Assembly: GCA_937889545.1 (NCBI GenBank)
Contig: CALAOT010000004.1
Location: forward strand, 1 to 64,000
Direction: 5' to 3'
Source of the DNA: an uncultured Opitutaceae bacterium
Lineage (GTDB): Bacteria; Verrucomicrobiota; Verrucomicrobiia; Opitutales; Opitutaceae
Length of the DNA: 64,000 nucleotides
The translations under genes were made by a program, and so were the position numbers. Positions 1 through 64,000 of this stretch are shown here, piece by piece. The number at the start of each line of letters is the position of its first letter. Within the stretch, counting starts at the first letter, position 1. The notes beneath the pieces are model-generated. The model was not told where the DNA came from and ran no database searches. It saw only the letters and a program-made list of their open reading frames with translations.

Positions 1-1271
1 CCGAGATTGTTGTGGGCCATCCAGCATCCCGGGTTCCGCTCGATGGTGGTCTCGTAGAGCGTGCGCTGGTCCGCGTAGGTCCGGCTCTGCGCGTTGCTCA
101 GGGCGGCGAGTGCCAGGACGAGCATTGCGACGAGACCCCAGCCGGCGGCCCGGGCGGCGGGGGTGGCCCGGGCAAGGAGGCCGGCGGCGCCGGCCGCGGC
201 GGCGGCGATGACCCCCATGCTGGCCAGGTACTGGAAGTGGTCCGCCACGTAGGAGAAGAGGAAGGGATAGACGTTGAAGAAGCCGAGGGCCGGGAAGAGC
301 GATCCGACGAAGAAAAGCCAGGCGGCGAGAGGGCCTCGCGAGCGCTTGCGCAGGAGCCACAGGGCCGCGGTCGCCAGGACCGCCGCGGCCAGGTACCCCA
401 TCCATCCGGCGGCCGCGGACCTCACGTCCCAGTGCGGATACACAAAGATGAGGTTTGCCGGCCAGGCGAGCTTGCCCAGGTAGAACCAGATCACGCGGCC
501 GGCCAGAAGGCAGCGCTGCGCGAGCGTCAGGTCGAATCCGGCGCCCTGCGCCCCGATGAGTATGCGCTCCACCCAGGAGGTGAACAGCCCGCTGGCGAGG
601 GCGCACACGAACCAGGGGGTGAGGGGCAGGACGTCGCGGCGCCAGGACAGGCGGCCGCACCGCCACCAGAAGACGACCAGGAGGGCCGCGGGCAGCGTCG
701 CGGTCACGGTCTTGGTCAGAAGGGCGCATACGAACAGCATGGACGCCGCGGCGTAGGCCCGTCCGGCCGCCGGCCGTCCCCGGTCCCTGTCAAACCGCAG
801 GTAGGCCAGCGCCGCCAGCAGGTAGAAGACCAGCGACAGGGTGTTCTTCTGCTCCGAGATCCAGGCGACGGACTCGACGCACACTGGATGGACGGCGAAG
901 AGCAGGCCGGCCAGCCAGGCTCCGGGAACCCCGAGACGGCGAAGGAGGAGGACCAGGAGGCCCGCGGCCGCGGCGTGCAGCAGCACGTTGGCCAGGTGGT
1001 AGCCCAGCGTCGCATCGCCCCACAACCTGTGCTCGACCCAGAAGGCGCTGTGAAGCAGCGGATAATACTGCTGGGTGGCGCGAAGGTTCGCCCAGATCTG
1101 CCACAATCCCGCCACCGACCGAATCTCGGGCCTGGTGACGTGGGCGTCGTCATCCCAGACCATTTCCCCACGCAGGGCCGGCCAGTAGCATGCGAGCGTA
1201 AGCGCAAGGATGAGCGCCGCCGTCCACCAGAGACCGGCGCGGGAGGCTTGGGGCGCGCTATGACCCTGCAT
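1..1271 (-). CDS. TMTC-like GT-C glycosyltransferase, N-terminal part (cut by window edge)
   Basis: This is the first 423 or so codons of a second copy of the gene at 1389-3515; the rest lies beyond position 1. It encodes the polytopic membrane half: an acidic WDDDAHV motif in the first extracytoplasmic loop, the motif YYPLLHSAFW, and about ten hydrophobic segments. This resembles the TMTC/DUF1736 family of GT-C O-glycosyltransferases, which transfer sugars from lipid-linked donors outside the membrane. The reading frame is intact as far as it can be seen. Codon 4 differs from the other copy (His instead of Gln, through the base at 1260). Whether this copy keeps the TPR tail cannot be seen. 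The family assignment is by recognition of motifs and topology; the sugar and the acceptor are unknown. Confidence 0.8.
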   Translation of the reverse strand, partial: MQGHSAPQASRAGLWWTAALILALTLACYWPALRGEMVWDDDAHVTRPEIRSVAGLWQIWANLRATQQYYPLLHSAFWVEHRLWGDATLGYHLANVLLHAAAAGLLVLLLRRLGVPGAWLAGLLFAVHPVCVESVAWISEQKNTLSLVFYLLAALAYLRFDRDRGRPAAGRAYAAASMLFVCALLTKTVTATLPAALLVVFWWRCGRLSWRRDVLPLTPWFVCALASGLFTSWVERILIGAQGAGFDLTLAQRCLLAGRVIWFYLGKLAWPANLIFVYPHWDVRSAAAGWMGYLAAAVLATAALWLLRKRSRGPLAAWLFFVGSLFPALGFFNVYPFLFSYVADHFQYLASMGVIAAAAAGAAGLLARATPAARAAGWGLVAMLVLALAALSNAQSRTYADQRTLYETTIERNPGCWMAHNNL

Positions 1272-1312
1272 CCCGGCAATTTACCCGCGGGGACGGCTTC
1301 GAATCAATCCCG
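1..1312. repeat. Direct repeat copy A (about 1.3 kb, partner at 2245-3556)
   Basis: The sequence from the window edge to 1312 matches 2245-3556 at an offset of 2244 bases. I found only two mismatches, at 1260/3504 and 1290/3534. The match stops at 1312, which is 41 bases upstream of the glycosyltransferase start codon. The left limit is not visible because the window begins inside the repeat. Confidence 0.95.
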
Positions 1313-1388
1313 ACTTCTTCTCTCGGGCTGTCGCGCCGCCCCGGCAAGGGATTCCGCGACGGGCTATACATATCCGGATGTTGGATAC

Positions 1389-3515
1389 CTATGGCCGGTT
1401 CGCCCGGATCTGCGCGAGGATTCGCCGGGCCCTTTCATTCCCGGGTCTGGCCTGCAGGAACGCCTCAAGCTGCTCCGCGGCCTCATTCTCCCGGCCCGGG
1501 GCCTTGAGCAGCGCCAGCGCGATGTTGAAACGGATCTCGGCATAGCCCGGCATAAGCCGAAGCGCCTCTTTGTACTGGGCCACGGCCTCCGTTGTCCGGC
1601 CCTGCGCGCCGAGGGCCAGACCCATGTTGTTGTGCGCCTCGGCATTGTCCGGCTGCAGTCGAAGCGCCTCCCCATATTGGGCGATCGACTCGTTCAGCCG
1701 GTCGGGCATCCTTAGCCAGGCGTTCCCGAGATTCTTGTGGGCTTCGGCGAAATCCGGCCTGATGCGCAGGGCCTCCTGGTACTCGCCAACCGCGTCATTC
1801 AACCGTCCCGGCGTGTTCAGCCAGGCGGTCCCGAGATTGTTGTGCGCCTCGGCAAAACCGGGACGAACGCGCAAAGCCTCCTGGAATTGCACAATCGCCT
1901 CGGTCAACCGGCTGGGCGTCCTCGCCAGTACGCTGCCCAGGTTGTTGTGCGCCTCGGCGTAATCGGGCTCCAGGCGGAGCGCCTCCTGAAAATGGGCGAT
2001 CGCGTTTTCCAGATCCCCCCGGTCCTCGTACCAGACGCCAAGGTTGTTCTGCGCCTCGGTGTAGTCCGGCTGCAGGCGCAGGGCCTCCTGAATGTGGGCG
2101 AACGCCTCAGCGGATCGCTCGGGCACCTTCCGCAGAAGGCCTCCCAGGTTGTTGTGCGCCGTCGCATTGTCCTTTTTCAGGCGGAGGGCCTCCTCATATT
2201 GTGCGATTGCCACGTCCGAATCCCCGCGGCCTTCGTACCATAAGCCGAGATTGTTGTGGGCCATCCAGCATCCCGGGTTCCGCTCGATGGTGGTCTCGTA
2301 GAGCGTGCGCTGGTCCGCGTAGGTCCGGCTCTGCGCGTTGCTCAGGGCGGCGAGTGCCAGGACGAGCATTGCGACGAGACCCCAGCCGGCGGCCCGGGCG
2401 GCGGGGGTGGCCCGGGCAAGGAGGCCGGCGGCGCCGGCCGCGGCGGCGGCGATGACCCCCATGCTGGCCAGGTACTGGAAGTGGTCCGCCACGTAGGAGA
2501 AGAGGAAGGGATAGACGTTGAAGAAGCCGAGGGCCGGGAAGAGCGATCCGACGAAGAAAAGCCAGGCGGCGAGAGGGCCTCGCGAGCGCTTGCGCAGGAG
2601 CCACAGGGCCGCGGTCGCCAGGACCGCCGCGGCCAGGTACCCCATCCATCCGGCGGCCGCGGACCTCACGTCCCAGTGCGGATACACAAAGATGAGGTTT
2701 GCCGGCCAGGCGAGCTTGCCCAGGTAGAACCAGATCACGCGGCCGGCCAGAAGGCAGCGCTGCGCGAGCGTCAGGTCGAATCCGGCGCCCTGCGCCCCGA
2801 TGAGTATGCGCTCCACCCAGGAGGTGAACAGCCCGCTGGCGAGGGCGCACACGAACCAGGGGGTGAGGGGCAGGACGTCGCGGCGCCAGGACAGGCGGCC
2901 GCACCGCCACCAGAAGACGACCAGGAGGGCCGCGGGCAGCGTCGCGGTCACGGTCTTGGTCAGAAGGGCGCATACGAACAGCATGGACGCCGCGGCGTAG
3001 GCCCGTCCGGCCGCCGGCCGTCCCCGGTCCCTGTCAAACCGCAGGTAGGCCAGCGCCGCCAGCAGGTAGAAGACCAGCGACAGGGTGTTCTTCTGCTCCG
3101 AGATCCAGGCGACGGACTCGACGCACACTGGATGGACGGCGAAGAGCAGGCCGGCCAGCCAGGCTCCGGGAACCCCGAGACGGCGAAGGAGGAGGACCAG
3201 GAGGCCCGCGGCCGCGGCGTGCAGCAGCACGTTGGCCAGGTGGTAGCCCAGCGTCGCATCGCCCCACAACCTGTGCTCGACCCAGAAGGCGCTGTGAAGC
3301 AGCGGATAATACTGCTGGGTGGCGCGAAGGTTCGCCCAGATCTGCCACAATCCCGCCACCGACCGAATCTCGGGCCTGGTGACGTGGGCGTCGTCATCCC
3401 AGACCATTTCCCCACGCAGGGCCGGCCAGTAGCATGCGAGCGTAAGCGCAAGGATGAGCGCCGCCGTCCACCAGAGACCGGCGCGGGAGGCTTGGGGCGC
3501 GCTTTGACCCTGCAT
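1389..3515 (-). CDS. TMTC-like membrane glycosyltransferase with C-terminal TPR repeats
   Basis: A 708-residue protein. The N-terminal 390 or so residues form about ten membrane segments with an acidic WDDDAHV loop near residue 40, as in GT-C glycosyltransferases of the TMTC/DUF1736 type. The rest is about eight tetratricopeptide repeats of the form AEAHNNLG...EAIAQYQEALRLQPD, so the DNA of this part is itself repetitive. In TMTC-like proteins the TPR part lies outside the cytoplasm and probably presents protein substrates to the membrane transferase. The start at 3515 gives a hydrophobic N-terminus and is conserved in the second copy. Neighbours: the second copy lies 117 bp downstream on the same strand, and hemA starts in the opposite direction upstream. 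Family membership is likely; donor and acceptor are unknown. Confidence 0.8.
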   Translation of the reverse strand: MQGQSAPQASRAGLWWTAALILALTLACYWPALRGEMVWDDDAHVTRPEIRSVAGLWQIWANLRATQQYYPLLHSAFWVEHRLWGDATLGYHLANVLLHAAAAGLLVLLLRRLGVPGAWLAGLLFAVHPVCVESVAWISEQKNTLSLVFYLLAALAYLRFDRDRGRPAAGRAYAAASMLFVCALLTKTVTATLPAALLVVFWWRCGRLSWRRDVLPLTPWFVCALASGLFTSWVERILIGAQGAGFDLTLAQRCLLAGRVIWFYLGKLAWPANLIFVYPHWDVRSAAAGWMGYLAAAVLATAALWLLRKRSRGPLAAWLFFVGSLFPALGFFNVYPFLFSYVADHFQYLASMGVIAAAAAGAAGLLARATPAARAAGWGLVAMLVLALAALSNAQSRTYADQRTLYETTIERNPGCWMAHNNLGLWYEGRGDSDVAIAQYEEALRLKKDNATAHNNLGGLLRKVPERSAEAFAHIQEALRLQPDYTEAQNNLGVWYEDRGDLENAIAHFQEALRLEPDYAEAHNNLGSVLARTPSRLTEAIVQFQEALRVRPGFAEAHNNLGTAWLNTPGRLNDAVGEYQEALRIRPDFAEAHKNLGNAWLRMPDRLNESIAQYGEALRLQPDNAEAHNNMGLALGAQGRTTEAVAQYKEALRLMPGYAEIRFNIALALLKAPGRENEAAEQLEAFLQARPGNERARRILAQIRANRP

Positions 3516-3556
3516 CCCGGCAATTTACCCGCGAGGACGGCTTCGAATCAATCCCG
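2245..3556. repeat. Direct repeat copy B (partner at 1-1312)
   Basis: This is the partner of the repeat at the left edge. It covers the N-terminal membrane half of the complete glycosyltransferase gene and 41 bp of its upstream region. Identity with copy A is nearly complete, so the duplication is recent, has been homogenised by gene conversion, or is an assembly effect. Confidence 0.95.
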
Positions 3557-3849
3557 GCGTCAACCCGCTCTGGCGGGCCCCTTGGCGAGCTGCTCCGGAC
3601 CCTGAAGATAGGCTTCAGCCCGTGAAGGCGATGCGGTGCGCGCCGGGGAGACAGGGCCCATCCGGCGGGAGCCTGCTCGTCCGTGAAACGTGCCACGCAT
3701 GGAGTTACGGCGCCGGCCGATGGCGCACCCAAGGGATCCTCCCGGCAATATGTGCGCAGGGTCAGCCAATTGATGCGGGGCGGCCCGAATCCGTTTCTGC
3801 GACTATCGGATCCGCTGCAGAAGCCCATCTTCCCCCAACCAGCGCCGTA
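3516..3849. other. Divergent intergenic region upstream of hemA
   Basis: This 334-bp region separates the minus-strand glycosyltransferase from hemA. The first 41 bp belong to the direct repeat. It contains a 6-bp hairpin (arms 3602-3607 and 3613-3618) and a possible structured leader at 3635-3729, listed separately. The hemA frame stays open upstream to 3622, but that extension does not resemble glutamyl-tRNA reductase. Confidence 0.6.
3635..3729 (+). promoter_or_regulatory. Candidate structured leader RNA upstream of hemA
   Basis: The ends can pair: 3635-3641 with 3723-3729 (7 bp), then 3642-3646 with 3713-3717 (5 bp) after a 5-base bulge. Inside, 3652-3655 can pair with 3672-3675 and 3681-3686 with 3705-3710, which gives a three-way-junction-like fold about 120 bases before the hemA start. 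It does not match any riboswitch consensus I can recall. High GC makes chance pairing easy, so this is only a candidate. Confidence 0.25.
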
Positions 3850-4959
3850 ATGAGCACCCCCACGCTTTTCCTCGTTGGAGCCAGTCACCGCACGGCTCCT
3901 CTTGAGTTTCGGGAGAAGCTGGCGCTCGGACTCGAGGCGGAGGCGGGATTTGCCAAGGAACTTGCGGAATTATCTTCCCTTCAGGAGTTTGCCGTGCTGA
4001 GCACCTGCAACCGGGTCGAGATCTATGGTGTTGCGACCGAGGACTGCGCGCTGGATCAGGTGGCTGCTGCGTTTTGCGCCCGCCAGCATGTGGACGCCGG
4101 GGAGTTCGGACGCTTTGGGTTCGTGGCGCGTGGCCGGGAGGCCGTCCAGCACCTCTTCGAGGTCGCCTCCGGGCTAGATTCGCAGGTATTGGGCGAAACG
4201 GAAATCTTCGGCCAGGTGAAGCGGGCCTATGCGGTGGCCCAAGCCCGCGGATCAGTTCGCGCGGTCCTGAACCGCGTGTTCCAGAAGGCTTTCCAGGCCG
4301 CAAAGCACGTGCGCACGAACACCGCGGTGACGGCGGGTCAGGTGAGCGTGGCAAACGTGGCGGTGGATCTGGCGCTGGATGTTTTCGGGAGCCTCGAGAA
4401 CGCGCGGGTGCTGCTCATCGGAGCCGGCGAAATGGCCAGGAAGAGCGGCCGGGCCTTTGCGAGCCGCGGGGCCGGGAACCTGACGGTCTCGAGCCGGAGG
4501 CTGGAGAGGGCGAGCCAGCTCGCGGCGGAGCTTGGCGCTTCGGTGCTGCGTTTCGAGGAGCGCGAGACGCGGCTGGCGGAATGGGATATCGTGGTGTGCT
4601 CAACGTCGGCCCCGAGCGCGGTCATCTCGGCCGGCGCGGTGCGCTCGGCGATGAAGGAGCGCGCGGCCCGGCCGATCCTGTTCGTGGACCTGGCGATGCC
4701 GCGCGACATCGAAGCCTCGGTGGCGGACGCGGGCAACCTGTACCTCTACAATCTCGATGACCTCGGCCAGATCGCGGAGAAGAACCGCCTGGCGCGCGTT
4801 GCGGAGGCCGAGCGCGGCCGGCTGGTCCTTTCCCAGCGGGCAGATGCGATCTGGCAGCAGCTCCAGGCACAGCTGGCGGCAGGGGTTTCCGGTGGAAGTT
4901 GCCAGGCGCCGGAACCGGCCGTCCAAGACCGCGCATTGCGGGCGGTGGTGTTTGCCTGA
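3850..4959 (+). CDS. hemA: Glutamyl-tRNA reductase
   Basis: A 369-residue enzyme that reduces glutamyl-tRNA to glutamate-1-semialdehyde with NADPH, the committed step of the C5 route to haem. Visible signatures are SHRTAP (residues 12-17), the catalytic cysteine in STCNRVEIYG (Cys53), GLDSQVLGETEIFGQVK (108-124), and the nucleotide-binding GAGEMA (191-196). I chose the ATG at 3850 because family similarity begins there; the upstream in-frame start at 3622 would add 76 unrelated residues. The C-terminal dimerisation region is short, since the protein ends about 30 residues after the final helix begins, while the usual length is above 410. The gene converges with hemY, whose stop is 39 bp away, and hemN lies 3.2 kb downstream, so haem genes are grouped here. 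Confidence 0.95.
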   Translation: MSTPTLFLVGASHRTAPLEFREKLALGLEAEAGFAKELAELSSLQEFAVLSTCNRVEIYGVATEDCALDQVAAAFCARQHVDAGEFGRFGFVARGREAVQHLFEVASGLDSQVLGETEIFGQVKRAYAVAQARGSVRAVLNRVFQKAFQAAKHVRTNTAVTAGQVSVANVAVDLALDVFGSLENARVLLIGAGEMARKSGRAFASRGAGNLTVSSRRLERASQLAAELGASVLRFEERETRLAEWDIVVCSTSAPSAVISAGAVRSAMKERAARPILFVDLAMPRDIEASVADAGNLYLYNLDDLGQIAEKNRLARVAEAERGRLVLSQRADAIWQQLQAQLAAGVSGGSCQAPEPAVQDRALRAVVFA

Positions 4960-4998
4960 GCCGCGCGATCCGGCCGGGGGCGCCGGGGGCCAGCTCGC

Positions 4999-6408
4999 TC
5001 AAAAGGCGACGGGAGACGGAGCAAACAAAGCGGCCACCGCCTGCGCGAGCCGGCAGCCGGAGGCGACGCATGCCGAGACGGATATGCCGTCGCGGCAATT
5101 GCCGCCGATGTACAATCCCGGGGCCGATGCCTCTGCGGCGGCGAAGATCGCCTTGTAGCGGTCGAACCCAACGGCGTACTGGGGAATGGCCCGCGCGTGC
5201 CGGCGCACGCGGACAAGGACCGGGGCTTCCCGGGCTCCCAGCAGGGCGGCCAGTTCCGCCTGGACGAGCTTGATCAGAGCGCCGTCGTCAAGGCGCGCGA
5301 GCGCGGACTGGCGGGTGCCCCCGACAAATGTGGTCAGGGCCACGTGGCCGGCCGGCGCGCGCCCAGGAAAAAGCGAGCTCGAGAACAGCGTCCCCAGGAT
5401 GTTCCGGCCCTCGGCCCGCGGAACGAGGACGCCGAAGCCGTCCAGGGCATGGGCCACATCCCCGCGGCGGAAGCCCGTGAAGACCGAGGCGACGGGAGGG
5501 TGCTCAATCTCGCTCAGGGGGGAGAACGCGCCGGGGGTCGCGAATCCCCCTAGGCGCAGCCGGGCCAGCTGGTCGGCGGGCAGCGCGCATATCACCGCGG
5601 AGAACGCCTCCAGATGCGTATCTCCAGCCCGTTCGAAGGCGACGCTCCAGCCGCTCTCGCCGCGCTCCAGGGCCAGAACCCGAGTGCCGAGCCGGATGGC
5701 GCCGCCGAGCTGGTCGGCCAGGGCGCGCGGAAGCTCCTCCAGCCCCTCGGGGAAGGACAGGATCCGGCCGCGCGGCCCGCCGCTCGAATTTCGGAGCTTG
5801 ATCCCGCCAAGGATCAGCGACCGGTGGTCGCGCTCGAGGGCAAAGAGCTTTGGGAAGGCGTGGCGGACGGAAAGCCTGGCGGGGTCTCCCGCGTACACGC
5901 CGCCGACGAACGGGTCCACGGCGTAGTCCAGGAATTCGCGGCCGAGCCTCCGAACCGTGAATTCGGCCAGGGTTTCGTCGCCGCTCAGCCGGCCGCGGGG
6001 CCGGAACACCTCGCAGGCCAGGCCCAGCTTCGCCCGCCAGGAGAACAGCCGCGTGCCCAGGAATTGGGCTGGGGAGGCCGGCATTGGCTCCATCCTGCCG
6101 CGCTTGAGCACGTAGCGGTGCTTGGCCGCCTCGCCCGCGTAGAGGCGCCGGGATCCCAGGCCAACCGCTTCGATGAGGTCGGATGCCTCCGCCGTGCCCT
6201 CCAGCAACGAATTCGGCCCGGACTCGAGCAGCCAGCCGCCTTCGCGGACGGTCTCGATCGCTCCGCCGCACCGGCCGGAGGCCTCGAAGACGGCGACCGG
6301 GATTCCCGCCCGGCGCAGCCTCCAGGCGGCGGTGAGCCCCGTGATGCCGGCGCCGAGCACGGCGACCGGCAGGGCGGGGGACGGCCGGGAGTGGCTGGCT
6401 GACGTCAT
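4999..6408 (-). CDS. hemY: Protoporphyrinogen oxidase (oxygen-dependent, FAD)
   Basis: A 469-residue flavoprotein. The dinucleotide-binding motif GAGITG is at residues 19-24, followed by the FAD-binding acid in FEASGRCGG (about 41-49) and ESGPNSLL. The later segment VDPFVGGVYAGDP and the C-terminal YIGGNCRDGISV (a second FAD contact) are typical of HemY-type protoporphyrinogen oxidases. The enzyme oxidises protoporphyrinogen IX (or coproporphyrinogen III in the alternative route) to the porphyrin at the membrane surface. The two substrates cannot be told apart from sequence alone. The gene is convergent with hemA. It starts at ATG 6408, leaving 251 bp to the start of the multihaem cytochrome gene, which runs away from it. 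Confidence 0.93.
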   Translation of the reverse strand: MTSASHSRPSPALPVAVLGAGITGLTAAWRLRRAGIPVAVFEASGRCGGAIETVREGGWLLESGPNSLLEGTAEASDLIEAVGLGSRRLYAGEAAKHRYVLKRGRMEPMPASPAQFLGTRLFSWRAKLGLACEVFRPRGRLSGDETLAEFTVRRLGREFLDYAVDPFVGGVYAGDPARLSVRHAFPKLFALERDHRSLILGGIKLRNSSGGPRGRILSFPEGLEELPRALADQLGGAIRLGTRVLALERGESGWSVAFERAGDTHLEAFSAVICALPADQLARLRLGGFATPGAFSPLSEIEHPPVASVFTGFRRGDVAHALDGFGVLVPRAEGRNILGTLFSSSLFPGRAPAGHVALTTFVGGTRQSALARLDDGALIKLVQAELAALLGAREAPVLVRVRRHARAIPQYAVGFDRYKAIFAAAEASAPGLYIGGNCRDGISVSACVASGCRLAQAVAALFAPSPVAF

Positions 6409-6659
6409 GAATCGCTAGGGTACCGTGGTTCTTGTGTGAGGTGCATCGCGTCTGTTGCCGGGAGCGTCGCATTTCTTGCCCACACTACGCCCCACGGCGA
6501 GAAACATCTCTTGGGAACCGCCGGGGCGCAATGAGCGATGCTCCTTGAAGCAGGCGAAGCCGTGGGGGTAAGACAAGATACGCGCAGTGCCAGCCAACCG
6601 GCGCGCAGTGGCGCGAGCCGGCATCTGGTATATTGCCGCATTCCCACGCCCCACCTGCA

Positions 6660-8165
6660 ATGAGCGACCCTTCCCCTCCCACCCCCGCGGGCACTGCCCG
6701 CCCGCAGTCGGTGTGGCAGAACTGGATCACCCTGGCCGGCGTGATCGAGGCGGCGGGCAGCCTGTTTGCCTTCCTGCTGCTCTTCGCGCTTGACCTGATG
6801 GGTCGCGGGGCGAGGAACCCCTATCTCGGCATCCTGTGCTACGTGGTGGCGCCCGGCTTCCTCTTCTTCGGCGCGGCCGTCGCGGTTGCGGGCGCCTGGC
6901 ACGAGAACCGGCAACGGACGCGCGGGCAGGCGCCGGTCGCGCCGCGTCTGGCGATCGACCTTTCGCGGCCCCGCGACCGCAGCATCCTGCTTTGGTTCAC
7001 GCTCGGGGGTTCGACGTTCCTCCTGCTCACCGCGATCGGCAGCTACCAGACCTTCGCCTACACCGAGTCGAACCAGTTCTGCGGGGAGGTGTGTCACGGC
7101 GTGATGGGTCCGGAATACACGGCCTACCACCGTTCCAACCATGCCAGGGTGGGCTGCGTCGAATGCCACGTGGGTTCCGGGCCGGCCTGGTACTTCAAGG
7201 CCAAGGTCACCGGAGTGCACCAGCTTCTCGACATCACCACCGGCCAGTACCCTCGGCCGATCCCGTCGCCGGTCAGGAGCCTGCGCCCGGCCAGCGAAAC
7301 CTGCGAACATTGCCACTGGCCGCAGAAGAACTCCGGCAGCATCGAGCACATCTCGCACCGCTTCCTGGCCGACAAGACCAACACGCCCTACACGACCCGG
7401 CTCCTGGTCCACGTCGTCGGCGGCGATCCCGCGAACGGCCCGGTGGCCGGCATTCATTGGCATGTAAGCGCCTCCAACCGGGTGGAGTACTACGCGACCG
7501 ACCCGCAGCGCCAGGTCATCGTCTGGGTCAGGAAGACCGATTCGGCCGGCGCGGTGACGACGTACCGGACGCCGGACTTCAAGGGGGATCCCGACCCGGA
7601 GAAGGTCCGGCTGATGGACTGCATCGACTGCCACAACCGGCCGTCGCACCGCTATGAGAGCCCGAACGACGCGGTGGACGAGGCGATGTACCTCGGGCGC
7701 ATCGATCCGGCGCTGCCGCAGGTCAAACGCACGGTGGTGGACCTCCTGACGAAAACATACGCGACCCAGGACGCGGCCACCGCCTCCATGTCCGCGGCGC
7801 TGCGGGCCCGCTATGGCGACGCGCCCCGGGTGCTGCAGGCCGTCGCAGCCGTCGAGGCGATCTACCGGTCCAACTTCTTCCCGGAGATGAAGGCGGACTG
7901 GAGCAAGTACCCCGACAACATCGGGCACCTTGATTCGGCGGGCTGCTTCCGCTGCCACGATGGCAAGCACCTCGCGGACGGGGGCGCCAAGAAAATGCCG
8001 GCGACCGAATGCGACAGCTGCCACACGCTGCTTGCCCAAGGAGCCGGCGCCGAGCTCTCCCGGGTGGCGCCAGAAGGGTTGCCCTTTAGGCATCCTTCCA
8101 CTGACATCGAGGGGATGGGCCTGTTGTGCGCCGACTGCCACAACGGCAAGAACCAGGAAAACTGA
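6660..8165 (+). CDS. ImcH-like heptahaem inner-membrane cytochrome c (NapC/NirT type)
   Basis: A 501-residue protein with three N-terminal membrane segments (about 22-46, 55-80, 108-130) and a periplasmic part with seven haem sites. The first is CGEVCH (CX3CH, 141-146) followed by GVMGPEY. Then come CVECH (166-170), CEHCH (215-219), CIDCH, CFRCH, CDSCH and CADCH. Three membrane helices, a NapC/NirT core and seven haems match the layout of Geobacter ImcH, an inner-membrane quinol dehydrogenase used for extracellular electron transfer. I infer that it passes electrons from the quinone pool to periplasmic cytochromes. ATG 6660 is preferred over an in-frame TTG at 6633, which would add nine residues before the natural N-terminus. 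hemN follows after 6 bp, probably co-transcribed. Confidence 0.88.
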   Translation: MSDPSPPTPAGTARPQSVWQNWITLAGVIEAAGSLFAFLLLFALDLMGRGARNPYLGILCYVVAPGFLFFGAAVAVAGAWHENRQRTRGQAPVAPRLAIDLSRPRDRSILLWFTLGGSTFLLLTAIGSYQTFAYTESNQFCGEVCHGVMGPEYTAYHRSNHARVGCVECHVGSGPAWYFKAKVTGVHQLLDITTGQYPRPIPSPVRSLRPASETCEHCHWPQKNSGSIEHISHRFLADKTNTPYTTRLLVHVVGGDPANGPVAGIHWHVSASNRVEYYATDPQRQVIVWVRKTDSAGAVTTYRTPDFKGDPDPEKVRLMDCIDCHNRPSHRYESPNDAVDEAMYLGRIDPALPQVKRTVVDLLTKTYATQDAATASMSAALRARYGDAPRVLQAVAAVEAIYRSNFFPEMKADWSKYPDNIGHLDSAGCFRCHDGKHLADGGAKKMPATECDSCHTLLAQGAGAELSRVAPEGLPFRHPSTDIEGMGLLCADCHNGKNQEN

Positions 8166-8171
8166 GACGAC

Positions 8172-9575
8172 ATGATCCTTCCCCACGAACCGACCGCCGC
8201 GACGGGCGCGCCCCTGGACCTCGACCTGATCCGCAAGTATGCGATCGCCGGGCCCCGGTACACGTCCTATCCGCCCGCCACCCGGTTCACGCCCGATTTC
8301 GACTGGGAAAGGCTCGAGGCGGCGATTGCGGCGGACAACCGGCCGGGGGCGGGCCCGCTGTCCCTTTACTTCCACCTGCCGTTCTGCGAGTCGCTGTGCT
8401 GGTATTGCGGGTGCAACACGGTCATCACCCGCCGGCGCGAGTCCGCGCGGGAGTACCTGGGCGACCTCGAGCGGGAGATGAACCTGACCGCGGCCCGGCT
8501 GAGGCGCGGCCGGCCGGTCCGGCAGATTCATTTCGGCGGCGGCACGCCGACGTTCTTTCCGCCGGAGGAGCTGGCTCGGCTAGGCCTTCTGATCTATGAG
8601 AACTTCGACCTCGATATGGACTGCGAATTCAGCGTCGAGATCGATCCGCGCGGGCTGACCGCGGAGCACGTCGAGGCGCTGCGGGTGATCGGGGTCAACC
8701 GGGTTTCGCTGGGCGTCCAGGACACCGATCCCAAGGTGCAGGTTGCGATCCACCGCTGGCAGCCGTCGCCGCTGAACCGCCAGGCGATGACCTGGCTGCG
8801 AGACGCCGGCTTCCGCTCGATCAGCGTGGACCTGATCTACGGCCTGCCCAAGCAGGACGCCGCCTCCTTCGGCCGGACGATCGACGAGGTTCTGACGCTC
8901 GGCCCGGACCGGCTGTCGGTGTTCAGCTATGCCCACGTCCCGTGGCTGAAGCCCGCCCAGCGCATCTTCGACGTGCGAGGCGAGCTTCCGCCGCCCGAGG
9001 AGAAGCTGGCGATGGCGGTGGTCGCGCATGACAGGCTGACCCGGGCGGGCTACGTCGACATCGGCCTGGACCATTTCGCCCGCCCCGACGACGAGCTTGC
9101 GGTGGCCCAGCGCAGCGGAACGCTGCAGCGCAATTTCCAGGGTTACAGCACTGCCGCCGGCGCCTCGCTCTACGGCTTTGGCGTCTCGTCGATCTCGTCG
9201 ACGGCGGAAAGCTACCGCCAGAACTTCAAGGGCATGGCCGAATGGCGGGCGGCGCTCGCCGCCGGACGCCTGCCGGTGGAGCGCGCCCTCATTCTGACCG
9301 AGGAGGACCGCAGGCGACGCACCCTGATCATGGGCCTGATGTGCGACCGGCGGCTCGACTACGCCGCGCTGTCCGCGTCGCTGGACGTGGACGTGGCGCG
9401 GGAGTATGCGGCGGAGATCTCCGGGCTGGCAGACCTCGAGGCCGACGGCCTCCTAACCCGCACGCCTGCGGGGATCGAGGTGCTGCCCCGGGGCGTGCCG
9501 CTCCTGCGGGTCATCGCCATGCGCTTCGACGCGACATTCGTCCCCGGCCCCGGGCGCCACGCGCAGACGGTCTGA
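8172..9575 (+). CDS. hemN: Oxygen-independent coproporphyrinogen III oxidase (radical SAM)
   Basis: A 467-residue radical SAM enzyme that decarboxylates coproporphyrinogen III to protoporphyrinogen IX without oxygen. The cluster motif CESLCWYCGC (CX3CX2CXC, Cys72/76/79/81) and the N-terminal GPRYTSYPPATRF are diagnostic of true HemN rather than the HemW-type relatives. GGGTPTFF and the C-terminal HemN domain are present, so length and layout are complete. It sits 6 bp after the heptahaem cytochrome gene, so haem synthesis appears to be expressed together with the main haem consumer. With an oxygen-dependent HemY nearby, the organism can use an anaerobic step here and an aerobic step later. 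Confidence 0.95.
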   Translation: MILPHEPTAATGAPLDLDLIRKYAIAGPRYTSYPPATRFTPDFDWERLEAAIAADNRPGAGPLSLYFHLPFCESLCWYCGCNTVITRRRESAREYLGDLEREMNLTAARLRRGRPVRQIHFGGGTPTFFPPEELARLGLLIYENFDLDMDCEFSVEIDPRGLTAEHVEALRVIGVNRVSLGVQDTDPKVQVAIHRWQPSPLNRQAMTWLRDAGFRSISVDLIYGLPKQDAASFGRTIDEVLTLGPDRLSVFSYAHVPWLKPAQRIFDVRGELPPPEEKLAMAVVAHDRLTRAGYVDIGLDHFARPDDELAVAQRSGTLQRNFQGYSTAAGASLYGFGVSSISSTAESYRQNFKGMAEWRAALAAGRLPVERALILTEEDRRRRTLIMGLMCDRRLDYAALSASLDVDVAREYAAEISGLADLEADGLLTRTPAGIEVLPRGVPLLRVIAMRFDATFVPGPGRHAQTV

Positions 9576-9696
9576 CCGGGATGGGGGCATTGGGCCGCAT
9601 GGCCCTTTCCAGTCCATGACTCGTGGCCGCGAGGGGCGGACCAATGCATCCATTACAGGCGGGTCCCGCTCCCCGGGAAAAAAGGCGCAAAAAAAA

Positions 9697-9729
9697 CCGG
9701 ATGGCGGGGCTCACGGTCCCGCCATCCGG
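9697..9729 (-). terminator. Intrinsic terminator of the porin gene
   Basis: A perfect 12-bp inverted repeat (9697-9708 and 9718-9729) with a 9-base loop is followed, on the minus strand, by a run of T (A-run at 9689-9696 on the plus strand). It lies 16 bp past the stop of the minus-strand porin gene. Confidence 0.9.
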
Positions 9730-9744
9730 CGAATTCAGGCCAAA

Positions 9745-11952
9745 TCAGAGGGAATAGGTGAAGGCCAGGTAGGCGAGCGGGCTTTGGTAGTTCGTGAAGC
9801 CGCCGGTCAGGTCGTCCGTCTTTCGGATGTAGCCCACCTTACCTTCGCCTATGAGGTGGTCGCCGAACTTGTGCTTTAGCCCCGCGGTGACCGTCGCTAT
9901 CTCGAAACCGGCCCCGTAGGGTTCGCCGCCCAAGGCGACGCCGGGATTGTAGTCTTTGGCCTGCTGCCAGTACATCTGGAGCTGGGCGTCGGTCTGCTTG
10001 TCGAGCACGAAGCCGATGAGGGCGGAGCTGCTGACATAGTTGTCGTTGGAGTTCGCTATCGGCGGCGGGATGTAGGTGGTCGCCGACACCACGACGATCG
10101 GGTAGGACGTCTGGATGTAGTTGTAGACGACGTTGAGGTTGTACTGGAAGTAAACCTCGCTGTTGGGCGTCCAGTTGACGGTCTCGCTGAACAGCTGCCC
10201 TTTGGCCTGGCCGGAGGTGACCTCATTTCCCAGGCCGCCATTGGCCACGTTGGCGAGGACCGACATATTCCCGGTCTGGGGCTGGTAGCGGGTGTTGAAC
10301 GAGATCTCCGGCAGGGGCTTGTAGATCACGCTGAACTTCATCCCGGTGAACGTGTAGCCGGTGACATAAAGGCCGCCGTAGCTTGCCGTGCCGATGATGT
10401 CGTCAGAGCCAATGAACTTGTTCTCGTGATCCTTGCGGTAGACCTCGGCCCTGACCGTCAGCTTGGACGTGGCGTTCCAGTTGGCGCCGAGCTTCACGTC
10501 CTCGTAGTCCTGGTTGGCATCCTGGAAGAAGACCGACCCGATCGGGGTGGGGGTCATGGTGACCACACCGGCGCCGGTGGTGGAGACGGCGACGTAGGGG
10601 TTGATCCAGTGCTGGGTGCCACGGGTGACTCGGTCGTCGAACGAGCCGTAAAGGACTAGGTTGGAGATGCCGGTGTACTGGAAGGAAGCCTCCGGCGAGG
10701 CGATGTGGTCGGCGTAGTGCGAGTAGGTCAGTTCGTTTCTGGTGGTGATGTTCGTGCTCGCGATGGTCTTGGCCCCAGTGGCCAGGGTGGTATTCGTAAA
10801 GCCGCCGCTGCTGCCGACCGTGTCCTGCTCATCTCGGAAGCCAATGTCCGCCAGCCAGTTCGGGCTTGGCGTAAACTTGAGGAAGACGTTGCCGACGTAG
10901 TCGTCGTCCTTTGAGGTGCCATAGATGTTCGCGGCCGTGAGGGCGGTGTAGACCGCATTTGCGGTCGAGCTGTAGGTCGGCGTGATCCAGTTGCCGCCAT
11001 TTGTGGAGGACAGGTGCGAATAGGTGAGCCCGATCTCCATTGCGACCAGATCATTGAACTTCGTTTCGGTCTGGTTGAGGAACCGGAAGGTCTTTGCATC
11101 CCGCGTTTCCCCGTCGTCCTGGACCGTGACAGTCGGGTCAGCGATCACGTTGGAGTTCGGATACCTGACGTAGACGCGGGCGTCGTTGTTGTTGACCCAG
11201 TCCTCGGTCAACCTGAGGGTTTCGGTTGTCTTCCCGATCGTCGCGACCATCGAGCCCTCGAGGATCTGGTGGTGCTCGTCAAGCATCTGGACATTGGGGG
11301 CGATGTAAGGGGTGTTTACCGGCAGGGCCGTTCCCACGAAGGCCCCCTTAACCACGGTCGCGTTCGGATTGATTATCGCGCCCCACTCGGTGGAGTCCTT
11401 CATGCCGGTCCGCTTCTCGTCGTGGTAGCTGATCGTGAAGACCGGACGGTTCGGCAGGGCCAGCTTCGCATCCACCCAGAACGAGCTGCGGTCCACGTGA
11501 AGGTCCTCCGGGCCCATCACCTCGAACTTGTTTGCCAGCGGGAAGAATCCGCCGACCCCGTCGTAGAACGTGCGGAACCGCTTGTAGCCGGCGTCGATGG
11601 ATCCGAGGTTGGCCGTGGTGACGTTGAAGTCCGCGAGATAGTCCTCCGTCCCGGCCATGGCATGGCCCTTTGCCGTCACCGTCGTGTTGTCGTTGACGTC
11701 CTTCGTATAGTAGAAGTCCTCGATGCCTGCGGCGCCCGCGCTGGGCATGCCCGTCGTCTTGGCGAACGCGGCGTCGTCGCCGTTGACCCAGGCCGCCGAG
11801 CCCGAAATCTTTATGTAGCTTTCGTAATTCGGGAAGGCGTCGGTGGGGACCGACGTCTCATCCGACGCGGCCCGTGCCGTTGGAAGGGCGAGGACCGCGC
11901 CGGCGCAAATCAGACCGGCGCTGCGCAGGAGTGCTGAGGGAGTGGCGATCAT
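9745..11952 (-). CDS. MtrB/PioB-like outer-membrane beta-barrel protein
   Basis: A 735-residue protein with a cleavable signal peptide (about residues 1-29, ending ARA) and no other hydrophobic helix. Alternating amphipathic strands run through the rest of the chain, and it ends in AFTYSL, an aromatic-rich barrel terminus. The early part (about 80-140) with GYKRFRTFYDGVGGFF and repeated tyrosine/threonine strands resembles porins that sheath a multihaem cytochrome. The partner cytochrome gene lies directly upstream, 21 bp away on the same strand, and an intrinsic terminator follows. I infer a porin-cytochrome conduit that moves electrons across the outer membrane. No extracellular OmcA/MtrC-type cytochrome is visible in the window, so the outer end is either elsewhere or absent. 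Confidence 0.8.
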   Translation of the reverse strand: MIATPSALLRSAGLICAGAVLALPTARAASDETSVPTDAFPNYESYIKISGSAAWVNGDDAAFAKTTGMPSAGAAGIEDFYYTKDVNDNTTVTAKGHAMAGTEDYLADFNVTTANLGSIDAGYKRFRTFYDGVGGFFPLANKFEVMGPEDLHVDRSSFWVDAKLALPNRPVFTISYHDEKRTGMKDSTEWGAIINPNATVVKGAFVGTALPVNTPYIAPNVQMLDEHHQILEGSMVATIGKTTETLRLTEDWVNNNDARVYVRYPNSNVIADPTVTVQDDGETRDAKTFRFLNQTETKFNDLVAMEIGLTYSHLSSTNGGNWITPTYSSTANAVYTALTAANIYGTSKDDDYVGNVFLKFTPSPNWLADIGFRDEQDTVGSSGGFTNTTLATGAKTIASTNITTRNELTYSHYADHIASPEASFQYTGISNLVLYGSFDDRVTRGTQHWINPYVAVSTTGAGVVTMTPTPIGSVFFQDANQDYEDVKLGANWNATSKLTVRAEVYRKDHENKFIGSDDIIGTASYGGLYVTGYTFTGMKFSVIYKPLPEISFNTRYQPQTGNMSVLANVANGGLGNEVTSGQAKGQLFSETVNWTPNSEVYFQYNLNVVYNYIQTSYPIVVVSATTYIPPPIANSNDNYVSSSALIGFVLDKQTDAQLQMYWQQAKDYNPGVALGGEPYGAGFEIATVTAGLKHKFGDHLIGEGKVGYIRKTDDLTGGFTNYQSPLAYLAFTYSL

Positions 11953-11973
11953 GATCTTGGTTTCCTTGGTAGG

Positions 11974-12777
11974 TTAGGGCCGGAGGGAAGCGTTTACATT
12001 GGAGCCGTGGACGTCCTCGTGGCAGTTGGCCGACCAGCAGGTGCCCTCGGAGAGCCTGGAGCCGACGGCGCTGGCGTGGGTGGAGCCCGCACCATAGCCG
12101 CCGAGGTTGAAGCCGGGGGCCAGGTCGGCGAGATGGCAGCGCAGGCACAGGTTGGCGTCGCGTGCGACCAGCATCTTGTCGTTGACCGAGCCGTGGGGGT
12201 TGTGGCAGGCCGTGCAGCCTTCCTCGCGGATCGCGCCGTGCGGGTAGGTGAAGGGGCCGGCCTGGGCGGTGTGGCAGCGAAGGCAGGTCTCAGTCCGGGA
12301 CGCCAGGGCGGCGCCGCCGCCGCGCACCGCGTTGCCCTTGTGCACGTCGTGGCAGTCCACGCAGCTGACTTGGCCGGTCAGGACCGGGTGGGAGTGGGGC
12401 AGGCTCATCTCGCCGCGCTTGTCTGAGTGGCACTCGAAGCAGGCCTCGGGCGACTTGCGAGGATTGACGATGGTGCCGGCCTTACCGCCCGCCTGCACGT
12501 GCAGGCTGCCCGGGCCGTGGCAGGCCTCGCAGCCGGTGCCGGCGACCTTGGCCTCGGCGACCGCGATCCTCGCGTGGGTCGAGCCGGGGAACTCGCTGAC
12601 CCGCTCGGAGTGGCACTGCGCGCACTCCTTGCTGCCGACATACGTGGCCCCGGGGGTGCCCGCGCCCGGAGGCACCTCGATGCGGCTCGCGGTTTCGCAG
12701 GAGATCAGGAGCAGGGACCAGAGGGCGCAGCCCCCGAATATCAGTTGGTTCGCGGACAGGCGTCTTAGTTTTCTCAC
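11974..12777 (-). CDS. Octahaem c-type cytochrome lipoprotein (MtrA/DmsE-like)
   Basis: With the GTG start at 12777 this is a 267-residue lipoprotein (lipobox LLIS-Cys27). It has seven CXXCH sites at residues 52, 83, 113, 139, 165, 188 and 211, plus CWSANCH (CX4CH, 247-253), and many distal histidines. DmsE/MtrA-family proteins sit inside an MtrB-type barrel and carry electrons through the outer membrane. The frame is open further upstream to 12912, but the GTG gives a proper lipoprotein signal, and the 21-bp repeats upstream then fall outside the gene. MtrA itself has ten haems; eight is fewer, and the last site is non-canonical. It is probably the first gene of a two-gene unit with the porin. 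Confidence 0.85.
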   Translation of the reverse strand: MRKLRRLSANQLIFGGCALWSLLLISCETASRIEVPPGAGTPGATYVGSKECAQCHSERVSEFPGSTHARIAVAEAKVAGTGCEACHGPGSLHVQAGGKAGTIVNPRKSPEACFECHSDKRGEMSLPHSHPVLTGQVSCVDCHDVHKGNAVRGGGAALASRTETCLRCHTAQAGPFTYPHGAIREEGCTACHNPHGSVNDKMLVARDANLCLRCHLADLAPGFNLGGYGAGSTHASAVGSRLSEGTCWSANCHEDVHGSNVNASLRP

Positions 12778-12879
12778 GGTGAGGGATAGGTTTGTTGGAG
12801 ATGCCCGGTGAACTTCGGGAAGGCGTCTTGGCTGACGCCAGTCTGCCATGCGAGCGGTCGTTTCATCTGCGCATCCTTT

Positions 12880-12940
12880 GGCGAGAAGCGTGCATAAATT
12901 GGCGATAAGCATGCATTAACGGGCGGATAAGATTTCGTGA
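12880..12940. promoter_or_regulatory. Tandem 21-bp-spaced operator-like repeats
   Basis: Two 19-bp elements, ggcgagaagcgtgcataaa (12880-12898) and ggcgataagcatgcattaa (12901-12919), match at 16 of 19 positions and start 21 bp apart. A weaker third element begins at 12922 with ggcggataag. The spacing of two helical turns puts them on one face of the DNA, 103-160 bp upstream of the octahaem cytochrome start. A binding array for a regulator of this unit is an inference. Confidence 0.5.
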
Positions 12941-12961
12941 ATCCGCGGAATCGCGGCGTCG

Positions 12962-13012
12962 GTTGCGCGAGGCCGCGCAACTCTCGCGCAAGGTTTCGCA
13001 AGAACTGCGCAA
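12962..13012. repeat. Inverted repeat and helically phased CGCAA motifs
   Basis: A perfect 8-bp inverted repeat with a 4-bp loop (12962-12969 and 12974-12981) is followed by CGCAA motifs starting at 12976, 12987, 12997 and 13008. The spacings are 11, 10 and 11 bp, close to one helical turn each. It lies about 95-145 bp upstream of the lipoprotein gene. Confidence 0.5.
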
Positions 13013-13106
13013 GCTTTGCCTTCGACAGCCGGGACCGGCCCTGCGTCAATCCCGGGCCTCGCCCCCGAAGCGCAATTGATTTCCGCCACGAGCCTCTTCC
13101 CATGGT

Positions 13107-14249
13107 ATGCCAAGCGTTCCCCCGACCAAGCGCCGGATAACCCTCCTTCTGGCGGTGGGCGTCTGTTCCGGGCTGGCCGCTTGCAGGGACAGGAGCATCA
13201 CCAGCTATCGGATCCCGAAGGAACCCGATGCCGAGCAAGCCCCGGCTCCGGAGGCCGCGTCCCAATCCGGCGCGCCTGCCATCCACTGGACGGTGCCGGA
13301 CGGCTGGCAGCTGCAACCTGCGGCCGCCATGCGCCAGGGCAGCTTCCTGGTGGCCGGCGCAGCGGGCGCCACCGCCGACGTGTCTGTGGTGTCGTTGCCC
13401 GGCACCGGCGGCGATGACCTGGCAAACATCAACCGCTGGCGCGACCAGCTGAAGCTCGCGCCGGTTTCCGCCTCCGAGATGCCCGGCCAGGTGCAGAGCC
13501 TGGCGGCCGCCGCCGGCCAGTTTGTCCTCGCCGACATGGCCGGCACGGTCGCCGAGAAGGGAGCCGTGCGCATCCTGGGGGCCTGGCTCCGGCAGCCGGA
13601 CCGGGTGTGGTTCTTCAAGATGATAGGGTCGTCCGACCTGGTCGAAACGCAAAAGGACGCCTTCATCGCCTTTCTTAAGTCAGTCAGCCTGGGGGATGGG
13701 TCGGCGGGCCGGCTGCCGCTGGCCCAGGGCGGCCCCGCCCCGTCCAACACGAACGACCTGCCCAGGAGCGGCCGCGAGACGGGCGTACCGCTGGTCCAGC
13801 CCGCCGCGGGCGGCGCGGGAATGGATTCCATCCCGGTAAAGGCCGAGCGCGGCGCCTCGCTCCTCTGGCAGGCGCCGGCCGACTGGCAGAACCTGCCCGG
13901 CAACGCCATGCGCAAGGGCAGCTATTCCCTCGGCGGCGGGGCCGAGGTGGCGATCACGGCCTTCCCAGGCGGGGTCGGCGGGGTCCTCGCCAATGTGAAT
14001 CGCTGGCGGGGGCAGGCGGGTCTGGCCCCGGTGGACGAAACCGGCCTCGGCCGGGCGACGACCCCGGTAGAGAGCAACGGGCTGCATTTCCTCCTGGTCG
14101 ACTCCGAGGGCGCCTCCTCGTCGGTCGTGGCCGCACTCCTGCCGTGGAACGGCGCCACGTGGTTCTTCAAGCTGACGGGCCCGGCCGACGCCGTCGCCCG
14201 GGCGAAGCCGTCCTTCCTTTCCTTCCTCAAGACGGTCCGGGCCCCCTGA
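13107..14249 (+). CDS. Tandem-domain lipoprotein of unknown function in the cytochrome maturation unit
   Basis: A 380-residue lipoprotein (lipobox LAAC, Cys26) made of two copies of one domain, about residues 58-198 and 245-380. Matching blocks are WTVPDGWQLQPAAAMRQGSF with WQAPADWQNLPGNAMRKGSY, LANINRWRDQLKLAPV with LANVNRWRGQAGLAPV, and VWFFKMIGSSDLV with TWFFKLTGPADAV, each ending in a similar FLKSV/FLKTV helix. I do not recognise a named family. No haem motif is present. The gene lies only 4 bp before resB, so a role in assembly, stability or supply of extracytoplasmic cytochromes is possible but is inferred from position only. Confidence 0.75.
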   Translation: MPSVPPTKRRITLLLAVGVCSGLAACRDRSITSYRIPKEPDAEQAPAPEAASQSGAPAIHWTVPDGWQLQPAAAMRQGSFLVAGAAGATADVSVVSLPGTGGDDLANINRWRDQLKLAPVSASEMPGQVQSLAAAAGQFVLADMAGTVAEKGAVRILGAWLRQPDRVWFFKMIGSSDLVETQKDAFIAFLKSVSLGDGSAGRLPLAQGGPAPSNTNDLPRSGRETGVPLVQPAAGGAGMDSIPVKAERGASLLWQAPADWQNLPGNAMRKGSYSLGGGAEVAITAFPGGVGGVLANVNRWRGQAGLAPVDETGLGRATTPVESNGLHFLLVDSEGASSSVVAALLPWNGATWFFKLTGPADAVARAKPSFLSFLKTVRAP

Positions 14250-14253
14250 GCCG

Positions 14254-15471
14254 ATGCCCATGCCCCGCCCGAATCCGTTCGCCCTGTTCACGTCGCTCCG
14301 GCTCACGGTCGTCCTGCTGCTGCTTTCCATCATGCTGGTCTTCGCCGCGACGCTCGACCAGGTGCATCTCGGTGTCTGGGGCGTGCAGGAGAAGTATTTT
14401 CGCTCGTTCTTCGTCTTCGGCCACGTTCCCGGCACCGGGTTCCTTTTTCCGGTCTTTCCCGGCGGCTTCCTGCTGGGCGGGGTGTTGATCGTCAACCTGG
14501 TGGCGGCCCATCTCTACCGCTTCCGCTTTGCCTGGAACAAATTGGGCATCTGGCTGACGCACGCCGGCCTCATCCTCCTGCTGGTCGGGGAGGGCCTTTC
14601 CGGGATGCTGCAGCAGGACCACCAGATGCGGATCGACGTCGGCCAGACTCGGCGCTACTCGGAAAGCTTTCGCGAGACCGAGCTCGCCATCGTCGAAACC
14701 ACCCATCCTGGGTACGACGACGTGGTCGCCATCCCGGCGGCGCTCCTTGCCGCGGGCGCCCCGATCCAGCATCCGATGCTGCCGTTCCTCGTGAAACCCG
14801 TGGCCTTCTTTCCCAACGCCATGTTGCGGACCCGGTCCCAGGCACCCGGCGGCCCGCCGAGCGTGGCGACGGCGGGGGAGGGCGCAGACATCGTGGCCAC
14901 CCCGATACCCCTCACGACCAAGCCGGATGAGGCCAACTGGCCGACCGGCTACGTCGAGCTCGCCGGGCCGGAGGGATCCCAGGGCACGTTCCTCGTCTCG
15001 ACCATGCTGCAGCAGCCGGAGGCGTTTGCGTACCAGGGGCGGACCTGGCGCCTCGCTCTTCGCGCAAGGCGCGACTACCTGCCGTTCACCATCACGCTCC
15101 TTAAGTTCACCCACGACATCTATCCGGGCACCGACATTCCCAGGGACTTCGCGAGCACGATCCGCCTGCGAAGCGACGACGGCCGCGACGACCGCGAGAT
15201 CCGGATCTTCATGAACAGTCCGCTGCGCTTCGGTGGCCGCGCCTTCTACCAGGCGGGGTACGCCAACAATGACCGCACGACGGTGCTCCAGGTCGTGCGC
15301 AACCCGAGCTGGCGGATCCCGTACGTGTCCTGCGCGCTGATCGCCCTCGGCCTGGCCGGCCAGTTCGGCATCCATCTCCTTGCGTTCTTCCGGCGCCGCC
15401 CCGGCGCACCCCCGGGGAACCGGGCCGCGGCCGCCGCCCCGGGCATGGCCTCCTCTCCCCCTTCGCCATGA
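14254..15471 (+). CDS. resB: ResB-like cytochrome c biogenesis protein (System II)
   Basis: A 405-residue membrane protein. Membrane segments lie at about 14-33, 70-90 and 98-115, followed by a large extracytoplasmic domain and a last helix near 355-375, the usual ResB/CcsB topology. ResB and CcsA together bring haem across the membrane and attach it to CXXCH motifs of apocytochromes. It overlaps ccsA by 4 bp (ATGA), so the two are translationally coupled. The unit serves the multihaem cytochromes encoded on both sides. The dedicated thiol-redox proteins of System II (ResA/CcdA) are not in the window. Confidence 0.88.
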   Translation: MPMPRPNPFALFTSLRLTVVLLLLSIMLVFAATLDQVHLGVWGVQEKYFRSFFVFGHVPGTGFLFPVFPGGFLLGGVLIVNLVAAHLYRFRFAWNKLGIWLTHAGLILLLVGEGLSGMLQQDHQMRIDVGQTRRYSESFRETELAIVETTHPGYDDVVAIPAALLAAGAPIQHPMLPFLVKPVAFFPNAMLRTRSQAPGGPPSVATAGEGADIVATPIPLTTKPDEANWPTGYVELAGPEGSQGTFLVSTMLQQPEAFAYQGRTWRLALRARRDYLPFTITLLKFTHDIYPGTDIPRDFASTIRLRSDDGRDDREIRIFMNSPLRFGGRAFYQAGYANNDRTTVLQVVRNPSWRIPYVSCALIALGLAGQFGIHLLAFFRRRPGAPPGNRAAAAAPGMASSPPSP

Positions 15472-17249
15472 GAAGATACATGGCCTCCGGGGCGCTGGTG
15501 CTCGCGCTGGTCTGGATCGGATCCACCCTGGTGCCGCGCGGCAATCCTGGCGCGTTCGACCTGGCGTCGTTCGGGCGGCTGCCGGTGCTGGCCGACGGAC
15601 GCATCAAGCCGATGGACACGGTCGCCCGCACGAGCCTCCTCATGCTGCAGGGACGCCAGCGGCTTGCCGCGGCCGACGGCCGCGCGCTGACGCCGGAGGA
15701 GTGGCTCCTCGACGTGCTGTTCCGGCCCGAGGTTGCCGACGCCTACCGGATATTCCGCATCGACAATTCCGAGGTGCTCTCGCTCTTCGGCCTGGGCGCC
15801 GGCGAAAGCGCGGGCCAGGTGAGGTTCTCCTTCGCGCAGCTCCAGTCCGGGCTGCCGGAGCTCGATCGACAGGCGCAATTGGCCGGTCCGGTGGACGCCG
15901 CGGCGCGCACCTCCTTCCAGCGCGCGGTCGTCGAGCTGCGCGAGCACCTGGAATACTACGGCCGGCTGAAATACAGCCTGCAGACGCCCGACGGCTTCGA
16001 CCTGTCCGCGGTCCTGGACGATCCGGGCCGGCTCGCTGCGGGCCGCCCCGGCTTCGAGACGATGGAGGCGTTCAGCCTGCTGCGGGCCATTCCGCCGCCC
16101 GCGCCGTCGGCCCGCCTCGACGAATGGCAGAGCATGGGGCGGTCCCTGCTGCGGGCGCTGCCCGCGGGAGCGGTGGATCGGCCGGTGCGTTTCTACGCCG
16201 CGATTGGGCGGGCCTGGAAGGCCGGGCAGGCCGCGGATTTCAACGCCGCGGTCGGGGCCTACCGGGCCGACCTGTCCCCGCGGTTCGCCCCGCTACTGCG
16301 CCGATGCTCCCTTGAGAGCCTCTTCAACCAGGCGGAGCCCTTCTTCACGAGCCTGGTCCTCTATGTGGCGGCGTTCCTGCTGGCCGTGGCGTCCTGGCTC
16401 AAATGGCCCGCCGAGCTGGGGCGCGCCGCCTTCCGGCTCATGACCGTCGCCTTTCTCCTGGCGACCGCGGGGATCGTCGCCCGCATGTGGCTCGAGGGCC
16501 GGCCCCCGGTGACCAACCTCTACTCCTCGGCGCTGTTCATCGGCTGGGGATCGGTGGCCCTGTGCCTGGTCCTCGAGCGGCTCAACCGCAACGCGGTGGC
16601 GAGCTCGGCCGGCTCGCTGATCGGCTTCGGCACGCTTGTGATCGCCCACAACCTGTCGCTCAGCGGCGACACGCTGGAAATGATGCGCGCGGTGCTCGAC
16701 TCGAACTTCTGGCTGTCGACCCACGTGGTGACGGTGACGACGGGCTACGCCTCGACCTTCCTGGCCGGCTTCCTGGCGATCATCTACATCGTGCGCGGCG
16801 TGTTCAGCCGCACCCTCGACCGCCCGACGGCCGACTCGCTGGCCGGCATGGTCTACGGCATCGTCTGCTTCGCGACGCTTTTCAGCTTTGTGGGCACGGT
16901 GCTGGGCGGCATCTGGGCGGACCAGTCCTGGGGCCGATTCTGGGGCTGGGATCCGAAGGAGAACGGCGCGCTCATCATCGTCCTCTGGAACGCGGTCATC
17001 CTCCACTGCCGGTGGGGCGGCCTCGTCAGGCAGCGCGGGCTAATGTGCCTGGCCGTGTTCGGCAACATCGTGACGGCATGGAGCTGGTTCGGCACCAATA
17101 TGCTCGGGGTCGGCCTGCACAGCTACGGCTTCACCAACGCGGCGTTCCAGGGCCTCGTCGCCTTCGTCGCCCTGCAGCTGGCGGTGATCGGCGTCGCGGC
17201 GATCCCCCGTGCCAAATGGCGCAGCGCCGCTCTCGCCGGCCCGGCCTGA
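15468..17249 (+). CDS. ccsA: CcsA/ResC-type haem handling protein (System II)
   Basis: A 593-residue protein. The C-terminal half has about eight membrane segments with the tryptophan-rich WWD-type haem-binding motif WGRFWGWDPKENGA and flanking histidines (IAHNLS, STHVV, GLHSYG) that serve as axial ligands in this family. The N-terminal 270 or so residues are an extra, mostly extracytoplasmic region after one signal-anchor helix, longer than in classical CcsA. Its partner resB overlaps the start. Function: haem export and ligation to periplasmic apocytochromes. No terminator with a T-run is visible before the small cytochrome c gene 196 bp downstream. Confidence 0.9.
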   Translation: MRRYMASGALVLALVWIGSTLVPRGNPGAFDLASFGRLPVLADGRIKPMDTVARTSLLMLQGRQRLAAADGRALTPEEWLLDVLFRPEVADAYRIFRIDNSEVLSLFGLGAGESAGQVRFSFAQLQSGLPELDRQAQLAGPVDAAARTSFQRAVVELREHLEYYGRLKYSLQTPDGFDLSAVLDDPGRLAAGRPGFETMEAFSLLRAIPPPAPSARLDEWQSMGRSLLRALPAGAVDRPVRFYAAIGRAWKAGQAADFNAAVGAYRADLSPRFAPLLRRCSLESLFNQAEPFFTSLVLYVAAFLLAVASWLKWPAELGRAAFRLMTVAFLLATAGIVARMWLEGRPPVTNLYSSALFIGWGSVALCLVLERLNRNAVASSAGSLIGFGTLVIAHNLSLSGDTLEMMRAVLDSNFWLSTHVVTVTTGYASTFLAGFLAIIYIVRGVFSRTLDRPTADSLAGMVYGIVCFATLFSFVGTVLGGIWADQSWGRFWGWDPKENGALIIVLWNAVILHCRWGGLVRQRGLMCLAVFGNIVTAWSWFGTNMLGVGLHSYGFTNAAFQGLVAFVALQLAVIGVAAIPRAKWRSAALAGPA

Positions 17250-17445
17250 GCCCCCGATCCACGGCGGGGATACTCCCCGTGGCTACCAACCCGGGACCTG
17301 CGCCTCCGGCGCCCCTTCCCGCCGTCCGGCAGCCGCCTTCAGCCGCGGCGCCGGCGAGATTCGCGCAGGATTGGCTGTACGAGGCGGGCCATTCCGGCTA
17401 GATTGCCGGGTGATTCGGTACCCGCCCCAACAAAAAGTGACTCAC

Positions 17446-17781
17446 ATGAAAAAATACATGCTCCTTGGATTCGCGTCCTCCGTTCTCCTTGCAGCCCCGG
17501 CGGTCTTTGGCGCCGACGCTGGCGACAACTATGCGAAATACTGCGCGTCGTGCCACGGCAGCGACGGCGCCGGCCATACCAAGGCCGGGCGGATGCTCAA
17601 GGTCAAGGACCTGACCGACGCCCAGTACCAGAAGTCATTCACCGATGAGACTGCGTTCAAGGACCTGAAGGAGGGTTCGCAGAGCAAGGACGGAGTGGTC
17701 CAGATGAAGCCCATGAAGGACAAGCTCTCGGACGACGAGATCACGGCCGTCGTGAAGTACATCCGCACGTTTGCGAAGTGA
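17446..17781 (+). CDS. Small monohaem cytochrome c
   Basis: A 111-residue secreted protein with a signal peptide (about 1-23, ending VFGA). It has one haem site CASCH (33-37) and a methionine-rich segment VQMKPMKDK that can supply the distal ligand. The C-terminal helix DEITAVVKYIRTFAK is typical of class I cytochromes c. It is a likely soluble electron shuttle between the inner-membrane cytochrome and periplasmic acceptors. It follows the maturation genes after 196 bp, probably with its own promoter. Confidence 0.93.
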   Translation: MKKYMLLGFASSVLLAAPAVFGADAGDNYAKYCASCHGSDGAGHTKAGRMLKVKDLTDAQYQKSFTDETAFKDLKEGSQSKDGVVQMKPMKDKLSDDEITAVVKYIRTFAK

Positions 17782-17790
17782 AGCTTCGGG

Positions 17791-17809
17791 GCGGGCTGTC
17801 CCGGCCCGC
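17791..17809 (+). terminator. Weak hairpin after the cytochrome c gene
   Basis: 6-bp GC-rich arms (17791-17796 and 17804-17809) with a 7-base loop lie 10 bp after the stop. There is no T-run, so termination may be weak or Rho-assisted. Confidence 0.35.
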
Positions 17810-17862
17810 ACCCTGAGAAGACGCATTGAAGCCGGATGCGCTCCGGCGCGCGCGGATCGCGT

Positions 17863-18327
17863 TCAGGCGGCCGACACCGCCGATATCGCCGGCCGCGCCG
17901 CATCCATCTGCTGGCAGAGGGAGCAGAACGATTCCACCTCGCGCCGGGCGATGTCGTGCAGGACCAGGTACAGCTCGGCCGCGGCCCTGTCCCATGTCTC
18001 CGGCGCCAGGTCGCGTGCCTCCGACCACGCCAGGGATAGCGCACCCTGCAGCGCCCGCTCGCCCGCCATGAAGTAGGCGAGCAGCGGGTTTCGGCCGCAG
18101 TCGCAGATGGCGCGGACGGCCGCATAGGAGCAGGGCTGAGCGGGCCGGCGCCGGCATCCGGCGCCCAGGGAGGCGAAGAGCACGTTCAGGGTGCGGCCGA
18201 TCAGGTGAGCCAGAATGTCGGGGTTCCCGAGCGGCGTGGCCACCGGCTCGGCGCGCAGGAAGGCCTCCCAATCCCGCCGAATCGCAGGACGGCGGGCTCG
18301 GAGGCGCTTCAGCAGGCTCTCGTCCAT
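17863..18327 (-). CDS. Conserved hypothetical protein with Cys pairs
   Basis: A 154-residue soluble protein that looks mostly helical. It begins with a basic helix (KRLRARRPAIRRDWEAFLR) and contains a C-D-C pair in CDCGRNPLLAYF and a CXXC pair in FCSLCQQM near the C-terminus. The composition and start fit a real gene rather than a shadow. I recall similar proteins beside signalling genes in related bacteria, but no function is known to me. The cysteine pairs could bind metal or sense redox state, which is speculation. It converges with the small cytochrome c gene. Confidence 0.6.
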   Translation of the reverse strand: MDESLLKRLRARRPAIRRDWEAFLRAEPVATPLGNPDILAHLIGRTLNVLFASLGAGCRRRPAQPCSYAAVRAICDCGRNPLLAYFMAGERALQGALSLAWSEARDLAPETWDRAAAELYLVLHDIARREVESFCSLCQQMDAARPAISAVSAA

Positions 18328-18591
18328 GCCCCGACCATACTACGCCCCGCGCCTTCATTGCTCCGCATTTGTTGACGAGCCCCGCGCATCTCTTGCCAGG
18401 ATGGCGCCGCCACCATTCTCCCGCGGCGTTCGGGCGGGGCCCGCGGGAGCCAAAACATGCCCTTCCAGAGGGTTTTCCGCCGAAGGCCAAGAAATGCGCA
18501 AATGCCGCCAAAGGGCGCGGAGCACGGTGGGGACAGGAAACGATACGCTGGTTCGGACCCGTTCGCCCCCCTAGCCGCGCCCACCTTTTCC

Positions 18592-18987
18592 ATGGCCGTT
18601 ATCCCAATCACCCGGGCGCTTTGCCGGGGAACGCCGGTAATCCATCGCGGCATCCTGGAGGGCAAGGCCGACTTCTACTACCTGCGGAAGGGCATCGGCG
18701 GGATCCGGGAGCTCATTGGCATGGAACGCACCCATCGGCGCGTCCAGGGCGCGATCATCACCTTCTCGGTCGCCTACAATGTTGCGGCGGCCGGGCTCGC
18801 GATGGCGGGCAGGGTGAATCCCCTGGTTGCCGCGGTCCTCATGCCCGCCAGCTCCCTGGCATCCCTGGCGATCGCGACCTTGGGAATGCGGCGCGGGATG
18901 GCCGGGGCCGAGAGGCCGGCACCCCAAGGACTCCCCGAGGAACCGGTGGCCCTACACGATCGGGAAAGCGCATGCGCACCACTGTAA
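18592..18987 (+). pseudogene. C-terminal fragment of a heavy-metal P-type ATPase
   Basis: The frame encodes up to 131 residues. From about residue 20, GILEGKADFYYLRKGIGGIR and the two following hydrophobic segments, with NPLVAAVLMPASSLASL, match the end of CopA/CcoI-type transport ATPases. The ATPase core (DKTGT, TGE, HP motifs) is absent; upstream sequence does not encode it. This is most likely the remnant of a deleted ATPase gene. A short membrane protein that is still made cannot be excluded, because the frame has an ATG at 18592 and overlaps the start of the next gene by 16 bp. Confidence 0.6.
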
Positions 18988-20141
18988 AAGAGCTGCAGGA
19001 CATCAAGGCCGCCCTGGACCAGCACTCCATCGTGGCGATCACCGACGCGTCGGGGTGCATCACCTACGTCAATGACAAGTTCTGCTCCATCTCGAAATAC
19101 TCCCGCAGGGAGCTGATGGGAAAGGACCACCGGATCATCAACTCGGGCTACCACCCCAAGGCGTTCTTCCATGGCATCTGGAGCACGATCGCTTCCGGCA
19201 GGACCTGGCATGGGGAGATCCGCAACCGCGCAAAGGACGGCAGCACCTATTGGGTCGACACGACCATCTATGCCTGCATGGGCCCGGCCGGAGAGCCGAC
19301 GCAGTACGTCGCGATCCGCACCGACATCACCCAGCGCAAGGCGGACGAGGCCCAGCTGCAGCGCTACGCCGAGGATCTGGCGGAGAAGAACAAGGAGCTG
19401 GAGGCGATCGTCAACACCCTGTCGCACGACCTGCGGTCGCCCCTGATCAACGTGCAAGGCTTCGGCAAGCAGCTGACCTGCGCGTGCGAGAGGATCCAGC
19501 TGGCATTCTCCGCGGTCCCGGACAGGGCGGTGCCCGCCTCTGCAGTGAGGCAGCCGCTGGAGGTCGCGATCCCCCAGGCGCTGAAATTCATCAACGCCGG
19601 GGTGAGCCGGATGGACGCGCTCTTGGCAGGACTCCTGCGCTTTTCCCGCCTCGGCCGGGAGGCCCTGACCATCGAGCAGCTCGACATGGATGCCATGGTT
19701 GCGGACGCATTCTCCGCCATGAGGTTCCAGCTCGACGCTGCGAAGGCCGACGTAAGGGCGGGCCCGCTGCCCGCTGGATTCGGCGACAAGGTGCAGACGA
19801 GCCAGGTCCTCGGCAACCTCATCGACAACGCCCTCAAGTATCGCCATCCGGACCGCGCCCCGAGGATCGTGGTGGATGGCCATCTCGAGGACGGCCAGGC
19901 CGTCTACTCGGTCGCGGACAACGGGGTTGGCATAGCCCCGGAACACCAGGCGAAGGCCTTCGAGATCTTCCACCGCCTGGACCCGGACGGCCCGCCGGGA
20001 GAGGGGCTGGGCCTCACGATCGCCCGCCGGGTGCTCGAGCGCCAAAAGGGAAGGATCTGGGTGGAGAGCGCCGGGGAAGGCGGGTGCACGTTCCACTTTT
20101 CGCTTCCATCGACCGAACCGCAACCTCTGCCCATGCCATGA
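18972..20141 (+). CDS. PAS-domain sensor histidine kinase
   Basis: A 389-residue cytoplasmic kinase without membrane segments. A PAS domain with PAC tail lies at about 18-122, then a coiled linker, then the HisKA H-box TLSHDLRSPLINVQGF with His152, and an ATPase domain with the N-box NLIDNALKY, the G1 box ADNGVGIAP and the G2 box GEGLGLTIARRV. The layout resembles bacteriophytochrome-like kinases that pair with small Rcp1-type receivers, and such a receiver gene overlaps by 4 bp. I chose ATG 18972 because family similarity begins there; the longer open frame from 18369 is non-coding. The signal is unknown. Confidence 0.9.
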   Translation: MRTTVKELQDIKAALDQHSIVAITDASGCITYVNDKFCSISKYSRRELMGKDHRIINSGYHPKAFFHGIWSTIASGRTWHGEIRNRAKDGSTYWVDTTIYACMGPAGEPTQYVAIRTDITQRKADEAQLQRYAEDLAEKNKELEAIVNTLSHDLRSPLINVQGFGKQLTCACERIQLAFSAVPDRAVPASAVRQPLEVAIPQALKFINAGVSRMDALLAGLLRFSRLGREALTIEQLDMDAMVADAFSAMRFQLDAAKADVRAGPLPAGFGDKVQTSQVLGNLIDNALKYRHPDRAPRIVVDGHLEDGQAVYSVADNGVGIAPEHQAKAFEIFHRLDPDGPPGEGLGLTIARRVLERQKGRIWVESAGEGGCTFHFSLPSTEPQPLPMP

Positions 20142-20593
20142 ACAACGCCGGCGCCCGTGCCCCTGCCATCCTTATCGTCGACGATGACGAGGGTCATGCG
20201 ATCCTCGCCCGCGCGAGCCTTGAGGCCGCCGGGCTGAGCAACTCGATCCAGCATTTCCGCGACGGCCAGTCTGTGCTGGACTTCTTCTTCCCGGCGGGCC
20301 CCGGTCCCCACGCGGTCAGGGGAGGCGCCTACCTGATGCTGCTCGACATCCGCATGCCGAAGGTGGATGGCGTCGAGGTGTTGCGCCGGCTGAAGGCGGA
20401 CCCGGAGCTGCGCAACCTGCCCATAATAGCCCTCACGACGGCGGACGACGCGCGCGAAGTCGAGCGTTGCCACGCCCTCGGTTGCGATGTCTATCTCCAG
20501 AAGCCAGTCGATTACGACAAGTTCACCGAGGCGATCCGCCGCCTCGGCCTCTTCATGACCCTCCTCCTCATACCGCCCGCAAAAAAGAGCTGA
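20138..20593 (+). CDS. Rcp1-type single-domain response regulator
   Basis: A 151-residue receiver domain alone. The acidic pocket DDDE is near residues 15-18, the phospho-acceptor is Asp70 in LLDIRMP, and the conserved lysine is in LQKPVDY. The long insertion before the acceptor (FFFPAGPGPHAVRGG) is typical of the Rcp1 group. It overlaps the kinase gene by 4 bp (ATGA), so it is the likely phosphorylation partner. It has no output domain, so it must act through protein contact or as a phosphate relay to the following genes. Confidence 0.9.
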   Translation: MNNAGARAPAILIVDDDEGHAILARASLEAAGLSNSIQHFRDGQSVLDFFFPAGPGPHAVRGGAYLMLLDIRMPKVDGVEVLRRLKADPELRNLPIIALTTADDAREVERCHALGCDVYLQKPVDYDKFTEAIRRLGLFMTLLLIPPAKKS

Positions 20594-20598
20594 TCCCG

Positions 20599-21651
20599 AT
20601 GTCCGTTCGCCCGCGAGATTCCGAGATCATGGTCGTCGACGACGACGAGGGCCTGCGGCTGCTCATCTCGGACACCCTGCACGCTGAAGGGTACGCCGTG
20701 GCGTCCGCCGATTCCGGAGCCACGGCGGTCGCGGCCCTGCGCGAGCGCCGGCCCGACCTGCTGCTCCTCGACCTGCAGCTCAGGGATATGGCGGGAACGA
20801 CGCTCCTCGACCGGCTGAAGCACGAGAACCTCTCCGTACCTTTCGTCGTCATCACCGGCCAGGGAAACGAGAAGGTGGCCGTGGAGATGATGAAGCATGG
20901 AGCCCTCGACTACCTGATGAAGGACACCGGCATTCTCGACCTGCTGCCGTCGGTGGTGAAGCGCGCCCTGGCCGCCCTGGATAGGGAGCGGTCGCTGGCA
21001 GCTGCCCAGGCCGAGCAGCGGCGCCTGGAGAAGGAAATCCAGGACATCAGCGAGAAGGAGCGGCAGCGGTTCGGCGCCGACCTGCACGACGGCGTGGGCC
21101 AGCAGCTCACGGCGATCGAACTCATGTGCGTGGGGCTGAAGAACGACGTCGGCGCGCTCGACCCGCAGCTGGCCAAGCAGGTTGAAGAAATCGCCGGCAT
21201 GCTCCGCGATACGATCGCGCAGACCCGGGCGCTGGCCCGCGGGCTTTCGCCGTTCGACGAGCAGCCCGATGGGCTCCAGAACGGCCTTGCGGACCTCGCG
21301 GAGCACGCCAATTCGCTCGGCCGCCTGCGCTGCCGCGTGGAAATCGTCTCGGCCCCGCCGCTGACCGATCGCATGGTCGCCGGGCATCTCTTTCGGATCG
21401 CGCAGGAGGCGGTCAACAACGCCGTCAAGCACAGCGGGGCGAGCGAGGTGGTGCTGCGGTGGGAGGAAAAAGGAGGCGCGCTTCGCCTCGAGATCTCCGA
21501 CAATGGCAAGGGCATGCCGAAGGTTCGGTCCCGTGGCATGGGGGTGGGCGTCATGAAGTACCGGGCGGGGATAATCGGCGCCACGCTGACGGTGGAGGCG
21601 AGGCCGGGAGGGGGCGTGAGCGTGGTCTGCGTCCTGCCGCGAAAGACGTGA
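20599..21651 (+). CDS. Receiver-NarX-type histidine kinase fusion
   Basis: A 350-residue protein with an N-terminal receiver (acceptor Asp58 in LLLDLQL, lysine in YLMKDT), a short coiled coil, a HisKA_3 dimerisation motif FGADLHDGVGQQL with His163, and an ATPase domain (EAVNNAVKHSG, DNGKGMPKVRSRGMGVGVM). Placing the receiver before the kinase reverses the usual hybrid order, so phosphorylation of the receiver probably controls kinase activity. It follows the Rcp1-type regulator after 5 bp, and the next gene, a NarL-type regulator, overlaps it by 4 bp. The four genes suggest a relay: PAS kinase, small receivers, then this kinase, then a transcription factor. Confidence 0.9.
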   Translation: MSVRPRDSEIMVVDDDEGLRLLISDTLHAEGYAVASADSGATAVAALRERRPDLLLLDLQLRDMAGTTLLDRLKHENLSVPFVVITGQGNEKVAVEMMKHGALDYLMKDTGILDLLPSVVKRALAALDRERSLAAAQAEQRRLEKEIQDISEKERQRFGADLHDGVGQQLTAIELMCVGLKNDVGALDPQLAKQVEEIAGMLRDTIAQTRALARGLSPFDEQPDGLQNGLADLAEHANSLGRLRCRVEIVSAPPLTDRMVAGHLFRIAQEAVNNAVKHSGASEVVLRWEEKGGALRLEISDNGKGMPKVRSRGMGVGVMKYRAGIIGATLTVEARPGGGVSVVCVLPRKT

Positions 21652-22379
21652 AGGCGGCCGGGCGAGATGTCCGGCCGGCCCCGACTGGGCCCTCATCCGG
21701 CGCCCGCGACCCGGCCGCAACCGGGAAGAAGAGGGTTTTTCTGGTCGATGACCATCCCTTCATGCGGGCCGGGTTGGCCCAGCTCATCGAGCGCCAGCCG
21801 GATCTGGCCTTCTGCGGAGAGGCCGGGAATCCGGCCGAGGCGTTTCGCGAGCTGGCGCAAGCGGCTCCTGATCTCGTGCTGGCCGACATCACCATGCCGG
21901 GGCGCAGCGGCCTCGAGTTCATCAAGGACCTGAGCGCCCAGTACCCAGACCTCCTCGTCCTTGTGGTCTCGATGCATGACGAGGCCATCTACGCCGAGCG
22001 CGCGCTGCGCTCCGGCGCACGCGGGTACATCATGAAGGAGGCGGGCGGCGACAATCTCCTTGCAGCCATCCGGAAGGTCCTGCGCGGCGAGATCTACGTG
22101 AGCCCGCGGATGGCGGCCAGCGTGCTGGACGGCCTGTCGGCCCGTCGTCCGCGTGGGTCGTCCTCGCCGATCGAGAAGCTGACGGACCGCGAATTCGAGG
22201 TCTTTCGCCTCATCGGCCAGGGCAAGAGCACGCGCGACATCTCCGAGCTGCTTCACCTGAGCCCCAAGACGGTCGACGTTCACCGCAGCCACATAAAGGA
22301 AAAGCTTGGCCTGACCGGCGCCACCGCGCTCGTGCACCGTGCGGTGCGCTGGGTGGAGACCCCGGGGAGCGAGGCGTAG
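21648..22379 (+). CDS. NarL/FixJ-type response regulator
   Basis: A 243-residue regulator. The receiver domain starts near residue 28, with acceptor Asp80 in LADITMP and lysine in YIMKEAGG. A LuxR-type helix-turn-helix lies at about 176-235 (LTDREFEVFRLIGQGKS, LSPKTVDVHRSHIKEKLG). I chose the GTG at 21648, which overlaps the previous stop (GTGA); no better start exists before the receiver. It is the likely DNA-binding output of the NarX-type kinase encoded just upstream. Targets are unknown. Confidence 0.9.
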   Translation: MKAAGRDVRPAPTGPSSGARDPAATGKKRVFLVDDHPFMRAGLAQLIERQPDLAFCGEAGNPAEAFRELAQAAPDLVLADITMPGRSGLEFIKDLSAQYPDLLVLVVSMHDEAIYAERALRSGARGYIMKEAGGDNLLAAIRKVLRGEIYVSPRMAASVLDGLSARRPRGSSSPIEKLTDREFEVFRLIGQGKSTRDISELLHLSPKTVDVHRSHIKEKLGLTGATALVHRAVRWVETPGSEA

Positions 22380-22437
22380 TTTCCCCGCGTCGCGCAAGCG
22401 GCGGACGCCGGCAATCGCGGAATGCAGCGGGCGCGAA

Positions 22438-22454
22438 CTAAGGGTTTTCCTTAG
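22438..22454. promoter_or_regulatory. Short inverted repeat before the PocR-AraC gene
   Basis: Perfect 6-bp arms CTAAGG and CCTTAG flank a 5-base GTTTT spacer, about 60 bp upstream of the regulator start. It could be an operator, or a weak terminator of the two-component genes. Confidence 0.35.
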
Positions 22455-22512
22455 CCAGATGCGGGCGCGACTTCTATATGCAGGCGGTGTGCCCTTGGGT
22501 ATTCTGGTGGGC

Positions 22513-23529
22513 ATGGACACCACATTGACCGCTGGCCTCGCAACAGCCCGTTCCGCTGCCGCTCCCGACCCGCGTGACGATGCCGCTTCCTCCGAGGATC
22601 GCGCCCGGCAGAGCCGCGAGATAGTCTCCCACCTGCAGAGGTCGGAGATCTACCGCACCTACGAGGACGCGTTCCAGGCCACGACCGGCCTGCCGCTTGC
22701 GCTTCGGGCGGTTGGAACCTTCAATTCGTCCCTGAAGGAGGCGAAGAACGTGAACCCCTTCTGCACCTTCATGGAGACAGCCAACAAGAGCTGCGCGGCG
22801 TGCCTGCGGCTCCAGCAGGAGGTGGAGGAATCCTCCTTCTCGGGTCCGCGCACCATCGAGTGCTACGCCGGCCTGGCCGAGTCGGCGGTGCCGATCCGAG
22901 TCGGAGAGAATGTCGTCGCCTACCTGCGGACCGGACAGGTCATGCTGCGTCGCCCGTCTGCCGCCCGATTCCGGCGCACTCTGCGCCGCCTGACGGAGTG
23001 CGGCCTGCACGTCTCCCGGGCCGAGGTCGAGAAGACCTATTTCGAGACTCGGGTCGTGACCCGGTCGCAGTACGGATCGATCCTGCGCCTCCTGACCATC
23101 TTCGCCGAGCATCTGTCGACGATGACCAACCAGCTCATGGTCACGCGGGCCGCGTCCGAGCTCCCGGCAGTCGCCAAGGCCCGAAGCTTCATAGCAGAGC
23201 ACCAGACGGAGGAGATCTCCCTCGGGGACGTGGCCCGGGCCGTCAACATGAGCGCCTTCTACTTCTGCAAGACCTTCCGGAAGGTGACGGGAGTGACGTT
23301 CGTGGACTACCTCGCCCGGCTGCGGGTGGAGAGCGTCAAGAACCTCCTTCTCGACCCGCACAAGCGGATCAGCGAGGCCGCCTTTGAGGCCGGCTTCCAG
23401 TCGCTCTCCCAATTCAACCGGGTGTTCCGCCGGATCGCCGGCGAGGCGCCCACTGTGTACCGGGAACGGCTGCACGGTTCTTCGGGGGCCGGCCTGCGTG
23501 AGGACCGCGCCCTAGTGTTCGCCGCCTGA
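22513..23529 (+). CDS. PocR-domain AraC-family transcription regulator
   Basis: A 338-residue regulator. A PocR sensory domain lies at about 40-200, with the cysteine set Cys84, Cys94, Cys97 and Cys117 (FCTFM, CAAC, ECYAGL). A C-terminal AraC helix-turn-helix lies at about 225-325 (SLGDVARAVNMSAFYFCKTF and a second helix pair at AFEAGFQSLSQFNRVFRR). PocR domains bind small organic compounds in some proteins, and the cysteines may hold metal or respond to redox state. It is followed after 23 bp by a universal stress protein gene on the same strand. Target and ligand are unknown. Confidence 0.9.
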   Translation: MDTTLTAGLATARSAAAPDPRDDAASSEDRARQSREIVSHLQRSEIYRTYEDAFQATTGLPLALRAVGTFNSSLKEAKNVNPFCTFMETANKSCAACLRLQQEVEESSFSGPRTIECYAGLAESAVPIRVGENVVAYLRTGQVMLRRPSAARFRRTLRRLTECGLHVSRAEVEKTYFETRVVTRSQYGSILRLLTIFAEHLSTMTNQLMVTRAASELPAVAKARSFIAEHQTEEISLGDVARAVNMSAFYFCKTFRKVTGVTFVDYLARLRVESVKNLLLDPHKRISEAAFEAGFQSLSQFNRVFRRIAGEAPTVYRERLHGSSGAGLREDRALVFAA

Positions 23530-23552
23530 CCGCTGCCGGTGGCTCATACCCC

Positions 23553-24044
23553 ATGAAAACAGTCCTCGCCGCTATCGACTTTTCGCCGGTAACCGAGCCG
23601 GTCCTCGGCGTCGTGGCCGGCCTCGCCCGGGCCCTGAAGGCCCGGGTCCTGCTTCTGCACGTAGTGCCGGCTCCGCCCCCCATGGCTTCGTATCAGATCA
23701 GCGAGGACGAGGCGGCGCAGCTGCTGGCCGCGACCGAGAGGGACGCCGTCCGGCGCCTCGGCAATCTTGCCGGATGCCTGACCGGCCTGGCCACCGAGAC
23801 GTTGACGGCCACTGGCGTTCCCGCCGATGAGATCGTGCGCGAGGCGCTCGGCAACGGCGCGGACTTTATCGTGGTCGGCTCCCACGGCCACACGGCGCTC
23901 TACGATCTCCTCGTCGGCAGCACTACCCATGGCGTGCTGAAGAAGGCGGCTTGCCCGGTGCTGATCGTCCCGTCGGCCGTCGCGATCGCAAAAGCGAAGC
24001 CGGCTTTGGTGCCTGAGGCCAAACTGGCGGCCGCGGCCAGCTGA
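23553..24044 (+). CDS. Universal stress protein (UspA family)
   Basis: A 163-residue UspA-fold protein that starts MKTVLAAIDFSP and keeps the nucleotide-binding loop near residue 110 (VVGSHGHTALYDLLVGSTTHG...PVLIVP), so it is probably an ATP-binding type. It lies 23 bp after the PocR-AraC gene and converges with a second, related usp gene at 24081-24557. The pair look like diverged paralogues. Role: stress survival or signalling by nucleotide binding, known for the family only in general terms. Confidence 0.93.
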   Translation: MKTVLAAIDFSPVTEPVLGVVAGLARALKARVLLLHVVPAPPPMASYQISEDEAAQLLAATERDAVRRLGNLAGCLTGLATETLTATGVPADEIVREALGNGADFIVVGSHGHTALYDLLVGSTTHGVLKKAACPVLIVPSAVAIAKAKPALVPEAKLAAAAS

Positions 24045-24080
24045 CGCGCCCGAGGCGGTCGCCGGGTGTGGCGGGGCGCC

Positions 24081-24557
24081 CTAGGGCTGCGCCGCGGCTT
24101 CGGTGCTGGATCCGGTCAGGGTGGCCTTGGGGTTCGTGACCGGGACGATCAATACGGGGCAGGGCGCGTCCTTGAGCAGGGCGCTTGCGGTGCTCCCGAC
24201 GACCAGGTCGTACAACGCTCCATGGCCGTGGGATCCGACCACGATGTAGTCGGCGGCGAGCCGCTCGGCCTCCTCGCGGATGGAGGCAGCCGGCTGGCCG
24301 TGCAGGATGCTCCTCTCCACCGTGAAGCCACCCTTCTGAAGCTCCGCCTCCCATTGGGAAAGCTGCTCGGATGCGTTGCTCTCGACGGCCGCGGTGAAGC
24401 TTTCCACAACCGCGCTGAATTCGTTCACGATCGAAGCGGGCCGGATGACGTGCGCGAGGACGACCTTGGCCCGGACCGCCCGTGCGAGCACGCCTCCCGC
24501 CTCCACCACCGGGCTGGTGGCGTCCGAAAAATCAATGGGGACAAGAATGGTTTTCAT
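24081..24557 (-). CDS. Universal stress protein (UspA family)
   Basis: A 158-residue paralogue of the neighbouring usp gene, with MKTILVPIDFSDAT at the start and the ATP-type loop VVGSHGHGALYDLVVGSTASAL followed by PVLIVP. It converges with the first copy, 36 bp between stops. Upstream, a perfect 10-bp palindrome GTTCCGGAAC (24615-24624) lies about 60 bp before the start and might be an operator. Confidence 0.93.
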   Translation of the reverse strand: MKTILVPIDFSDATSPVVEAGGVLARAVRAKVVLAHVIRPASIVNEFSAVVESFTAAVESNASEQLSQWEAELQKGGFTVERSILHGQPAASIREEAERLAADYIVVGSHGHGALYDLVVGSTASALLKDAPCPVLIVPVTNPKATLTGSSTEAAAQP

Positions 24558-24881
24558 GGCCGGGAGTGGATTCTTCTTTGGCGATACCTCAATTCCAAGG
24601 GTAACCTAGCACGGGTTCCGGAACGATGCTGCGCATGGATTGCCGATCCTGCGCCAGAATTTGCTCCCGTTGGGGCCCGGATGGGCGGCTCCATGAAACG
24701 GACCGCCTTCTGCGCAGCCGATTCAACGCCAACGCCTTGGATCCTGGTGGCGTCCAGCGCCTGGTTGGGTGAGGGAGACGGGCGCGCGTGGCGATGGCCG
24801 CACGGCCGCCTGGGCCTGGGTCAACGCCATTCGGCCTCTCACCGGCGGATGCAGACGCCGCTGGCTCCGTTCAAGGCATTG
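24558..24881. other. Intergenic region without a clear gene
   Basis: 324 bp upstream of the minus-strand usp gene and downstream of the dihydroorotate-dehydrogenase-like gene. Apart from the palindrome GTTCCGGAAC at 24615-24624 I see nothing I can name. Confidence 0.5.
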
Positions 24882-25874
24882 CTAGACGCGCCAGTTCTGC
24901 AGGATGCGCTGGTAGCTGCCGCGCTCGAACGCGGCCGCGTCCGAGCAGCGATCGAGGTTCATCGAGCCGCGGAAGTCGGAGATGGCCTCATAGCCCCGCT
25001 CGACCATCCATTTCCGCAGGCTTTCGGTGAGCGTGGAGAGAAACCGCGGCCCGTGCCGCAGGAGCACGGAAACCAGCTGCACCACGTGTGCGCCGGCGAG
25101 AATCCCCTTGATCACGTCGCTGCCGTCGTGAACGCCCCCGGTCAGCGCGAGCGAGCAGCGCGTCCGCGGGGAAAGAATCGCGAGCCAGCGCAGGCGCAAC
25201 AGAAGCTCTGCCGGATCGGAGAGGCGCAGCCGCGTCTCCGGCTCCTGATCCGCGATGTCGATATCAGCCTGGTAAAACCGGTTGAACACGACGATCCCGT
25301 CGGCGCCGGCCCTGCCCAGCTTCTGGACGAAATGGGCCGGCGAGGTGTAGAAGGGCTGCAGCTTGACCGCCACCGGGATGTGGACGGAGCTTTTCACCAG
25401 CCGGACGGTCTCGAGCATCTCGGCCTCGACATCGAGCGATGAGGAGCCCGGGTCTGTCGAGAAGTGGTAGAGATTGAGCTCGATCGCATCAGCTCCGGCT
25501 GCCTCAAAACGGCTGGCGTAGTCGATCCATCCGCCCGGCCGGCACCCATTGAGCGAGGCGATGACCGGTATGTTCAGGGCCGCCTTGAGTTGCTCGATCT
25601 GGCGTAGGTATTGGTCGGGGTTGAGCTGGTAATCCGCAAGAGCGGGGAACATGGCGCGCTCGTGGAAGCCGTCTGTGGCCACAAGTTGCGGCTGCGGCGC
25701 GCGCGAAATCTCGTCGAGGTAGATCTGCTCCTCGAAGAGCGAGCGCATCACGATGGCGCCGGCCCCGGCATCCTGGATCTGGCGGGCCATATGGATGTCG
25801 TCCGCGAGCGGTGAAGCACCGACCGCAAGCGGGGAAACGAGCTTCAAGCCGAGGTATGGGGTGGAAAGATCCAT
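24882..25874 (-). CDS. Dihydroorotate-dehydrogenase-like flavoprotein
   Basis: A 330-residue TIM-barrel protein. It begins MDLSTPYLGLKLVSPLAVGAS, as class 1 dihydroorotate dehydrogenase relatives do, with NLYHFSTDP in place of the usual NxSxPN catalytic region, VAVKLQPF near the FMN site and a phosphate-binding LTGGVHDGSDV. The differences suggest that it is not the pyrimidine enzyme. Such proteins often neighbour pyruvate:flavodoxin oxidoreductase, but none is in the window. The start at 25874 fits the family; the longer frame to 25988 adds unrelated residues. Likely an FMN-dependent oxidoreductase of unknown substrate. Confidence 0.85.
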   Translation of the reverse strand: MDLSTPYLGLKLVSPLAVGASPLADDIHMARQIQDAGAGAIVMRSLFEEQIYLDEISRAPQPQLVATDGFHERAMFPALADYQLNPDQYLRQIEQLKAALNIPVIASLNGCRPGGWIDYASRFEAAGADAIELNLYHFSTDPGSSSLDVEAEMLETVRLVKSSVHIPVAVKLQPFYTSPAHFVQKLGRAGADGIVVFNRFYQADIDIADQEPETRLRLSDPAELLLRLRWLAILSPRTRCSLALTGGVHDGSDVIKGILAGAHVVQLVSVLLRHGPRFLSTLTESLRKWMVERGYEAISDFRGSMNLDRCSDAAAFERGSYQRILQNWRV

Positions 25875-26045
25875 GGGGTATGGGGGTCTGGTAATCTGGC
25901 CCAAACCTGCCCGGGCGGCTGCGCGGATTTTGGCAATTGCAACGCGCCGATTGTCGCGCCGTTGTCCAAAAGCCATTCGCCCGCGCACCGTCCCGGACCG
26001 TGTCGCTGAAGGCGCCGGCGCGTATCGCCACCGTCCACTTTTCTG

Positions 26046-26651
26046 CTAGACCCCGAGGCGTCTCGGGCCGCTGACGCAGGGGTTGCCTCGCTCGTAGAAG
26101 CGGAGCATGCGGTGAGCCTCCCGCGCGACGCCAATGCGCACGCTCTTGCCGACCCGGATCCTCCCGGACTTCTTCACGGGTGCGCCGATCCAGATCGGCC
26201 CCGCCGCGCACAGGTCCAGCCCGTCGAATCGCCTGTCGATGTCGAGCGCCATGGCGAGGCAGCCCGGCCCGGACGCCAGCCTGTGCAAGGGCGCTTCAGG
26301 CCTGCGCCGCCGCATCAGCTCAACGCCCTCCGTCGGTTCCAGCGCCCGGAGCAGGACTCCTCCGCCGACTCCCTCCACCTCGCCCGACATATTGACCGAG
26401 AACCAGTTGCCGTAAATGAAGTAAACGTAGGCGTGCCCATGCTCGAGAAACAGCGACCGGTTGCGCGGCGTCATCCCGCGGTGGGAGTGCGCCGCCGCAT
26501 CGCCCACCACGTAGGCCTCCGACTCGACAATGCGCCCGCTCATGCGGCCTTCGGGCGTGTTGCGCACAAGGATCTTCCCGATGAGGTAGCGCGCGAGCGC
26601 CGTCGTGTCGACAGGCAGCTCGAAGCGGCGAAGCCTGCGGATGCGTTGCAT
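26046..26651 (-). CDS. mpg: 3-methyladenine DNA glycosylase (AAG/MPG family)
   Basis: A 201-residue protein of normal bacterial length. It contains GRIVESEAYV, the motif DAAAHSHRGMTPRN, AYVYFIYGNWFSVN and GVLLRALEPTEG, all diagnostic of the AAG/MPG fold that flips out and removes alkylated purines. The glutamate in VESEAY is the expected catalytic residue. It is a single gene with 221 bp to the next gene (stop of the dihaem cytochrome operon) in which I see no further gene. Confidence 0.95.
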   Translation of the reverse strand: MQRIRRLRRFELPVDTTALARYLIGKILVRNTPEGRMSGRIVESEAYVVGDAAAHSHRGMTPRNRSLFLEHGHAYVYFIYGNWFSVNMSGEVEGVGGGVLLRALEPTEGVELMRRRRPEAPLHRLASGPGCLAMALDIDRRFDGLDLCAAGPIWIGAPVKKSGRIRVGKSVRIGVAREAHRMLRFYERGNPCVSGPRRLGV

Positions 26652-26872
26652 GGCCGGGCGGGGGTCAGGGGCGGCCGATCACCCCGGACAGCCGCGAGCG
26701 CGGCCGCTGTGGAAATCAGGTTCCAGCCGCCCGGCAGGCTGAGGCCCGCCGCGATGATCAGGGGCAGCGTCTCTGCCGCCGGGGGTCTGCGTGTCCATGG
26801 GGCGTCCTCGACTCTTGGCTTCCTTGCCTAGCCGGCGACTGTGTTCGAGCCTTTTTCGCCCTTCCAGCTGAA

Positions 26873-28348
26873 TCAGAGCGTCTTCATGTACTCCAGGAGG
26901 GCGTTCTTGTCCTGCTCGGGGAGTTCCACGCCGTAGGTGTGGCCCTGGTTGCCGTTGCCGCGAACCGAGGTGTCGTTCTTCCATCCTTCGCGCTCGGCGG
27001 CAGCTCCCGCCGTGACGAAACCCACGTTGACGGGATCGTAGACATCATAGCCGCGGTAGAAGACCTTTGTGCGCTCGGCCACGGGCGCCATCAGGTCGCG
27101 CAGCGTCGGCACCGAGCCGTTGTGAAGGTACGGCGCGCGCATCCACAGGCCGTCGAGCGGGGGCGACTGGTAGCCCTCCTGCTTGACCATGTTCGGCCGG
27201 ATGATGCCGATCTCCTTCACCTTCTCGTTGGCCTGGTCGGCGGCGGCCTGGTTCCACGTGTCCATGCGGTTGCGGTCGGTGCCTATGTCGGCGATGGGGA
27301 TGAGCCTGCTGGTCTGGGGCTGGCCGGGCTCATGGCACGACGCGCAGCTCTGGGCGTAAACCTGCTTCCCCTTGGCGGCGAGCGCGGCGTCGACCGGAAA
27401 CGGGTACGGGGGCGGCGCGAGGGCGCTAAGGTACTCGTCGAGCTCCGCCATCCGCACGACGAACCACGCGCGCCGCTCGAGCCTCCAGTTGAGCGTGTCG
27501 AGCGGGACCGTCGGATCCGGAGCGGCTCCGAGCCCGAGCGCCGAGTCGATGAGGACCGAGCGGACGGCCGGCGTGTCGCAGCTCCAGTTCAGGAACAGGC
27601 CGTCGCCCTTGCGGATCTTGAGGTTCCAGACCGAGGGGAAGTCCGCCTGGCCCGTGGTGTTGTCCACCGGCATGGACGTCATGAAATACTTCGTGAGGTT
27701 CATCGGGTCGTCGCGGCCCGTGCCCCAGTCCGGCCAGCCGGGCCGGTTCATCCATGCCATCGTCGTGGCCTGCTTCTGGAGGGCGCTCCGGGTGAGCGGG
27801 ATGAGCGCGAAGCGGTAGATCAGCCGGTCGACCAGCGAGAGCTTCGTCTCGCGCTCAATCTGGCCGAGAAGCGTGTCGGCGTTGAACCGCGGGTCCGCGG
27901 CGCAGTTTGTCAGGAAGCGGATCATGCTCTGCAGGTTCGAGGTGTGCGCAGGGGCGCCGATCACCACGTGCGGCAGGTCGCTTGCGTCCGTGCGCCACGT
28001 GCCGACGTGGCAGATAGCGCAGTTGTTCGCTATGCGCGGGAAGCCGATCGTCCTCTTGGAGAATCCGACGGGTATCTCCTGGCCGGGCTCCCAGACGACG
28101 CCGAACGACTTGTAGCCGCCGGGGCCGGGCATGAGGTCCGGGAACACGCGCGGGAGCACGAGCCAGATCCAGTAGGGGATGCCGCGCGAGTTTTCGGCCC
28201 CGACGGAGCCGTACTTGAAGCGCTCCCCCTCGTCGGCGAACGCGGGTTGGGGCACCTCGCGGAAGAACTTGTACCACGCAAAGACGACGACAAAGCAGAG
28301 GATAGCCAGTATGGCGATGAGCCAGCGCGCGCAGCGGGAGAGGTGCAT
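26873..28348 (-). CDS. Membrane-anchored dihaem cytochrome (RoxA/CCP-related), paralogue 1
   Basis: A 491-residue protein with one N-terminal anchor helix (about 10-26) and two haem sites, CAICH (110-114) and CASCH (335-339). The C-terminal half has the dihaem peroxidase/RoxA-type segment PPLDGLWMRAPYLHNGSVPT and ends in a helix LPEQDKNALLEYMKTL. It is clearly related to the neighbouring 494-residue gene, 2 bp away. Dihaem proteins of this clan include cytochrome c peroxidases, MauG, and RoxA-like oxygenases that cleave carbon-carbon double bonds. Which reaction applies here cannot be told from sequence. It is the last gene of a five-gene unit. Confidence 0.82.
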   Translation of the reverse strand: MHLSRCARWLIAILAILCFVVVFAWYKFFREVPQPAFADEGERFKYGSVGAENSRGIPYWIWLVLPRVFPDLMPGPGGYKSFGVVWEPGQEIPVGFSKRTIGFPRIANNCAICHVGTWRTDASDLPHVVIGAPAHTSNLQSMIRFLTNCAADPRFNADTLLGQIERETKLSLVDRLIYRFALIPLTRSALQKQATTMAWMNRPGWPDWGTGRDDPMNLTKYFMTSMPVDNTTGQADFPSVWNLKIRKGDGLFLNWSCDTPAVRSVLIDSALGLGAAPDPTVPLDTLNWRLERRAWFVVRMAELDEYLSALAPPPYPFPVDAALAAKGKQVYAQSCASCHEPGQPQTSRLIPIADIGTDRNRMDTWNQAAADQANEKVKEIGIIRPNMVKQEGYQSPPLDGLWMRAPYLHNGSVPTLRDLMAPVAERTKVFYRGYDVYDPVNVGFVTAGAAAEREGWKNDTSVRGNGNQGHTYGVELPEQDKNALLEYMKTL

Positions 28349-28350
28349 GG

Positions 28351-29835
28351 TCAGAATGTCTTTAGGAATTCAAGCAGGGCCAGTTTGTTGTCGTCGGAAA
28401 GCTCGGTGCCGTAGGCCCAGCCCTCGTGGCCGTGGTTGCCGTTGCCGGGCAGGGTCGTGTCGTAGGCGAAATACGCCCTCCCGTTCTCGCCGGGGACGTC
28501 GGCGATGAAGCCGACGTTCTTCGGGTCATACACATCGTACCCCCGGTAGAAGGATGCCGGACGCCTGGACGCGGGCTCGAGGAGGGACCGGAGGTTGGGA
28601 ACTGAGCCGTTGTGCAGGTACGGGGCGCGCAGCCAGATCCCGTCGAGCGGCTGGTTGGCGTAGCCGTTGGTCTTCCGGAAATGCTGGAACCGCTCCTCGG
28701 GATACGCGGCGTACAGCTGGCCCTGGTTCACGCACAGAGCGAAGGAGTAGGAGTCGAGCCTGTGGCGGTCGGTCTTGATCAGGTCGATCGGCGTGACCTT
28801 CCCGACCAGCTCCCCGGCGAAGTCGGTGCCGCTCGCACCGTGGCAGCGCGCGCAATACTGCTCATAGACGGGCTTTCCCCTCGAGGCGAGGGCCGCATCG
28901 ACGGGGTAGGGATACGGGGGCGGCGCCGCGTCGAGGAGCCAGTCCGCTGTCCTGTGGACGGAGGGACGGTCCAGGGTGGGCGGGAGCGCCCCCGTGCCGA
29001 AAGCCGCGCTGCGGTTGCGCTCGTCCACGGACGTGTTGTTTCCGTCCCAGTGCAGCTCCATGCCCTCGCGAAGGCGCTGGTGCCATATCGAGGGGAAGTT
29101 GCACACGCCGATCCGCTCCACCTCCGGGAGGCTGTCCATCCGGAAGTTCAGCAGCACCTTCGGCGGGTTGAAGGTGTCGAAGCGCCCGGGACCAAAGACG
29201 GGCTCGCCGTCCATGAAGCTGAACATCTGGCGCAGGGTGACGAGCTGGTCGCGCATGAGGTCGACGCCGACGTACCGGATGAGCTCGCGGTTGAGCCAGT
29301 CGTCGGTGCCCATTTTCTTGATCACCGGGGCGATCCGGTCGCCCGTGAAGTCCTTGTCGAGCGCGACGGCGGAGAGAAACCGCTCGAACCCCTGAAGGTC
29401 CACCGTGTTGGACGCCATGCCCAGGATGAACCGGGGGGAGCTCGCCGGCGTGTCGCGCACCGAGCCCACGTGGCAGACCGCGCAGTTGAGGAAAACACGG
29501 TCGATTCCCTGCACCTTGCGCTTCGAGACGCCGATCGGCAGGTCCCTGCCCGGCTCGTACAGGAACCCGAGCGATTGGAGCCCCTTGCCCGGCAGGTACT
29601 GCGGGAAAAGCTCCGGCAGCGCCATCCAGATGGAGTAGGGGATGCCCGACGAGCGCTCGCCGCCCGTGGAGCCGTACTTGAAGTGGTCCTCGTTGCTGGC
29701 GTACGTGACCGGGACGTCGCTGGTGAAGCGCAAGGCAGCCCAGATCGCGAGGGCCGCCAGGGCGACGCCGGCGCCCCAGCACGCCCAGCGGCAGCGGCAC
29801 CTGGGCGGCATCGAGGCCCTTGGCTCGGTTGGCAT
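28351..29835 (-). CDS. Membrane-anchored dihaem cytochrome (RoxA/CCP-related), paralogue 2
   Basis: A 494-residue paralogue of the following gene, with one anchor helix (about 17-37) and haem sites CAVCH (118-122) and CARCH (328-332). Shared blocks include FKYGSTGGERSSGIPYSIW, the PPPYPYPVDAALASRGK lead-in to the second haem, and the YLHNGSVPNLRSLLEP segment. The two paralogues probably form a pair, or act on related substrates. It sits 21 bp after the 148-residue gene and 2 bp before paralogue 1, all in the same direction. Confidence 0.82.
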   Translation of the reverse strand: MPTEPRASMPPRCRCRWACWGAGVALAALAIWAALRFTSDVPVTYASNEDHFKYGSTGGERSSGIPYSIWMALPELFPQYLPGKGLQSLGFLYEPGRDLPIGVSKRKVQGIDRVFLNCAVCHVGSVRDTPASSPRFILGMASNTVDLQGFERFLSAVALDKDFTGDRIAPVIKKMGTDDWLNRELIRYVGVDLMRDQLVTLRQMFSFMDGEPVFGPGRFDTFNPPKVLLNFRMDSLPEVERIGVCNFPSIWHQRLREGMELHWDGNNTSVDERNRSAAFGTGALPPTLDRPSVHRTADWLLDAAPPPYPYPVDAALASRGKPVYEQYCARCHGASGTDFAGELVGKVTPIDLIKTDRHRLDSYSFALCVNQGQLYAAYPEERFQHFRKTNGYANQPLDGIWLRAPYLHNGSVPNLRSLLEPASRRPASFYRGYDVYDPKNVGFIADVPGENGRAYFAYDTTLPGNGNHGHEGWAYGTELSDDNKLALLEFLKTF

Positions 29836-29856
29836 GTCGTTGGGCTCTGGGCGGGG

Positions 29857-30303
29857 CTAGGCCGGAAACTTCAGGGCGAAGTCGATGAGCCGGGTGCTCC
29901 CCCACCAGACGATCCCGAGGTAGATGCGGTTCTGGGGGTCGACCAGGCGGATCTCGTCGCGGATCTTCCGCGCCAGGAGCACCGACTTCGAATAGTCCAA
30001 CACGATGCACTTCTTCCCGTCGAACCAGCTCTCCGTGTAGTACACCTGGGCCATGACCTCCCTTGTGCCGTCGGGGCCCAGCTTGTTCAGGAGCGTGGTG
30101 GTGCCGTCGGGATTCCGGGTGAAGACCTTCCCCTGCCAGGCGAGGTCGTGGACGAACCTGGCGATCACGCGGGTCCAGAACGGGCCCGCCAGCGCGATGG
30201 CGTCGCCCTCCGAGTTGCCTTCGGGGATGGGGCCGGTCTGGTTGGCGCCGAACATGGCGTCGAGTTCGCTTTGGGATTTTCCCAGGAGGTCGTTGAGTTT
30301 CAT
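29857..30303 (-). CDS. 148-residue protein of unknown function in the dihaem operon
   Basis: A soluble protein without signal peptide, cysteine pair or membrane segment beyond a short C-terminal hydrophobic stretch (IYLGIVWWGSTRLIDFALKF). I do not recognise a family. It lies between the large RoxA-like gene and the two anchored dihaem genes, and the close spacing (21 bp on the downstream side) argues that it belongs to the operon. An internal segment YTESWFDGKKCIVLDYSKS and the C-terminal RNRIYLGIVWWG region could make a beta-rich binding domain. A substrate-binding or accessory role would be a guess. Confidence 0.65.
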   Translation of the reverse strand: MKLNDLLGKSQSELDAMFGANQTGPIPEGNSEGDAIALAGPFWTRVIARFVHDLAWQGKVFTRNPDGTTTLLNKLGPDGTREVMAQVYYTESWFDGKKCIVLDYSKSVLLARKIRDEIRLVDPQNRIYLGIVWWGSTRLIDFALKFPA

Positions 30304-30340
30304 GGTTGTATGCGGGTTGGGGCGCTCTTCGGGCCCGGCT

Positions 30341-30364
30341 CCCCGGTCCGGGTGCGGACCGGGG
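30341..30364 (-). promoter_or_regulatory. Strong intercistronic hairpin
   Basis: A perfect 10-bp inverted repeat (30341-30350 and 30355-30364) with a 4-base loop lies between the RoxA-like gene and the 148-residue gene, 37 bp from the next start. There is no T-run downstream on the minus strand, so an mRNA-stability element or processing site is more likely than a terminator. Confidence 0.5.
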
Positions 30365-30384
30365 GGATCGGGCGGCCGCTGGAG

Positions 30385-32517
30385 CTAGATGGTCTTCAGG
30401 AATTCGATCAGTGCGCGCTTGTCGGAATCCGGCAGGGTTGAGCCGAACGTGTGGCCGCGGTCGGTGACAAAATCCGGGCACTTGCTAACGGCCAGCAGCG
30501 CGGGCACGAGCTCCTGGGCCATGAGCGCCTTTGTGGCCGCCGGATCGAGCTTCTTCAGTTTGATATCGGCGAACACCTCCTTGAGCTTCACGCAGAGCTT
30601 AACCAGTTCCGCGGGGTCGGCGTCGGGATTGATGTTTGCGATCAGGTTGATGGGTGTCCCCGCCGGGATGTCCCCGATCCGGAGGTAGCCGTCCGGGTCG
30701 AAGTGCGGCTTCAGGAGGCTGCGCAGCGGCTCGGGGATCACGGCGCCCTGGATCTGCAGGCGGCAGTCCGCAGTCGTGAGCCAGATCGAGTCCTTGCCCA
30801 GGCGCTTCTCCGGCCACAGGAGCTTCTCGGCGGCGTCGTTGAAGGCCTCCATGCGGCCGGCGACGGACGGGTCGCCCGTGTACTTGCCGAGCATGTTATT
30901 GTGGAAGAAGGGGGCCGACGACCAGATGTTGATCAGTGACGGCGTCCGGTAGTATCCGGGGCCGCCCGCCGGCACGGTGAACTTGTCCGTCGCGTCCGTG
31001 TAGGGGTTGTACACGTCGATCTCGCCGACGGAGGGCTGGTTCTTGTACGTGTCCGAGGAGAAGTCGTTCCAGACGTGGCCGCTCATGGCGTTCGTGCCCA
31101 GGGCCCGCGCGGCATTCGTCTTTATCTTGGTGATCGGATAGCGGGCCTCGTCGGAGAAGAAATTGTTCTCGCGGAAGTCATCCTTCAGGGCCGCCTCGCC
31201 GAACCAGGCGTCCGGGTCGGTTCCCGCGATGGGGCGCTTGCTGGAGTGGCAGCTTGCGCAGTTTGCCGCGAAGGCCAGCTTGCCCTGTTTGAGGACCTCG
31301 GGGTCCTTGGTCATGTAGTCCCCGCCCCCGGGCGTGTCCTCGAGGCGCATCGGCCTGAGCCGCATAAAGAACTTGGCGATGTTCCCTACCTTCTGCTGGG
31401 TCGCCAGCCAGTAGACGGAGTTCTTCTGGGCGACGCTGATTTGGAAGGGCTTCTGGGGCGTGAGGCCGATCAGGGCGTTGTGCCGCGTCAGCCAGTACTG
31501 CGAGTACATGCCGATGTTGATGTAGACCCGCAGTGTGGCGCCCGGTACGCCGACGGAATCCGCCCCGTCCTTGAGGACGTGCGGAACAGGCATCGGGTTC
31601 GTTTCCCCGGGGATGAGGAGCGTGTCTCCCGAGACTACCTCAACGTGCGCTCCCGCGATCCTCGCGCGCTCATCCAGCATGAAGATCGGGTTGATCGCAT
31701 TCGGGTTGTTGATGTGGTCCGTGGCGATGCGCGAGGTGTCGCTGGTGCCGGCGGGCTGGGCCTTGAGCATCTCCCAGAAAAGGCCGCCCTCCTTTACATT
31801 GTGGGCGAAGACCTTGCCCTCGCGGATGTACTGGTTGCCGATGGCCGAAGCCAGGTTCTCCAGCTTGGGGTTCTCCGGGTCCGCCGGGGGATTGCAGGGA
31901 TTGAACGCGATGTGGCAGGCGCCGCAGGAGACGCCGACCCGGTAGGGCTTCACGAGCGTCGGATCCACGGCGTAGTCGGGATCGCTGTAGTAGCGCTGCC
32001 CGTCCCATCTCTTCTTTGCGGCCTCGTCGAAGTCGGGATTGGGGAACAGCCGGAAGCCCATGATGCCGGTCGACCGTCCGTAGACGCTCGGGTCGATCGC
32101 GCTGGGCTCGGGCTCCACCGCCTCGTCGATCCAGAGGCCGTATTCGTCCGGCTTGGTGGCTTGCCGGTAGCCCGGGACGTTGATCAGTCCCATTTCCTTG
32201 AACCGATTCGGGCGGTTTCGCGAGTCGACGGTCTTGAGCAGGTCGATGAGGCCGTCGCTCTCCTGGGACATCCGGCTCCAGAACTGCTCGTCGCCTCCGC
32301 ACCACAGGTTCCACGTGTTCCGGCCCTTTATCTCATCGTCGGACAGGGCGATTCCCCCGTCCATGGGCTTGAAGACGTCGACCGCCAGCTCGGGGAAGTC
32401 CCCGGGCTTTCGGCCGCCCCCGTCGTCGACGAGGGAAACGGATTTTGTGCAGCCCGCTCCTATCAGGACGGCAAGTGCGCAGGCGGGGGCAAGAGCTCTA
32501 CAGAGTGTGTTCTTCAT
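30385..32517 (-). CDS. RoxA-like dihaem cytochrome lipoprotein
   Basis: A 710-residue lipoprotein (lipobox GAGC, Cys23). The early motif KGRNTWNLWCGGDEQFW is typical of the RoxA/fatty-acid dioxygenase branch of the dihaem peroxidase clan. Haem sites are CGACH (198-202) and CASCH in FAANCASCHSSKRP, about 230 residues later. Near it are RTPSLINIWSSAPFFHNN and a late YLRIGDIPAGTPINLIANI segment. Family members include rubber oxygenases and oxylipin-forming dioxygenases of the periplasm. The ATG at 32517 was chosen because it gives a proper lipoprotein signal; the frame is open to 32607. The start lies 86 bp downstream of the 1105-residue gene, same direction. Confidence 0.83.
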   Translation of the reverse strand: MKNTLCRALAPACALAVLIGAGCTKSVSLVDDGGGRKPGDFPELAVDVFKPMDGGIALSDDEIKGRNTWNLWCGGDEQFWSRMSQESDGLIDLLKTVDSRNRPNRFKEMGLINVPGYRQATKPDEYGLWIDEAVEPEPSAIDPSVYGRSTGIMGFRLFPNPDFDEAAKKRWDGQRYYSDPDYAVDPTLVKPYRVGVSCGACHIAFNPCNPPADPENPKLENLASAIGNQYIREGKVFAHNVKEGGLFWEMLKAQPAGTSDTSRIATDHINNPNAINPIFMLDERARIAGAHVEVVSGDTLLIPGETNPMPVPHVLKDGADSVGVPGATLRVYINIGMYSQYWLTRHNALIGLTPQKPFQISVAQKNSVYWLATQQKVGNIAKFFMRLRPMRLEDTPGGGDYMTKDPEVLKQGKLAFAANCASCHSSKRPIAGTDPDAWFGEAALKDDFRENNFFSDEARYPITKIKTNAARALGTNAMSGHVWNDFSSDTYKNQPSVGEIDVYNPYTDATDKFTVPAGGPGYYRTPSLINIWSSAPFFHNNMLGKYTGDPSVAGRMEAFNDAAEKLLWPEKRLGKDSIWLTTADCRLQIQGAVIPEPLRSLLKPHFDPDGYLRIGDIPAGTPINLIANINPDADPAELVKLCVKLKEVFADIKLKKLDPAATKALMAQELVPALLAVSKCPDFVTDRGHTFGSTLPDSDKRALIEFLKTI

Positions 32518-32603
32518 GGCGTGTTTCTTGTTTCTGGGATCCTTGGGCTGCGAACGGTAAAGGTTGCGACGATGCGTGAGCGGGTCGGATTTGCGTGCGG
32601 CGG

Positions 32604-35600
32604 TCATTGCTTGGACATCATGAATTCAACCGCCTGGAGCACGCCGGTCCCCCCGAAGGGCAGGAGAATGGCCCTCACGAAGGGCTGCTGGTGCCAGGGC
32701 ATGAAGGCGCCCGCCTCATTGGCCTCCATGTCCGACTGGAGCGCCTGCAGCGAATCGGCGAACCCGCTGGAGTCGGCGGCCCGGGCGTTGGCCGCGTTGA
32801 GTCCGATGTTCCGGACGGCGCGGAGCTTTGCCTTGGTGGCCGCGTTCTTGAGCAGCACCGCGCAGAGCGCGCAGATGGCGGCGTCCTCGCCATAGAAGGC
32901 GAAGACCGTCCGCGACATGTGCCAGTTGGCAAAGAAGGTCCAGCTGGCAAAGATGAGCATCGTGAGCACGACGAACGGCAGGATGATGAGGGGAACGGCC
33001 TCCGCCGTGAGCTGGCCGATGAACTCGACCTCGATGTAGGCGCTTGCGGCCTTCCGCTCGGCACCGGCCTGCGATCCGCCGGATTTCCTGATGGATGTGA
33101 TCTTCTCAAAGGCCCTTTCGGGCCACAGGCTCGGGTGGTCGTCGCCCAGCCTTGAAACGAAACGCAGGCAGCTCTGCGTCTCGTCGACGACCCAGAACAA
33201 CAGGTAAACCATGGAGACCGAGGTCGCGAGCAGGAGGACGCGGTCGCAGGCCACGCTGAAGCCTCCCCGGGTTGGGGACTCTGGGATGCCGACGACATAG
33301 AATATTCCCGCCCATCCAGCCAGGTAGAAGGCCGTCATGAGGCCGGCCCGGGCGTTCCTCCGGGCGGGCGTGGACCGTTCGCAAAGGTAGCGCCACAGAA
33401 CCTGGGCACTCAGGTAGCGCGGAGGCTGCGGGCCCTCGTTTGCCGCCGGTTCCCCATTCCGGACGGCCTTCGCCGCGGCGACTGCGCCACGGTAGTCGCC
33501 GGCCGGCTTGCTGAGGGACAGGATTGCCGCGTCATTCTCCCGCTCCGTCAGGAAGTAGTCGTCCTTGGCGAGCGGCATCCTCGCGAGCACCTCGCCAAAG
33601 GCCGCGAGTGAGCCCGATTGACCCGGCAGGGCCGAGGGCGCCTCGATCAAGCCGAACTCCTCGCACAGCAGCCTCCGGCTGCGCCTGACCCGGCTGCCGC
33701 AGTAGTACAGGCTTCCGGTCGCCACCATCAGCGCCGCCAGCCTGAAGAACTCGGAGGGCCAGACGCTGACGCCCTCGATCCAGGTGACGGGCTCAACCCC
33801 GTCGTAAAGTAGCTCGAAGAGGAGGACGGAGGCGCCACCCGCGCCGACAAGCGCCGCGCCGGCGAGAATGTCCGGCCTCTCCGACGCCTCGAGCCTGAAC
33901 CGGCCGAGGAAGACAAACAGGGTCATTGCGGCGAAGAGCGCCACCCCGACCGCCGCGCAGACGATCTCGACCGCGTGGTCGCCCCAAAAGGACCGTCCCG
34001 GCAGAAGCGGCATGTCGAATCTCGGATGCAGGCGGCCGTGGAACCGGTCCTCGGCATTCGCCGGGGCCGGCCTGCGGCCTGAAACAAAGAGCGGCACGGG
34101 GTAGGTGCGGCCGACCTCGAAGCGCAAAGGCTGCAGCTGACTGCGGAGGTCCTCGACGTCTGGCAGCTGCGATGCGGCCGCCGCCTGGACGGCAAGGAAG
34201 GCGCCCGTCTGCTCGGAACTGCGGAATGGTGCCACGCCGACCTGGAGCCTTGGGAACAGCTCGAACCCGTACGACGACGCCACGACCAGGTTGCGGGTTA
34301 CCTTTGTCGCCGGCGGGTCGAAGAAGCGGGCGTCCAGTTTGTCCGTGAAGAAGATGGTGTTGGGAAACCGGGGGCGGAGCTCCTGGAGCAGAAGCAGCTC
34401 ATCGTATACGTTCGAGCCCATGAGCCCGATCGCACGCAGCTTTGGGCGGGCCGACCCGGAGCCCTTCCCTTCGGAAGCCCAGAAGGAGTCCCGTTCGTTC
34501 AGCCGGTGGGCGAGGGTCAACCCAAGCCGGGCTATGTAATCGACCTGGTGCTCGCCCTGGGCGCGCACGACGGGCAGGGTGTCGGCCGCATCGGCGCCGG
34601 TCTTTCCCGAATCCCCGGCGCTGCTCCCCGCGTTTGCGGAACTGGCTGTTCCGCCCGCGCCAGAAATGTAGTACGCCCGAAGAACTTGGCGCGGCCAGTA
34701 TTTGTCCCTGTCGAACTTGATCCTCCTGTAGCTGTCGGCCGACAGGTGGGGAAGCAGAGTGACGCCGGAAGGCGTGTCGCCGCTGGCCGATTCCTTCAGC
34801 TGCACCAGTTTCGCCGCAAACGAGAGGGGAACGGCGCGCCCGTATTCCGTGTCCCAATCAGACACAATGGCGATTCGGGTGCGTTCATCCGTGACATCCA
34901 CTCCCCGAAGCCTGAGCTCATTGAGAAGGGCGTCCGCCAGCTCCTCGTCCGTGCACGTGAGGTTCACCAGGACCGGGCCGGCTCCCGGTTGGGAAAGCCG
35001 TTTGCGGCCGCCAGACCCATCGCCCGCCGCCGGGTTCGCCGTAGTCGCTTTCGCGGCCGCGCCGTCGACAAGAAGGTCGAGCATGCCGTCCGCCATGGTC
35101 GCCGTCGCGGAGTAAAAGGTCGTCCCGGCCCCGGCGATGGGCATGCCGCCATGGGATGCCTTTGCCTCCGCTAGGATGTCCCTGAGCGTGCCGGACCAGT
35201 ACGGGCCGATGACCTTGAAGTCGATCTGGCCGGCCTCAATTCCGGGGAGATTGAGCAATTGCGCCGTCAGTTCGCCCTTGAGCGCGTCGAGCGCCTCGAG
35301 GGGGTTGATGAAGAGGGTCACGTCCTGAACCCAGACGACCAGGACTGCACCGTAGGGCGAGGAGCGCTCCCTGGGAAGGCCGCTGGCAACGAACCATTCC
35401 GCGGGCATGGGCTGGTCGATGCCTGGTGCCTTTCGCCCCGGTCCGGCGGACCAGCCCTGGGGCGGCGAAACCAGCAGCAAATGGTTGGGATCGTCTGCCA
35501 CCAGGCCCTCTGCGCCGAGCCCGCTCAACGTGGCCGCGCGAAACCGGATGCGCATTTCCCGGGCCTCGGTTGAATGGAAGTCTCCGCGGACGATGACCGG

Positions 35601-35921
35601 CATCAGGCAGACCCTCTTGTCCTTGAGCATGGCCTTGAAGCCTTCGGCGGACATCATCGGCCCAGGCAGCCTGCCTCCATTGACTCCCGGCGGAGGGACA
35701 TCGCCGCCGGAATCGGATTTCCTTGCCGCCCTGACCCACGCGCCGAAGGGGTCATCCGCAAGGTGCGCGTCCACAAGGATCCCCTTGTCGCTCGCCGGTT
35801 CCACGGCCGACGGGAACGGAGATCCGAGCTTGGCGCTGGTGAGAAAAGCTCCCATCGCGGCGGCCAAGAGCGCCATGAACTGCCACGAGGACATGGACGA
35901 GCCGTTGGAATCGGAGGCCAT
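32604..35921 (-). CDS. 1105-residue membrane protein with receptor-like extracytoplasmic domain
   Basis: One N-terminal membrane helix (about 13-30), then about 600 extracytoplasmic residues, then three membrane helices (about 645-740), a cytoplasmic loop of roughly 100 residues, three more helices and a short tail. Parts of the outer domain, such as TRIAIVSDWDTEYGRAVPL and LRAIGLMGSNVYDELLLLQE with RNLVVASSYGFEL, resemble type 1 periplasmic-binding or receptor ligand-binding folds. I know no named family with this whole layout and see no kinase, cyclase or protease motif in the cytoplasmic part. It is the first gene of the dihaem cytochrome unit, so a sensing, transport or assembly role for that unit is the most natural guess. 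Confidence 0.75.
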   Translation of the reverse strand: MASDSNGSSMSSWQFMALLAAAMGAFLTSAKLGSPFPSAVEPASDKGILVDAHLADDPFGAWVRAARKSDSGGDVPPPGVNGGRLPGPMMSAEGFKAMLKDKRVCLMPVIVRGDFHSTEAREMRIRFRAATLSGLGAEGLVADDPNHLLLVSPPQGWSAGPGRKAPGIDQPMPAEWFVASGLPRERSSPYGAVLVVWVQDVTLFINPLEALDALKGELTAQLLNLPGIEAGQIDFKVIGPYWSGTLRDILAEAKASHGGMPIAGAGTTFYSATATMADGMLDLLVDGAAAKATTANPAAGDGSGGRKRLSQPGAGPVLVNLTCTDEELADALLNELRLRGVDVTDERTRIAIVSDWDTEYGRAVPLSFAAKLVQLKESASGDTPSGVTLLPHLSADSYRRIKFDRDKYWPRQVLRAYYISGAGGTASSANAGSSAGDSGKTGADAADTLPVVRAQGEHQVDYIARLGLTLAHRLNERDSFWASEGKGSGSARPKLRAIGLMGSNVYDELLLLQELRPRFPNTIFFTDKLDARFFDPPATKVTRNLVVASSYGFELFPRLQVGVAPFRSSEQTGAFLAVQAAAASQLPDVEDLRSQLQPLRFEVGRTYPVPLFVSGRRPAPANAEDRFHGRLHPRFDMPLLPGRSFWGDHAVEIVCAAVGVALFAAMTLFVFLGRFRLEASERPDILAGAALVGAGGASVLLFELLYDGVEPVTWIEGVSVWPSEFFRLAALMVATGSLYYCGSRVRRSRRLLCEEFGLIEAPSALPGQSGSLAAFGEVLARMPLAKDDYFLTERENDAAILSLSKPAGDYRGAVAAAKAVRNGEPAANEGPQPPRYLSAQVLWRYLCERSTPARRNARAGLMTAFYLAGWAGIFYVVGIPESPTRGGFSVACDRVLLLATSVSMVYLLFWVVDETQSCLRFVSRLGDDHPSLWPERAFEKITSIRKSGGSQAGAERKAASAYIEVEFIGQLTAEAVPLIILPFVVLTMLIFASWTFFANWHMSRTVFAFYGEDAAICALCAVLLKNAATKAKLRAVRNIGLNAANARAADSSGFADSLQALQSDMEANEAGAFMPWHQQPFVRAILLPFGGTGVLQAVEFMMSKQ

Positions 35922-36468
35922 TTCGGTCAGGTGTGAATCAAGACCTGCGCGATATGCCGGGTTCGCGCGGCGAGTGAGCTAGCCGGCCTGCTGCAGGCCG
36001 GGGGCGAGGATGCATGCCGGCGCTTGCCATCGGGGTACGGTCAAAGGGAGGCGGCATTCAATGTCTCAAATGTGGAACTTGTTGAAATGGAAAGAGTTTA
36101 TTATCCGTGGCCGGCGCGATGGGGGAATGAGGGCTGGAACCTAAGGATCATCGGATCGACACCGGAACGGAAAAAACCGCGTTAATATACGTAATAAGAC
36201 ATCTTAATACGAACGCACGGTTCCGGACCCGGCTCCCCGCGGAGAGGAGGGTAGCTGCGTAATCCCCTGGAAATGGATCCATGCTCATCTTCGAGGTGAG
36301 GCGTGGAAGATCCCAAGGAAGCTCGATATATCTTCGCGGGCGCGGGCGCCGGATTGCTCGGCCGGTCCCGGGCGGCCGTCCCCAGGAACGCCGCGTTTCG
36401 TCGCAGAGCCTGGGCCCTTCCAGGCCTATTTGCGTGCATTCCTGAAGGGCGACGGCCAGCGTGGCGCC
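35922..36468. other. AT-richer divergent intergenic region
   Basis: 547 bp between the dihaem operon and the DUF2911 gene, with no convincing gene. The stretch 36055-36220 is clearly poorer in GC than its surroundings and holds the inverted repeat listed at 36179-36216. Promoters for both directions are expected here but cannot be pinned down. Confidence 0.6.
36179..36216. promoter_or_regulatory. AT-rich inverted repeat, candidate operator
   Basis: Inner arms at 36190-36198 and 36203-36211 pair at 8 of 9 positions around a 4-base ACAT centre. Outer arms GCGTT (36179-36183) and AACGC (36212-36216) also match. It lies about 260 bp before each of the two divergent genes. Confidence 0.4.
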
Positions 36469-37578
36469 GTGAAAAACCCGCCCCTCCTCGCCGCATTCCC
36501 GCTATTCCTGTCCGTTTCGTCGGCGCTCCTGGGCCAGCCGTTGACGCTGCCTGAGGCCAGCCCCGGGGCCGCCGTCTCGCAGACCATAGGAGTCACGGAG
36601 GTCACCGTCGTCTATCACCGCCCGAGCGTCCTCAAACGCGAGATCTGGGGGAAGCTCGTCCCCTATGGATTCAACGACCTGGGATTCGGCACGTCGAAGG
36701 CCGCGCCGTGGCGTGGCGGGGCCAACGAGAACACGCTGATCTCTTTCCAGCACGACGTCCTGGTCGCGGGAAGCCCGCTGCCGGCCGGCACGTACGGGCT
36801 CTTCATGGCGGTCGCGCCCGACGGCACCGTGACCGTGATCTTCTCGCGCGACACGAAGTCGTGGGGGAGCTTCTTTTACGATGAGAGCCGCGACGCGCTG
36901 CGGGTGCCCGTTAAGTGGGAGGAGGCGCCGTTCCGCGAACAGCTCACCTACGATTTCTCCGAGGTCACGAAGGACTCGGCGGTGCTCGCGCTGTCCTGGG
37001 GGAAAAGGCGGATCCCGATCCCCCTGAAGGTCCGCACCGACGAGAACGTCGTCGCCACGCTCAGCGATGAGCTGCGCGGCCCGAAGGGGTTCCAGAGCCA
37101 GGCTTGGGCGGCGGCCTCGGCCTATCTCCTGGCCAACAACATCGATCTGCCCCTGGCCCTGACGTGGGCCGAGACCGCCGTCAGCGGCCGGTACATCGGC
37201 GAGCGCAATTTCACGACCCTCTCCACCAGGGCCGACGCCCTCGAGAGGCTCGGGCGGGCCGCAGAGGCCGCGTCCGCGATGGACGACGCGTTGAAGGTGG
37301 CGACGGCCGCGGAGATGCACCAATACGGCCGGCGGCTAGTCGCACAGGGCAAGGCCGTGCGCGCGCTGGAGATATTCAAGCTCAACGCCGGGCTCCATCC
37401 GGGCGTCTGGCCGGTGGACTACGGCCTCGCGCGCGCGTATTCCGCGGTCGGCGACTACAAGGCCGCCCTCGACGCCATCCTCAAGGCCCAGGCCGAGGTC
37501 CCCGATGGCGACACCGCCGACGCTGCGGCGATCAGGGCCAACATCGAGAAGCTCAGGCGCGGCGAGGACATCAACTGA
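36469..37578 (+). CDS. DUF2911 protein with TPR-like tail
   Basis: A 369-residue secreted protein: signal peptide at about 1-22 (ending ALLGQ), a DUF2911 domain at about 30-165 (VTEVTVVYHRPSVLKREIWG, AGTYGLFMAVAPDG, WGSFFYDES), then helical repeats from about 205 (ALTWAETAVSG, RADALERLGRAAEAASAMDDA, YGLARAYSAVGDYKAALDAI). DUF2911 proteins are extracytoplasmic and of unknown function. The GTG at 36469 was chosen for the signal peptide; an in-frame TTG at 36430 is possible. It converges with the KDG kinase gene, 37 bp between stops. Confidence 0.85.
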   Translation: MKNPPLLAAFPLFLSVSSALLGQPLTLPEASPGAAVSQTIGVTEVTVVYHRPSVLKREIWGKLVPYGFNDLGFGTSKAAPWRGGANENTLISFQHDVLVAGSPLPAGTYGLFMAVAPDGTVTVIFSRDTKSWGSFFYDESRDALRVPVKWEEAPFREQLTYDFSEVTKDSAVLALSWGKRRIPIPLKVRTDENVVATLSDELRGPKGFQSQAWAAASAYLLANNIDLPLALTWAETAVSGRYIGERNFTTLSTRADALERLGRAAEAASAMDDALKVATAAEMHQYGRRLVAQGKAVRALEIFKLNAGLHPGVWPVDYGLARAYSAVGDYKAALDAILKAQAEVPDGDTADAAAIRANIEKLRRGEDIN

Positions 37579-37615
37579 ACCAGGGCGGTCCGCGGCGAGG
37601 GCCCGCCGGGGCGGC

Positions 37616-38713
37616 CTACCTCACGATCCGGGCGCCCGCGCCGGAGGCCAGCCTCTCGACTTCGGCGCGCGTGGCCATGGACGTGTCGCCGGGCGTGGTC
37701 GAGGCGAGAGCCCCGTGCGCGGCTCCATAGTCGACGGCCTTCTGCGGGTCGTTGAACTGGAGGAACCCGAACTGCAGGCCTGACGCGAAGCTGTCGCCTC
37801 CGCCCACGCGGTCGAGGATCTCGAGGTCCGGGTACTGGCGGCTCTCGTGGAACCTGCCGTCGTGCCAGAGGATCGCGCGCCAGTCGTTTCTGGTTGCGGA
37901 GGCCACCCGGCGCAGGGTGGTCGCCGCCACCTTGAAGTTCCCGAACTCCCGCACCGCGACCTCGATCATGGCCTTGAAGGCTCCCAGATCGATGGCGCTG
38001 GCGTGCTTGTCAGCGCCGGCGACCGCCAAGCCCAGCGAGGCGGTGAAGTCCTCCTCGTTGCCGATCATCACATCGACGTGCCGGGCGACCTCGCGGTTCA
38101 CCTCCTGCGCCCTTTTCAGCCCGCCGATCGACTTCCAGAGCGACGGGCGGTAGTTGAGGTCGTACGAGACGACGGTGCCGTGCCGCCTCGCCGCCTTCAC
38201 GGCCTCGATCGCGAGCTCCGCGGTCGATGGGGAGAGCCCGGCGAAGATGCCGCCCGTGTGGAACCAGCGCGCTCCGAGCTTCCCAAACAGCCCGTCCCAG
38301 TCGAAGTCGCCCGGCTTCAGCTGCGACGCGGCGGAATTGCCCCGGTCGGGCACCCCCACAGCCCCCCGGACGCCGAAGCCGCGCTCGGTGAAGTTCAGGC
38401 CGTTGCGGACGGTGCGCCCGATTCCGTCATCCTCGCGCCACCTGACGAAGTCGGTCGAGACGCCGCCCTGCATGGTGAGGTCCTCGATGAGGTGGCCGAC
38501 CTCGTTCTCGACGAGGGCCGTGCAGACCGCCGTCCTCAGGCCGAAGCACTTGCGCAGGCCGCGCGACGTGTTGTACTCGCCTCCGCCCTCCCAGGCGCTG
38601 AAGGCGCGGGCGGTTCGTATCCGGCCCTCGCCGGGATCGAGGCGCAGCATGACCTCGCCGAGCGAGACCTGGTCAAAGGCGCAGGAGGCTGCCGGTTTTA
38701 TGGTGAGCGACAT
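37616..38713 (-). CDS. kdgK: 2-keto-3-deoxygluconate kinase (PfkB family)
   Basis: A 365-residue PfkB-family sugar kinase: EGGGEYNTSRGL in the substrate-binding region, YDLNYRPSLW, a GNEEDF segment and the C-terminal anion hole with catalytic Asp in DRVGGGDSFASGL. It lies 22 bp after the KDPG aldolase gene in the same direction, which points to 2-keto-3-deoxygluconate as substrate and gives KDPG. The frame is intact. With GH88 and an SDR 4-6 kb away, this fits use of uronic acids released from a polysaccharide. Confidence 0.88.
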   Translation of the reverse strand: MSLTIKPAASCAFDQVSLGEVMLRLDPGEGRIRTARAFSAWEGGGEYNTSRGLRKCFGLRTAVCTALVENEVGHLIEDLTMQGGVSTDFVRWREDDGIGRTVRNGLNFTERGFGVRGAVGVPDRGNSAASQLKPGDFDWDGLFGKLGARWFHTGGIFAGLSPSTAELAIEAVKAARRHGTVVSYDLNYRPSLWKSIGGLKRAQEVNREVARHVDVMIGNEEDFTASLGLAVAGADKHASAIDLGAFKAMIEVAVREFGNFKVAATTLRRVASATRNDWRAILWHDGRFHESRQYPDLEILDRVGGGDSFASGLQFGFLQFNDPQKAVDYGAAHGALASTTPGDTSMATRAEVERLASGAGARIVR

Positions 38714-38735
38714 AGATGGTTTCCCTTGGGCCGGG

Positions 38736-39380
38736 TTACCGGGCGGCCTTGGCGGCTGCGGCGAACAGCCGGGCGCGGCCCGCGACCGCCGCCCAGTCGC
38801 CCGATTTCAGGGCGGCCGCTGAGACGAGCGCGCTGCCCGCGGCGACCGCGAAGGCGCCGGCCCTCAGGAAGTCGCCGGCGCTCTCGGGCGTGACGCCCCC
38901 CGTGGGAAGGAGCTCGATGTTCGGAAGGGGCGCCTTGATGGACCTGATGTAGGCGGGGCCAAAGAACTCCGCGGGGAAGATCTTGACCACGTCGGCTCCC
39001 AGTTCCCATGCCGTGTAGATCTCGGTCGGCGTGAACGCGCCGCAGATGACGGGCACGCCGGACTCCCTGCAGACCCTGACGACCTCGGGCCTGACGACCG
39101 GGGTGACGATGAACTGGGCGCCGGCCGCGATTCCCGCGCGGGCCGTGCCCGCATCGAGCACGGTGCCAAGGCCGAGGACGATGTGCGGCAGCTGCCGGGC
39201 GACCTCGGCGGTCATGCCGATGGCCCCTGGCGTCGTCATGGTCAGCTCGATGCAGTTGAGCCCACCCTCGGAGAGCGCCGCGGCGCAGCCCAGCAGGCCG
39301 GCCGAGCTGTCCGCCCGGATGAGGGCGATGACCCTTTCGGCTCGAATCGCCCCGAGCACATCCGCTGCTGGCTTGCGCAT
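38736..39380 (-). CDS. eda: KDPG/KHG aldolase
   Basis: A 214-residue class I aldolase. The Schiff-base lysine is Lys133 in DVVKIFPAEFFGP and the catalytic glutamate is Glu45 in CIELTMTTPGA; LLPTGGVTPE closes the phosphate site. It splits 2-keto-3-deoxy-6-phosphogluconate into pyruvate and glyceraldehyde 3-phosphate. It is the first gene of the eda-kdgK pair, divergent from the AraC regulator gene that is 123 bp away and may control it. Confidence 0.93.
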   Translation of the reverse strand: MRKPAADVLGAIRAERVIALIRADSSAGLLGCAAALSEGGLNCIELTMTTPGAIGMTAEVARQLPHIVLGLGTVLDAGTARAGIAAGAQFIVTPVVRPEVVRVCRESGVPVICGAFTPTEIYTAWELGADVVKIFPAEFFGPAYIRSIKAPLPNIELLPTGGVTPESAGDFLRAGAFAVAAGSALVSAAALKSGDWAAVAGRARLFAAAAKAAR

Positions 39381-39389
39381 CCCCTACGT

Positions 39390-39401
39390 ATCATAGATGA
39401 T
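39390..39401. promoter_or_regulatory. Short palindrome in the eda/araC divergent region
   Basis: ATCAT and ATGAT arms around a 2-base centre, 9 bp upstream of eda and about 100 bp before the AraC gene. A regulator-binding site is possible but such short palindromes occur by chance. Confidence 0.25.
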
Positions 39402-39503
39402 CGCCGTGAGGGTCGAGTGTGTTTTCTTGGACTTCGCGGCGCCAGGGCGGGCCGGCGGCACAGGCTGGCTCCGCGGGCGGCCCGAGAATGCGAGCTCGAA
39501 CAA

Positions 39504-40319
39504 ATGCGCCATTTCCGTTCGCTTCTGATCAACCGGACCGGCATTAGGATGCCCGGCCTGCACATCCTCGATTTCGCCGTGCACCGGCATCTGCGCGAGC
39601 ACGCCTCGATCGAGCCCCACAGCCACCGGTGGTGCCAGATCATCGTCTACCTGAGCGGGCAGGGGCGGCAGACCTTCTCGGGCGGGGACGTCCGGGTGGG
39701 TCCGGGGACGCTTGTCGTCATGCCGCCTGGAGTCTCGCATGCGTTCGAGCGGGCCACCGACCGCACGCCCCTGTGCCTGATGATCGACTTCCGCCTGGAG
39801 AGCGCCCGGCAGTGCCCGGCGGTCGTGTGCAGCATGAACCGCTCGGAGACGACGCAGGTGCGCCAGCACCTGGCGCACCTGATCAGGCTTCAGGCCGGCT
39901 CGAGCGGCGTGCTCCGGTGGGAGAGCGCCGCGGTGATCCTGCAGCTGCTGATCACGCTGCTGCGAGCCGCGAACTGGCTCGAGAGGGTGCCTCCTCCGCC
40001 CGGACGGGAGGGCGGCTCGGTGATGCGCCGCCTGCTGTCGTCGGTCGATCCCGCGACGCCCCTGCGCCACATCGTGCAGCGCAGCGGCTACCAGCGCGAT
40101 CACCTGAACCGGCTGGTGAAGAAGGAGACCGGCCTCACGCTCGGGCAGTTCCGGGCGCAGAGGCGCCTCGCGAAGGCCAAGGACCTCCTCGCGCAGGGCG
40201 TGCAGGTGGCCGGTGTTGCGGAGGCGGTCGGCCTCCTGGACCAGAGCTATTTCGCGCGCTGGTTCCGGCGCCAGACCGGCCAAGCACCGTCCCGGTGGGG
40301 CAGGCGCCCCCTGGGATGA
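39504..40319 (+). CDS. AraC-family regulator with cupin sensor
   Basis: A 271-residue regulator. The N-terminal cupin-like half has EPHSHRWCQIIVYLSGQG and VVMPPGVSHAFE; the C-terminal AraC DNA-binding domain lies at about 170-268 (TPLRHIVQRSGYQRDHLNRLVKKETG, VAEAVGLLDQSYFARWFRRQTG). It is divergent from eda-kdgK and lies 16 bp before a TIM-barrel isomerase gene, so it probably controls the carbohydrate genes on both sides. The ATG at 39504 was chosen because similarity starts there. Confidence 0.9.
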   Translation: MRHFRSLLINRTGIRMPGLHILDFAVHRHLREHASIEPHSHRWCQIIVYLSGQGRQTFSGGDVRVGPGTLVVMPPGVSHAFERATDRTPLCLMIDFRLESARQCPAVVCSMNRSETTQVRQHLAHLIRLQAGSSGVLRWESAAVILQLLITLLRAANWLERVPPPPGREGGSVMRRLLSSVDPATPLRHIVQRSGYQRDHLNRLVKKETGLTLGQFRAQRRLAKAKDLLAQGVQVAGVAEAVGLLDQSYFARWFRRQTGQAPSRWGRRPLG

Positions 40320-40335
40320 TTCCGAGGGCCACAGA

Positions 40336-41142
40336 ATGAACGCAGATACGGGAAAATCCATGCGCCCGGGCCTGGTCTCGGTCACGTTCCGGGCTCTCCC
40401 GGCCGACGATGTGCTGCACCTCATGCGGCGGGCCGGCCTCGGCTGCATCGAATGGGGCGGCGACGTGCACGTCCCGCCCGGGCGCATTGCGCTGGCCGAA
40501 GCCGTCGGGAGGCGCACCCGCGAGGCGGGCATCGATGTCACCGCATACGGCTCCTATTACAAGCTCGACGCAAGCGAGCACGAAGGCGCGCCCTTCGCGG
40601 CGGTGCTGGATTCCGCGGTCGCCCTTGGGGCCACCGCTATCCGCGTGTGGGCCGGCTCCCGGACCAAGGCAGCCGCCGATCCGGAGCACGTCCGCAGGGC
40701 GGCGGAGGACGCGCTGCGGATCGCCGACCTCGCCCAGGCGGCGGGCCGGGTCATATGCCTTGAGTACCACCCGGGCACGCTCACGGACTCGGCGGGGTCG
40801 GCGCGGCAGCTTCTGGGATTGGCTGCGCACCCGGCGGTGTTCTCGCTCTGGCAGGATCCGGTCGGCGAAAGCCCCGAGGAGTGCGCCAGCGGCATCCGGG
40901 CCGTGATCGCGCGCCTGCATCACGTCCATGTCTACTACTGGTGGCCCGACCCCTCGCACCGGCTCGTCCTGGCCGACGGGGAGGAGCGCTGGAAGGGGCA
41001 CCTGCGGCTGCTCGCGGCAAGCGCCAGGAATCTTGACCTGCTCCTCGAATTCCTGCCGGGCGATTCCCCCGAGCTGCTGGACGGCGAGGCGGCGACGCTC
41101 AGGCGCTGGCTCTCGGAAATCGGCGAGCCGCCCCCGGTCTGA
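40336..41142 (+). CDS. Xylose-isomerase-like TIM-barrel protein (sugar phosphate isomerase/epimerase family) 1
   Basis: A 268-residue protein of the AP-endonuclease-2 fold: GLGCIEWGGDVHVPPG at the start of the barrel, GATAIRVWAG, CLEYHPGTLTDSAGS and HVHVYYWWPD. The conserved acidic and histidine residues at strand ends fit a metal site. The substrate is unknown. It lies 16 bp after the AraC gene and probably shares its mRNA. In polysaccharide loci such proteins act as isomerases, epimerases or 3-keto-glycoside lyases. Confidence 0.82.
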   Translation: MNADTGKSMRPGLVSVTFRALPADDVLHLMRRAGLGCIEWGGDVHVPPGRIALAEAVGRRTREAGIDVTAYGSYYKLDASEHEGAPFAAVLDSAVALGATAIRVWAGSRTKAAADPEHVRRAAEDALRIADLAQAAGRVICLEYHPGTLTDSAGSARQLLGLAAHPAVFSLWQDPVGESPEECASGIRAVIARLHHVHVYYWWPDPSHRLVLADGEERWKGHLRLLAASARNLDLLLEFLPGDSPELLDGEAATLRRWLSEIGEPPPV

Positions 41143-41167
41143 CGCGGCTGGCGCGCCGAGCGCACCC

Positions 41168-42292
41168 TCACGGCATCGCCGGCGGGCCGCCCCGCGCCCT
41201 GTCCTCGAGCATTCGTATCCGCGCCACGCTTTCATCGACCTCGGACAGGTTCAGGCCCCCGATCATCTGGCCAATAGGCGTCTCCGGGTCGTTGGACCAG
41301 AATATCCCGTTGTCCTCCTGGTCGTAGTAGTGAAACCCGACCCTGACCCCGAACTTCCGCCGGAGAGCCTCGCCGTTCTCCAGCACGGCTTCCCAGTGGA
41401 CGATGGCGTAGGACAGGTCGATCTGGTGGACGAGGACCGCCGGCTTCGTGACCTGGGCCTCGATCAGGCCGAGCGGGCTGTAGACGGCGGCGTGGTCCCG
41501 GGGCGTCGCGCTCACGATGTAGTAGTCGTGCTGCAGCGCGTAGAGGCAGGGGTGGACGGTCTCCGGCGAGGCCGACGCCAGCGCGACAATCTCCGCACCC
41601 TGCTCGGCCAGCGCCTGCCAGCCGTCGGGGTAGAGCATGTCGAAGCATATCTGGATGCCGACCCGCCCGAAGTCGCAGTCAAAGACGGGAAAGTCCCGGC
41701 CGGGCGTCGTGCCGCCCTCAAGGACGTCGCTTCCCTGGGCGGCCACCGGGTGAACCTTCCGGTAAATGCCGACCACCCGCCCCGCGCGGTCCGACAGCAC
41801 GGCCGCGTTGCTGTAGCGCACGGGCGCGCCGGCTTCCTGCATGAGGAGCGGCATGACCATGTAGCAACCAAGGCGGCTGGCGCATGCCGCGATTCGCGGC
41901 TGCACCTCCTCCAGGCGCACGGCCTCCTGCGCCATGAGGTCGCCCGGCCGGGCCAGGAAGGCCTCCGGAAAGACGACCAGGTCCAGCTGCTTGCCGGGGT
42001 AGCTGCTCTTGGCCTCGGCCGCGAACGCCTCGGCCAGCTCGTCCATCCGCTGGAGTCGCTTGTCGAGCGCCAGCTTGAAGATCTCCTGGCCGCTGACCAC
42101 GGTGCCGAGCAGAACCTTCCGTGGAGGCCGTTCGCGGCGAAGGAGTGCCGGGGAGCCCGCTGGACGCGCGGGCGTGTCGGCGGCCGATAGCGGGGCGCCC
42201 GCCATAAATCCGGCCAGGCAGATCCCCAGCGCGGCGAGGACCGCCATGTGGCGCCCTGCGTACCCTTCCCGAAAGCGACAGAGTGTTCTCAT
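41168..42292 (-). CDS. Secreted carbon-nitrogen hydrolase (nitrilase superfamily)
   Basis: A 374-residue enzyme with the complete catalytic triad: Glu110 in VVFPEAF, Lys179 in YRKVHP and Cys216 in QICFDMLYPDG. An N-terminal signal-like hydrophobic segment (about 17-37, ending LSAA) places it outside the cytoplasm, which is unusual for this superfamily apart from Lnt-type and vanin-type enzymes. The frame points away from the SDR gene. It may hydrolyse an amide or nitrile linked to the carbohydrate substrate, or deacylate amino-sugar derivatives, but the substrate is not readable from the sequence. Confidence 0.85.
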   Translation of the reverse strand: MRTLCRFREGYAGRHMAVLAALGICLAGFMAGAPLSAADTPARPAGSPALLRRERPPRKVLLGTVVSGQEIFKLALDKRLQRMDELAEAFAAEAKSSYPGKQLDLVVFPEAFLARPGDLMAQEAVRLEEVQPRIAACASRLGCYMVMPLLMQEAGAPVRYSNAAVLSDRAGRVVGIYRKVHPVAAQGSDVLEGGTTPGRDFPVFDCDFGRVGIQICFDMLYPDGWQALAEQGAEIVALASASPETVHPCLYALQHDYYIVSATPRDHAAVYSPLGLIEAQVTKPAVLVHQIDLSYAIVHWEAVLENGEALRRKFGVRVGFHYYDQEDNGIFWSNDPETPIGQMIGGLNLSEVDESVARIRMLEDRARGGPPAMP

Positions 42293-42475
42293 GGGAACTC
42301 ATTATCGGGTGCCGGGGCGGATTCCAACAGGAGAAAATGCTGGGCGGAGCGGGGAGGGGGGATGGACGGCGGGCGGATCCGCGGGAAGAATGTACATAAA
42401 CGATGTCGAAAAAATGCTGGTATGCGCCGGAAAAATCCTCGTGCCGGCGGCGCTTTTGGCGTAAGCTGGTGCGTC

Positions 42476-43267
42476 GTGAAAGCCACCCCGGTCATCCTCG
42501 TGACGGGCGCCGGCCGCGGCCTTGGCCGCGGCGTTGCGCTGCAGCTGGCCGCGGAAGGCTGCTCGGTCGCCGTCAACTACATCGTCAACCGGGCCGCGGC
42601 CGAGGAAACGGCCGCCCTGTGCAGGAAGGCCTCGAAGGCAATGCGCCAGAGGTTCGTCCCCGTCCAGGCCGACATCGGCTCGAGGCCCGACCGGGCGCGC
42701 CTCGTTCGAGAGGTGCTCTCGGGGTTCGGCCGGATCGACGCGCTGGTCAACAACGCCGGCGTCGCGCCCAGGGTGCGCGCCGACCTGACTGAGGCCTCCG
42801 AGGAGTCGTTCGACGAGCTTGTCCGCGTCAACCTGAAGGGCCCGTACTTCCTCACCCAGGCGGTCGTCCGCCACTGGCTCGGGGAGAAGCCCGCGCCGGC
42901 GCTGCCCGCCGGCTTCAAGGTGATCTTCGTCACCTCGGTCTCGGCCGACACGGCCTCGGTGGACCGCGGCGACTACTGCATCTCCAAGGCCGGCCTTTCC
43001 ATGGCCTCCCAGCTCTGGGCCGCGCGGCTGGCTCCCGAAGGCATCGAGGTCGTCGAGATAAGGCCCGGCATCATGGCGACGGACATGACGGCGGGCGTGA
43101 GGGCGAAATACGACCGGTTCCTGGCGCGCGGCGCCGTGCCGCAGGGGCGCTGGGGCACGGCGGACGACGTCGGGCTGGCCGTGCGTGCGGTGATAGCGGG
43201 CCGGCTCCCGTTCTCGGCCGGTTCGGTCATCTGCGTCGACGGAGGCCTGCACATCCGCCGCATTTGA
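42476..43267 (+). CDS. Short-chain dehydrogenase/reductase (FabG-like)
   Basis: A 263-residue SDR with TGAGRGLG (10-17) for NAD(P), the NNAG motif (in ALVNNAGVAP) and the catalytic YCISK with upstream serine in FVTSVSAD. The segment AGVAPRVRADLTEASEESFD and the C-terminal VDGGLHIRRI match a subgroup annotated as 3-ketoacyl-ACP reductase that often sits in glycan loci. Its position before GH88 suggests oxidation of a sugar acid, for example a KduD-like step toward 2-keto-3-deoxygluconate. GTG 42476 was chosen; the upstream extension to 42248 is unrelated. It begins a run of seven same-strand genes. Confidence 0.85.
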   Translation: MKATPVILVTGAGRGLGRGVALQLAAEGCSVAVNYIVNRAAAEETAALCRKASKAMRQRFVPVQADIGSRPDRARLVREVLSGFGRIDALVNNAGVAPRVRADLTEASEESFDELVRVNLKGPYFLTQAVVRHWLGEKPAPALPAGFKVIFVTSVSADTASVDRGDYCISKAGLSMASQLWAARLAPEGIEVVEIRPGIMATDMTAGVRAKYDRFLARGAVPQGRWGTADDVGLAVRAVIAGRLPFSAGSVICVDGGLHIRRI

Positions 43268-43279
43268 CGCGCCGCCGCG

Positions 43280-44659
43280 ATGATCAAGATCGACGCCTCC
43301 CTGACGCCCGGGTCCCTCCGCAGGGACATCGAGCGCCTTTTTGAGCTGTCCGGCGGCAAGATCCTCGCGCTCCAAAGGCGCTGGGACCCCCGCCATGGCG
43401 CGCCGGTCGTCACGATCCGCGGCAGGTACGCCTCGCGGGGGTGGACCGAGTGGACCCAGGGGTTCCAGTTCGGCTCCGCGATCCTGCAGTTCGCGGCGAC
43501 GGGCAGCAGGCGGGCGCTGGCGGCCGGCCGAGAGGGCACCTTCAGGCACATGGCGGGGCACGTGAGCCATGTCGGAGTCCACGACCACGGGTTCAACAAT
43601 GTCTCCACCTACGGCGGCCTCCACAGCCTGGCGATGTCGGGAGCCATGCGTGCGGACGAGGGCGAGGTCCGTTTCTACGAGCTGGCCCTCAAGGTCTCCG
43701 GAGCCATCCAGGCCGCGCGGTGGACCGAGCTTCCCGGGGGCCTCGGCTACATCTATTCCTTCAACGGCCCCCATTCGCTGTTCTGCGACACGATCCGGTC
43801 CCTGCGGAGCCTCGCGCTCGCGCACCGGCTCGGCCACGCGCTCATGGGCGAAAACGACCGGCGGATCTCCCTCCTCGGCCGCCTCCTGCAGCACGCCGAG
43901 ACCACCGCCCGCTTCAATGTCTACTTCGGAAAGGGGCGCGACCGCTACGACGTCCGCGGCCGCGTCGCCCACGAGTCGATCTTCAACGTGAGCGACGGGG
44001 CCTACCGCTGCCCGAGCACCCAGCAGGGCTACTCGCCGTTCAGCACGTGGACGCGCGGCCTCGCCTGGATCCTGTGCGGCTACGCCGAGCAGCTCGAGTT
44101 CCTCGATGCGCTGCCCGGTCTCGAGTTCGGCGCCTTCGGCGGCAAGGCCGCGGTCCTGCAGCGCTTCCTGGAGACGGCCCGGGCGACGGCCGACTACTAC
44201 ATCGAGAACACGCCCACGGACGGCGTGCCCTACTGGGACACGGGCGCGCCGGGCCTCGTCATGCTCGGCGGCTACCTCGACCGCCCGGCCGATCCCTACA
44301 ACGACCACGAGCCGGTCGACAGCTCGGCCGCGGCCATCGCCGCCCAGGGCCTTGTCCGCCTCGGCCATTACCTGATCGCGGGAAAACGGGCCGCGGAGGG
44401 CTCGCGCTACCTCGGCGCGGGCCTCACCATCGCCCGGACGATCTTCCGCGAGCCGTACCTCTCCTCGTCGCCCCGCCACGAGGGGCTTCTTCTGCATTCG
44501 GTGTATCACCGCCCCAACGGCTGGGACTACGTTCCCAGGGGCCGGAAGGTCCCCTGCGGCGAATCCTCCATGTGGGGCGACTACCATGCCCGCGAGCTGG
44601 CGCTGCTCCTGAAGCGGATGGGCGAGCGCAAGGGGTACCACACGTTCTTCGGCACCTGA
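43280..44659 (+). CDS. GH88 unsaturated glucuronyl hydrolase
   Basis: A 459-residue (alpha/alpha)6-barrel hydrolase. Candidate catalytic aspartates are Asp102 in VHDHGFNNVSTYG and Asp170 in HSLFCDTIRS. Typical GH88 blocks are STQQGYSPFSTWTRGLAWIL and EPVDSSAAAIAAQGL. It lacks a signal peptide, so it should act in the cytoplasm on unsaturated disaccharides made by a polysaccharide lyase and release an unsaturated uronate. No lyase gene is in the window. It lies 12 bp after the SDR gene and 12 bp before a TIM-barrel isomerase gene. Confidence 0.9.
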   Translation: MIKIDASLTPGSLRRDIERLFELSGGKILALQRRWDPRHGAPVVTIRGRYASRGWTEWTQGFQFGSAILQFAATGSRRALAAGREGTFRHMAGHVSHVGVHDHGFNNVSTYGGLHSLAMSGAMRADEGEVRFYELALKVSGAIQAARWTELPGGLGYIYSFNGPHSLFCDTIRSLRSLALAHRLGHALMGENDRRISLLGRLLQHAETTARFNVYFGKGRDRYDVRGRVAHESIFNVSDGAYRCPSTQQGYSPFSTWTRGLAWILCGYAEQLEFLDALPGLEFGAFGGKAAVLQRFLETARATADYYIENTPTDGVPYWDTGAPGLVMLGGYLDRPADPYNDHEPVDSSAAAIAAQGLVRLGHYLIAGKRAAEGSRYLGAGLTIARTIFREPYLSSSPRHEGLLLHSVYHRPNGWDYVPRGRKVPCGESSMWGDYHARELALLLKRMGERKGYHTFFGT

Positions 44660-44671
44660 GCCGCCCCGGCC

Positions 44672-45502
44672 ATGACTCCCGCGCTCAGGGATCTTTCCCG
44701 CCTCTGTATCCACACGGCCACCACGAAGCCGTGGGGAATCGAGGAGGCCGTCAGCCGCTATTCCGCGGCGGGCGTCAGGGGCATCACGGTCTGGCGCACG
44801 GCGTTTGCGGACCGGGGCCCGGCCGCCGCAGGAAGGCTCATCCGCGACAGCGGCCTCCGCGTCGTGTCGCTGTGCCGCGGCGGATTCTTCCCGGCGGGCT
44901 CGGCCGAGCAACGGGCGAGGGCGGTCGACGAGAACCGCCGCTGCATCGACGAGGCCGCCGAGCTTGGCGCCCCGCATGTCGTGCTCGTCTGCGGCTCGGC
45001 GGCCGGCCAGCCGCTGGAGGAGTCGCGCAGGCAGATCGCCGACGGGATCGCCGCCGTGCTGCCGCACGCCTCCGCCGCCGGGGTCCGGCTCGCGGTCGAG
45101 CCCCTGCATCCCATGTACGCCGGGGAACGGTCGGCCGTGAACACCCTGGGCCAGGCGCGGGCGATCTGCAGCCAGATCGGGAGCCCGTGGGTCGGCATCG
45201 CCGTCGACGTGTACCACACGTGGTGGGACGACCGCCTCGAGGACGAGATCAGGGCCTGCGGCCGCGACGGCAGGCTGCTCGCCCTCCACGTCTCCGACTG
45301 GCGCACGCCCACCGTCGACCTTCTCGAGGACCGCGGCCTCATGGGGGAGGGCTGCATCCCGATCCGCAGGATCCGCGGGTGGGCCGATGATGCGGGCTTC
45401 GGGGGATTCATCGAGGTTGAGATCTTCTCGCGCCGCCTCTGGGCCCGCGACCAGGCGCGGTTCCTCGACGACATCAAGGAGGCCTATCTCGCCCATGTGT
45501 GA
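44672..45502 (+). CDS. Xylose-isomerase-like TIM-barrel protein 2
   Basis: A 276-residue AP-endonuclease-2-fold protein: YSAAGVRGITVWRTAF, GAPHVVLVCGSA, RLAVEPLHPMYAGER (metal-binding Glu and His), GIAVDVYHTWWDD and the C-terminal GFIEVEIFSRRLW. The metal-site residues are conserved. It is the third gene of the SDR-GH88 run, followed after 43 bp by a Gfo/Idh/MocA oxidoreductase gene. A pairing of this kind is common in pathways that oxidise and then isomerise or cleave sugars. Confidence 0.85.
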   Translation: MTPALRDLSRLCIHTATTKPWGIEEAVSRYSAAGVRGITVWRTAFADRGPAAAGRLIRDSGLRVVSLCRGGFFPAGSAEQRARAVDENRRCIDEAAELGAPHVVLVCGSAAGQPLEESRRQIADGIAAVLPHASAAGVRLAVEPLHPMYAGERSAVNTLGQARAICSQIGSPWVGIAVDVYHTWWDDRLEDEIRACGRDGRLLALHVSDWRTPTVDLLEDRGLMGEGCIPIRRIRGWADDAGFGGFIEVEIFSRRLWARDQARFLDDIKEAYLAHV

Positions 45503-45545
45503 ACGCCGGCTCCATCGCCGCGGCGCCGCCCGGCCATCCTGACCC

Positions 45546-46715
45546 ATGAAGGAGCAAACTCTTGGCATCGTGATGAACGGCGTCACCGGGCGCATGGGGA
45601 CCAACCAGCACCTGATCCGCTCGGTCCTCGCCATCCGGGCGCAGGGCGGCGTCCGCCTCGCCAACGGCGGAACCGTGATCCCGGACCCCGTCCTCGTCGG
45701 GCGCAACCCGGACAAGCTCAGGGCCCTCGCCCAGGCCCACGGAGTCGCCCGGTACACCACCGACCTCGCCGCCGCGCTGCGCGATCCCTCGAACCGGATC
45801 TATTTCGACGCCCAGACCACGGACCGGCGGGCCGCGGGAGTCCGGGAGGCCATCGCCGCCCGGAAGGCGATCTACTGCGAGAAGCCCACCGCCGCGGACA
45901 CGGCCACCGCGGTCGCCCTCTACCGGGAATGCCGGGCGGCGGGGCTGAAGAACGGCGTGGTGCAGGACAAGCTCTGGCTGCCCGGCCTGCGCAAGCTCAG
46001 GTCGCTCATCGACTCCGGCTTCTTCGGCCGGATCCTCTCGGTCCGCGGCGAATTCGGCTACTGGGTGTTCGAGGGCGACATGCAGCCGGCCCAGCGCCCG
46101 TCCTGGAACTACCGAAGGGAGGACGGCGGCGGCATGGCAATCGACATGCTCTGCCACTGGCGCTACGTCGTGGACAATCTCTTCGGCGGCGTCGCCTCCG
46201 TCTCGTGCCTCTGCGCCACCCACATACCCGAGCGATGGGACGAGCAGAAGAAGCCCTACGCCTGCACGGCCGACGACGCCGCCTATGTGATGATGCTGAC
46301 GGACAAGGGCCTCATCGTCCGGTTCGACAGCTCGTGGTGCACGCGCGTGAGGCGCGACGACCTGCTCACCCTCCAGGTTGACGGGACGAAGGGATCCGCC
46401 GTCGCCGGCCTGCGCGATTGCTGGACCCAGGGCGCCGGGGAGACACCCCGGGCCGTGTGGAATCCCGACATCGAGCAGCCCATCAGGTTCCTCGACGGAT
46501 GGCGGAGGATGCCGGACGACCCGACCCACGACAACGCGTTCAAGGTGCAGTGGGAGCTTTTCCTCAGGCATGTCGCCGGCGACGAGCCCTTCCGCTGGAC
46601 CCTCCTCGAGGGGGCCAAGGGGGTCCAGCTGGCCGAGAAGGGCCTGGAGTCCTGGAAAAGGCGGGCGTGGGTCGAGGTCGGGGCCATCGACGAGGCAACC
46701 CCCCCAGGCTTATGA
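45546..46715 (+). CDS. Gfo/Idh/MocA-family oxidoreductase
   Basis: A 389-residue cytoplasmic NAD(P)-dependent enzyme: nucleotide-binding GVTGRMGTNQ near residue 13, the family motif IYCEKPTA with its conserved lysine near 118, and DMLCHWRYVVDNLFGG with the substrate-binding histidine. This GRMG subgroup oxidises or reduces sugars and sugar acids, sometimes at C3. The gene overlaps the following GH9 gene by 4 bp (ATGA), so the two are translationally coupled. Confidence 0.88.
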   Translation: MKEQTLGIVMNGVTGRMGTNQHLIRSVLAIRAQGGVRLANGGTVIPDPVLVGRNPDKLRALAQAHGVARYTTDLAAALRDPSNRIYFDAQTTDRRAAGVREAIAARKAIYCEKPTAADTATAVALYRECRAAGLKNGVVQDKLWLPGLRKLRSLIDSGFFGRILSVRGEFGYWVFEGDMQPAQRPSWNYRREDGGGMAIDMLCHWRYVVDNLFGGVASVSCLCATHIPERWDEQKKPYACTADDAAYVMMLTDKGLIVRFDSSWCTRVRRDDLLTLQVDGTKGSAVAGLRDCWTQGAGETPRAVWNPDIEQPIRFLDGWRRMPDDPTHDNAFKVQWELFLRHVAGDEPFRWTLLEGAKGVQLAEKGLESWKRRAWVEVGAIDEATPPGL

Positions 46716-48559
46716 GCGGCCCATCCCAGCCCGGTCCTCCCCGTCTCGGAAGCGTCCTGGTCAACCACCTGGGGTATCGTTGCCAGGCGAGCAAGGAGGT
46801 CATCGTCCGCGGCGCGCGGGACGGGGCGTTCGAGGTCCAGGAGATGTCGCTCATGCGCCCGGCCGGCATGGGCGCGCGGGAGGGTTACCGGGAGGTGCTG
46901 ACCGGCCGCCTCCGCGCGGCGGATTCCCCGCTCGGCGCATACTCGGTCGGGGTTTTCTCGGAGCGCGAGGCGCCGGGCATCTACCGCGTGGCGCTGCCCG
47001 GCACCGGCGAGCACTCCTACCAGTTCGCCATCTCGGACGGCGCCTTCGGCTGGCTGCCCCCGATGCTGCTCAACTTCGTCCACAACTGGCGGTCGGGCCC
47101 CTTTGAGAACGCATGGCGCGGTCCGACGCACCTCGACGATGCGCGCCGGACCGACAACGGCATGGCTGCCGACGCCGTCGGAGGGTGGTACGACGCCGGC
47201 GACCTGCGCAAATGGATGGTTCACTCGAATCTTCCCGCGCTTGCGTTCATGGACGCGCACGAGCGCCTGCCATGGCACTACGCGGAATGGGAGCGCGTGG
47301 ACGAGGGATGGTCGCCGTGGCTGCTCGAGGCGATCTGGGGGCTGGATTTCATGCTGAAGATGCAGGACCCGCAGACGGGCATGTTCTTCGAGGACGTGGG
47401 CGGAGGGGGGGCCCGGAGGAAGCGTGCGGGCTTGTCCTGGTGGTATGAGAACCACGCCGGCTGCTACGCCGACAACTCCGAGAACCGCTTCACGGACAAC
47501 GAGCCCGGCAGCGGCGACGAGCGCCCGCTGCGCGTCCAGTACAACCCGATCGCGCAGTTCACCTCGGTGGCGATCCTCGCCCGCGCCGCGCGCGCCTATG
47601 CCGCGCTGGACGCCGGCCGCTCGCGCCGGTACGCCGAGGCCGCGGGGCGCGGTTGGCGCCTGGGCCTCGGTCCCGACCCGAGTTTCCTCGAGTCGGCCGG
47701 CGCGGATTTCGGCGGGTGGACCTCCGTGCGGAGCTGGCGCTGCCTGGCGGCGCTCGAATTGCACCGCTGCGGCGGCCTTCCCTGGGCGGAAGTCGCCGCC
47801 GCTGCTGGCGCCCTGATGGAGAATTTCGACCCGCAGCTGGGCTTCTGGAGGAACCAGACCGGAGGCACCGAGCCGTATCGCGGGGTCCTGCACTCGGCGC
47901 AGCCGCTCATCGCCCTGTCGGAAATAGCCCGCGCGGAGGGCGACCCGGGGCGCAGGACCGCGGCCGAGGGCGTGCTGCGCCAGTGCCTGGAACGGTACGT
48001 CATCCCGCTGGCGGAGCTCACCCCGTTCCGCGTCATGCCGTTCGGAGCCTACGCGAAGGCTGCCAGCGAGGGCGACCTCTACCGTCCCTGGAGGGACGGA
48101 TACCTGTACCGGTTCTTCATGCCGGCCAATCATGAGCAGCGCATCAACCACGGCCTGAGCGGGCACTGGACGAGCTGGGCCCATGCGCTGGCGCTGGCGG
48201 GAAACCTCCTCGATGACCCGCGATGCGCCGAACTTGCCTGGAGGCAGCTGCACTGGCTCATTGGCGCCAACCCGTTCAATTCCTCCCTGATCAGCGGCGT
48301 CGGCTACAACAACCCTATGCCGCACAGCCGCTTCCTGGGGACGTTCCCCGGGGGTTTCTGCGCCGGCTTCATCGGGTCGCCCGAGGACCAGCCGCTGCTC
48401 GACCTCGACGGCGACGCGCAGTGGAACACGACCGAATACTGGATGACGCCGCTCAGCAACGCGCTGATGGCGCTGAGCCTCCTGAATCCGGCGCGCGGCG
48501 CTTCCTGCCAGAAGCTCGGCAGGCTGGCGCGGGGCGAGCCGGGTCCGCCGAGCCATTAG
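46712..48559 (+). CDS. GH9-family glycoside hydrolase without signal peptide
   Basis: A 615-residue protein. An N-terminal Ig-like segment (LVNHLGYRCQASKEVIV) leads to a GH9 (alpha/alpha)6 barrel. The hallmark GGWYDAGDLRKW carries the catalytic aspartate pair, and WNTTEYWMTPLSNALM near the end carries the likely acid glutamate; NPFNSSLISGVGYNNPMPHSR is the third GH9 block. The N-terminus MSGPSQPGPPRLGS is not a signal peptide, so it probably acts in the cytoplasm on short beta-linked oligosaccharides, perhaps as an exo-enzyme. The start overlaps the stop of the oxidoreductase gene. Confidence 0.88.
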   Translation: MSGPSQPGPPRLGSVLVNHLGYRCQASKEVIVRGARDGAFEVQEMSLMRPAGMGAREGYREVLTGRLRAADSPLGAYSVGVFSEREAPGIYRVALPGTGEHSYQFAISDGAFGWLPPMLLNFVHNWRSGPFENAWRGPTHLDDARRTDNGMAADAVGGWYDAGDLRKWMVHSNLPALAFMDAHERLPWHYAEWERVDEGWSPWLLEAIWGLDFMLKMQDPQTGMFFEDVGGGGARRKRAGLSWWYENHAGCYADNSENRFTDNEPGSGDERPLRVQYNPIAQFTSVAILARAARAYAALDAGRSRRYAEAAGRGWRLGLGPDPSFLESAGADFGGWTSVRSWRCLAALELHRCGGLPWAEVAAAAGALMENFDPQLGFWRNQTGGTEPYRGVLHSAQPLIALSEIARAEGDPGRRTAAEGVLRQCLERYVIPLAELTPFRVMPFGAYAKAASEGDLYRPWRDGYLYRFFMPANHEQRINHGLSGHWTSWAHALALAGNLLDDPRCAELAWRQLHWLIGANPFNSSLISGVGYNNPMPHSRFLGTFPGGFCAGFIGSPEDQPLLDLDGDAQWNTTEYWMTPLSNALMALSLLNPARGASCQKLGRLARGEPGPPSH

Positions 48560-48644
48560 AAGAAGCGCGCTCCCCCAGGCAGACCAAGTCCCATGACAGA
48601 AACCCGCGCCCCTGGATTGAAGGCGGCCCCAGGCCGTTCCAGCC

Positions 48645-50495
48645 GTGGACATTGAATCCATCCGCCGGAACCGCCTCGGCTCCCGCTCCGATGTGGAGCA
48701 GCTGCTGCGCGACCTGGCCGCACCGCTGGCCAGCCGCTTCACGCCCGGGCGGGCCGGCCTGCGGCTTGGGGCAACGCGCGCGTGGTATGGCGAGCCGACC
48801 GGCCTGCTCGAGGCTTTTTCCAGGCCGCTCTGGGGTATCGTGCCGCTGGCGGCCGGCGGCGGGAGGGCCGACGACCTCTGGCCGCTCTGGCGCGAGGGCC
48901 TGGCCAACGGGACCGACCCGAAGCACCCCGAGTTCTGGGGGTGGACCGCGGATTTCGACCAGCGCCTCGTTGAGACGACGATTCTTGCCTTAGGCATCGC
49001 CCTCGCGCCCGGCGAGCTCTGGACGCCGCTGCATCCGGACGCGCGTGCGCGCGTCCTGGCCTGGATGGAGCGGGCGGGCGCCGCGGAGCCGTTTGACAAC
49101 AACTGGCGCTTCTTCCGTGTGCTTATAAACGTCGTCCTGCGCAGCGTCGGCGGCGACTGGTCGGCGAGGAACGTCGAGGCCGACCTGCGCCGGATCGACC
49201 AGTTCTACCTGGGCGGCGGCTGGTATGCGGACGGGGAGGGGCGGCGCGGCGACTACTATGTTCCGTGGGCGATGCACTTCTACGGGCTCATCTACGCGCA
49301 GCTGGCCGGCGAGACCGACAGGGAGCGTGCGGCCGCGTTTCGCGAGCGCGCACGGCAATTCGCCCAGGATTTCCTCCACTGGTTCGCGGCGGACGGGTCG
49401 GCAATCCCCTTCGGCCGGAGCCTCACCTACCGCGCGGCGCAGGGGGCGTTCTGGGGGGCGCTTGCCTTCGCCGGCGTCGAGGGCCTGCCCTGGGGCGTCG
49501 TCAAGGGCCTCTACCTGAGACACCTGCGCTGGTGGATGGGCCAGCCCATCCTTTCGGAATCGGGCGTACTGACGATCGGCTACCAGTACCCGAACCCCGC
49601 TATGGCCGAGAACTACACGACGCCCGGGTCGCCCTACTGGGCCTTCAAGGCATTCCTTCCCCTTGCGGTGCCGGCCGGACATCCCTTTTGGAGCGAGCCC
49701 GAGGCGCCGATGCCCGCGCGCCGGACGGTGCACACCGTTCCCGCGGCCGGCTTCGTGCTGATGGCTGACCGGGCGGCGGCACACGTGGTTGCTCTCAACG
49801 CTGGGCAGCCCGTCGCGGGCTTCCCCCGGCACGCCGCCCAGAAGTACTCGAAGTTCGCCTATTCGACGCGCTTTGCCTTTGCGGTCCCTGCGGGCAGCGG
49901 CGACGTCCTCGCCGAAGGCGGCTTCGACAGCGTGCTTGCGCTGAGCGACGACGGCGTTCGGTTCCGGCCCCGGGACCACTGCCTTGACGCGCGCGCGGAG
50001 AACGGCGTGGCCTACGGGCGCTGGAGGCCTTGGCCCGACGTGGAGGTGCGCACCTGGCTGATCGCCGCCGACTCCCTCCACCTGCGCGTGCACCGGCTCA
50101 GGACGGGGCGCGCCCTTTGGTCCGCCGAGGCCGGCTTTGCGGTCGGCTACGAGAACCGGGCGCAGGTGGGCATCGCCTCCGCGGCTCCCGGCGCGATGAT
50201 CCTGCAGTCCTGCGCGGGAGGAAGCGGCATGCGCGACCTGGCGGGAAGACGCGCCGCCGAGTGCGTCTTTATGGAGCCCGGCTCGAGCCTCGCCAGCCCC
50301 CTGGCCGCCATGCCCGTCCTGCGGGCCATGCATCGGCCGGGCGAAGAGTGGCTGGTGTGCGCCGCGGGCGGCTGGCCGGGGCCGGGCGGTGGGTTTTCCG
50401 GCGAGAGCGATGCCTTCGCCTTGGATGCGGGCGGCGGCGGCCTCGCGATCCGGCGAGACGGGAGGCAGATATGGCGGTCCGGCGCGGGGGACTAG
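48645..50495 (+). CDS. DUF2264 family protein (putative glycoside hydrolase)
   Basis: A 616-residue protein that covers the whole DUF2264 length: RSDVEQLLRDLAAPL, LEAFSRPLWGIVPLAAGG, FWGWTADFDQRLVE, NNWRFFRVLINVVLRSVGG and DYYVPWAMHFYGLIYA, then a beta-rich tail. Family members are found in glycan loci, and I recall that some have been placed in a CAZy family with beta-glucuronidase activity; this is not certain here. No signal peptide is visible. GTG start at 48645. Position between GH9 and GH5 supports a role in removing a uronate or other side group. Confidence 0.82.
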   Translation: MDIESIRRNRLGSRSDVEQLLRDLAAPLASRFTPGRAGLRLGATRAWYGEPTGLLEAFSRPLWGIVPLAAGGGRADDLWPLWREGLANGTDPKHPEFWGWTADFDQRLVETTILALGIALAPGELWTPLHPDARARVLAWMERAGAAEPFDNNWRFFRVLINVVLRSVGGDWSARNVEADLRRIDQFYLGGGWYADGEGRRGDYYVPWAMHFYGLIYAQLAGETDRERAAAFRERARQFAQDFLHWFAADGSAIPFGRSLTYRAAQGAFWGALAFAGVEGLPWGVVKGLYLRHLRWWMGQPILSESGVLTIGYQYPNPAMAENYTTPGSPYWAFKAFLPLAVPAGHPFWSEPEAPMPARRTVHTVPAAGFVLMADRAAAHVVALNAGQPVAGFPRHAAQKYSKFAYSTRFAFAVPAGSGDVLAEGGFDSVLALSDDGVRFRPRDHCLDARAENGVAYGRWRPWPDVEVRTWLIAADSLHLRVHRLRTGRALWSAEAGFAVGYENRAQVGIASAAPGAMILQSCAGGSGMRDLAGRRAAECVFMEPGSSLASPLAAMPVLRAMHRPGEEWLVCAAGGWPGPGGGFSGESDAFALDAGGGGLAIRRDGRQIWRSGAGD

Positions 50496-50610
50496 GCGCG
50501 TGGAGCCGCCCGGCGTTGCGACTTTTCGTGGCCTCACGGGCCTGCGGCAGGGATTGCGCCTTCCCGCCGCATCGACCAGATTCCAACGTAGTTTCAAGAA
50601 ACGCCCTCCC

Positions 50611-51708
50611 ATGATCAAATCAACCCTGAGCACCCTGTGCCTGGCGCTTGTCGCCGGGACCCTTCTGGCGGCCGACCAGCCCGCCGCTACCAGTCCCGCC
50701 GGAAAATCAATTTGGCAGCACGGGCCGTGGAAGCGCCCGGAGCCCAATCCTAAGGCGAAGCTGCTGCCCCTGATTTCGGTGAAGGGGAACCGTTTCGTGA
50801 ATCCGGCGGGCGAGACGGTGCTGTTCCGCGGGCTGTCGGTAGCGGATCCCGACAACCTGGAGGAGCGGGGCCATTGGAATCGCGAGCTGTTTGCCGCGGC
50901 GAAGGACATCGGGGCCAACCTCGTGAGGATTCCGGTGCACCCGGCGGCGTGGCGGAGCCGCACGCCGGCGGGCTACCTCGCGCTGCTCGACCAGGCGGTG
51001 GACTGGTGCACGGACCTGGGGGTGCACGTGATCATCGACTGGCATTCGATCGGCAACCTGAAGAGCGGGATGTTCCAGGAGCCGATCTATGACACCAGCA
51101 CCGCGGAGACCCTCGATTTCTGGCGGACGATCGCGATGCACTTCAGGGGCAACAACACCGTCGCCTTCTTCGAGCTGTTCAACGAGCCGACGCACTTCAA
51201 CGGGATGCTCGGCTCCATGAGCTGGGCCGACTGGAGGGAATTGAACGAGGAGATGATCGGCGTCATCCGCTACTGGGACAAGGACACGATCCCGCTGGTG
51301 GCCGGCTTTGACTGGGCCTACGACCTGGACGCCGTCCACTATGACCCGGTGCGTGCGGAGGGCATCGGCTATGTCACGCACCCCTACGCCGACAAGCGGT
51401 CGCAGCCGTGGGAACCGAGGTGGGAGGAGGACTTCGCGTTCGTCTCCGACCGCTATCCTGTGATCGCCACGGAAATCGGGTTTGACGTCAGGCCCGGCGA
51501 GGCGGTCGACGACGCCCACTACGGCAACCGGATCACCCGCTTCCTGGAGCAGCGCGGGATCAGCTGGATGGCATGGATCCTCGATCCGGACTGGCAGCCG
51601 CGGATGCTCAAGAGCTTCGATAACTTCCAGCTCAGCGGCAGCGGCGAGTTCTTCAAGCAGGCGATGCACCGCCCTCCGGCGACCCCGGCCGAGAAGCGGG
51701 GGAGCTGA
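50611..51708 (+). CDS. Secreted GH5-like (cellulase-fold) glycoside hydrolase
   Basis: A 365-residue secreted enzyme with a signal peptide (about 1-21, ending LLAA). The (beta/alpha)8 barrel shows LVRIPVHPAAW, VIIDWHSIG, the acid/base glutamate in FFELFNEPTHF and the nucleophile glutamate in VIATEIGFD. It is the one enzyme of this operon that is clearly exported, so it probably makes the first endo-cut in a beta-glucan-like backbone. It is the last of the seven same-strand genes, 115 bp after the DUF2264 gene. Confidence 0.9.
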   Translation: MIKSTLSTLCLALVAGTLLAADQPAATSPAGKSIWQHGPWKRPEPNPKAKLLPLISVKGNRFVNPAGETVLFRGLSVADPDNLEERGHWNRELFAAAKDIGANLVRIPVHPAAWRSRTPAGYLALLDQAVDWCTDLGVHVIIDWHSIGNLKSGMFQEPIYDTSTAETLDFWRTIAMHFRGNNTVAFFELFNEPTHFNGMLGSMSWADWRELNEEMIGVIRYWDKDTIPLVAGFDWAYDLDAVHYDPVRAEGIGYVTHPYADKRSQPWEPRWEEDFAFVSDRYPVIATEIGFDVRPGEAVDDAHYGNRITRFLEQRGISWMAWILDPDWQPRMLKSFDNFQLSGSGEFFKQAMHRPPATPAEKRGS

Positions 51709-51732
51709 CGCGGCGCCGGGTCCCTGCGCCTG

Positions 51733-52584
51733 CTACGGCGTCCCCCGCGCCCACAGCCTGGCGATTTCCGCGCGCAGCGCCACGGCGTCGGGCCATGAGG
51801 GCGGCAGGCCCGTGACGTTGTAACCGCCCCCCCGCCCGAAGCCCCCGAGCGGGCCCATCTCCGGGCACGCGTACAGGGTCCTGTTCCGGTTGGAACTGGC
51901 GCTCCTCCACAGCTTCATGACCGCCCGCGCGAACGCCAGGTACGACCTCACCTCGGGCGTGAGCCGGCCGTCGTGGGTCACGGGCACCTGGCAGTGGTGG
52001 CCGTTGAACGGCCGGAAATGGCACTGCTCGCTGTTCTGCACGAGGTCCGGGTGGTCGAGCAGCCTCGCGGCGTAGTCGCCGGGGCTGAGGTGCTTGACGA
52101 CCGCAAAGTGCGAGAAGTCGAAGTTGATCTTGATCATCTCTCCCGTGGCCCGCTGGTAGCGCTCGGCGATCTCGTAGGTCTTCTCGGGGGTCTCGGTGCA
52201 GGTGTCGCGGTGGACCTCCAGGGAAACGACCACGCCGCCGATCCGCTCCGCCTCGCGCACCAGGCGGATCCAGTGCCTCGTGGCCAGGGCGGGCGGCGTG
52301 TCGTGGTTGTCCATCTGCACGTTGATGTGCACGGCGCCGCCCTCCTTCTGGGCGCGGATCCGGGCCGCGAACTCCCCGGGGTCGTCCGAGGAGATGAAGC
52401 CGAGCAGGTGCCTGAGGCCGTGCTTCTCCGCTAGCCGGCGGTGGGCGGGCGTGAGCGTGCCCGCAACCCCGTCGAAGCCCGCCGCGGCCGCGGCCCGGAT
52501 CTTCCTCTCCAGCGACCACGGTCTCCCCCGGGACCGAAGGTCGAGGAGCGACCAGAGGGCGGCGATGTGCGCGATGTGCGGCAT
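51733..52584 (-). CDS. Xylose-isomerase-like TIM-barrel protein 3
   Basis: A 283-residue AP-endonuclease-2-fold protein with metal-site motifs VVVSLEVHRDTCTETPEK and KINFDFSHFAVVKH, then RPFNGHHCQVPVTHDG. It converges with the GH5 gene (24 bp between stops). It differs from the other two TIM-barrel proteins of the region and is likely a separate isomerase or epimerase. Substrate unknown. Confidence 0.83.
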   Translation of the reverse strand: MPHIAHIAALWSLLDLRSRGRPWSLERKIRAAAAAGFDGVAGTLTPAHRRLAEKHGLRHLLGFISSDDPGEFAARIRAQKEGGAVHINVQMDNHDTPPALATRHWIRLVREAERIGGVVVSLEVHRDTCTETPEKTYEIAERYQRATGEMIKINFDFSHFAVVKHLSPGDYAARLLDHPDLVQNSEQCHFRPFNGHHCQVPVTHDGRLTPEVRSYLAFARAVMKLWRSASSNRNRTLYACPEMGPLGGFGRGGGYNVTGLPPSWPDAVALRAEIARLWARGTP

Positions 52585-52655
52585 GTTCTCTGGGCTGTGA
52601 ATCAGCGGTCGGGCGCGCCGGTCAACCTTGCGGTCCCCACCATTGCCATCGCGCG

Positions 52656-54245
52656 CTACGCGGCGGCCCCCGGTTCACGCTGCAGGGATAGCAGCGCGAT
52701 GACGGCGGCGAGCGCGGTGTAGCCGGCCGCAAACTGAAGCGCCAGGGTGCGGCCGACTCCGCTTAGCTGCCAGGGCAGATAGAGCCCGCCGCCCGGCTCG
52801 ACCGAGTGGATCACGCCGAAGAGCGTCAGCACGGCGCCGGCCGTCAGGGTGATGATCGCGGCGCCGGTGCGCCTGTCGACAAGGGCCGCCACAAACCCCG
52901 CCCAGATCATGGACGTGATGATGAAGCCGTTGCCGAGGGCAACGATCACGCCAAGCTCCGGCATGCCCTGGTCGGTCGACGTGAGCAGCTGCGCGAAGTG
53001 CTCCGGCGACACGTAGGAGGGATCGCCGAGCTTGATCGCAAGCATTCGCGCGATCGCGGGGAAGAAGCTGAAGACAACGGCCGCCGCGTGCCGCCTCGGC
53101 GTCGCGTCGAAAGCCTGCGCCGTGATCTCGATGGAGACGAAGACGAGGATCGGCGCGAGCACGGCCAGCGGCACCAGCTCCACGAGGTTTGAAATGTAGC
53201 CGAATATGCCGCCGAGCCCGACGAACACGGCCGTGAGAAGCGTGTAGCCGGCCCGCGCCCCCATCTTCTTGTAGGCGGGCTGGCCGATGTAGGGCGTCGT
53301 CTGGGCCACGCCTCCGCAGACGCCCGCGACAAGCGTCGAGAACGCCTCGGTGAGCAGGATGTCGCGGGTGCGGTAGTCGTCGCCCGCGGCCCGCGCGCTC
53401 TCTGTAACGTTGATGCCGCCGATCACCATCAGAAGGCCGAACGGCAGTATCAGCGGCAGGTACGGCACGGTCGCGCCAAGGCCGTCGATGAATCCGAGGG
53501 AGGGCGCCGGAAGCGCGAAGCGCAGGGTCAGCGCACCCGGTGCGTGGTAGCCCGGGCCCGCGAGGCCCAGCGGCCCGAGCGAGTAGTAGAGCGCCAGGCC
53601 GACCAGGAAGGCCGCCAGAACGCCGGGGATGCGCCCCGGCAAGGGGCCCTTCGCGACAATGGCGTAGAGCACGATTCCGAGGCCGACGAAGCCGACGACG
53701 GGCACGCGCAGCAGCTCGACGATGGGCAGGAACCCGATGAGCATGAGCGCGATGCCGGCGATGGAGCCGAGCAGGCCCGCGCGCGGCACCACGCGGTTCA
53801 CCCACTCGCCCGCAAACGAGAGCACAAGCTTGAGCAGACCCATGACGATCATGGCGGCCATTCCGAGGTGCCACGTTGCGATGGCGGCGGCGTGCTCGTC
53901 GAGTCCGCCCTGCTTGAACCGGACGAATGCGGGGCCGAGCACCAGGAGCGCGAGGCCGACGGTCGTGGGCGTGTCGATGCCCAGCGGCATGGCCGTCACG
54001 TCATCGCGTCCGGACCGCCGGGCGAGCCGCACCGCCATCCACGTGTAGATCAGGTCGCCGACGAGGACGCCGAGCGCGGTGCCGGGAAACATGCGCGTGA
54101 AGACGATGTCGGCCGGGAACTTGAACAGGCCCACGAGCACCGTCGCCAGAAAGGCCATCACCGCGAGGTTGTCGACGACGAGGCCGAAGAAGCCGTTCAG
54201 GTCGCCTGCCAGGGACCAGCGGCGGTGGGTGGGGGCGCTGCTCAC
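52656..54245 (-). CDS. NCS2-type permease
   Basis: A 529-residue membrane protein with about twelve helices. NCS2/AzgA-like features include TAMPLGIDTPTTVGLA, the NVTESARAAGDDYRTRD helix tip and GVCGGVAQTTPYIGQPAYKKMGA. These are proton symporters for purines, pyrimidines or related anions. GTG 54245 is the likely start; the longer open frame upstream lies in the promoter region. It is divergent from the LivK-type binding protein gene (105 bp). The substrate cannot be told. Confidence 0.85.
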   Translation of the reverse strand: MSSAPTHRRWSLAGDLNGFFGLVVDNLAVMAFLATVLVGLFKFPADIVFTRMFPGTALGVLVGDLIYTWMAVRLARRSGRDDVTAMPLGIDTPTTVGLALLVLGPAFVRFKQGGLDEHAAAIATWHLGMAAMIVMGLLKLVLSFAGEWVNRVVPRAGLLGSIAGIALMLIGFLPIVELLRVPVVGFVGLGIVLYAIVAKGPLPGRIPGVLAAFLVGLALYYSLGPLGLAGPGYHAPGALTLRFALPAPSLGFIDGLGATVPYLPLILPFGLLMVIGGINVTESARAAGDDYRTRDILLTEAFSTLVAGVCGGVAQTTPYIGQPAYKKMGARAGYTLLTAVFVGLGGIFGYISNLVELVPLAVLAPILVFVSIEITAQAFDATPRRHAAAVVFSFFPAIARMLAIKLGDPSYVSPEHFAQLLTSTDQGMPELGVIVALGNGFIITSMIWAGFVAALVDRRTGAAIITLTAGAVLTLFGVIHSVEPGGGLYLPWQLSGVGRTLALQFAAGYTALAAVIALLSLQREPGAAA

Positions 54246-54350
54246 AGCCGCCGAGAAAACCCTAATCGGGTGACAAGGCAAAGGCAGAGTTCGCCCGCCG
54301 CTCGCTTTCTTTCTTCCGGAAACGCCCCGGGACCTATAGCATGGTGCCAG

Positions 54351-55496
54351 ATGACCGCGACCCCCGCCCTCTGCCTTGCCAGCCTCCTGCGCCTGCTCGC
54401 CGGGCTGGCCGGCGTCGCGGCGGCGGCCTCGTTTGGCGCCGAGCCGATAAGGATCGGCTTCTTCATGTCGATGACGGGCCAGGACGCCTCGTTCGGGGAG
54501 GCTTCGCTGCGCGGCGCCACGGTGGCGGTCGAAGGGCTGAACGCGGAGGGCGGCGTCCTCCGCCGGCCGGTAGAGCTGGTGGTCGAGGACAACCGCTCGC
54601 TCGCCGGCGAATCGGCCACGGCGGCGAAGAAGCTGATCGCGCGCGACCATGTGGTCGCGCTGATCGGCGAATGCTCGTCGGCCCGGACGCTCGAGGCCGC
54701 CTCGATCGCGCAGGCCAGCGGAATCCCGCTCGTCACCCCGGCCTCGACCAGCCCGAAGGTCACCCAGGTTGGCGACGAGATCTTCCGGATGTGCTTCATC
54801 GATTCGTTTCAGGGCGATGTGATCGCGACCTTTGCTCGCCGGCGGCTCGGCCTCACGCGCGCGGCGTTGCTTGTAGACTCGACGGCGCCCTATTCGGTGG
54901 GTCTGGCGGATTACTTCGCGAAGACGTTCGTCGCGCTCGACGGCGAGATCGTGGCCCGCCTGAATTACTCGGGCACCGACACGGACTTCCGGGCCCAGCT
55001 CACGGCCATCCGCGCGGCGAAGCCCGATGCGCTTTTCCTGCCCGGCTACTACAAGGCCGCGGGACTGGTGGCGAGGCAGGCGCGCGACCTCGGCCTGAAG
55101 GCGACGCTCCTCGGCGGCGACGGATTCGAGGCCCCCCAGCTGCTCGAGATCGGCGGCGATGCGCTGGAGGGGGCCTATTACTCGACCCACTTCGCCGTCG
55201 AAAACACCGACGAGGCTTCGCGCAGGTTCGTCGATGCCTTCCGCGCGCGGTACGGCGCGGCGCCCAACGGCCTCTCGGCGCTCACCTACGACGCGGTGCG
55301 CCTGGTGGCCGATGCGATCACCCGCGCCGGGACGACCGAGCCGGCGGCCCTGCGCCTCACGCTGTCCGAGACGCGGGCGTTTCCCGGCGCGACCGGGCTG
55401 ACGACGATCAACGCGCAGCGCGACGTGGACAAGGACGCCGCGATCATCACGGTGAGGAACGGGAAGCTCACCTTCGTCGAGACGATCCGCCCGTAG
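54351..55496 (+). CDS. LivK-type ABC substrate-binding protein (orphan)
   Basis: A 381-residue secreted protein: signal peptide at about 1-28, then a type 1 periplasmic-binding fold with IRIGFFMSMTGQDASFGEASLRGA, VALIGECSSARTLEAASIAQ, IPLVTPASTSPKVT and LTYDAVRLVADAI. Such proteins serve branched-chain amino acid, amide or aromatic acid transporters, or act as sensors. No matching LivHMGF permease or ATPase gene is in the window. ATG 54351 was chosen for the signal peptide. Confidence 0.9.
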   Translation: MTATPALCLASLLRLLAGLAGVAAAASFGAEPIRIGFFMSMTGQDASFGEASLRGATVAVEGLNAEGGVLRRPVELVVEDNRSLAGESATAAKKLIARDHVVALIGECSSARTLEAASIAQASGIPLVTPASTSPKVTQVGDEIFRMCFIDSFQGDVIATFARRRLGLTRAALLVDSTAPYSVGLADYFAKTFVALDGEIVARLNYSGTDTDFRAQLTAIRAAKPDALFLPGYYKAAGLVARQARDLGLKATLLGGDGFEAPQLLEIGGDALEGAYYSTHFAVENTDEASRRFVDAFRARYGAAPNGLSALTYDAVRLVADAITRAGTTEPAALRLTLSETRAFPGATGLTTINAQRDVDKDAAIITVRNGKLTFVETIRP

Positions 55497-55523
55497 CGCC
55501 GGCCGGCCTCGGCGGTTCGCCGG

Positions 55524-57431
55524 CTACCGCGTGACCACGTCCCAGTAGACGTTGTAGCGGTCGTAGCTGATTTCCCAGAAAGGGCGCAGCGCGACGTCGG
55601 GCGGAAGGCCGAGGCCCGTCGCGTGGAACACGAGCGATCCGTCCGCGGAGCGGACGACCGAGGACTCGACCGGGGAGCCTGCGCGCACGAGCGCCGGAAC
55701 GGCGACGGCGGGCGCGCCCAGGTTGGCGTCCTGATGCTCCGCATAGGGGACGGTGGCCGCCTGCGGCTCCGGCCCGAGGTCAGCCGCGAGGACCACCGGA
55801 CCGTAGAGGAAGGCGACCTTGCCCGGCGCTCCGGGCATCGCCTCGGTGCGCACGGCCATGGGGATCGTGGCCGCGAGGCGGTCGCCCTTGTTCCACGTCC
55901 TCCGGACGACGGCGTAGCTGCCCGGCGCGCCGGGGACGCTGATCGGCTGGCCGTTGAGCTCGAAGGCGAGCGGGCCCGCCGCCCAGCCGGGGCAGCGAAC
56001 CCTGATCGCGAGCGGCGCCGCGGGCGCGGACGTCACGGTGAGCTCGGTCCGGTTGCCCGCCGGATAGTCGGTCCTCTGCTCCATCGAGAATCCCACCTCC
56101 TTCCACGCCAGCGCGGAGGGGATGAAGAGGTTCACGTACAGGTCGTCGCCGCCGTGGAAGTAGATGGCCTCGCCGTATTTGGTGTGGTTCTCCATCCCGG
56201 TGCCGACGCAGCACCAGAACGAGTCGAAGGGGGTGCTGAAGGTCTTGAAGAGGCCCGGCTTTAGCGACATGAAATACGTGAACATGCCCAGCTTCGGCTC
56301 CTGCGAGGCGAGAATGTCGTTGTAGAGCGCGCGCTCGTAGAAGTCGGCGTAGTCCGCCTTCGGATCCCAACCGAACAGATGCTCCGTGAGCTTGAGCATG
56401 TTGTAGGTGTTGCAGGTCTCCGCCGTGTTGGCGCCGAGGTGCCTGGACATCGTGTCCTCGGGGAACAGGTGCTCGTCCTCGCTGTTGCCCCCGATGACGT
56501 AGGAGTAGTGGTGGGCGATCAGGTCCCAGAAATACGCGGCGATGTCCCGGGCCCGGGGATCGCCGGTGGCCTCGTAGGTGCGCGCCTCGCCGATGATCTT
56601 CGGGATCTGGGTGTTGGCGTGCTTGCCGGGCAGCTCGTCGCGGTGCGCAAGCAGGGGATCGAGCACCGCCCTGTGGTAGAACCGGCGCGACGTCTCGAGA
56701 TAGCGCGGGTTGCCCGTCAGAACGTACAGCTCGACCAGGACGTCCATCATGCCGCCCTGCTCCACGGACAGCATCGTCTGCAGCTTCTCCGGGGTGAGCC
56801 CGGCGGTGATGGCGTCCGCCCAGTCGGCCAGCCTGAGCGCGACGTCACGGGCCTGGCCGTTGCCGCCGAGGATCCATGCGTCCTTCAGGCCGTTCAGAAC
56901 CTTGTGCTCGGTGTACCAGGGCACCCAGGCGCCCCCCCTGAAGTTGAACGGGCCCTGCGTCTCGACGATGCCTTCCCTGAAGTTGCGCATCGTCTGAAGC
57001 TCAAGGGGCGGCAGCGCGCCGATGTAGCCGTCCCCGTACGCCGTCTGGCACTGCGCCATCTCGGCGATGATGTAATCGACGCGCCGGCGGAACCGCGCGT
57101 CGCCCGTGGCGGCAAACTGCTGCGACAGCGCTGTCAGGTAGTGTCCGAGCGTGTGGCCGGCGATGCCGTGGGACTCCCATCCGCCGTAGCTTTCGCCCTT
57201 CGGCGTTAGCCCGGCATACCTGCGCGTGTTGTGCAGCAGGCGGTCGGGCTCGATTGAGAGCAGATAGTCCGCGTTGCGCTCCATCGCGCGCCGGAACGGG
57301 CTGTCGAGAAGGCGGACGTCGCCCAGCGCGAAGGGGCGGGCCGCCGGGGCCGCGGCCTTCTGGGAGGGATCGGCCCGGGCCGAATGCGCCGCGACCAGCA
57401 GGGCTAGAAGGCCTGGGATGAGCGGTTTCAT
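55524..57431 (-). CDS. Secreted GH127-like beta-L-arabinofuranosidase
   Basis: A 635-residue secreted enzyme (signal peptide about 1-19). The GH127/GH146 (DUF1680) core is complete: GLTPKGESYGGWESHGIAG, WVPWYTEHKVLNGLKDA, GANTAETCNTYNMLKLTEHLF (catalytic Glu and first zinc cysteine), and DSFWCCVGTGMENHTKYGE (nucleophile and zinc-binding cysteines). It should remove beta-L-arabinofuranose from glycan or glycoprotein side chains by a cysteine-based mechanism. The longer frame to 57485 is ignored because ATG 57431 gives the signal peptide. Its stop lies 27 bp from that of the convergent LivK-type gene. Confidence 0.9.
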   Translation of the reverse strand: MKPLIPGLLALLVAAHSARADPSQKAAAPAARPFALGDVRLLDSPFRRAMERNADYLLSIEPDRLLHNTRRYAGLTPKGESYGGWESHGIAGHTLGHYLTALSQQFAATGDARFRRRVDYIIAEMAQCQTAYGDGYIGALPPLELQTMRNFREGIVETQGPFNFRGGAWVPWYTEHKVLNGLKDAWILGGNGQARDVALRLADWADAITAGLTPEKLQTMLSVEQGGMMDVLVELYVLTGNPRYLETSRRFYHRAVLDPLLAHRDELPGKHANTQIPKIIGEARTYEATGDPRARDIAAYFWDLIAHHYSYVIGGNSEDEHLFPEDTMSRHLGANTAETCNTYNMLKLTEHLFGWDPKADYADFYERALYNDILASQEPKLGMFTYFMSLKPGLFKTFSTPFDSFWCCVGTGMENHTKYGEAIYFHGGDDLYVNLFIPSALAWKEVGFSMEQRTDYPAGNRTELTVTSAPAAPLAIRVRCPGWAAGPLAFELNGQPISVPGAPGSYAVVRRTWNKGDRLAATIPMAVRTEAMPGAPGKVAFLYGPVVLAADLGPEPQAATVPYAEHQDANLGAPAVAVPALVRAGSPVESSVVRSADGSLVFHATGLGLPPDVALRPFWEISYDRYNVYWDVVTR

Positions 57432-57497
57432 GTGGGTGTGTCGGCCGATGAAAGGGGGTCTTCCGGGAATCGGCCAGATCTTCATGCCGCGGCCGGG

Positions 57498-59237
57498 CTA
57501 GTCCATGCCCTCGACCGCGAATATCTCGACGGGCTCGTCGCGGCCCCTCACCGGCGCCGCGCCCAGCGGGCGCACCCTGTATTGTCCGCGCGCGACCCTG
57601 AGCGTCGCGGCGCTCACCAGGATATCGGCCCGATACTGGGACATCCGCGTCAGGTCCTGGAGGCGCGCCGCCACGTTGACCCCGTCCCCGAGGACCGAAT
57701 AGTTGAGCCGGCGGGACGATCCGATGTTTCCCGCTATGACTCTCGCCGTGTTTATCCCGATGCCGAAGGCCAGCTTGGTGCCACCCTCGGTCGCGAGCTC
57801 GGCGTTCAGGCGGGCGAGGGCGGATTTCATCTCCAGGGCGGCGAGGATGGCGTTGTCCGCGTGGTTCGGGAGGGCCACCGGCGCCCCGAAGAGCGCCATG
57901 ATCGCGTCGCCCATGTACTTGTCCACGACGCCGAGGTAGATCTCCACGATCACGCTCATCCGGTCGAAATACCTGTTGAGCAGGGCGAGGACCTCGCGGG
58001 GGGGGATCGACTCGCTCAGCCGCGTGAAACTCCTGATGTCCACGAACAGGACCGTGACCTCGAGTTCCTCGCCTCCGAGGGCGCCGCCGCCGCTGACCAG
58101 CTGCGCGGCGATCTCGGGGGAAAGGTTCTTGTCGAGCAGGTCGCGGATCTGGTCCCGCTCGGCAAGGCCCTCGCTCATCCGGTTGAACGAGGTCGCAAGC
58201 TGGCCGATCTCGTCCTCGCGGTCGAGGTTCAGGCGGATGTTGTAGTTGCCGCGTGCGACGACCTGCGTGTGCGCGGCCAGTTCGCGCAGCGGCTCGCTCA
58301 GGTTCCGCGCGAACCGGACGGCGAGCAGGGCGGCCACCGCCAGTAGGACCAAGGAGAGGTACCTGAGGAAGCGCTCCAGTTCGAGGTCGGGCGCGAGCTC
58401 GGCCTCGAGCGACCGCTGCATGGCGATTGCGGCGTAGCCCGGGGTTATGAGCGGGACGGGCCAATACACGGTCACATACGAGTTGCCGGCCACCCTGACG
58501 GTCCGATCGGCCTCCTCGGGGGAGGACGGCGCGGCCATTTTCGCCTCGGCCGCCGGCAATGAGGACTCGATCGGCATCATGGCATCGGACCTGCCAAAGA
58601 AGACTGTGACCTCGACGCGCGCGTCCGCCTTGAGTTCCATCACGAACCTGTGGTCGACGGGAATGGCGAGCCCGATCCAGGCGCCGGTCTCGGGCACCCG
58701 CGCGTGCGTGGGCACCACGAGCAGCGCGTACAGCTTGCCGTTTCCTCGGTCGTCCGGAAGGTGCGCAAAGGCCTGGTCGCGCGCCTCGCCGGAGATCGAC
58801 GCGTTCTTCACGAGCTCCTGGAAGGGGCGTAGCGCCGCTCTGGGCAGGGCGCCCCCCGTGTCCCCGATCCTGGATCCGCCGGGTGAGAGCAGCACCATGA
58901 AGGGGACGTTCATCCGGGCACTGTAGGTATTCAGGGCCGATCGGGCCGCGGCGGGATCGGGCCTGTCCCCCAGGAAGAGCTGCTGAAAGGCGTCATCGCG
59001 CGACATCATGACGGCGCGGTTCCAGAGTTCGTCCAGCTTGGCGTCCGTGCGGTGCTTGAAGAGCAGCGCCCCCTGTTCGAGGCCCTCGTCGATGCGCCTG
59101 GCCGCGCTCTTGCGGTTCTCCCTGACCACGAAGATGTAGTTTGCGCACTGGGCGAGCGCGACAAGCCCGACAATCAGGAGCAGCAGACGGCTGCTGAAGC
59201 GCCTGAACCTGGGGAATCTGGAGCTCATGGGGCCCAA
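57498..59237 (-). CDS. Membrane-bound class III adenylate/guanylate cyclase
   Basis: A 579-residue protein: one helix at about 16-34, an extracytoplasmic sensor domain of about 250 residues, a second helix near 292-310, a HAMP domain (about 310-365) and a class III cyclase domain from about 385. Both metal-binding aspartates are present (VLFVDIRSFTRL and YMGDAIMALFG), as is the purine-site lysine in DKYMGD. The transition-state residues fit in NVAARLQDL. Lysine and aspartate at the purine site suggest cAMP. It is divergent from an exporter with two cyclic-nucleotide-binding domains 395 bp away, so the two may be functionally linked. Confidence 0.92.
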   Translation of the reverse strand: MGPMSSRFPRFRRFSSRLLLLIVGLVALAQCANYIFVVRENRKSAARRIDEGLEQGALLFKHRTDAKLDELWNRAVMMSRDDAFQQLFLGDRPDPAAARSALNTYSARMNVPFMVLLSPGGSRIGDTGGALPRAALRPFQELVKNASISGEARDQAFAHLPDDRGNGKLYALLVVPTHARVPETGAWIGLAIPVDHRFVMELKADARVEVTVFFGRSDAMMPIESSLPAAEAKMAAPSSPEEADRTVRVAGNSYVTVYWPVPLITPGYAAIAMQRSLEAELAPDLELERFLRYLSLVLLAVAALLAVRFARNLSEPLRELAAHTQVVARGNYNIRLNLDREDEIGQLATSFNRMSEGLAERDQIRDLLDKNLSPEIAAQLVSGGGALGGEELEVTVLFVDIRSFTRLSESIPPREVLALLNRYFDRMSVIVEIYLGVVDKYMGDAIMALFGAPVALPNHADNAILAALEMKSALARLNAELATEGGTKLAFGIGINTARVIAGNIGSSRRLNYSVLGDGVNVAARLQDLTRMSQYRADILVSAATLRVARGQYRVRPLGAAPVRGRDEPVEIFAVEGMD

Positions 59238-59632
59238 GGTCTCGCCCTCACCTCCATCCGGCGCCCCGCGCAGCGGCCCCCGGGGTCGGCGCTCCCGCCG
59301 GAACTGCCGTGGCTGCGCGGAGGGCGGTTGTTGGGTGGCGTTTCATCGGGGAGGCGTGGTTCAGAACTGGTGCACGAAGCTCGCGCTGACAAGGTCGTTC
59401 ACATCCGGGCCTCCTCGGGCCTGCGCAGTCTCGTCCCGGCGGATTGCATGGCCTCGACTTTCAGGCGCGCAGCTTGCGGATGGAGAGGGCCCGTTTGGGA
59501 GACAAGCCTGCGCAAGGTCCGGCCGCCCGGCGTTTCGGCCGCGCCTCCAGGTCCGCGGTGCCGGCCACCTCGCGCCGGCTGGGCCTCAACAGGATTGCCC
59601 TTGCCCGTGTTTTTATCGGCAATAGCGCCCCG
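59238..59632. other. Divergent region between the cyclase and exporter genes
   Basis: 395 bp without a complete gene. Promoters for both directions should lie here, but none is clear. The exporter frame stays open upstream to 59444; that part does not look like protein. A short stretch on the minus strand resembles the end of an outer-membrane protein and is listed separately. I looked for a small leader peptide with a double-glycine site and found none. Confidence 0.55.
59361..59405 (-). pseudogene. Possible remnant of an outer-membrane protein C-terminus
   Basis: The minus strand reads DVNDLVSASFVHQF followed by a stop at 59361-59363. Alternating hydrophobic residues ending in a terminal Phe are the usual end of a beta-barrel protein. 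Upstream in the frame the similarity is lost within 15 residues. It could be a fossil of a barrel gene that once preceded the cyclase gene, or chance. Confidence 0.3.
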
Positions 59633-62600
59633 ATGGCAACGGACGACACCGACGAACTCCTGCGCGGCTCCGCGTTTCTGAAGTTTGTCCCGGAAGGGCA
59701 CCGGGCGGGGCTGTGCGGGATGTTCCGGAAGGAGCGCTTCGAATTCGGGGACCTGATCGTCCGGGAAGGCGATGCGGCGGACGCCTTTTTCTTCCTGGCG
59801 TCGGGGCGGGCCCGGGTGGTCAAGACGAACGACAGGGGAGAGGAGCTGGTCCTGGCCTCGCTGCGGCCGGGTTCCGAGTTCGGCGATGCCGCGCTCCTCG
59901 AAGGGGGCGTGCGCACGGCCTCCGTCCGGTGCAGCACCTCGGTTGAGGTCCTGAGGCTGGGGCGCGACGACTTCCTGGAGATGCTTGGGCGCCATCCGGA
60001 ACTGAGGAACTACCTGGAGATGACGGCGCGCTTCCGGGCCATGCACAGTTTCCTTTACGAGTTCAGCAACTTCGGGCGCCTCTCCGCGCCGGCCTTCAGG
60101 GACCTGATCGAGAACCTGTCGCGCGTCAGCTTCCCGAAGGGCCAGTTGATCCTGCGCGAGGGCGAGCCCGCCGGACCGATGTACATCGTCCTGGCTGGGC
60201 GCGTGCGGATATTCACCTCCAAGGGCGGCCGGGTGAAGAACCTGGCCTTCTGCCGCGAGGGAGACTTCTTCGGCGAGCTCTCGCTGCTCACCGGCTCGCC
60301 GCGGGCGGCGTCGGCCGAGGCCTCGGCGGACACGCAGCTGTTCGCGCTGAAGCCTGAGGCGGTCCACGACCTGAGGCGGAGGTATCCGGACTTCTCGAAG
60401 CTGCTGGAGGAGCGGGTGGCGCAGTACAACAAGGACGCCGAGGCGCGCGTCCCGCTGGATTTTTCGATCGAGTCGCTTCCCGCGGAGGCGGGCGCCGCCG
60501 GCCCCGGGGATTCCGGGCCGGATCTGGCGGAGACCGCGCCGTCCGCCGAGGACGAGGACCCCTTTGCCGACGAGAAGGGTCTTTTCGCAAAGAGAAAGGG
60601 GCGGATCAGGAGCATTCCGTTTGTGCAGCAGATCGACGCGATGGACTGCGGGGCGGCGAGCCTCGCCATGGTATGCCGTCATTTCGGCCGGGACGTCAGC
60701 CTGTCGCTCATCCGGCGGCTCTGCCACGTCTCGCAGGATGGAACGAGCCTCAAGGCCATCTGCCATGCCGCGACCGAATTGGGCCTGGCCGCGCGTTCCG
60801 TCAAGGCGTCGCTGCGCAATCTTCCGGTCATGCCCCTGCCCGCGATCGTGCATTGGGAGGGGAACCACTGGATGGTGCTGTTCGATGTCGGCCGGTCCCA
60901 TGTGCGGGTGGTTGATCCAGGGAGGGGCCCCCGCAGGATCCCCCTTCGCGAATTCGAGGAGAAATGGTCGGGCTACGCGGCCCTGTTCGACTACACGATC
61001 GCCTTCGAGAATGCGCCGCTAAACCGGCCGAGCCTGGCGTGGCTGGCGCCTTTTCTCCGCAGGTTCCGCTCCGTCCTGGTCCCGGCCGTCCTTCTTGCGG
61101 GGGTGATCAGCTTCCTCCAGCTGCTTTTCCCCATCTTCACCCAGACCGTCGTGGACAAGGTGATCGTCGAGCACGACCTCGGGCTGCTCAACATGATCAT
61201 GGTCGGGTTGGGCGCGTCCCTGGTGTTTTTCCAGCTGGCCAATCTCGCGCAGCAGTACCTGCTCGGCTTCGCGGCCCTGCGGATCGACGCGGCCCTGCTC
61301 GATTACCTGACCCGCAGGCTGCTCTCGCTGCCGATGTCCTATTTCGCGAGCCACCGCACAGGCGACATCCAGCGGCGGCTGGATGGGGCGCGGCAGATCC
61401 GACAGTTTTTCGTGCAGCACGGCATCGGCGGCCTCCTGGCCCTTGTCCAGCTGCTGGGATCCGTGGTCCTGATGGCGGTCTACAGCCCCAAGCTCACGGC
61501 AATATTCCTCTCCACCACTCCGCTCTACGCCGTCCTGATGGCCTTCTCCGCGAAGGTGCTGAGGCCGCTCTTCTCCGACATCGAGCAAAGCCAGGGGAAA
61601 TACAACTCGCACCAGATAGACGCGATCAAGGGGATCGAGGCGGTCAAGGCGGCGTCGGCCGAGATAGCCTTTCGCGGGGCGATCCTGGGCGAGTTCCTCG
61701 CCGTCGCGAAGAAGCTGTTCCGGAGCAATTTCATCGTGATGTCCTATGACAGCGTCCTGCAGACCATCGGCCTGATCTCGACCGGGCTGTTCCTGTGGTT
61801 CGGAGCCCATAGCGTGATCGAGGGCCAGCTTACGGTCGGCGGCTTTGTCGCCTTCAGCTCCCTCACGGCCATGGCCTACGCCGCGATACTCCGGGCGCTT
61901 GGCACATGGGACAGCCTTCAGATGGCGTCGGTGCTCCTGAACCGGCTCAACGAGATCTTCGACGAGGAGCCGGAGCAGGGCAGCGACCGGTCCCGGCTCA
62001 TTCCCGTGCCCAGCCTGGAAGGGCGCATCGAGCTGAGGAACATCGGCTTCAGGTACGGCGGCCCGGAGGCGCCGGCCATCCTGAAGGGCGTCTCCTTCGA
62101 CATCGCCCCGGGCCAGATGGTCGCGGTCGTCGGCCGGAGCGGAAGCGGCAAGACGACGCTGATCAAGCTGCTGGCCGGCCTGATGGAGGCGACCGAGGGA
62201 AGCATCCACGTCGACCATCTCGACATCAAGACCGTGAACTATCGCGACCTGAGGCGCCAGATCGGCATGGTCCTGCAGGAGAACCACCTGTTCGACGCCA
62301 CGATCGCCAGCAACATCGCCTTCGGGGACAGCGAGCCCAACTTCGACCGCGTGCTCTGGTCGGCGCAGGTCGCGAACGCCCACGATTTCATCATGCGGCT
62401 GCCGATGGGCTACGAGACCCGCATCGGCGAGTCCGGACTGGCCCTCTCGGGCGGGCAGAAGCAGCGGATCGCGATCGCCCGCGCGGTATACAACGACCCG
62501 CCTATTCTGATCTTCGACGAGGCAACGAGCGCGCTCGACACGGAATCGGAGCGCACCATCCAGGAGAACATGGGCCGGCTGATGTCCGGCCGCACGTGCA

Positions 62601-62752
62601 TCGTCATCGCTCACCGGCTGAGCACGATCCGCGAGGCGAATGCGATCATCGTTCTCGAAAAGGGCGAGATCGCCGAGACCGGGACCCACGACGAGCTCAT
62701 GGCCAGGCGCGGGCTCTATTTCTACCTCTCCAGCCAGCAGCTGGGAATCTAG
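59633..62752 (+). CDS. Peptidase-containing ABC exporter with two cyclic-nucleotide-binding domains
   Basis: A 1039-residue protein. Two cNMP domains come first (about 10-135 and 145-265). The second has the cassette FGELSLLTGSPRAASAEA (Glu214, Arg224, Ala-Ala), very like cAMP-binding cassettes; the first has FGDAALLEGGVRTASV with Asp85 and Arg94. A C39 peptidase follows (about 327-445) with intact catalytic Cys339 (DAMDCGAAS), His412 (GNHWMVL) and Asp428. Then come six membrane helices (about 475-750) and an ATPase (VGRSGSGKTT, LSGGQKQRIA, LIFDEATSALD). It should cut double-glycine leaders and export peptides. The ATG at 59633 precedes the first cNMP domain directly. An HlyD-like gene follows after 3 bp. 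Confidence 0.93.
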   Translation: MATDDTDELLRGSAFLKFVPEGHRAGLCGMFRKERFEFGDLIVREGDAADAFFFLASGRARVVKTNDRGEELVLASLRPGSEFGDAALLEGGVRTASVRCSTSVEVLRLGRDDFLEMLGRHPELRNYLEMTARFRAMHSFLYEFSNFGRLSAPAFRDLIENLSRVSFPKGQLILREGEPAGPMYIVLAGRVRIFTSKGGRVKNLAFCREGDFFGELSLLTGSPRAASAEASADTQLFALKPEAVHDLRRRYPDFSKLLEERVAQYNKDAEARVPLDFSIESLPAEAGAAGPGDSGPDLAETAPSAEDEDPFADEKGLFAKRKGRIRSIPFVQQIDAMDCGAASLAMVCRHFGRDVSLSLIRRLCHVSQDGTSLKAICHAATELGLAARSVKASLRNLPVMPLPAIVHWEGNHWMVLFDVGRSHVRVVDPGRGPRRIPLREFEEKWSGYAALFDYTIAFENAPLNRPSLAWLAPFLRRFRSVLVPAVLLAGVISFLQLLFPIFTQTVVDKVIVEHDLGLLNMIMVGLGASLVFFQLANLAQQYLLGFAALRIDAALLDYLTRRLLSLPMSYFASHRTGDIQRRLDGARQIRQFFVQHGIGGLLALVQLLGSVVLMAVYSPKLTAIFLSTTPLYAVLMAFSAKVLRPLFSDIEQSQGKYNSHQIDAIKGIEAVKAASAEIAFRGAILGEFLAVAKKLFRSNFIVMSYDSVLQTIGLISTGLFLWFGAHSVIEGQLTVGGFVAFSSLTAMAYAAILRALGTWDSLQMASVLLNRLNEIFDEEPEQGSDRSRLIPVPSLEGRIELRNIGFRYGGPEAPAILKGVSFDIAPGQMVAVVGRSGSGKTTLIKLLAGLMEATEGSIHVDHLDIKTVNYRDLRRQIGMVLQENHLFDATIASNIAFGDSEPNFDRVLWSAQVANAHDFIMRLPMGYETRIGESGLALSGGQKQRIAIARAVYNDPPILIFDEATSALDTESERTIQENMGRLMSGRTCIVIAHRLSTIREANAIIVLEKGEIAETGTHDELMARRGLYFYLSSQQLGI

Positions 62753-62755
62753 CCC

Positions 62756-63961
62756 ATGGCGATGACACCGAACGCAAGGCGAGCCGACCGGGATGCGCTG
62801 GACAGCGAGTCGGCGATGCTGCCGCAGGACCCCCCGCACTGGGTTGTCCGGGGCACGGCCTGGCTTATCATAGCCCTGTTCGCGACTGCGCTGCTGGCCG
62901 CCGTTCTCGTCCATGTGCCGGAGACGTTCCGCTGCCCGTGCATCCTTGTTCCGGAAGGAGGCGCCGACCCGATCCAGTCGCCGCGCCTCGCGGAGATCCG
63001 CCAGGTCCGCGCCGGCGAGGGCCGTGAGGTCGCGGCGGGAGACGTGCTCTTTGTCCTGAGCTCCGAGGACGTCGGCGACCGCGACACCCAGGCGCGCACG
63101 CTGGAGGAGGACCTGGCATCGCGGAAAAGGAACATGAAGCAGGCCGAGGCAACCGATGCCGCGGACCTCGAGATCAAGGACCACGAGATCGCCCAGGCCG
63201 ACGAGGAGGTGCGATTCCGAGAAACCTCCGTTGGCGTCGAGCGCGACCTGGCGGCCCGGTATGAGAAGCTCTCGAAGATCGGGGTCTACTCGGAGACGGA
63301 CCTGGTCTTGCGCCGGCTCGAGCTCGCGGGAGCCGAGAAGGACCTCAGTGTCGCCTCGCGAACCCGCCAGCAGGTCATCCTGCAGCGCCAGCAGATGGCG
63401 GCAGAGCAGGCCCGGCAGCGTTCCGACCAGCATGCGGAGATCGAGAAGCTCGAGATCCGCCTGGGCGCCCTGAAGCGCGAGCTCGAGGACTCCCACCAGA
63501 ACTTGATCTCCGTGCGCGCGCCCTATGACGCCGTGGTCATCTCGCTGGCCGCGAACAATCCGGGAAGCGTGGTGCAGAGGGGCCAGGAGCTGTGCCAGCT
63601 CGCCCGCGCGGACGGGGGGCTGAGACTGCACCTGCTGCTGGCCGAGCCGGGGCTTGCCCGGATCGCGGTGGGCCAGCGCGTGAGATTCTTCGCCGATGCC
63701 TTCCCCTATCAGCGCTACGGCACCATATCCGGGACCCTTTCATGGATCAGCCCTTCGGCCGTCTCATCGCGCGAGGGCAAACAGTTTGTCGCCCTGGCGA
63801 CGCTCGACCGGAAAGCCTTTCAGGTCGGCGGGCAGGCCCGGCCGCTGCGCGTCGGGATGGGCGGCGAGGCGCGGATCGTGGTCGGCAGCCGGACGCTGAT
63901 CGAATTCGTCCTGGAGCCGATCCGCCAGCTGCGGGAGAATCTCGGCCGTCCCACCCTCTGA
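62756..63961 (+). CDS. HlyD-like periplasmic adaptor (membrane fusion protein)
   Basis: A 401-residue protein with one N-terminal membrane helix (about 35-55), a lipoyl-like half (IRQVRAGEGREVAAGDVLF), a long alpha-hairpin or coiled-coil part (about 105-245, rich in Glu/Arg/Gln), the second lipoyl half (LISVRAPYDAVVISLAANN) and a beta-barrel region. This is the membrane-fusion partner of the C39 ABC exporter gene 3 bp upstream and would connect it to an outer-membrane channel. No TolC-like gene or precursor peptide gene is visible before the window ends. Confidence 0.9.
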   Translation: MAMTPNARRADRDALDSESAMLPQDPPHWVVRGTAWLIIALFATALLAAVLVHVPETFRCPCILVPEGGADPIQSPRLAEIRQVRAGEGREVAAGDVLFVLSSEDVGDRDTQARTLEEDLASRKRNMKQAEATDAADLEIKDHEIAQADEEVRFRETSVGVERDLAARYEKLSKIGVYSETDLVLRRLELAGAEKDLSVASRTRQQVILQRQQMAAEQARQRSDQHAEIEKLEIRLGALKRELEDSHQNLISVRAPYDAVVISLAANNPGSVVQRGQELCQLARADGGLRLHLLLAEPGLARIAVGQRVRFFADAFPYQRYGTISGTLSWISPSAVSSREGKQFVALATLDRKAFQVGGQARPLRVGMGGEARIVVGSRTLIEFVLEPIRQLRENLGRPTL

Positions 63962-64000
63962 CGTGTCACGCGCGGGTTGAGGGGGGCAGAAGGTTGATGA

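Follow-up and report, generated by a model that had tools for sequence, protein, structure and literature searches.

HetC of Nostoc PCC 7120 joins an N-terminal cNMP domain, a C39 peptidase and an ABC exporter in one chain and has the catalytic Cys and His, features that recur in the exporter described here (available text of PMC10986499). That text annotates one cNMP domain in HetC, whereas there are two here, and it places neither a membrane fusion protein gene nor a double-glycine (GG) leader gene near hetC, whereas this locus has both. HetC left two questions in that account: the sensor's in-cell ligand and, with no GG-leader gene near hetC, the substrate. Cyanobacterial bacteriocin clusters of groups I, II and VI also have a long C39 transporter with an N-terminal CAP_ED domain and an HlyD protein, together with a SurA/rotamase-type protein and GG-type precursors (available part of PMC3140520). 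Compared with these, the present locus belongs to another phylum, includes a methyltransferase, has its four peptides in a tandem array, and has very short precursors.

EbfG1-4 and PteB of Synechococcus elongatus are similar in having four small GG proteins together with a C39 transporter, but the EbfG precursors are 9-10 kDa, unlike those here, and the term 'cyclic nucleotide' is absent from the main text of that paper (PMC4997328). The PKA regulatory subunit and PKG share the tandem cyclic-nucleotide-binding (CNB) fold and PBC motif, but here the CNB tandem is fused to a peptide exporter, and the leading fold matches are only about 20-24% identical to it. On balance, we favour reading the locus as a self-contained, cNMP-gatable peptide-export cassette with four candidate substrates of its own, to which the adjacent cyclase is probably not dedicated.

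Genes of the locus

The window is the whole 64,000-nucleotide stretch that was analysed; its host is a soil bacterium. An ORF scan and Pfam bear out the gene set first described from it, with a cyclase divergent from an exporter and an HlyD gene after the exporter, and the intergenic region between the divergent genes is about 400 bp. An Rfam scan of the window gave 0 matches. The features are as follows, with G numbers for genomes and L numbers for loci.

55524..57485, minus strand: GH127 beta-L-arabinofuranosidase-like gene (Pfam; synteny in G004, G006, G008 and G010)
57498..59228, minus strand: membrane class III cyclase with sensor region, HAMP and Guanylate_cyc (Pfam and motifs)
59358..59384, minus strand: remnant, 3' end of a lost OMP-like gene (blastn to G010 L021 8830-8856)
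59423..59513, minus strand: remnant of the lost OMP-like gene, 5' end with upstream sequence (blastn to G010 L021 9631-9721)
59633..62752, plus strand: exporter with tandem CNB, C39 peptidase, ABC membrane domain and ATPase (Pfam, motifs)
59732..59995, plus strand: CNB1, PBC FGDAALLEGGVRTA, D85 and R94 (alignment, PDB sequence matches)
60125..60385, plus strand: CNB2, PBC FGELSLLTGSPRAA, E215 and R224 (alignment, PDB matches, model)
60614..60988, plus strand: C39 peptidase domain, C339, H412 and D428 (profile match and residues)
62756..63961, plus strand: HlyD-type membrane fusion protein (Pfam HlyD_3)
63966..64000, on to contig 65180, minus strand: SAM methyltransferase, 3' end inside the window (cassette gene; homologs beside exporter)
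contig 65448-65585, plus strand: GG-leader peptide 1, 45 aa
contig 65733-65864, plus strand: GG-leader peptide 2, 43 aa
contig 66016-66168, plus strand: GG-leader peptide 3, 50 aa
contig 66328-66444, plus strand: GG-leader peptide 4, 38 aa
contig 66460-67518, plus strand: TIGR04500-like PpiC-related protein, 352 aa

The exporter and its peptide cassette

Read from the ATG at 59633, the exporter is 1039 aa long and carries, in Pfam order, two cNMP_binding stretches, Peptidase_C39, ABC_membrane and ABC_tran. This is the HetC-type CNB-PCAT layout, with an N-terminal cNMP domain ahead of the C39 and ABC domains. The peptidase, membrane domain and ATPase are intact, as had been claimed: Q333-C339-H412-D428 and the nucleotide-binding motifs were found (Walker A at 834, signature at 938, Walker B at 959). 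The protein thus has the make-up of a PCAT, a C39 domain with Gln/Cys/His/Asp joined to an ABC membrane domain and ATPase, and four candidate double-glycine precursors are encoded nearby. It scores below the curated cut-offs of NCBIfam NHLM_micro_ABC1 (527 vs 853 bits) and type_I_sec_HlyB (533 vs 726 bits), and it is the one C39 exporter found in its own assembly, which is 92% complete. When it was searched against plasmid records by tblastn, at least 5000 matched, and in at least nine a single place spanned 80% or more of the query; Burkholderiales, cyanobacteria and Skermanella made up the top ten of the list, and of four of these that were inspected one was unannotated.

The advice to look beyond position 64000 proved right, since contig 65448-66444 holds four genes for GG-leader peptides. 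The cassette starts with the exporter and HlyD and continues through the methyltransferase and the tandem array of four double-glycine peptides to the TIGR04500-like protein. The match of this last protein to TIGR04500 is weak (35 bits, E 7.6e-9, under the curated cut-off of 180) and it has no rotamase Pfam domain, so when the cassette is set against the cyanobacterial group I/II/VI clusters, the long C39 transporter and HlyD are present and the third protein is represented only by a sub-cut-off TIGR04500 match. The peptides have a conserved leader part and variable cores, and their leader family has no Pfam or NCBIfam match. A search of the 92%-complete assembly found four leader-family peptides, all inside the cassette.

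The cassette recurs elsewhere. Exporter, HlyD, methyltransferase and PpiC-like genes occur together in G003, G007 and G010, each of which also has GG peptides, and related cassettes occur in records labelled Verrucomicrobia, Acidobacteria and others. Across 80 homologous loci, HlyD was found at 60, a PpiC-like gene at 57 and a leader-family peptide gene at 27; no such peptide gene was found at the other 53, where many contigs end early. Reversed-sequence controls gave 0 in each of the three rounds of the leader-family profile search; they apply to those rounds and not to the last listing pass, and a few listed peptides are without an exact GG. Among the matches listed, the literature on CNB-PCATs, Verrucomicrobia GG leaders, TIGR04500 and the PBC motif held no description of a CNB-PCAT clade of this kind.

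Based on this gene content, we propose that the exporter, as a PCAT, would cleave the double-glycine leaders of the four short tandem precursors, and that cores of 10-22 residues would leave through HlyD and a putative channel in the outer membrane. Binding or modification of the precursors is the probable role of the methyltransferase and the TIGR04500-like protein. The peptides may be antibacterial (microcin-like) and not signals or matrix factors, which would suit the classing of cyanobacterial C39/HlyD clusters with SurA-like proteins as bacteriocin clusters (available part of PMC3140520). However, the cores differ from one another and are very short, at 10-22 aa, no immunity gene was recognised among the annotated cassette genes, and the four GG peptides and C39 transporter of Synechococcus, EbfG1-4/PteB, have a role in biofilm formation (available text of PMC4997328). 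An antibacterial role is therefore quite possible, but we lean somewhat against it.

The cyclase and its neighbours

The cyclase ORF (57498-59237, minus strand) opens with TTG, and the ATG at 59228 gives a protein of 576 aa. Pfam HAMP and Guanylate_cyc identify it as a class III cyclase. Its catalytic motifs DKYMGD and SVLGDGVNVAARL are present, and the Lys and Asp in these motifs may signify a preference for ATP. No solved relative was found for its sensor region.

The usual neighbours of this cyclase are not exporter genes. Among 27 of the 28 cyclase genomes (G039 was left out), a cupredoxin-like gene accompanies it at 24 loci and an OMP-like gene at 21, and three relatives have the order livK-GH127-cyclase-cupredoxin-OMP-GH141 with the exporter absent. 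The GH127 gene of the window, which adjoins the cyclase on the same strand, is a member of this old neighbourhood and lies outside the exporter cassette. In G010, the cyclase and exporter are near each other with two genes between them. The window is without the cupredoxin-like and OMP-like genes, and short remnants remain: 59358..59384 matches the OMP-like gene of G010 at 92.6% over 27 bases (E 3.5e-7) and 59423..59513 at 74% (E 1.9e-10). The cyclase would thus be part of an older OMP-cupredoxin-cyclase operon, with the other two genes deleted here.

We rejected the idea that the cupredoxin ortholog had merely relocated; 

The original prediction was that the adjacent sensor cyclase's cAMP gates the exporter directly and specifically, the two forming a dedicated unit. 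Several observations agree with this: the genes are adjacent in this genome and close in G010, CNB2 is canonical, and the cyclase motifs are intact. However, the two genes are not a conserved pair, an outcome that the original prediction had itself named as refuting it, because their distribution in the 13-genome genus is uncoupled: two genomes have the exporter and a cyclase ortholog, two have the exporter alone (G003 and G007, the latter only 64% complete), four have the cyclase alone (G004, G005, G006 and G008) and five have neither. The cyclase also has the conserved partners described above, and it was their loss that created the contact.

Among the 80 homologous loci, the cyclase ortholog is near the exporter at one, that of the closest relative (L063, G010). 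Other cyclase-domain proteins lie in the flanks (up to 10 kb a side) of five further loci, none in the window's arrangement; those at L100, L107, L114, L118 and L120 were confirmed by Pfam, L118 barely over the cut-off. Flank matches at L085, L102, L122, L132 and L136 were dropped, having no Pfam cyclase domain. This makes seven cyclase-domain proteins in 6/80 flanks against about 2.8 expected (p 0.026; p 0.068 without L063), a mild excess that speaks for a dedicated unit, and a lower bound, since the cyclase profile, which takes in a portion of HAMP, may miss some domains that Pfam would find. Against it, 74/80 loci have no cyclase-domain protein by profile in the flank covered, flanks often being short.

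We consider a dedicated unit highly improbable. The cyclase is a neighbour of the exporter but unlikely to be its dedicated partner, and it appears to stand beside it only through rearrangement: the cassette was gained or lost, two genes were deleted, and together these events account for the adjacency. The exporter cassette joins the known CNB-PCAT kind, and the dedicated cyclase partner, which was the claimed novelty, is unsupported.

Nucleotide-binding pockets and gating

The canonical PBC motif is FGE(L/I/V)AL..(P/V)R (as given in the available part of PMC2246266). CNB2 conforms to it with E215 and R224, Ser replacing Ala in FGELSLL. The canonical second pocket of the original prediction therefore stands, but its glutamate is residue 215, not 214, counting from the ATG at 59633. 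CNB1 lacks the canonical Glu and Arg pair: it has R94, with D85 in the Glu position, and this Asp is a trait of the genus.

The pair is present in CNB2 of 60/80 homologs, in CNB1 of 53/80 and in both pockets of 51/80, and CNB2 has it at all 27 peptide loci and at 56 of 57 PpiC loci. It is also invariant in the alignment used for folding, whose 32 rows were picked from the 80 loci with no Burkholderiales; these rows were preselected, so this is no independent count. For each CNB, a Toxoplasma protein, PKG and PKA head the PDB sequence matches (among the best 60 of 166 and of 188). The predicted structure has pLDDT of about 73-93 in the CNB blocks, and the top fold matches of the modelled tandem are PKA regulatory subunits, but the whole-tandem rmsd against PKA/PKG is high, so the two domains either sit differently to each other here or have an uncertain relative orientation. 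Cyclic-nucleotide gating of the exporter is thus a plausible prediction from sequence and model.

It is also conceivable that the exporter is constitutive and that its CNB domains serve structure or assembly. In 18 of the 80 homologs, with many Burkholderiales among them, neither pocket has the Glu and Arg pair while the C39 residues are still intact, which means that the scaffold tolerates a different ligand or no ligand; two of these (L119 and L120) are gapped in the alignment at the CNB2 motif. Retention of the pair in both pockets of 51/80 homologs, and in CNB2 at all 27 leader-family peptide loci, instead suggests selection for a ligand, and we find a constitutive exporter very doubtful.

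HetC raises another alternative, that the CNB domains gate the exporter with a different nucleotide, for instance (p)ppGpp or GTP. Its N-terminal domain binds ppGpp (Kd about 59 uM) and not cAMP, and its cNMP domain is needed (available text of PMC10986499); as a characterised CNB-PCAT, it would by analogy count against cyclic-nucleotide gating here. Kannan et al. also describe an AAA-ATPase CNB group with a variable PBC arginine, and a membrane region like that of ABC transporters is present in several of its members (available part of PMC2246266). However, CNB2 here fits the canonical motif and the pair occurs in 60/80 homologs, a comparison that HetC's own pocket stands outside, and there are binders of cAMP and of cGMP among its leading matches of solved structure. 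Gating by another nucleotide is therefore unlikely, though less so than a constitutive exporter.

We therefore return to cyclic-nucleotide gating, in which nucleotide bound in CNB2 would most likely gate cleavage or transport via a tandem like that of the PKA regulatory subunit. That nucleotide would come from the cell's general pool, with no dedicated neighbour source; four cyclase genes were found in this genome.

PF00211 cyclases were found in 53/53 exporter genomes (49 behind L066-L115, one of them common to L078 and L086, with G003, G007, G010 and G097 in addition; L116-L142 are outside this set), vs 84/97 in one order and 96/141 relatives. Against 79/92 of another order, the difference has p 0.002, with lineages mixed and the 92 possibly including exporter carriers; within relatives only, it is 5/5 vs 91/136 (p 0.14). 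We set cyclase abundance aside as support for cAMP gating, as it is suggestive and confounded by lineage.

For genome interpretation, the locus means that a tempting gene pair can come from cassette gain or loss plus deletion. For the family, it may point to a multi-phylum PCAT clade in which a cyclic-nucleotide switch, a tandem like that of PKA regulatory subunits, directly gates processing and secretion of families of very short peptides, the substrates, encoded next door, a proposal we hold tentatively, as a nearly even call. Both questions left by HetC are testable here: CNB2 has a canonical pocket, and the single C39 exporter found in the assembly has four candidate substrates next to it.

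The exporter and its nucleotide-binding domains

ORF and Pfam analysis found the cyclase, exporter and HlyD genes of the original prediction all present and intact. The exporter is laid out as follows.

59633 (start ATG), plus strand: exporter, 1039 aa, with two cNMP_binding domains (CNB1 and CNB2), Peptidase_C39, ABC_membrane and ABC_tran

It is the only C39 exporter found by a C39 search of the assembly (4.33 Mb in 128 contigs, 92% complete; the window's contig has 104,128 bases), and its nearest named homologs, among the best 80 of 378 relatives, come from the Opitutaceae MAGs palsa_1470, palsa_1380 and bog_1449. By sequence alignment, its catalytic set is complete (Q333, C339, H412 and D428), as are its ATPase motifs. 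In the exporter of related genome G010 (loci L063/L021), Asn replaces the C39 aspartate (QCHN), the other 79 of the best 80 of 378 relatives having QCHD.

The predicted glutamate of the CNB2 phosphate-binding cassette (PBC) is present, at E215 rather than 214. Among the best 80 of 378 relatives, the PBC Glu and Arg (E+R) are kept by CNB2 in 60, by CNB1 in 53, by both in 51 and by neither in 18; CNB1 of the window and of L063–L065 (from G010, G007 and G003) has D+R. CNB2 has E+R in 27/27 loci with leader-family peptides, and Burkholderiales homologs (e.g., L129, L135, L137–L139, L141 and L142) have lost its phosphate-binding arginine with C39 and ATPase motifs intact.

A Toxoplasma protein, PKG and PKA head the PDB sequence matches of CNB2 and CNB1 (best 60 of 166 and 60 of 188, respectively). 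An AlphaFold model of residues 1–462 (mean pLDDT 80.6, pTM 0.50; low confidence at 269–307) has one short helix per PBC, at 86–89 and 215–220. Foldseek placed PKA regulatory subunits on top (best E 2.4e-21), with a high whole-tandem rmsd, so the modelled CNB1–CNB2 arrangement is not trustworthy. Class III cyclases occur in all 53 exporter genomes searched, against backgrounds of 84/97 (one order) and 96/141 (the window's relatives). We infer that cyclic-nucleotide gating is most likely the exporter's mechanism.

Genes downstream of the exporter

The original prediction suggested looking past position 64000 for small double-glycine (GG) genes, and four were found there. The continuing contig sequence carries:

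63966-65180, minus strand: methyltransferase
65448-66444, plus strand: four tandem small peptide genes, after the methyltransferase
66460-67518, plus strand: TIGR04500-like protein, 352 aa, after the peptide array

All four peptides have a common leader with PKGG at its end, and their cores are unlike one another; a leader-family search of the whole assembly (E≤0.1) returned these four and no others. Their array (contig 65380-66640, L002:3380-4640) contains a 119-nt unit four times, spaced 283–312 nt apart, and a 52-nt repeat three times, its last copy overlapping the start of the TIGR04500-like gene; tandem duplication is the probable origin of these repeats and of the array's growth.

Three GG-peptide cores from relatives, otherwise differing, share an NPQPLPP motif (L020:11791-11961, L021:15805-16191 and L021:17569-17892). 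Near the cassette of G003, a radical SAM protein gene (L019:4374-5888) adjoins a further GG-leader peptide (L019:3980-4126); its product is a possible extra modification enzyme.

Cyclase and exporter among relatives

Of 141 relatives, counting the window's own genome (G000), five have exporter homologs (E≤1e-120), namely G000, G003, G007, G010 and the distant G097, and 28 have cyclase orthologs (E≤1e-60). Within the 13-member genus, G000 and G010 have both, G003 and G007 (the latter assembly 64% complete) have the exporter without a cyclase ortholog, G004, G005, G006 and G008 have the cyclase without the exporter, and five have neither (Fisher p 0.66). G003, G007 and G010 each keep the exporter grouped with HlyD, methyltransferase and PpiC-like genes and also have GG peptides, and the cassette surroundings in G003 and G007 differ from the window's gene neighbourhood. 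The proposal of an exporter next to its own cyclase is not supported: the pair is uncoupled in the genus, the exporter's partners lie downstream, and the role of the cyclase beside it is very probably that of a bystander.

In G004, G006 and G008, the gene order is livK-GH127-cyclase-cupredoxin-OMP-GH141, without the exporter; in G010, the cassette sits between OMP and GH141. Blastn synteny between the window and G008 breaks off at the start of the cyclase gene and picks up again within GH141, approximately 8.6 kb on. Our neighbourhood survey (27 loci from 27 of 28 cyclase genomes, at least one, L034, cut by a contig end) found a cupredoxin-like gene in 24/27 loci and an OMP-like gene in 21/27, and both are missing from the window. 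Short collinear matches between the window and G010 correspond to the OMP gene 3′ end, the OMP gene 5′ end and the exporter start. The exporter-free loci, synteny break and OMP-end matches indicate that cassette gain here or loss elsewhere (not polarised), plus a later deletion, brought cyclase and exporter together.

An operon of OMP-like, cupredoxin-like and HAMP-cyclase genes is conserved in the window's family (L056–L061, L021 and L143–L160), and a LolD/YbbA-like ABC ATPase gene frequently lies divergent to it (Pfam checks covered three of these genes, NCBIfam one). The operon is possibly the cyclase's true sensory module.

The wider family and known systems

Of 378 relatives confirmed by a genome contig scan, the best 80 exporter-family loci, including those of G010, G007 and G003, were surveyed. 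Many contigs stop near the exporter (each flank is 3 kb or longer in 42/80 loci), and ORF searches found HlyD in 60/80, PpiC-like genes in 57/80 and the methyltransferase in 7/80. An iterated leader profile found leader-family peptides in 27/80, with reversed sequences giving 0 in each of three rounds. Cyclase-domain proteins flank the exporter in six of the 80 (L063, L100 with two, L107, L114, L118 and L120), i.e., 7 observed vs 2.8 expected at 3.0 per Mb (Poisson p 0.026; p 0.068 without L063). Among these six, the window's arrangement recurs only in L063. In L100, a Verrucomicrobia MAG locus, TPR-cyclase proteins (4280-6658 and 16393-18792) lie approximately 3 kb either side of the cassette.

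As the original prediction said, C39 exporters with a cNMP domain are already known. HetC is the characterised CNB-PCAT (PMC10986499), whose cNMP domain is required in vivo and whose N-terminal part binds ppGpp, not cAMP; a GG-leader gene was not found near hetC there, whereas four GG peptides follow the window's exporter. Published work also describes cyanobacterial clusters with a long C39 transporter (CAP_ED), HlyD and SurA (Wang et al., PMC3140520) and counts TIGR04500 among graspetide-associated families (PMC8939145). Among the matches listed in literature on CNB-PCATs, GG leaders, TIGR04500 and the PBC, there was no description of the cassette's peptide family or its Verrucomicrobia spread. 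Since HetC, the cyanobacterial C39 clusters and TIGR04500 have been described, the cassette belongs to a known kind. The genes were observed correctly and the functional unit was misplaced, since what belongs with the exporter lies downstream.
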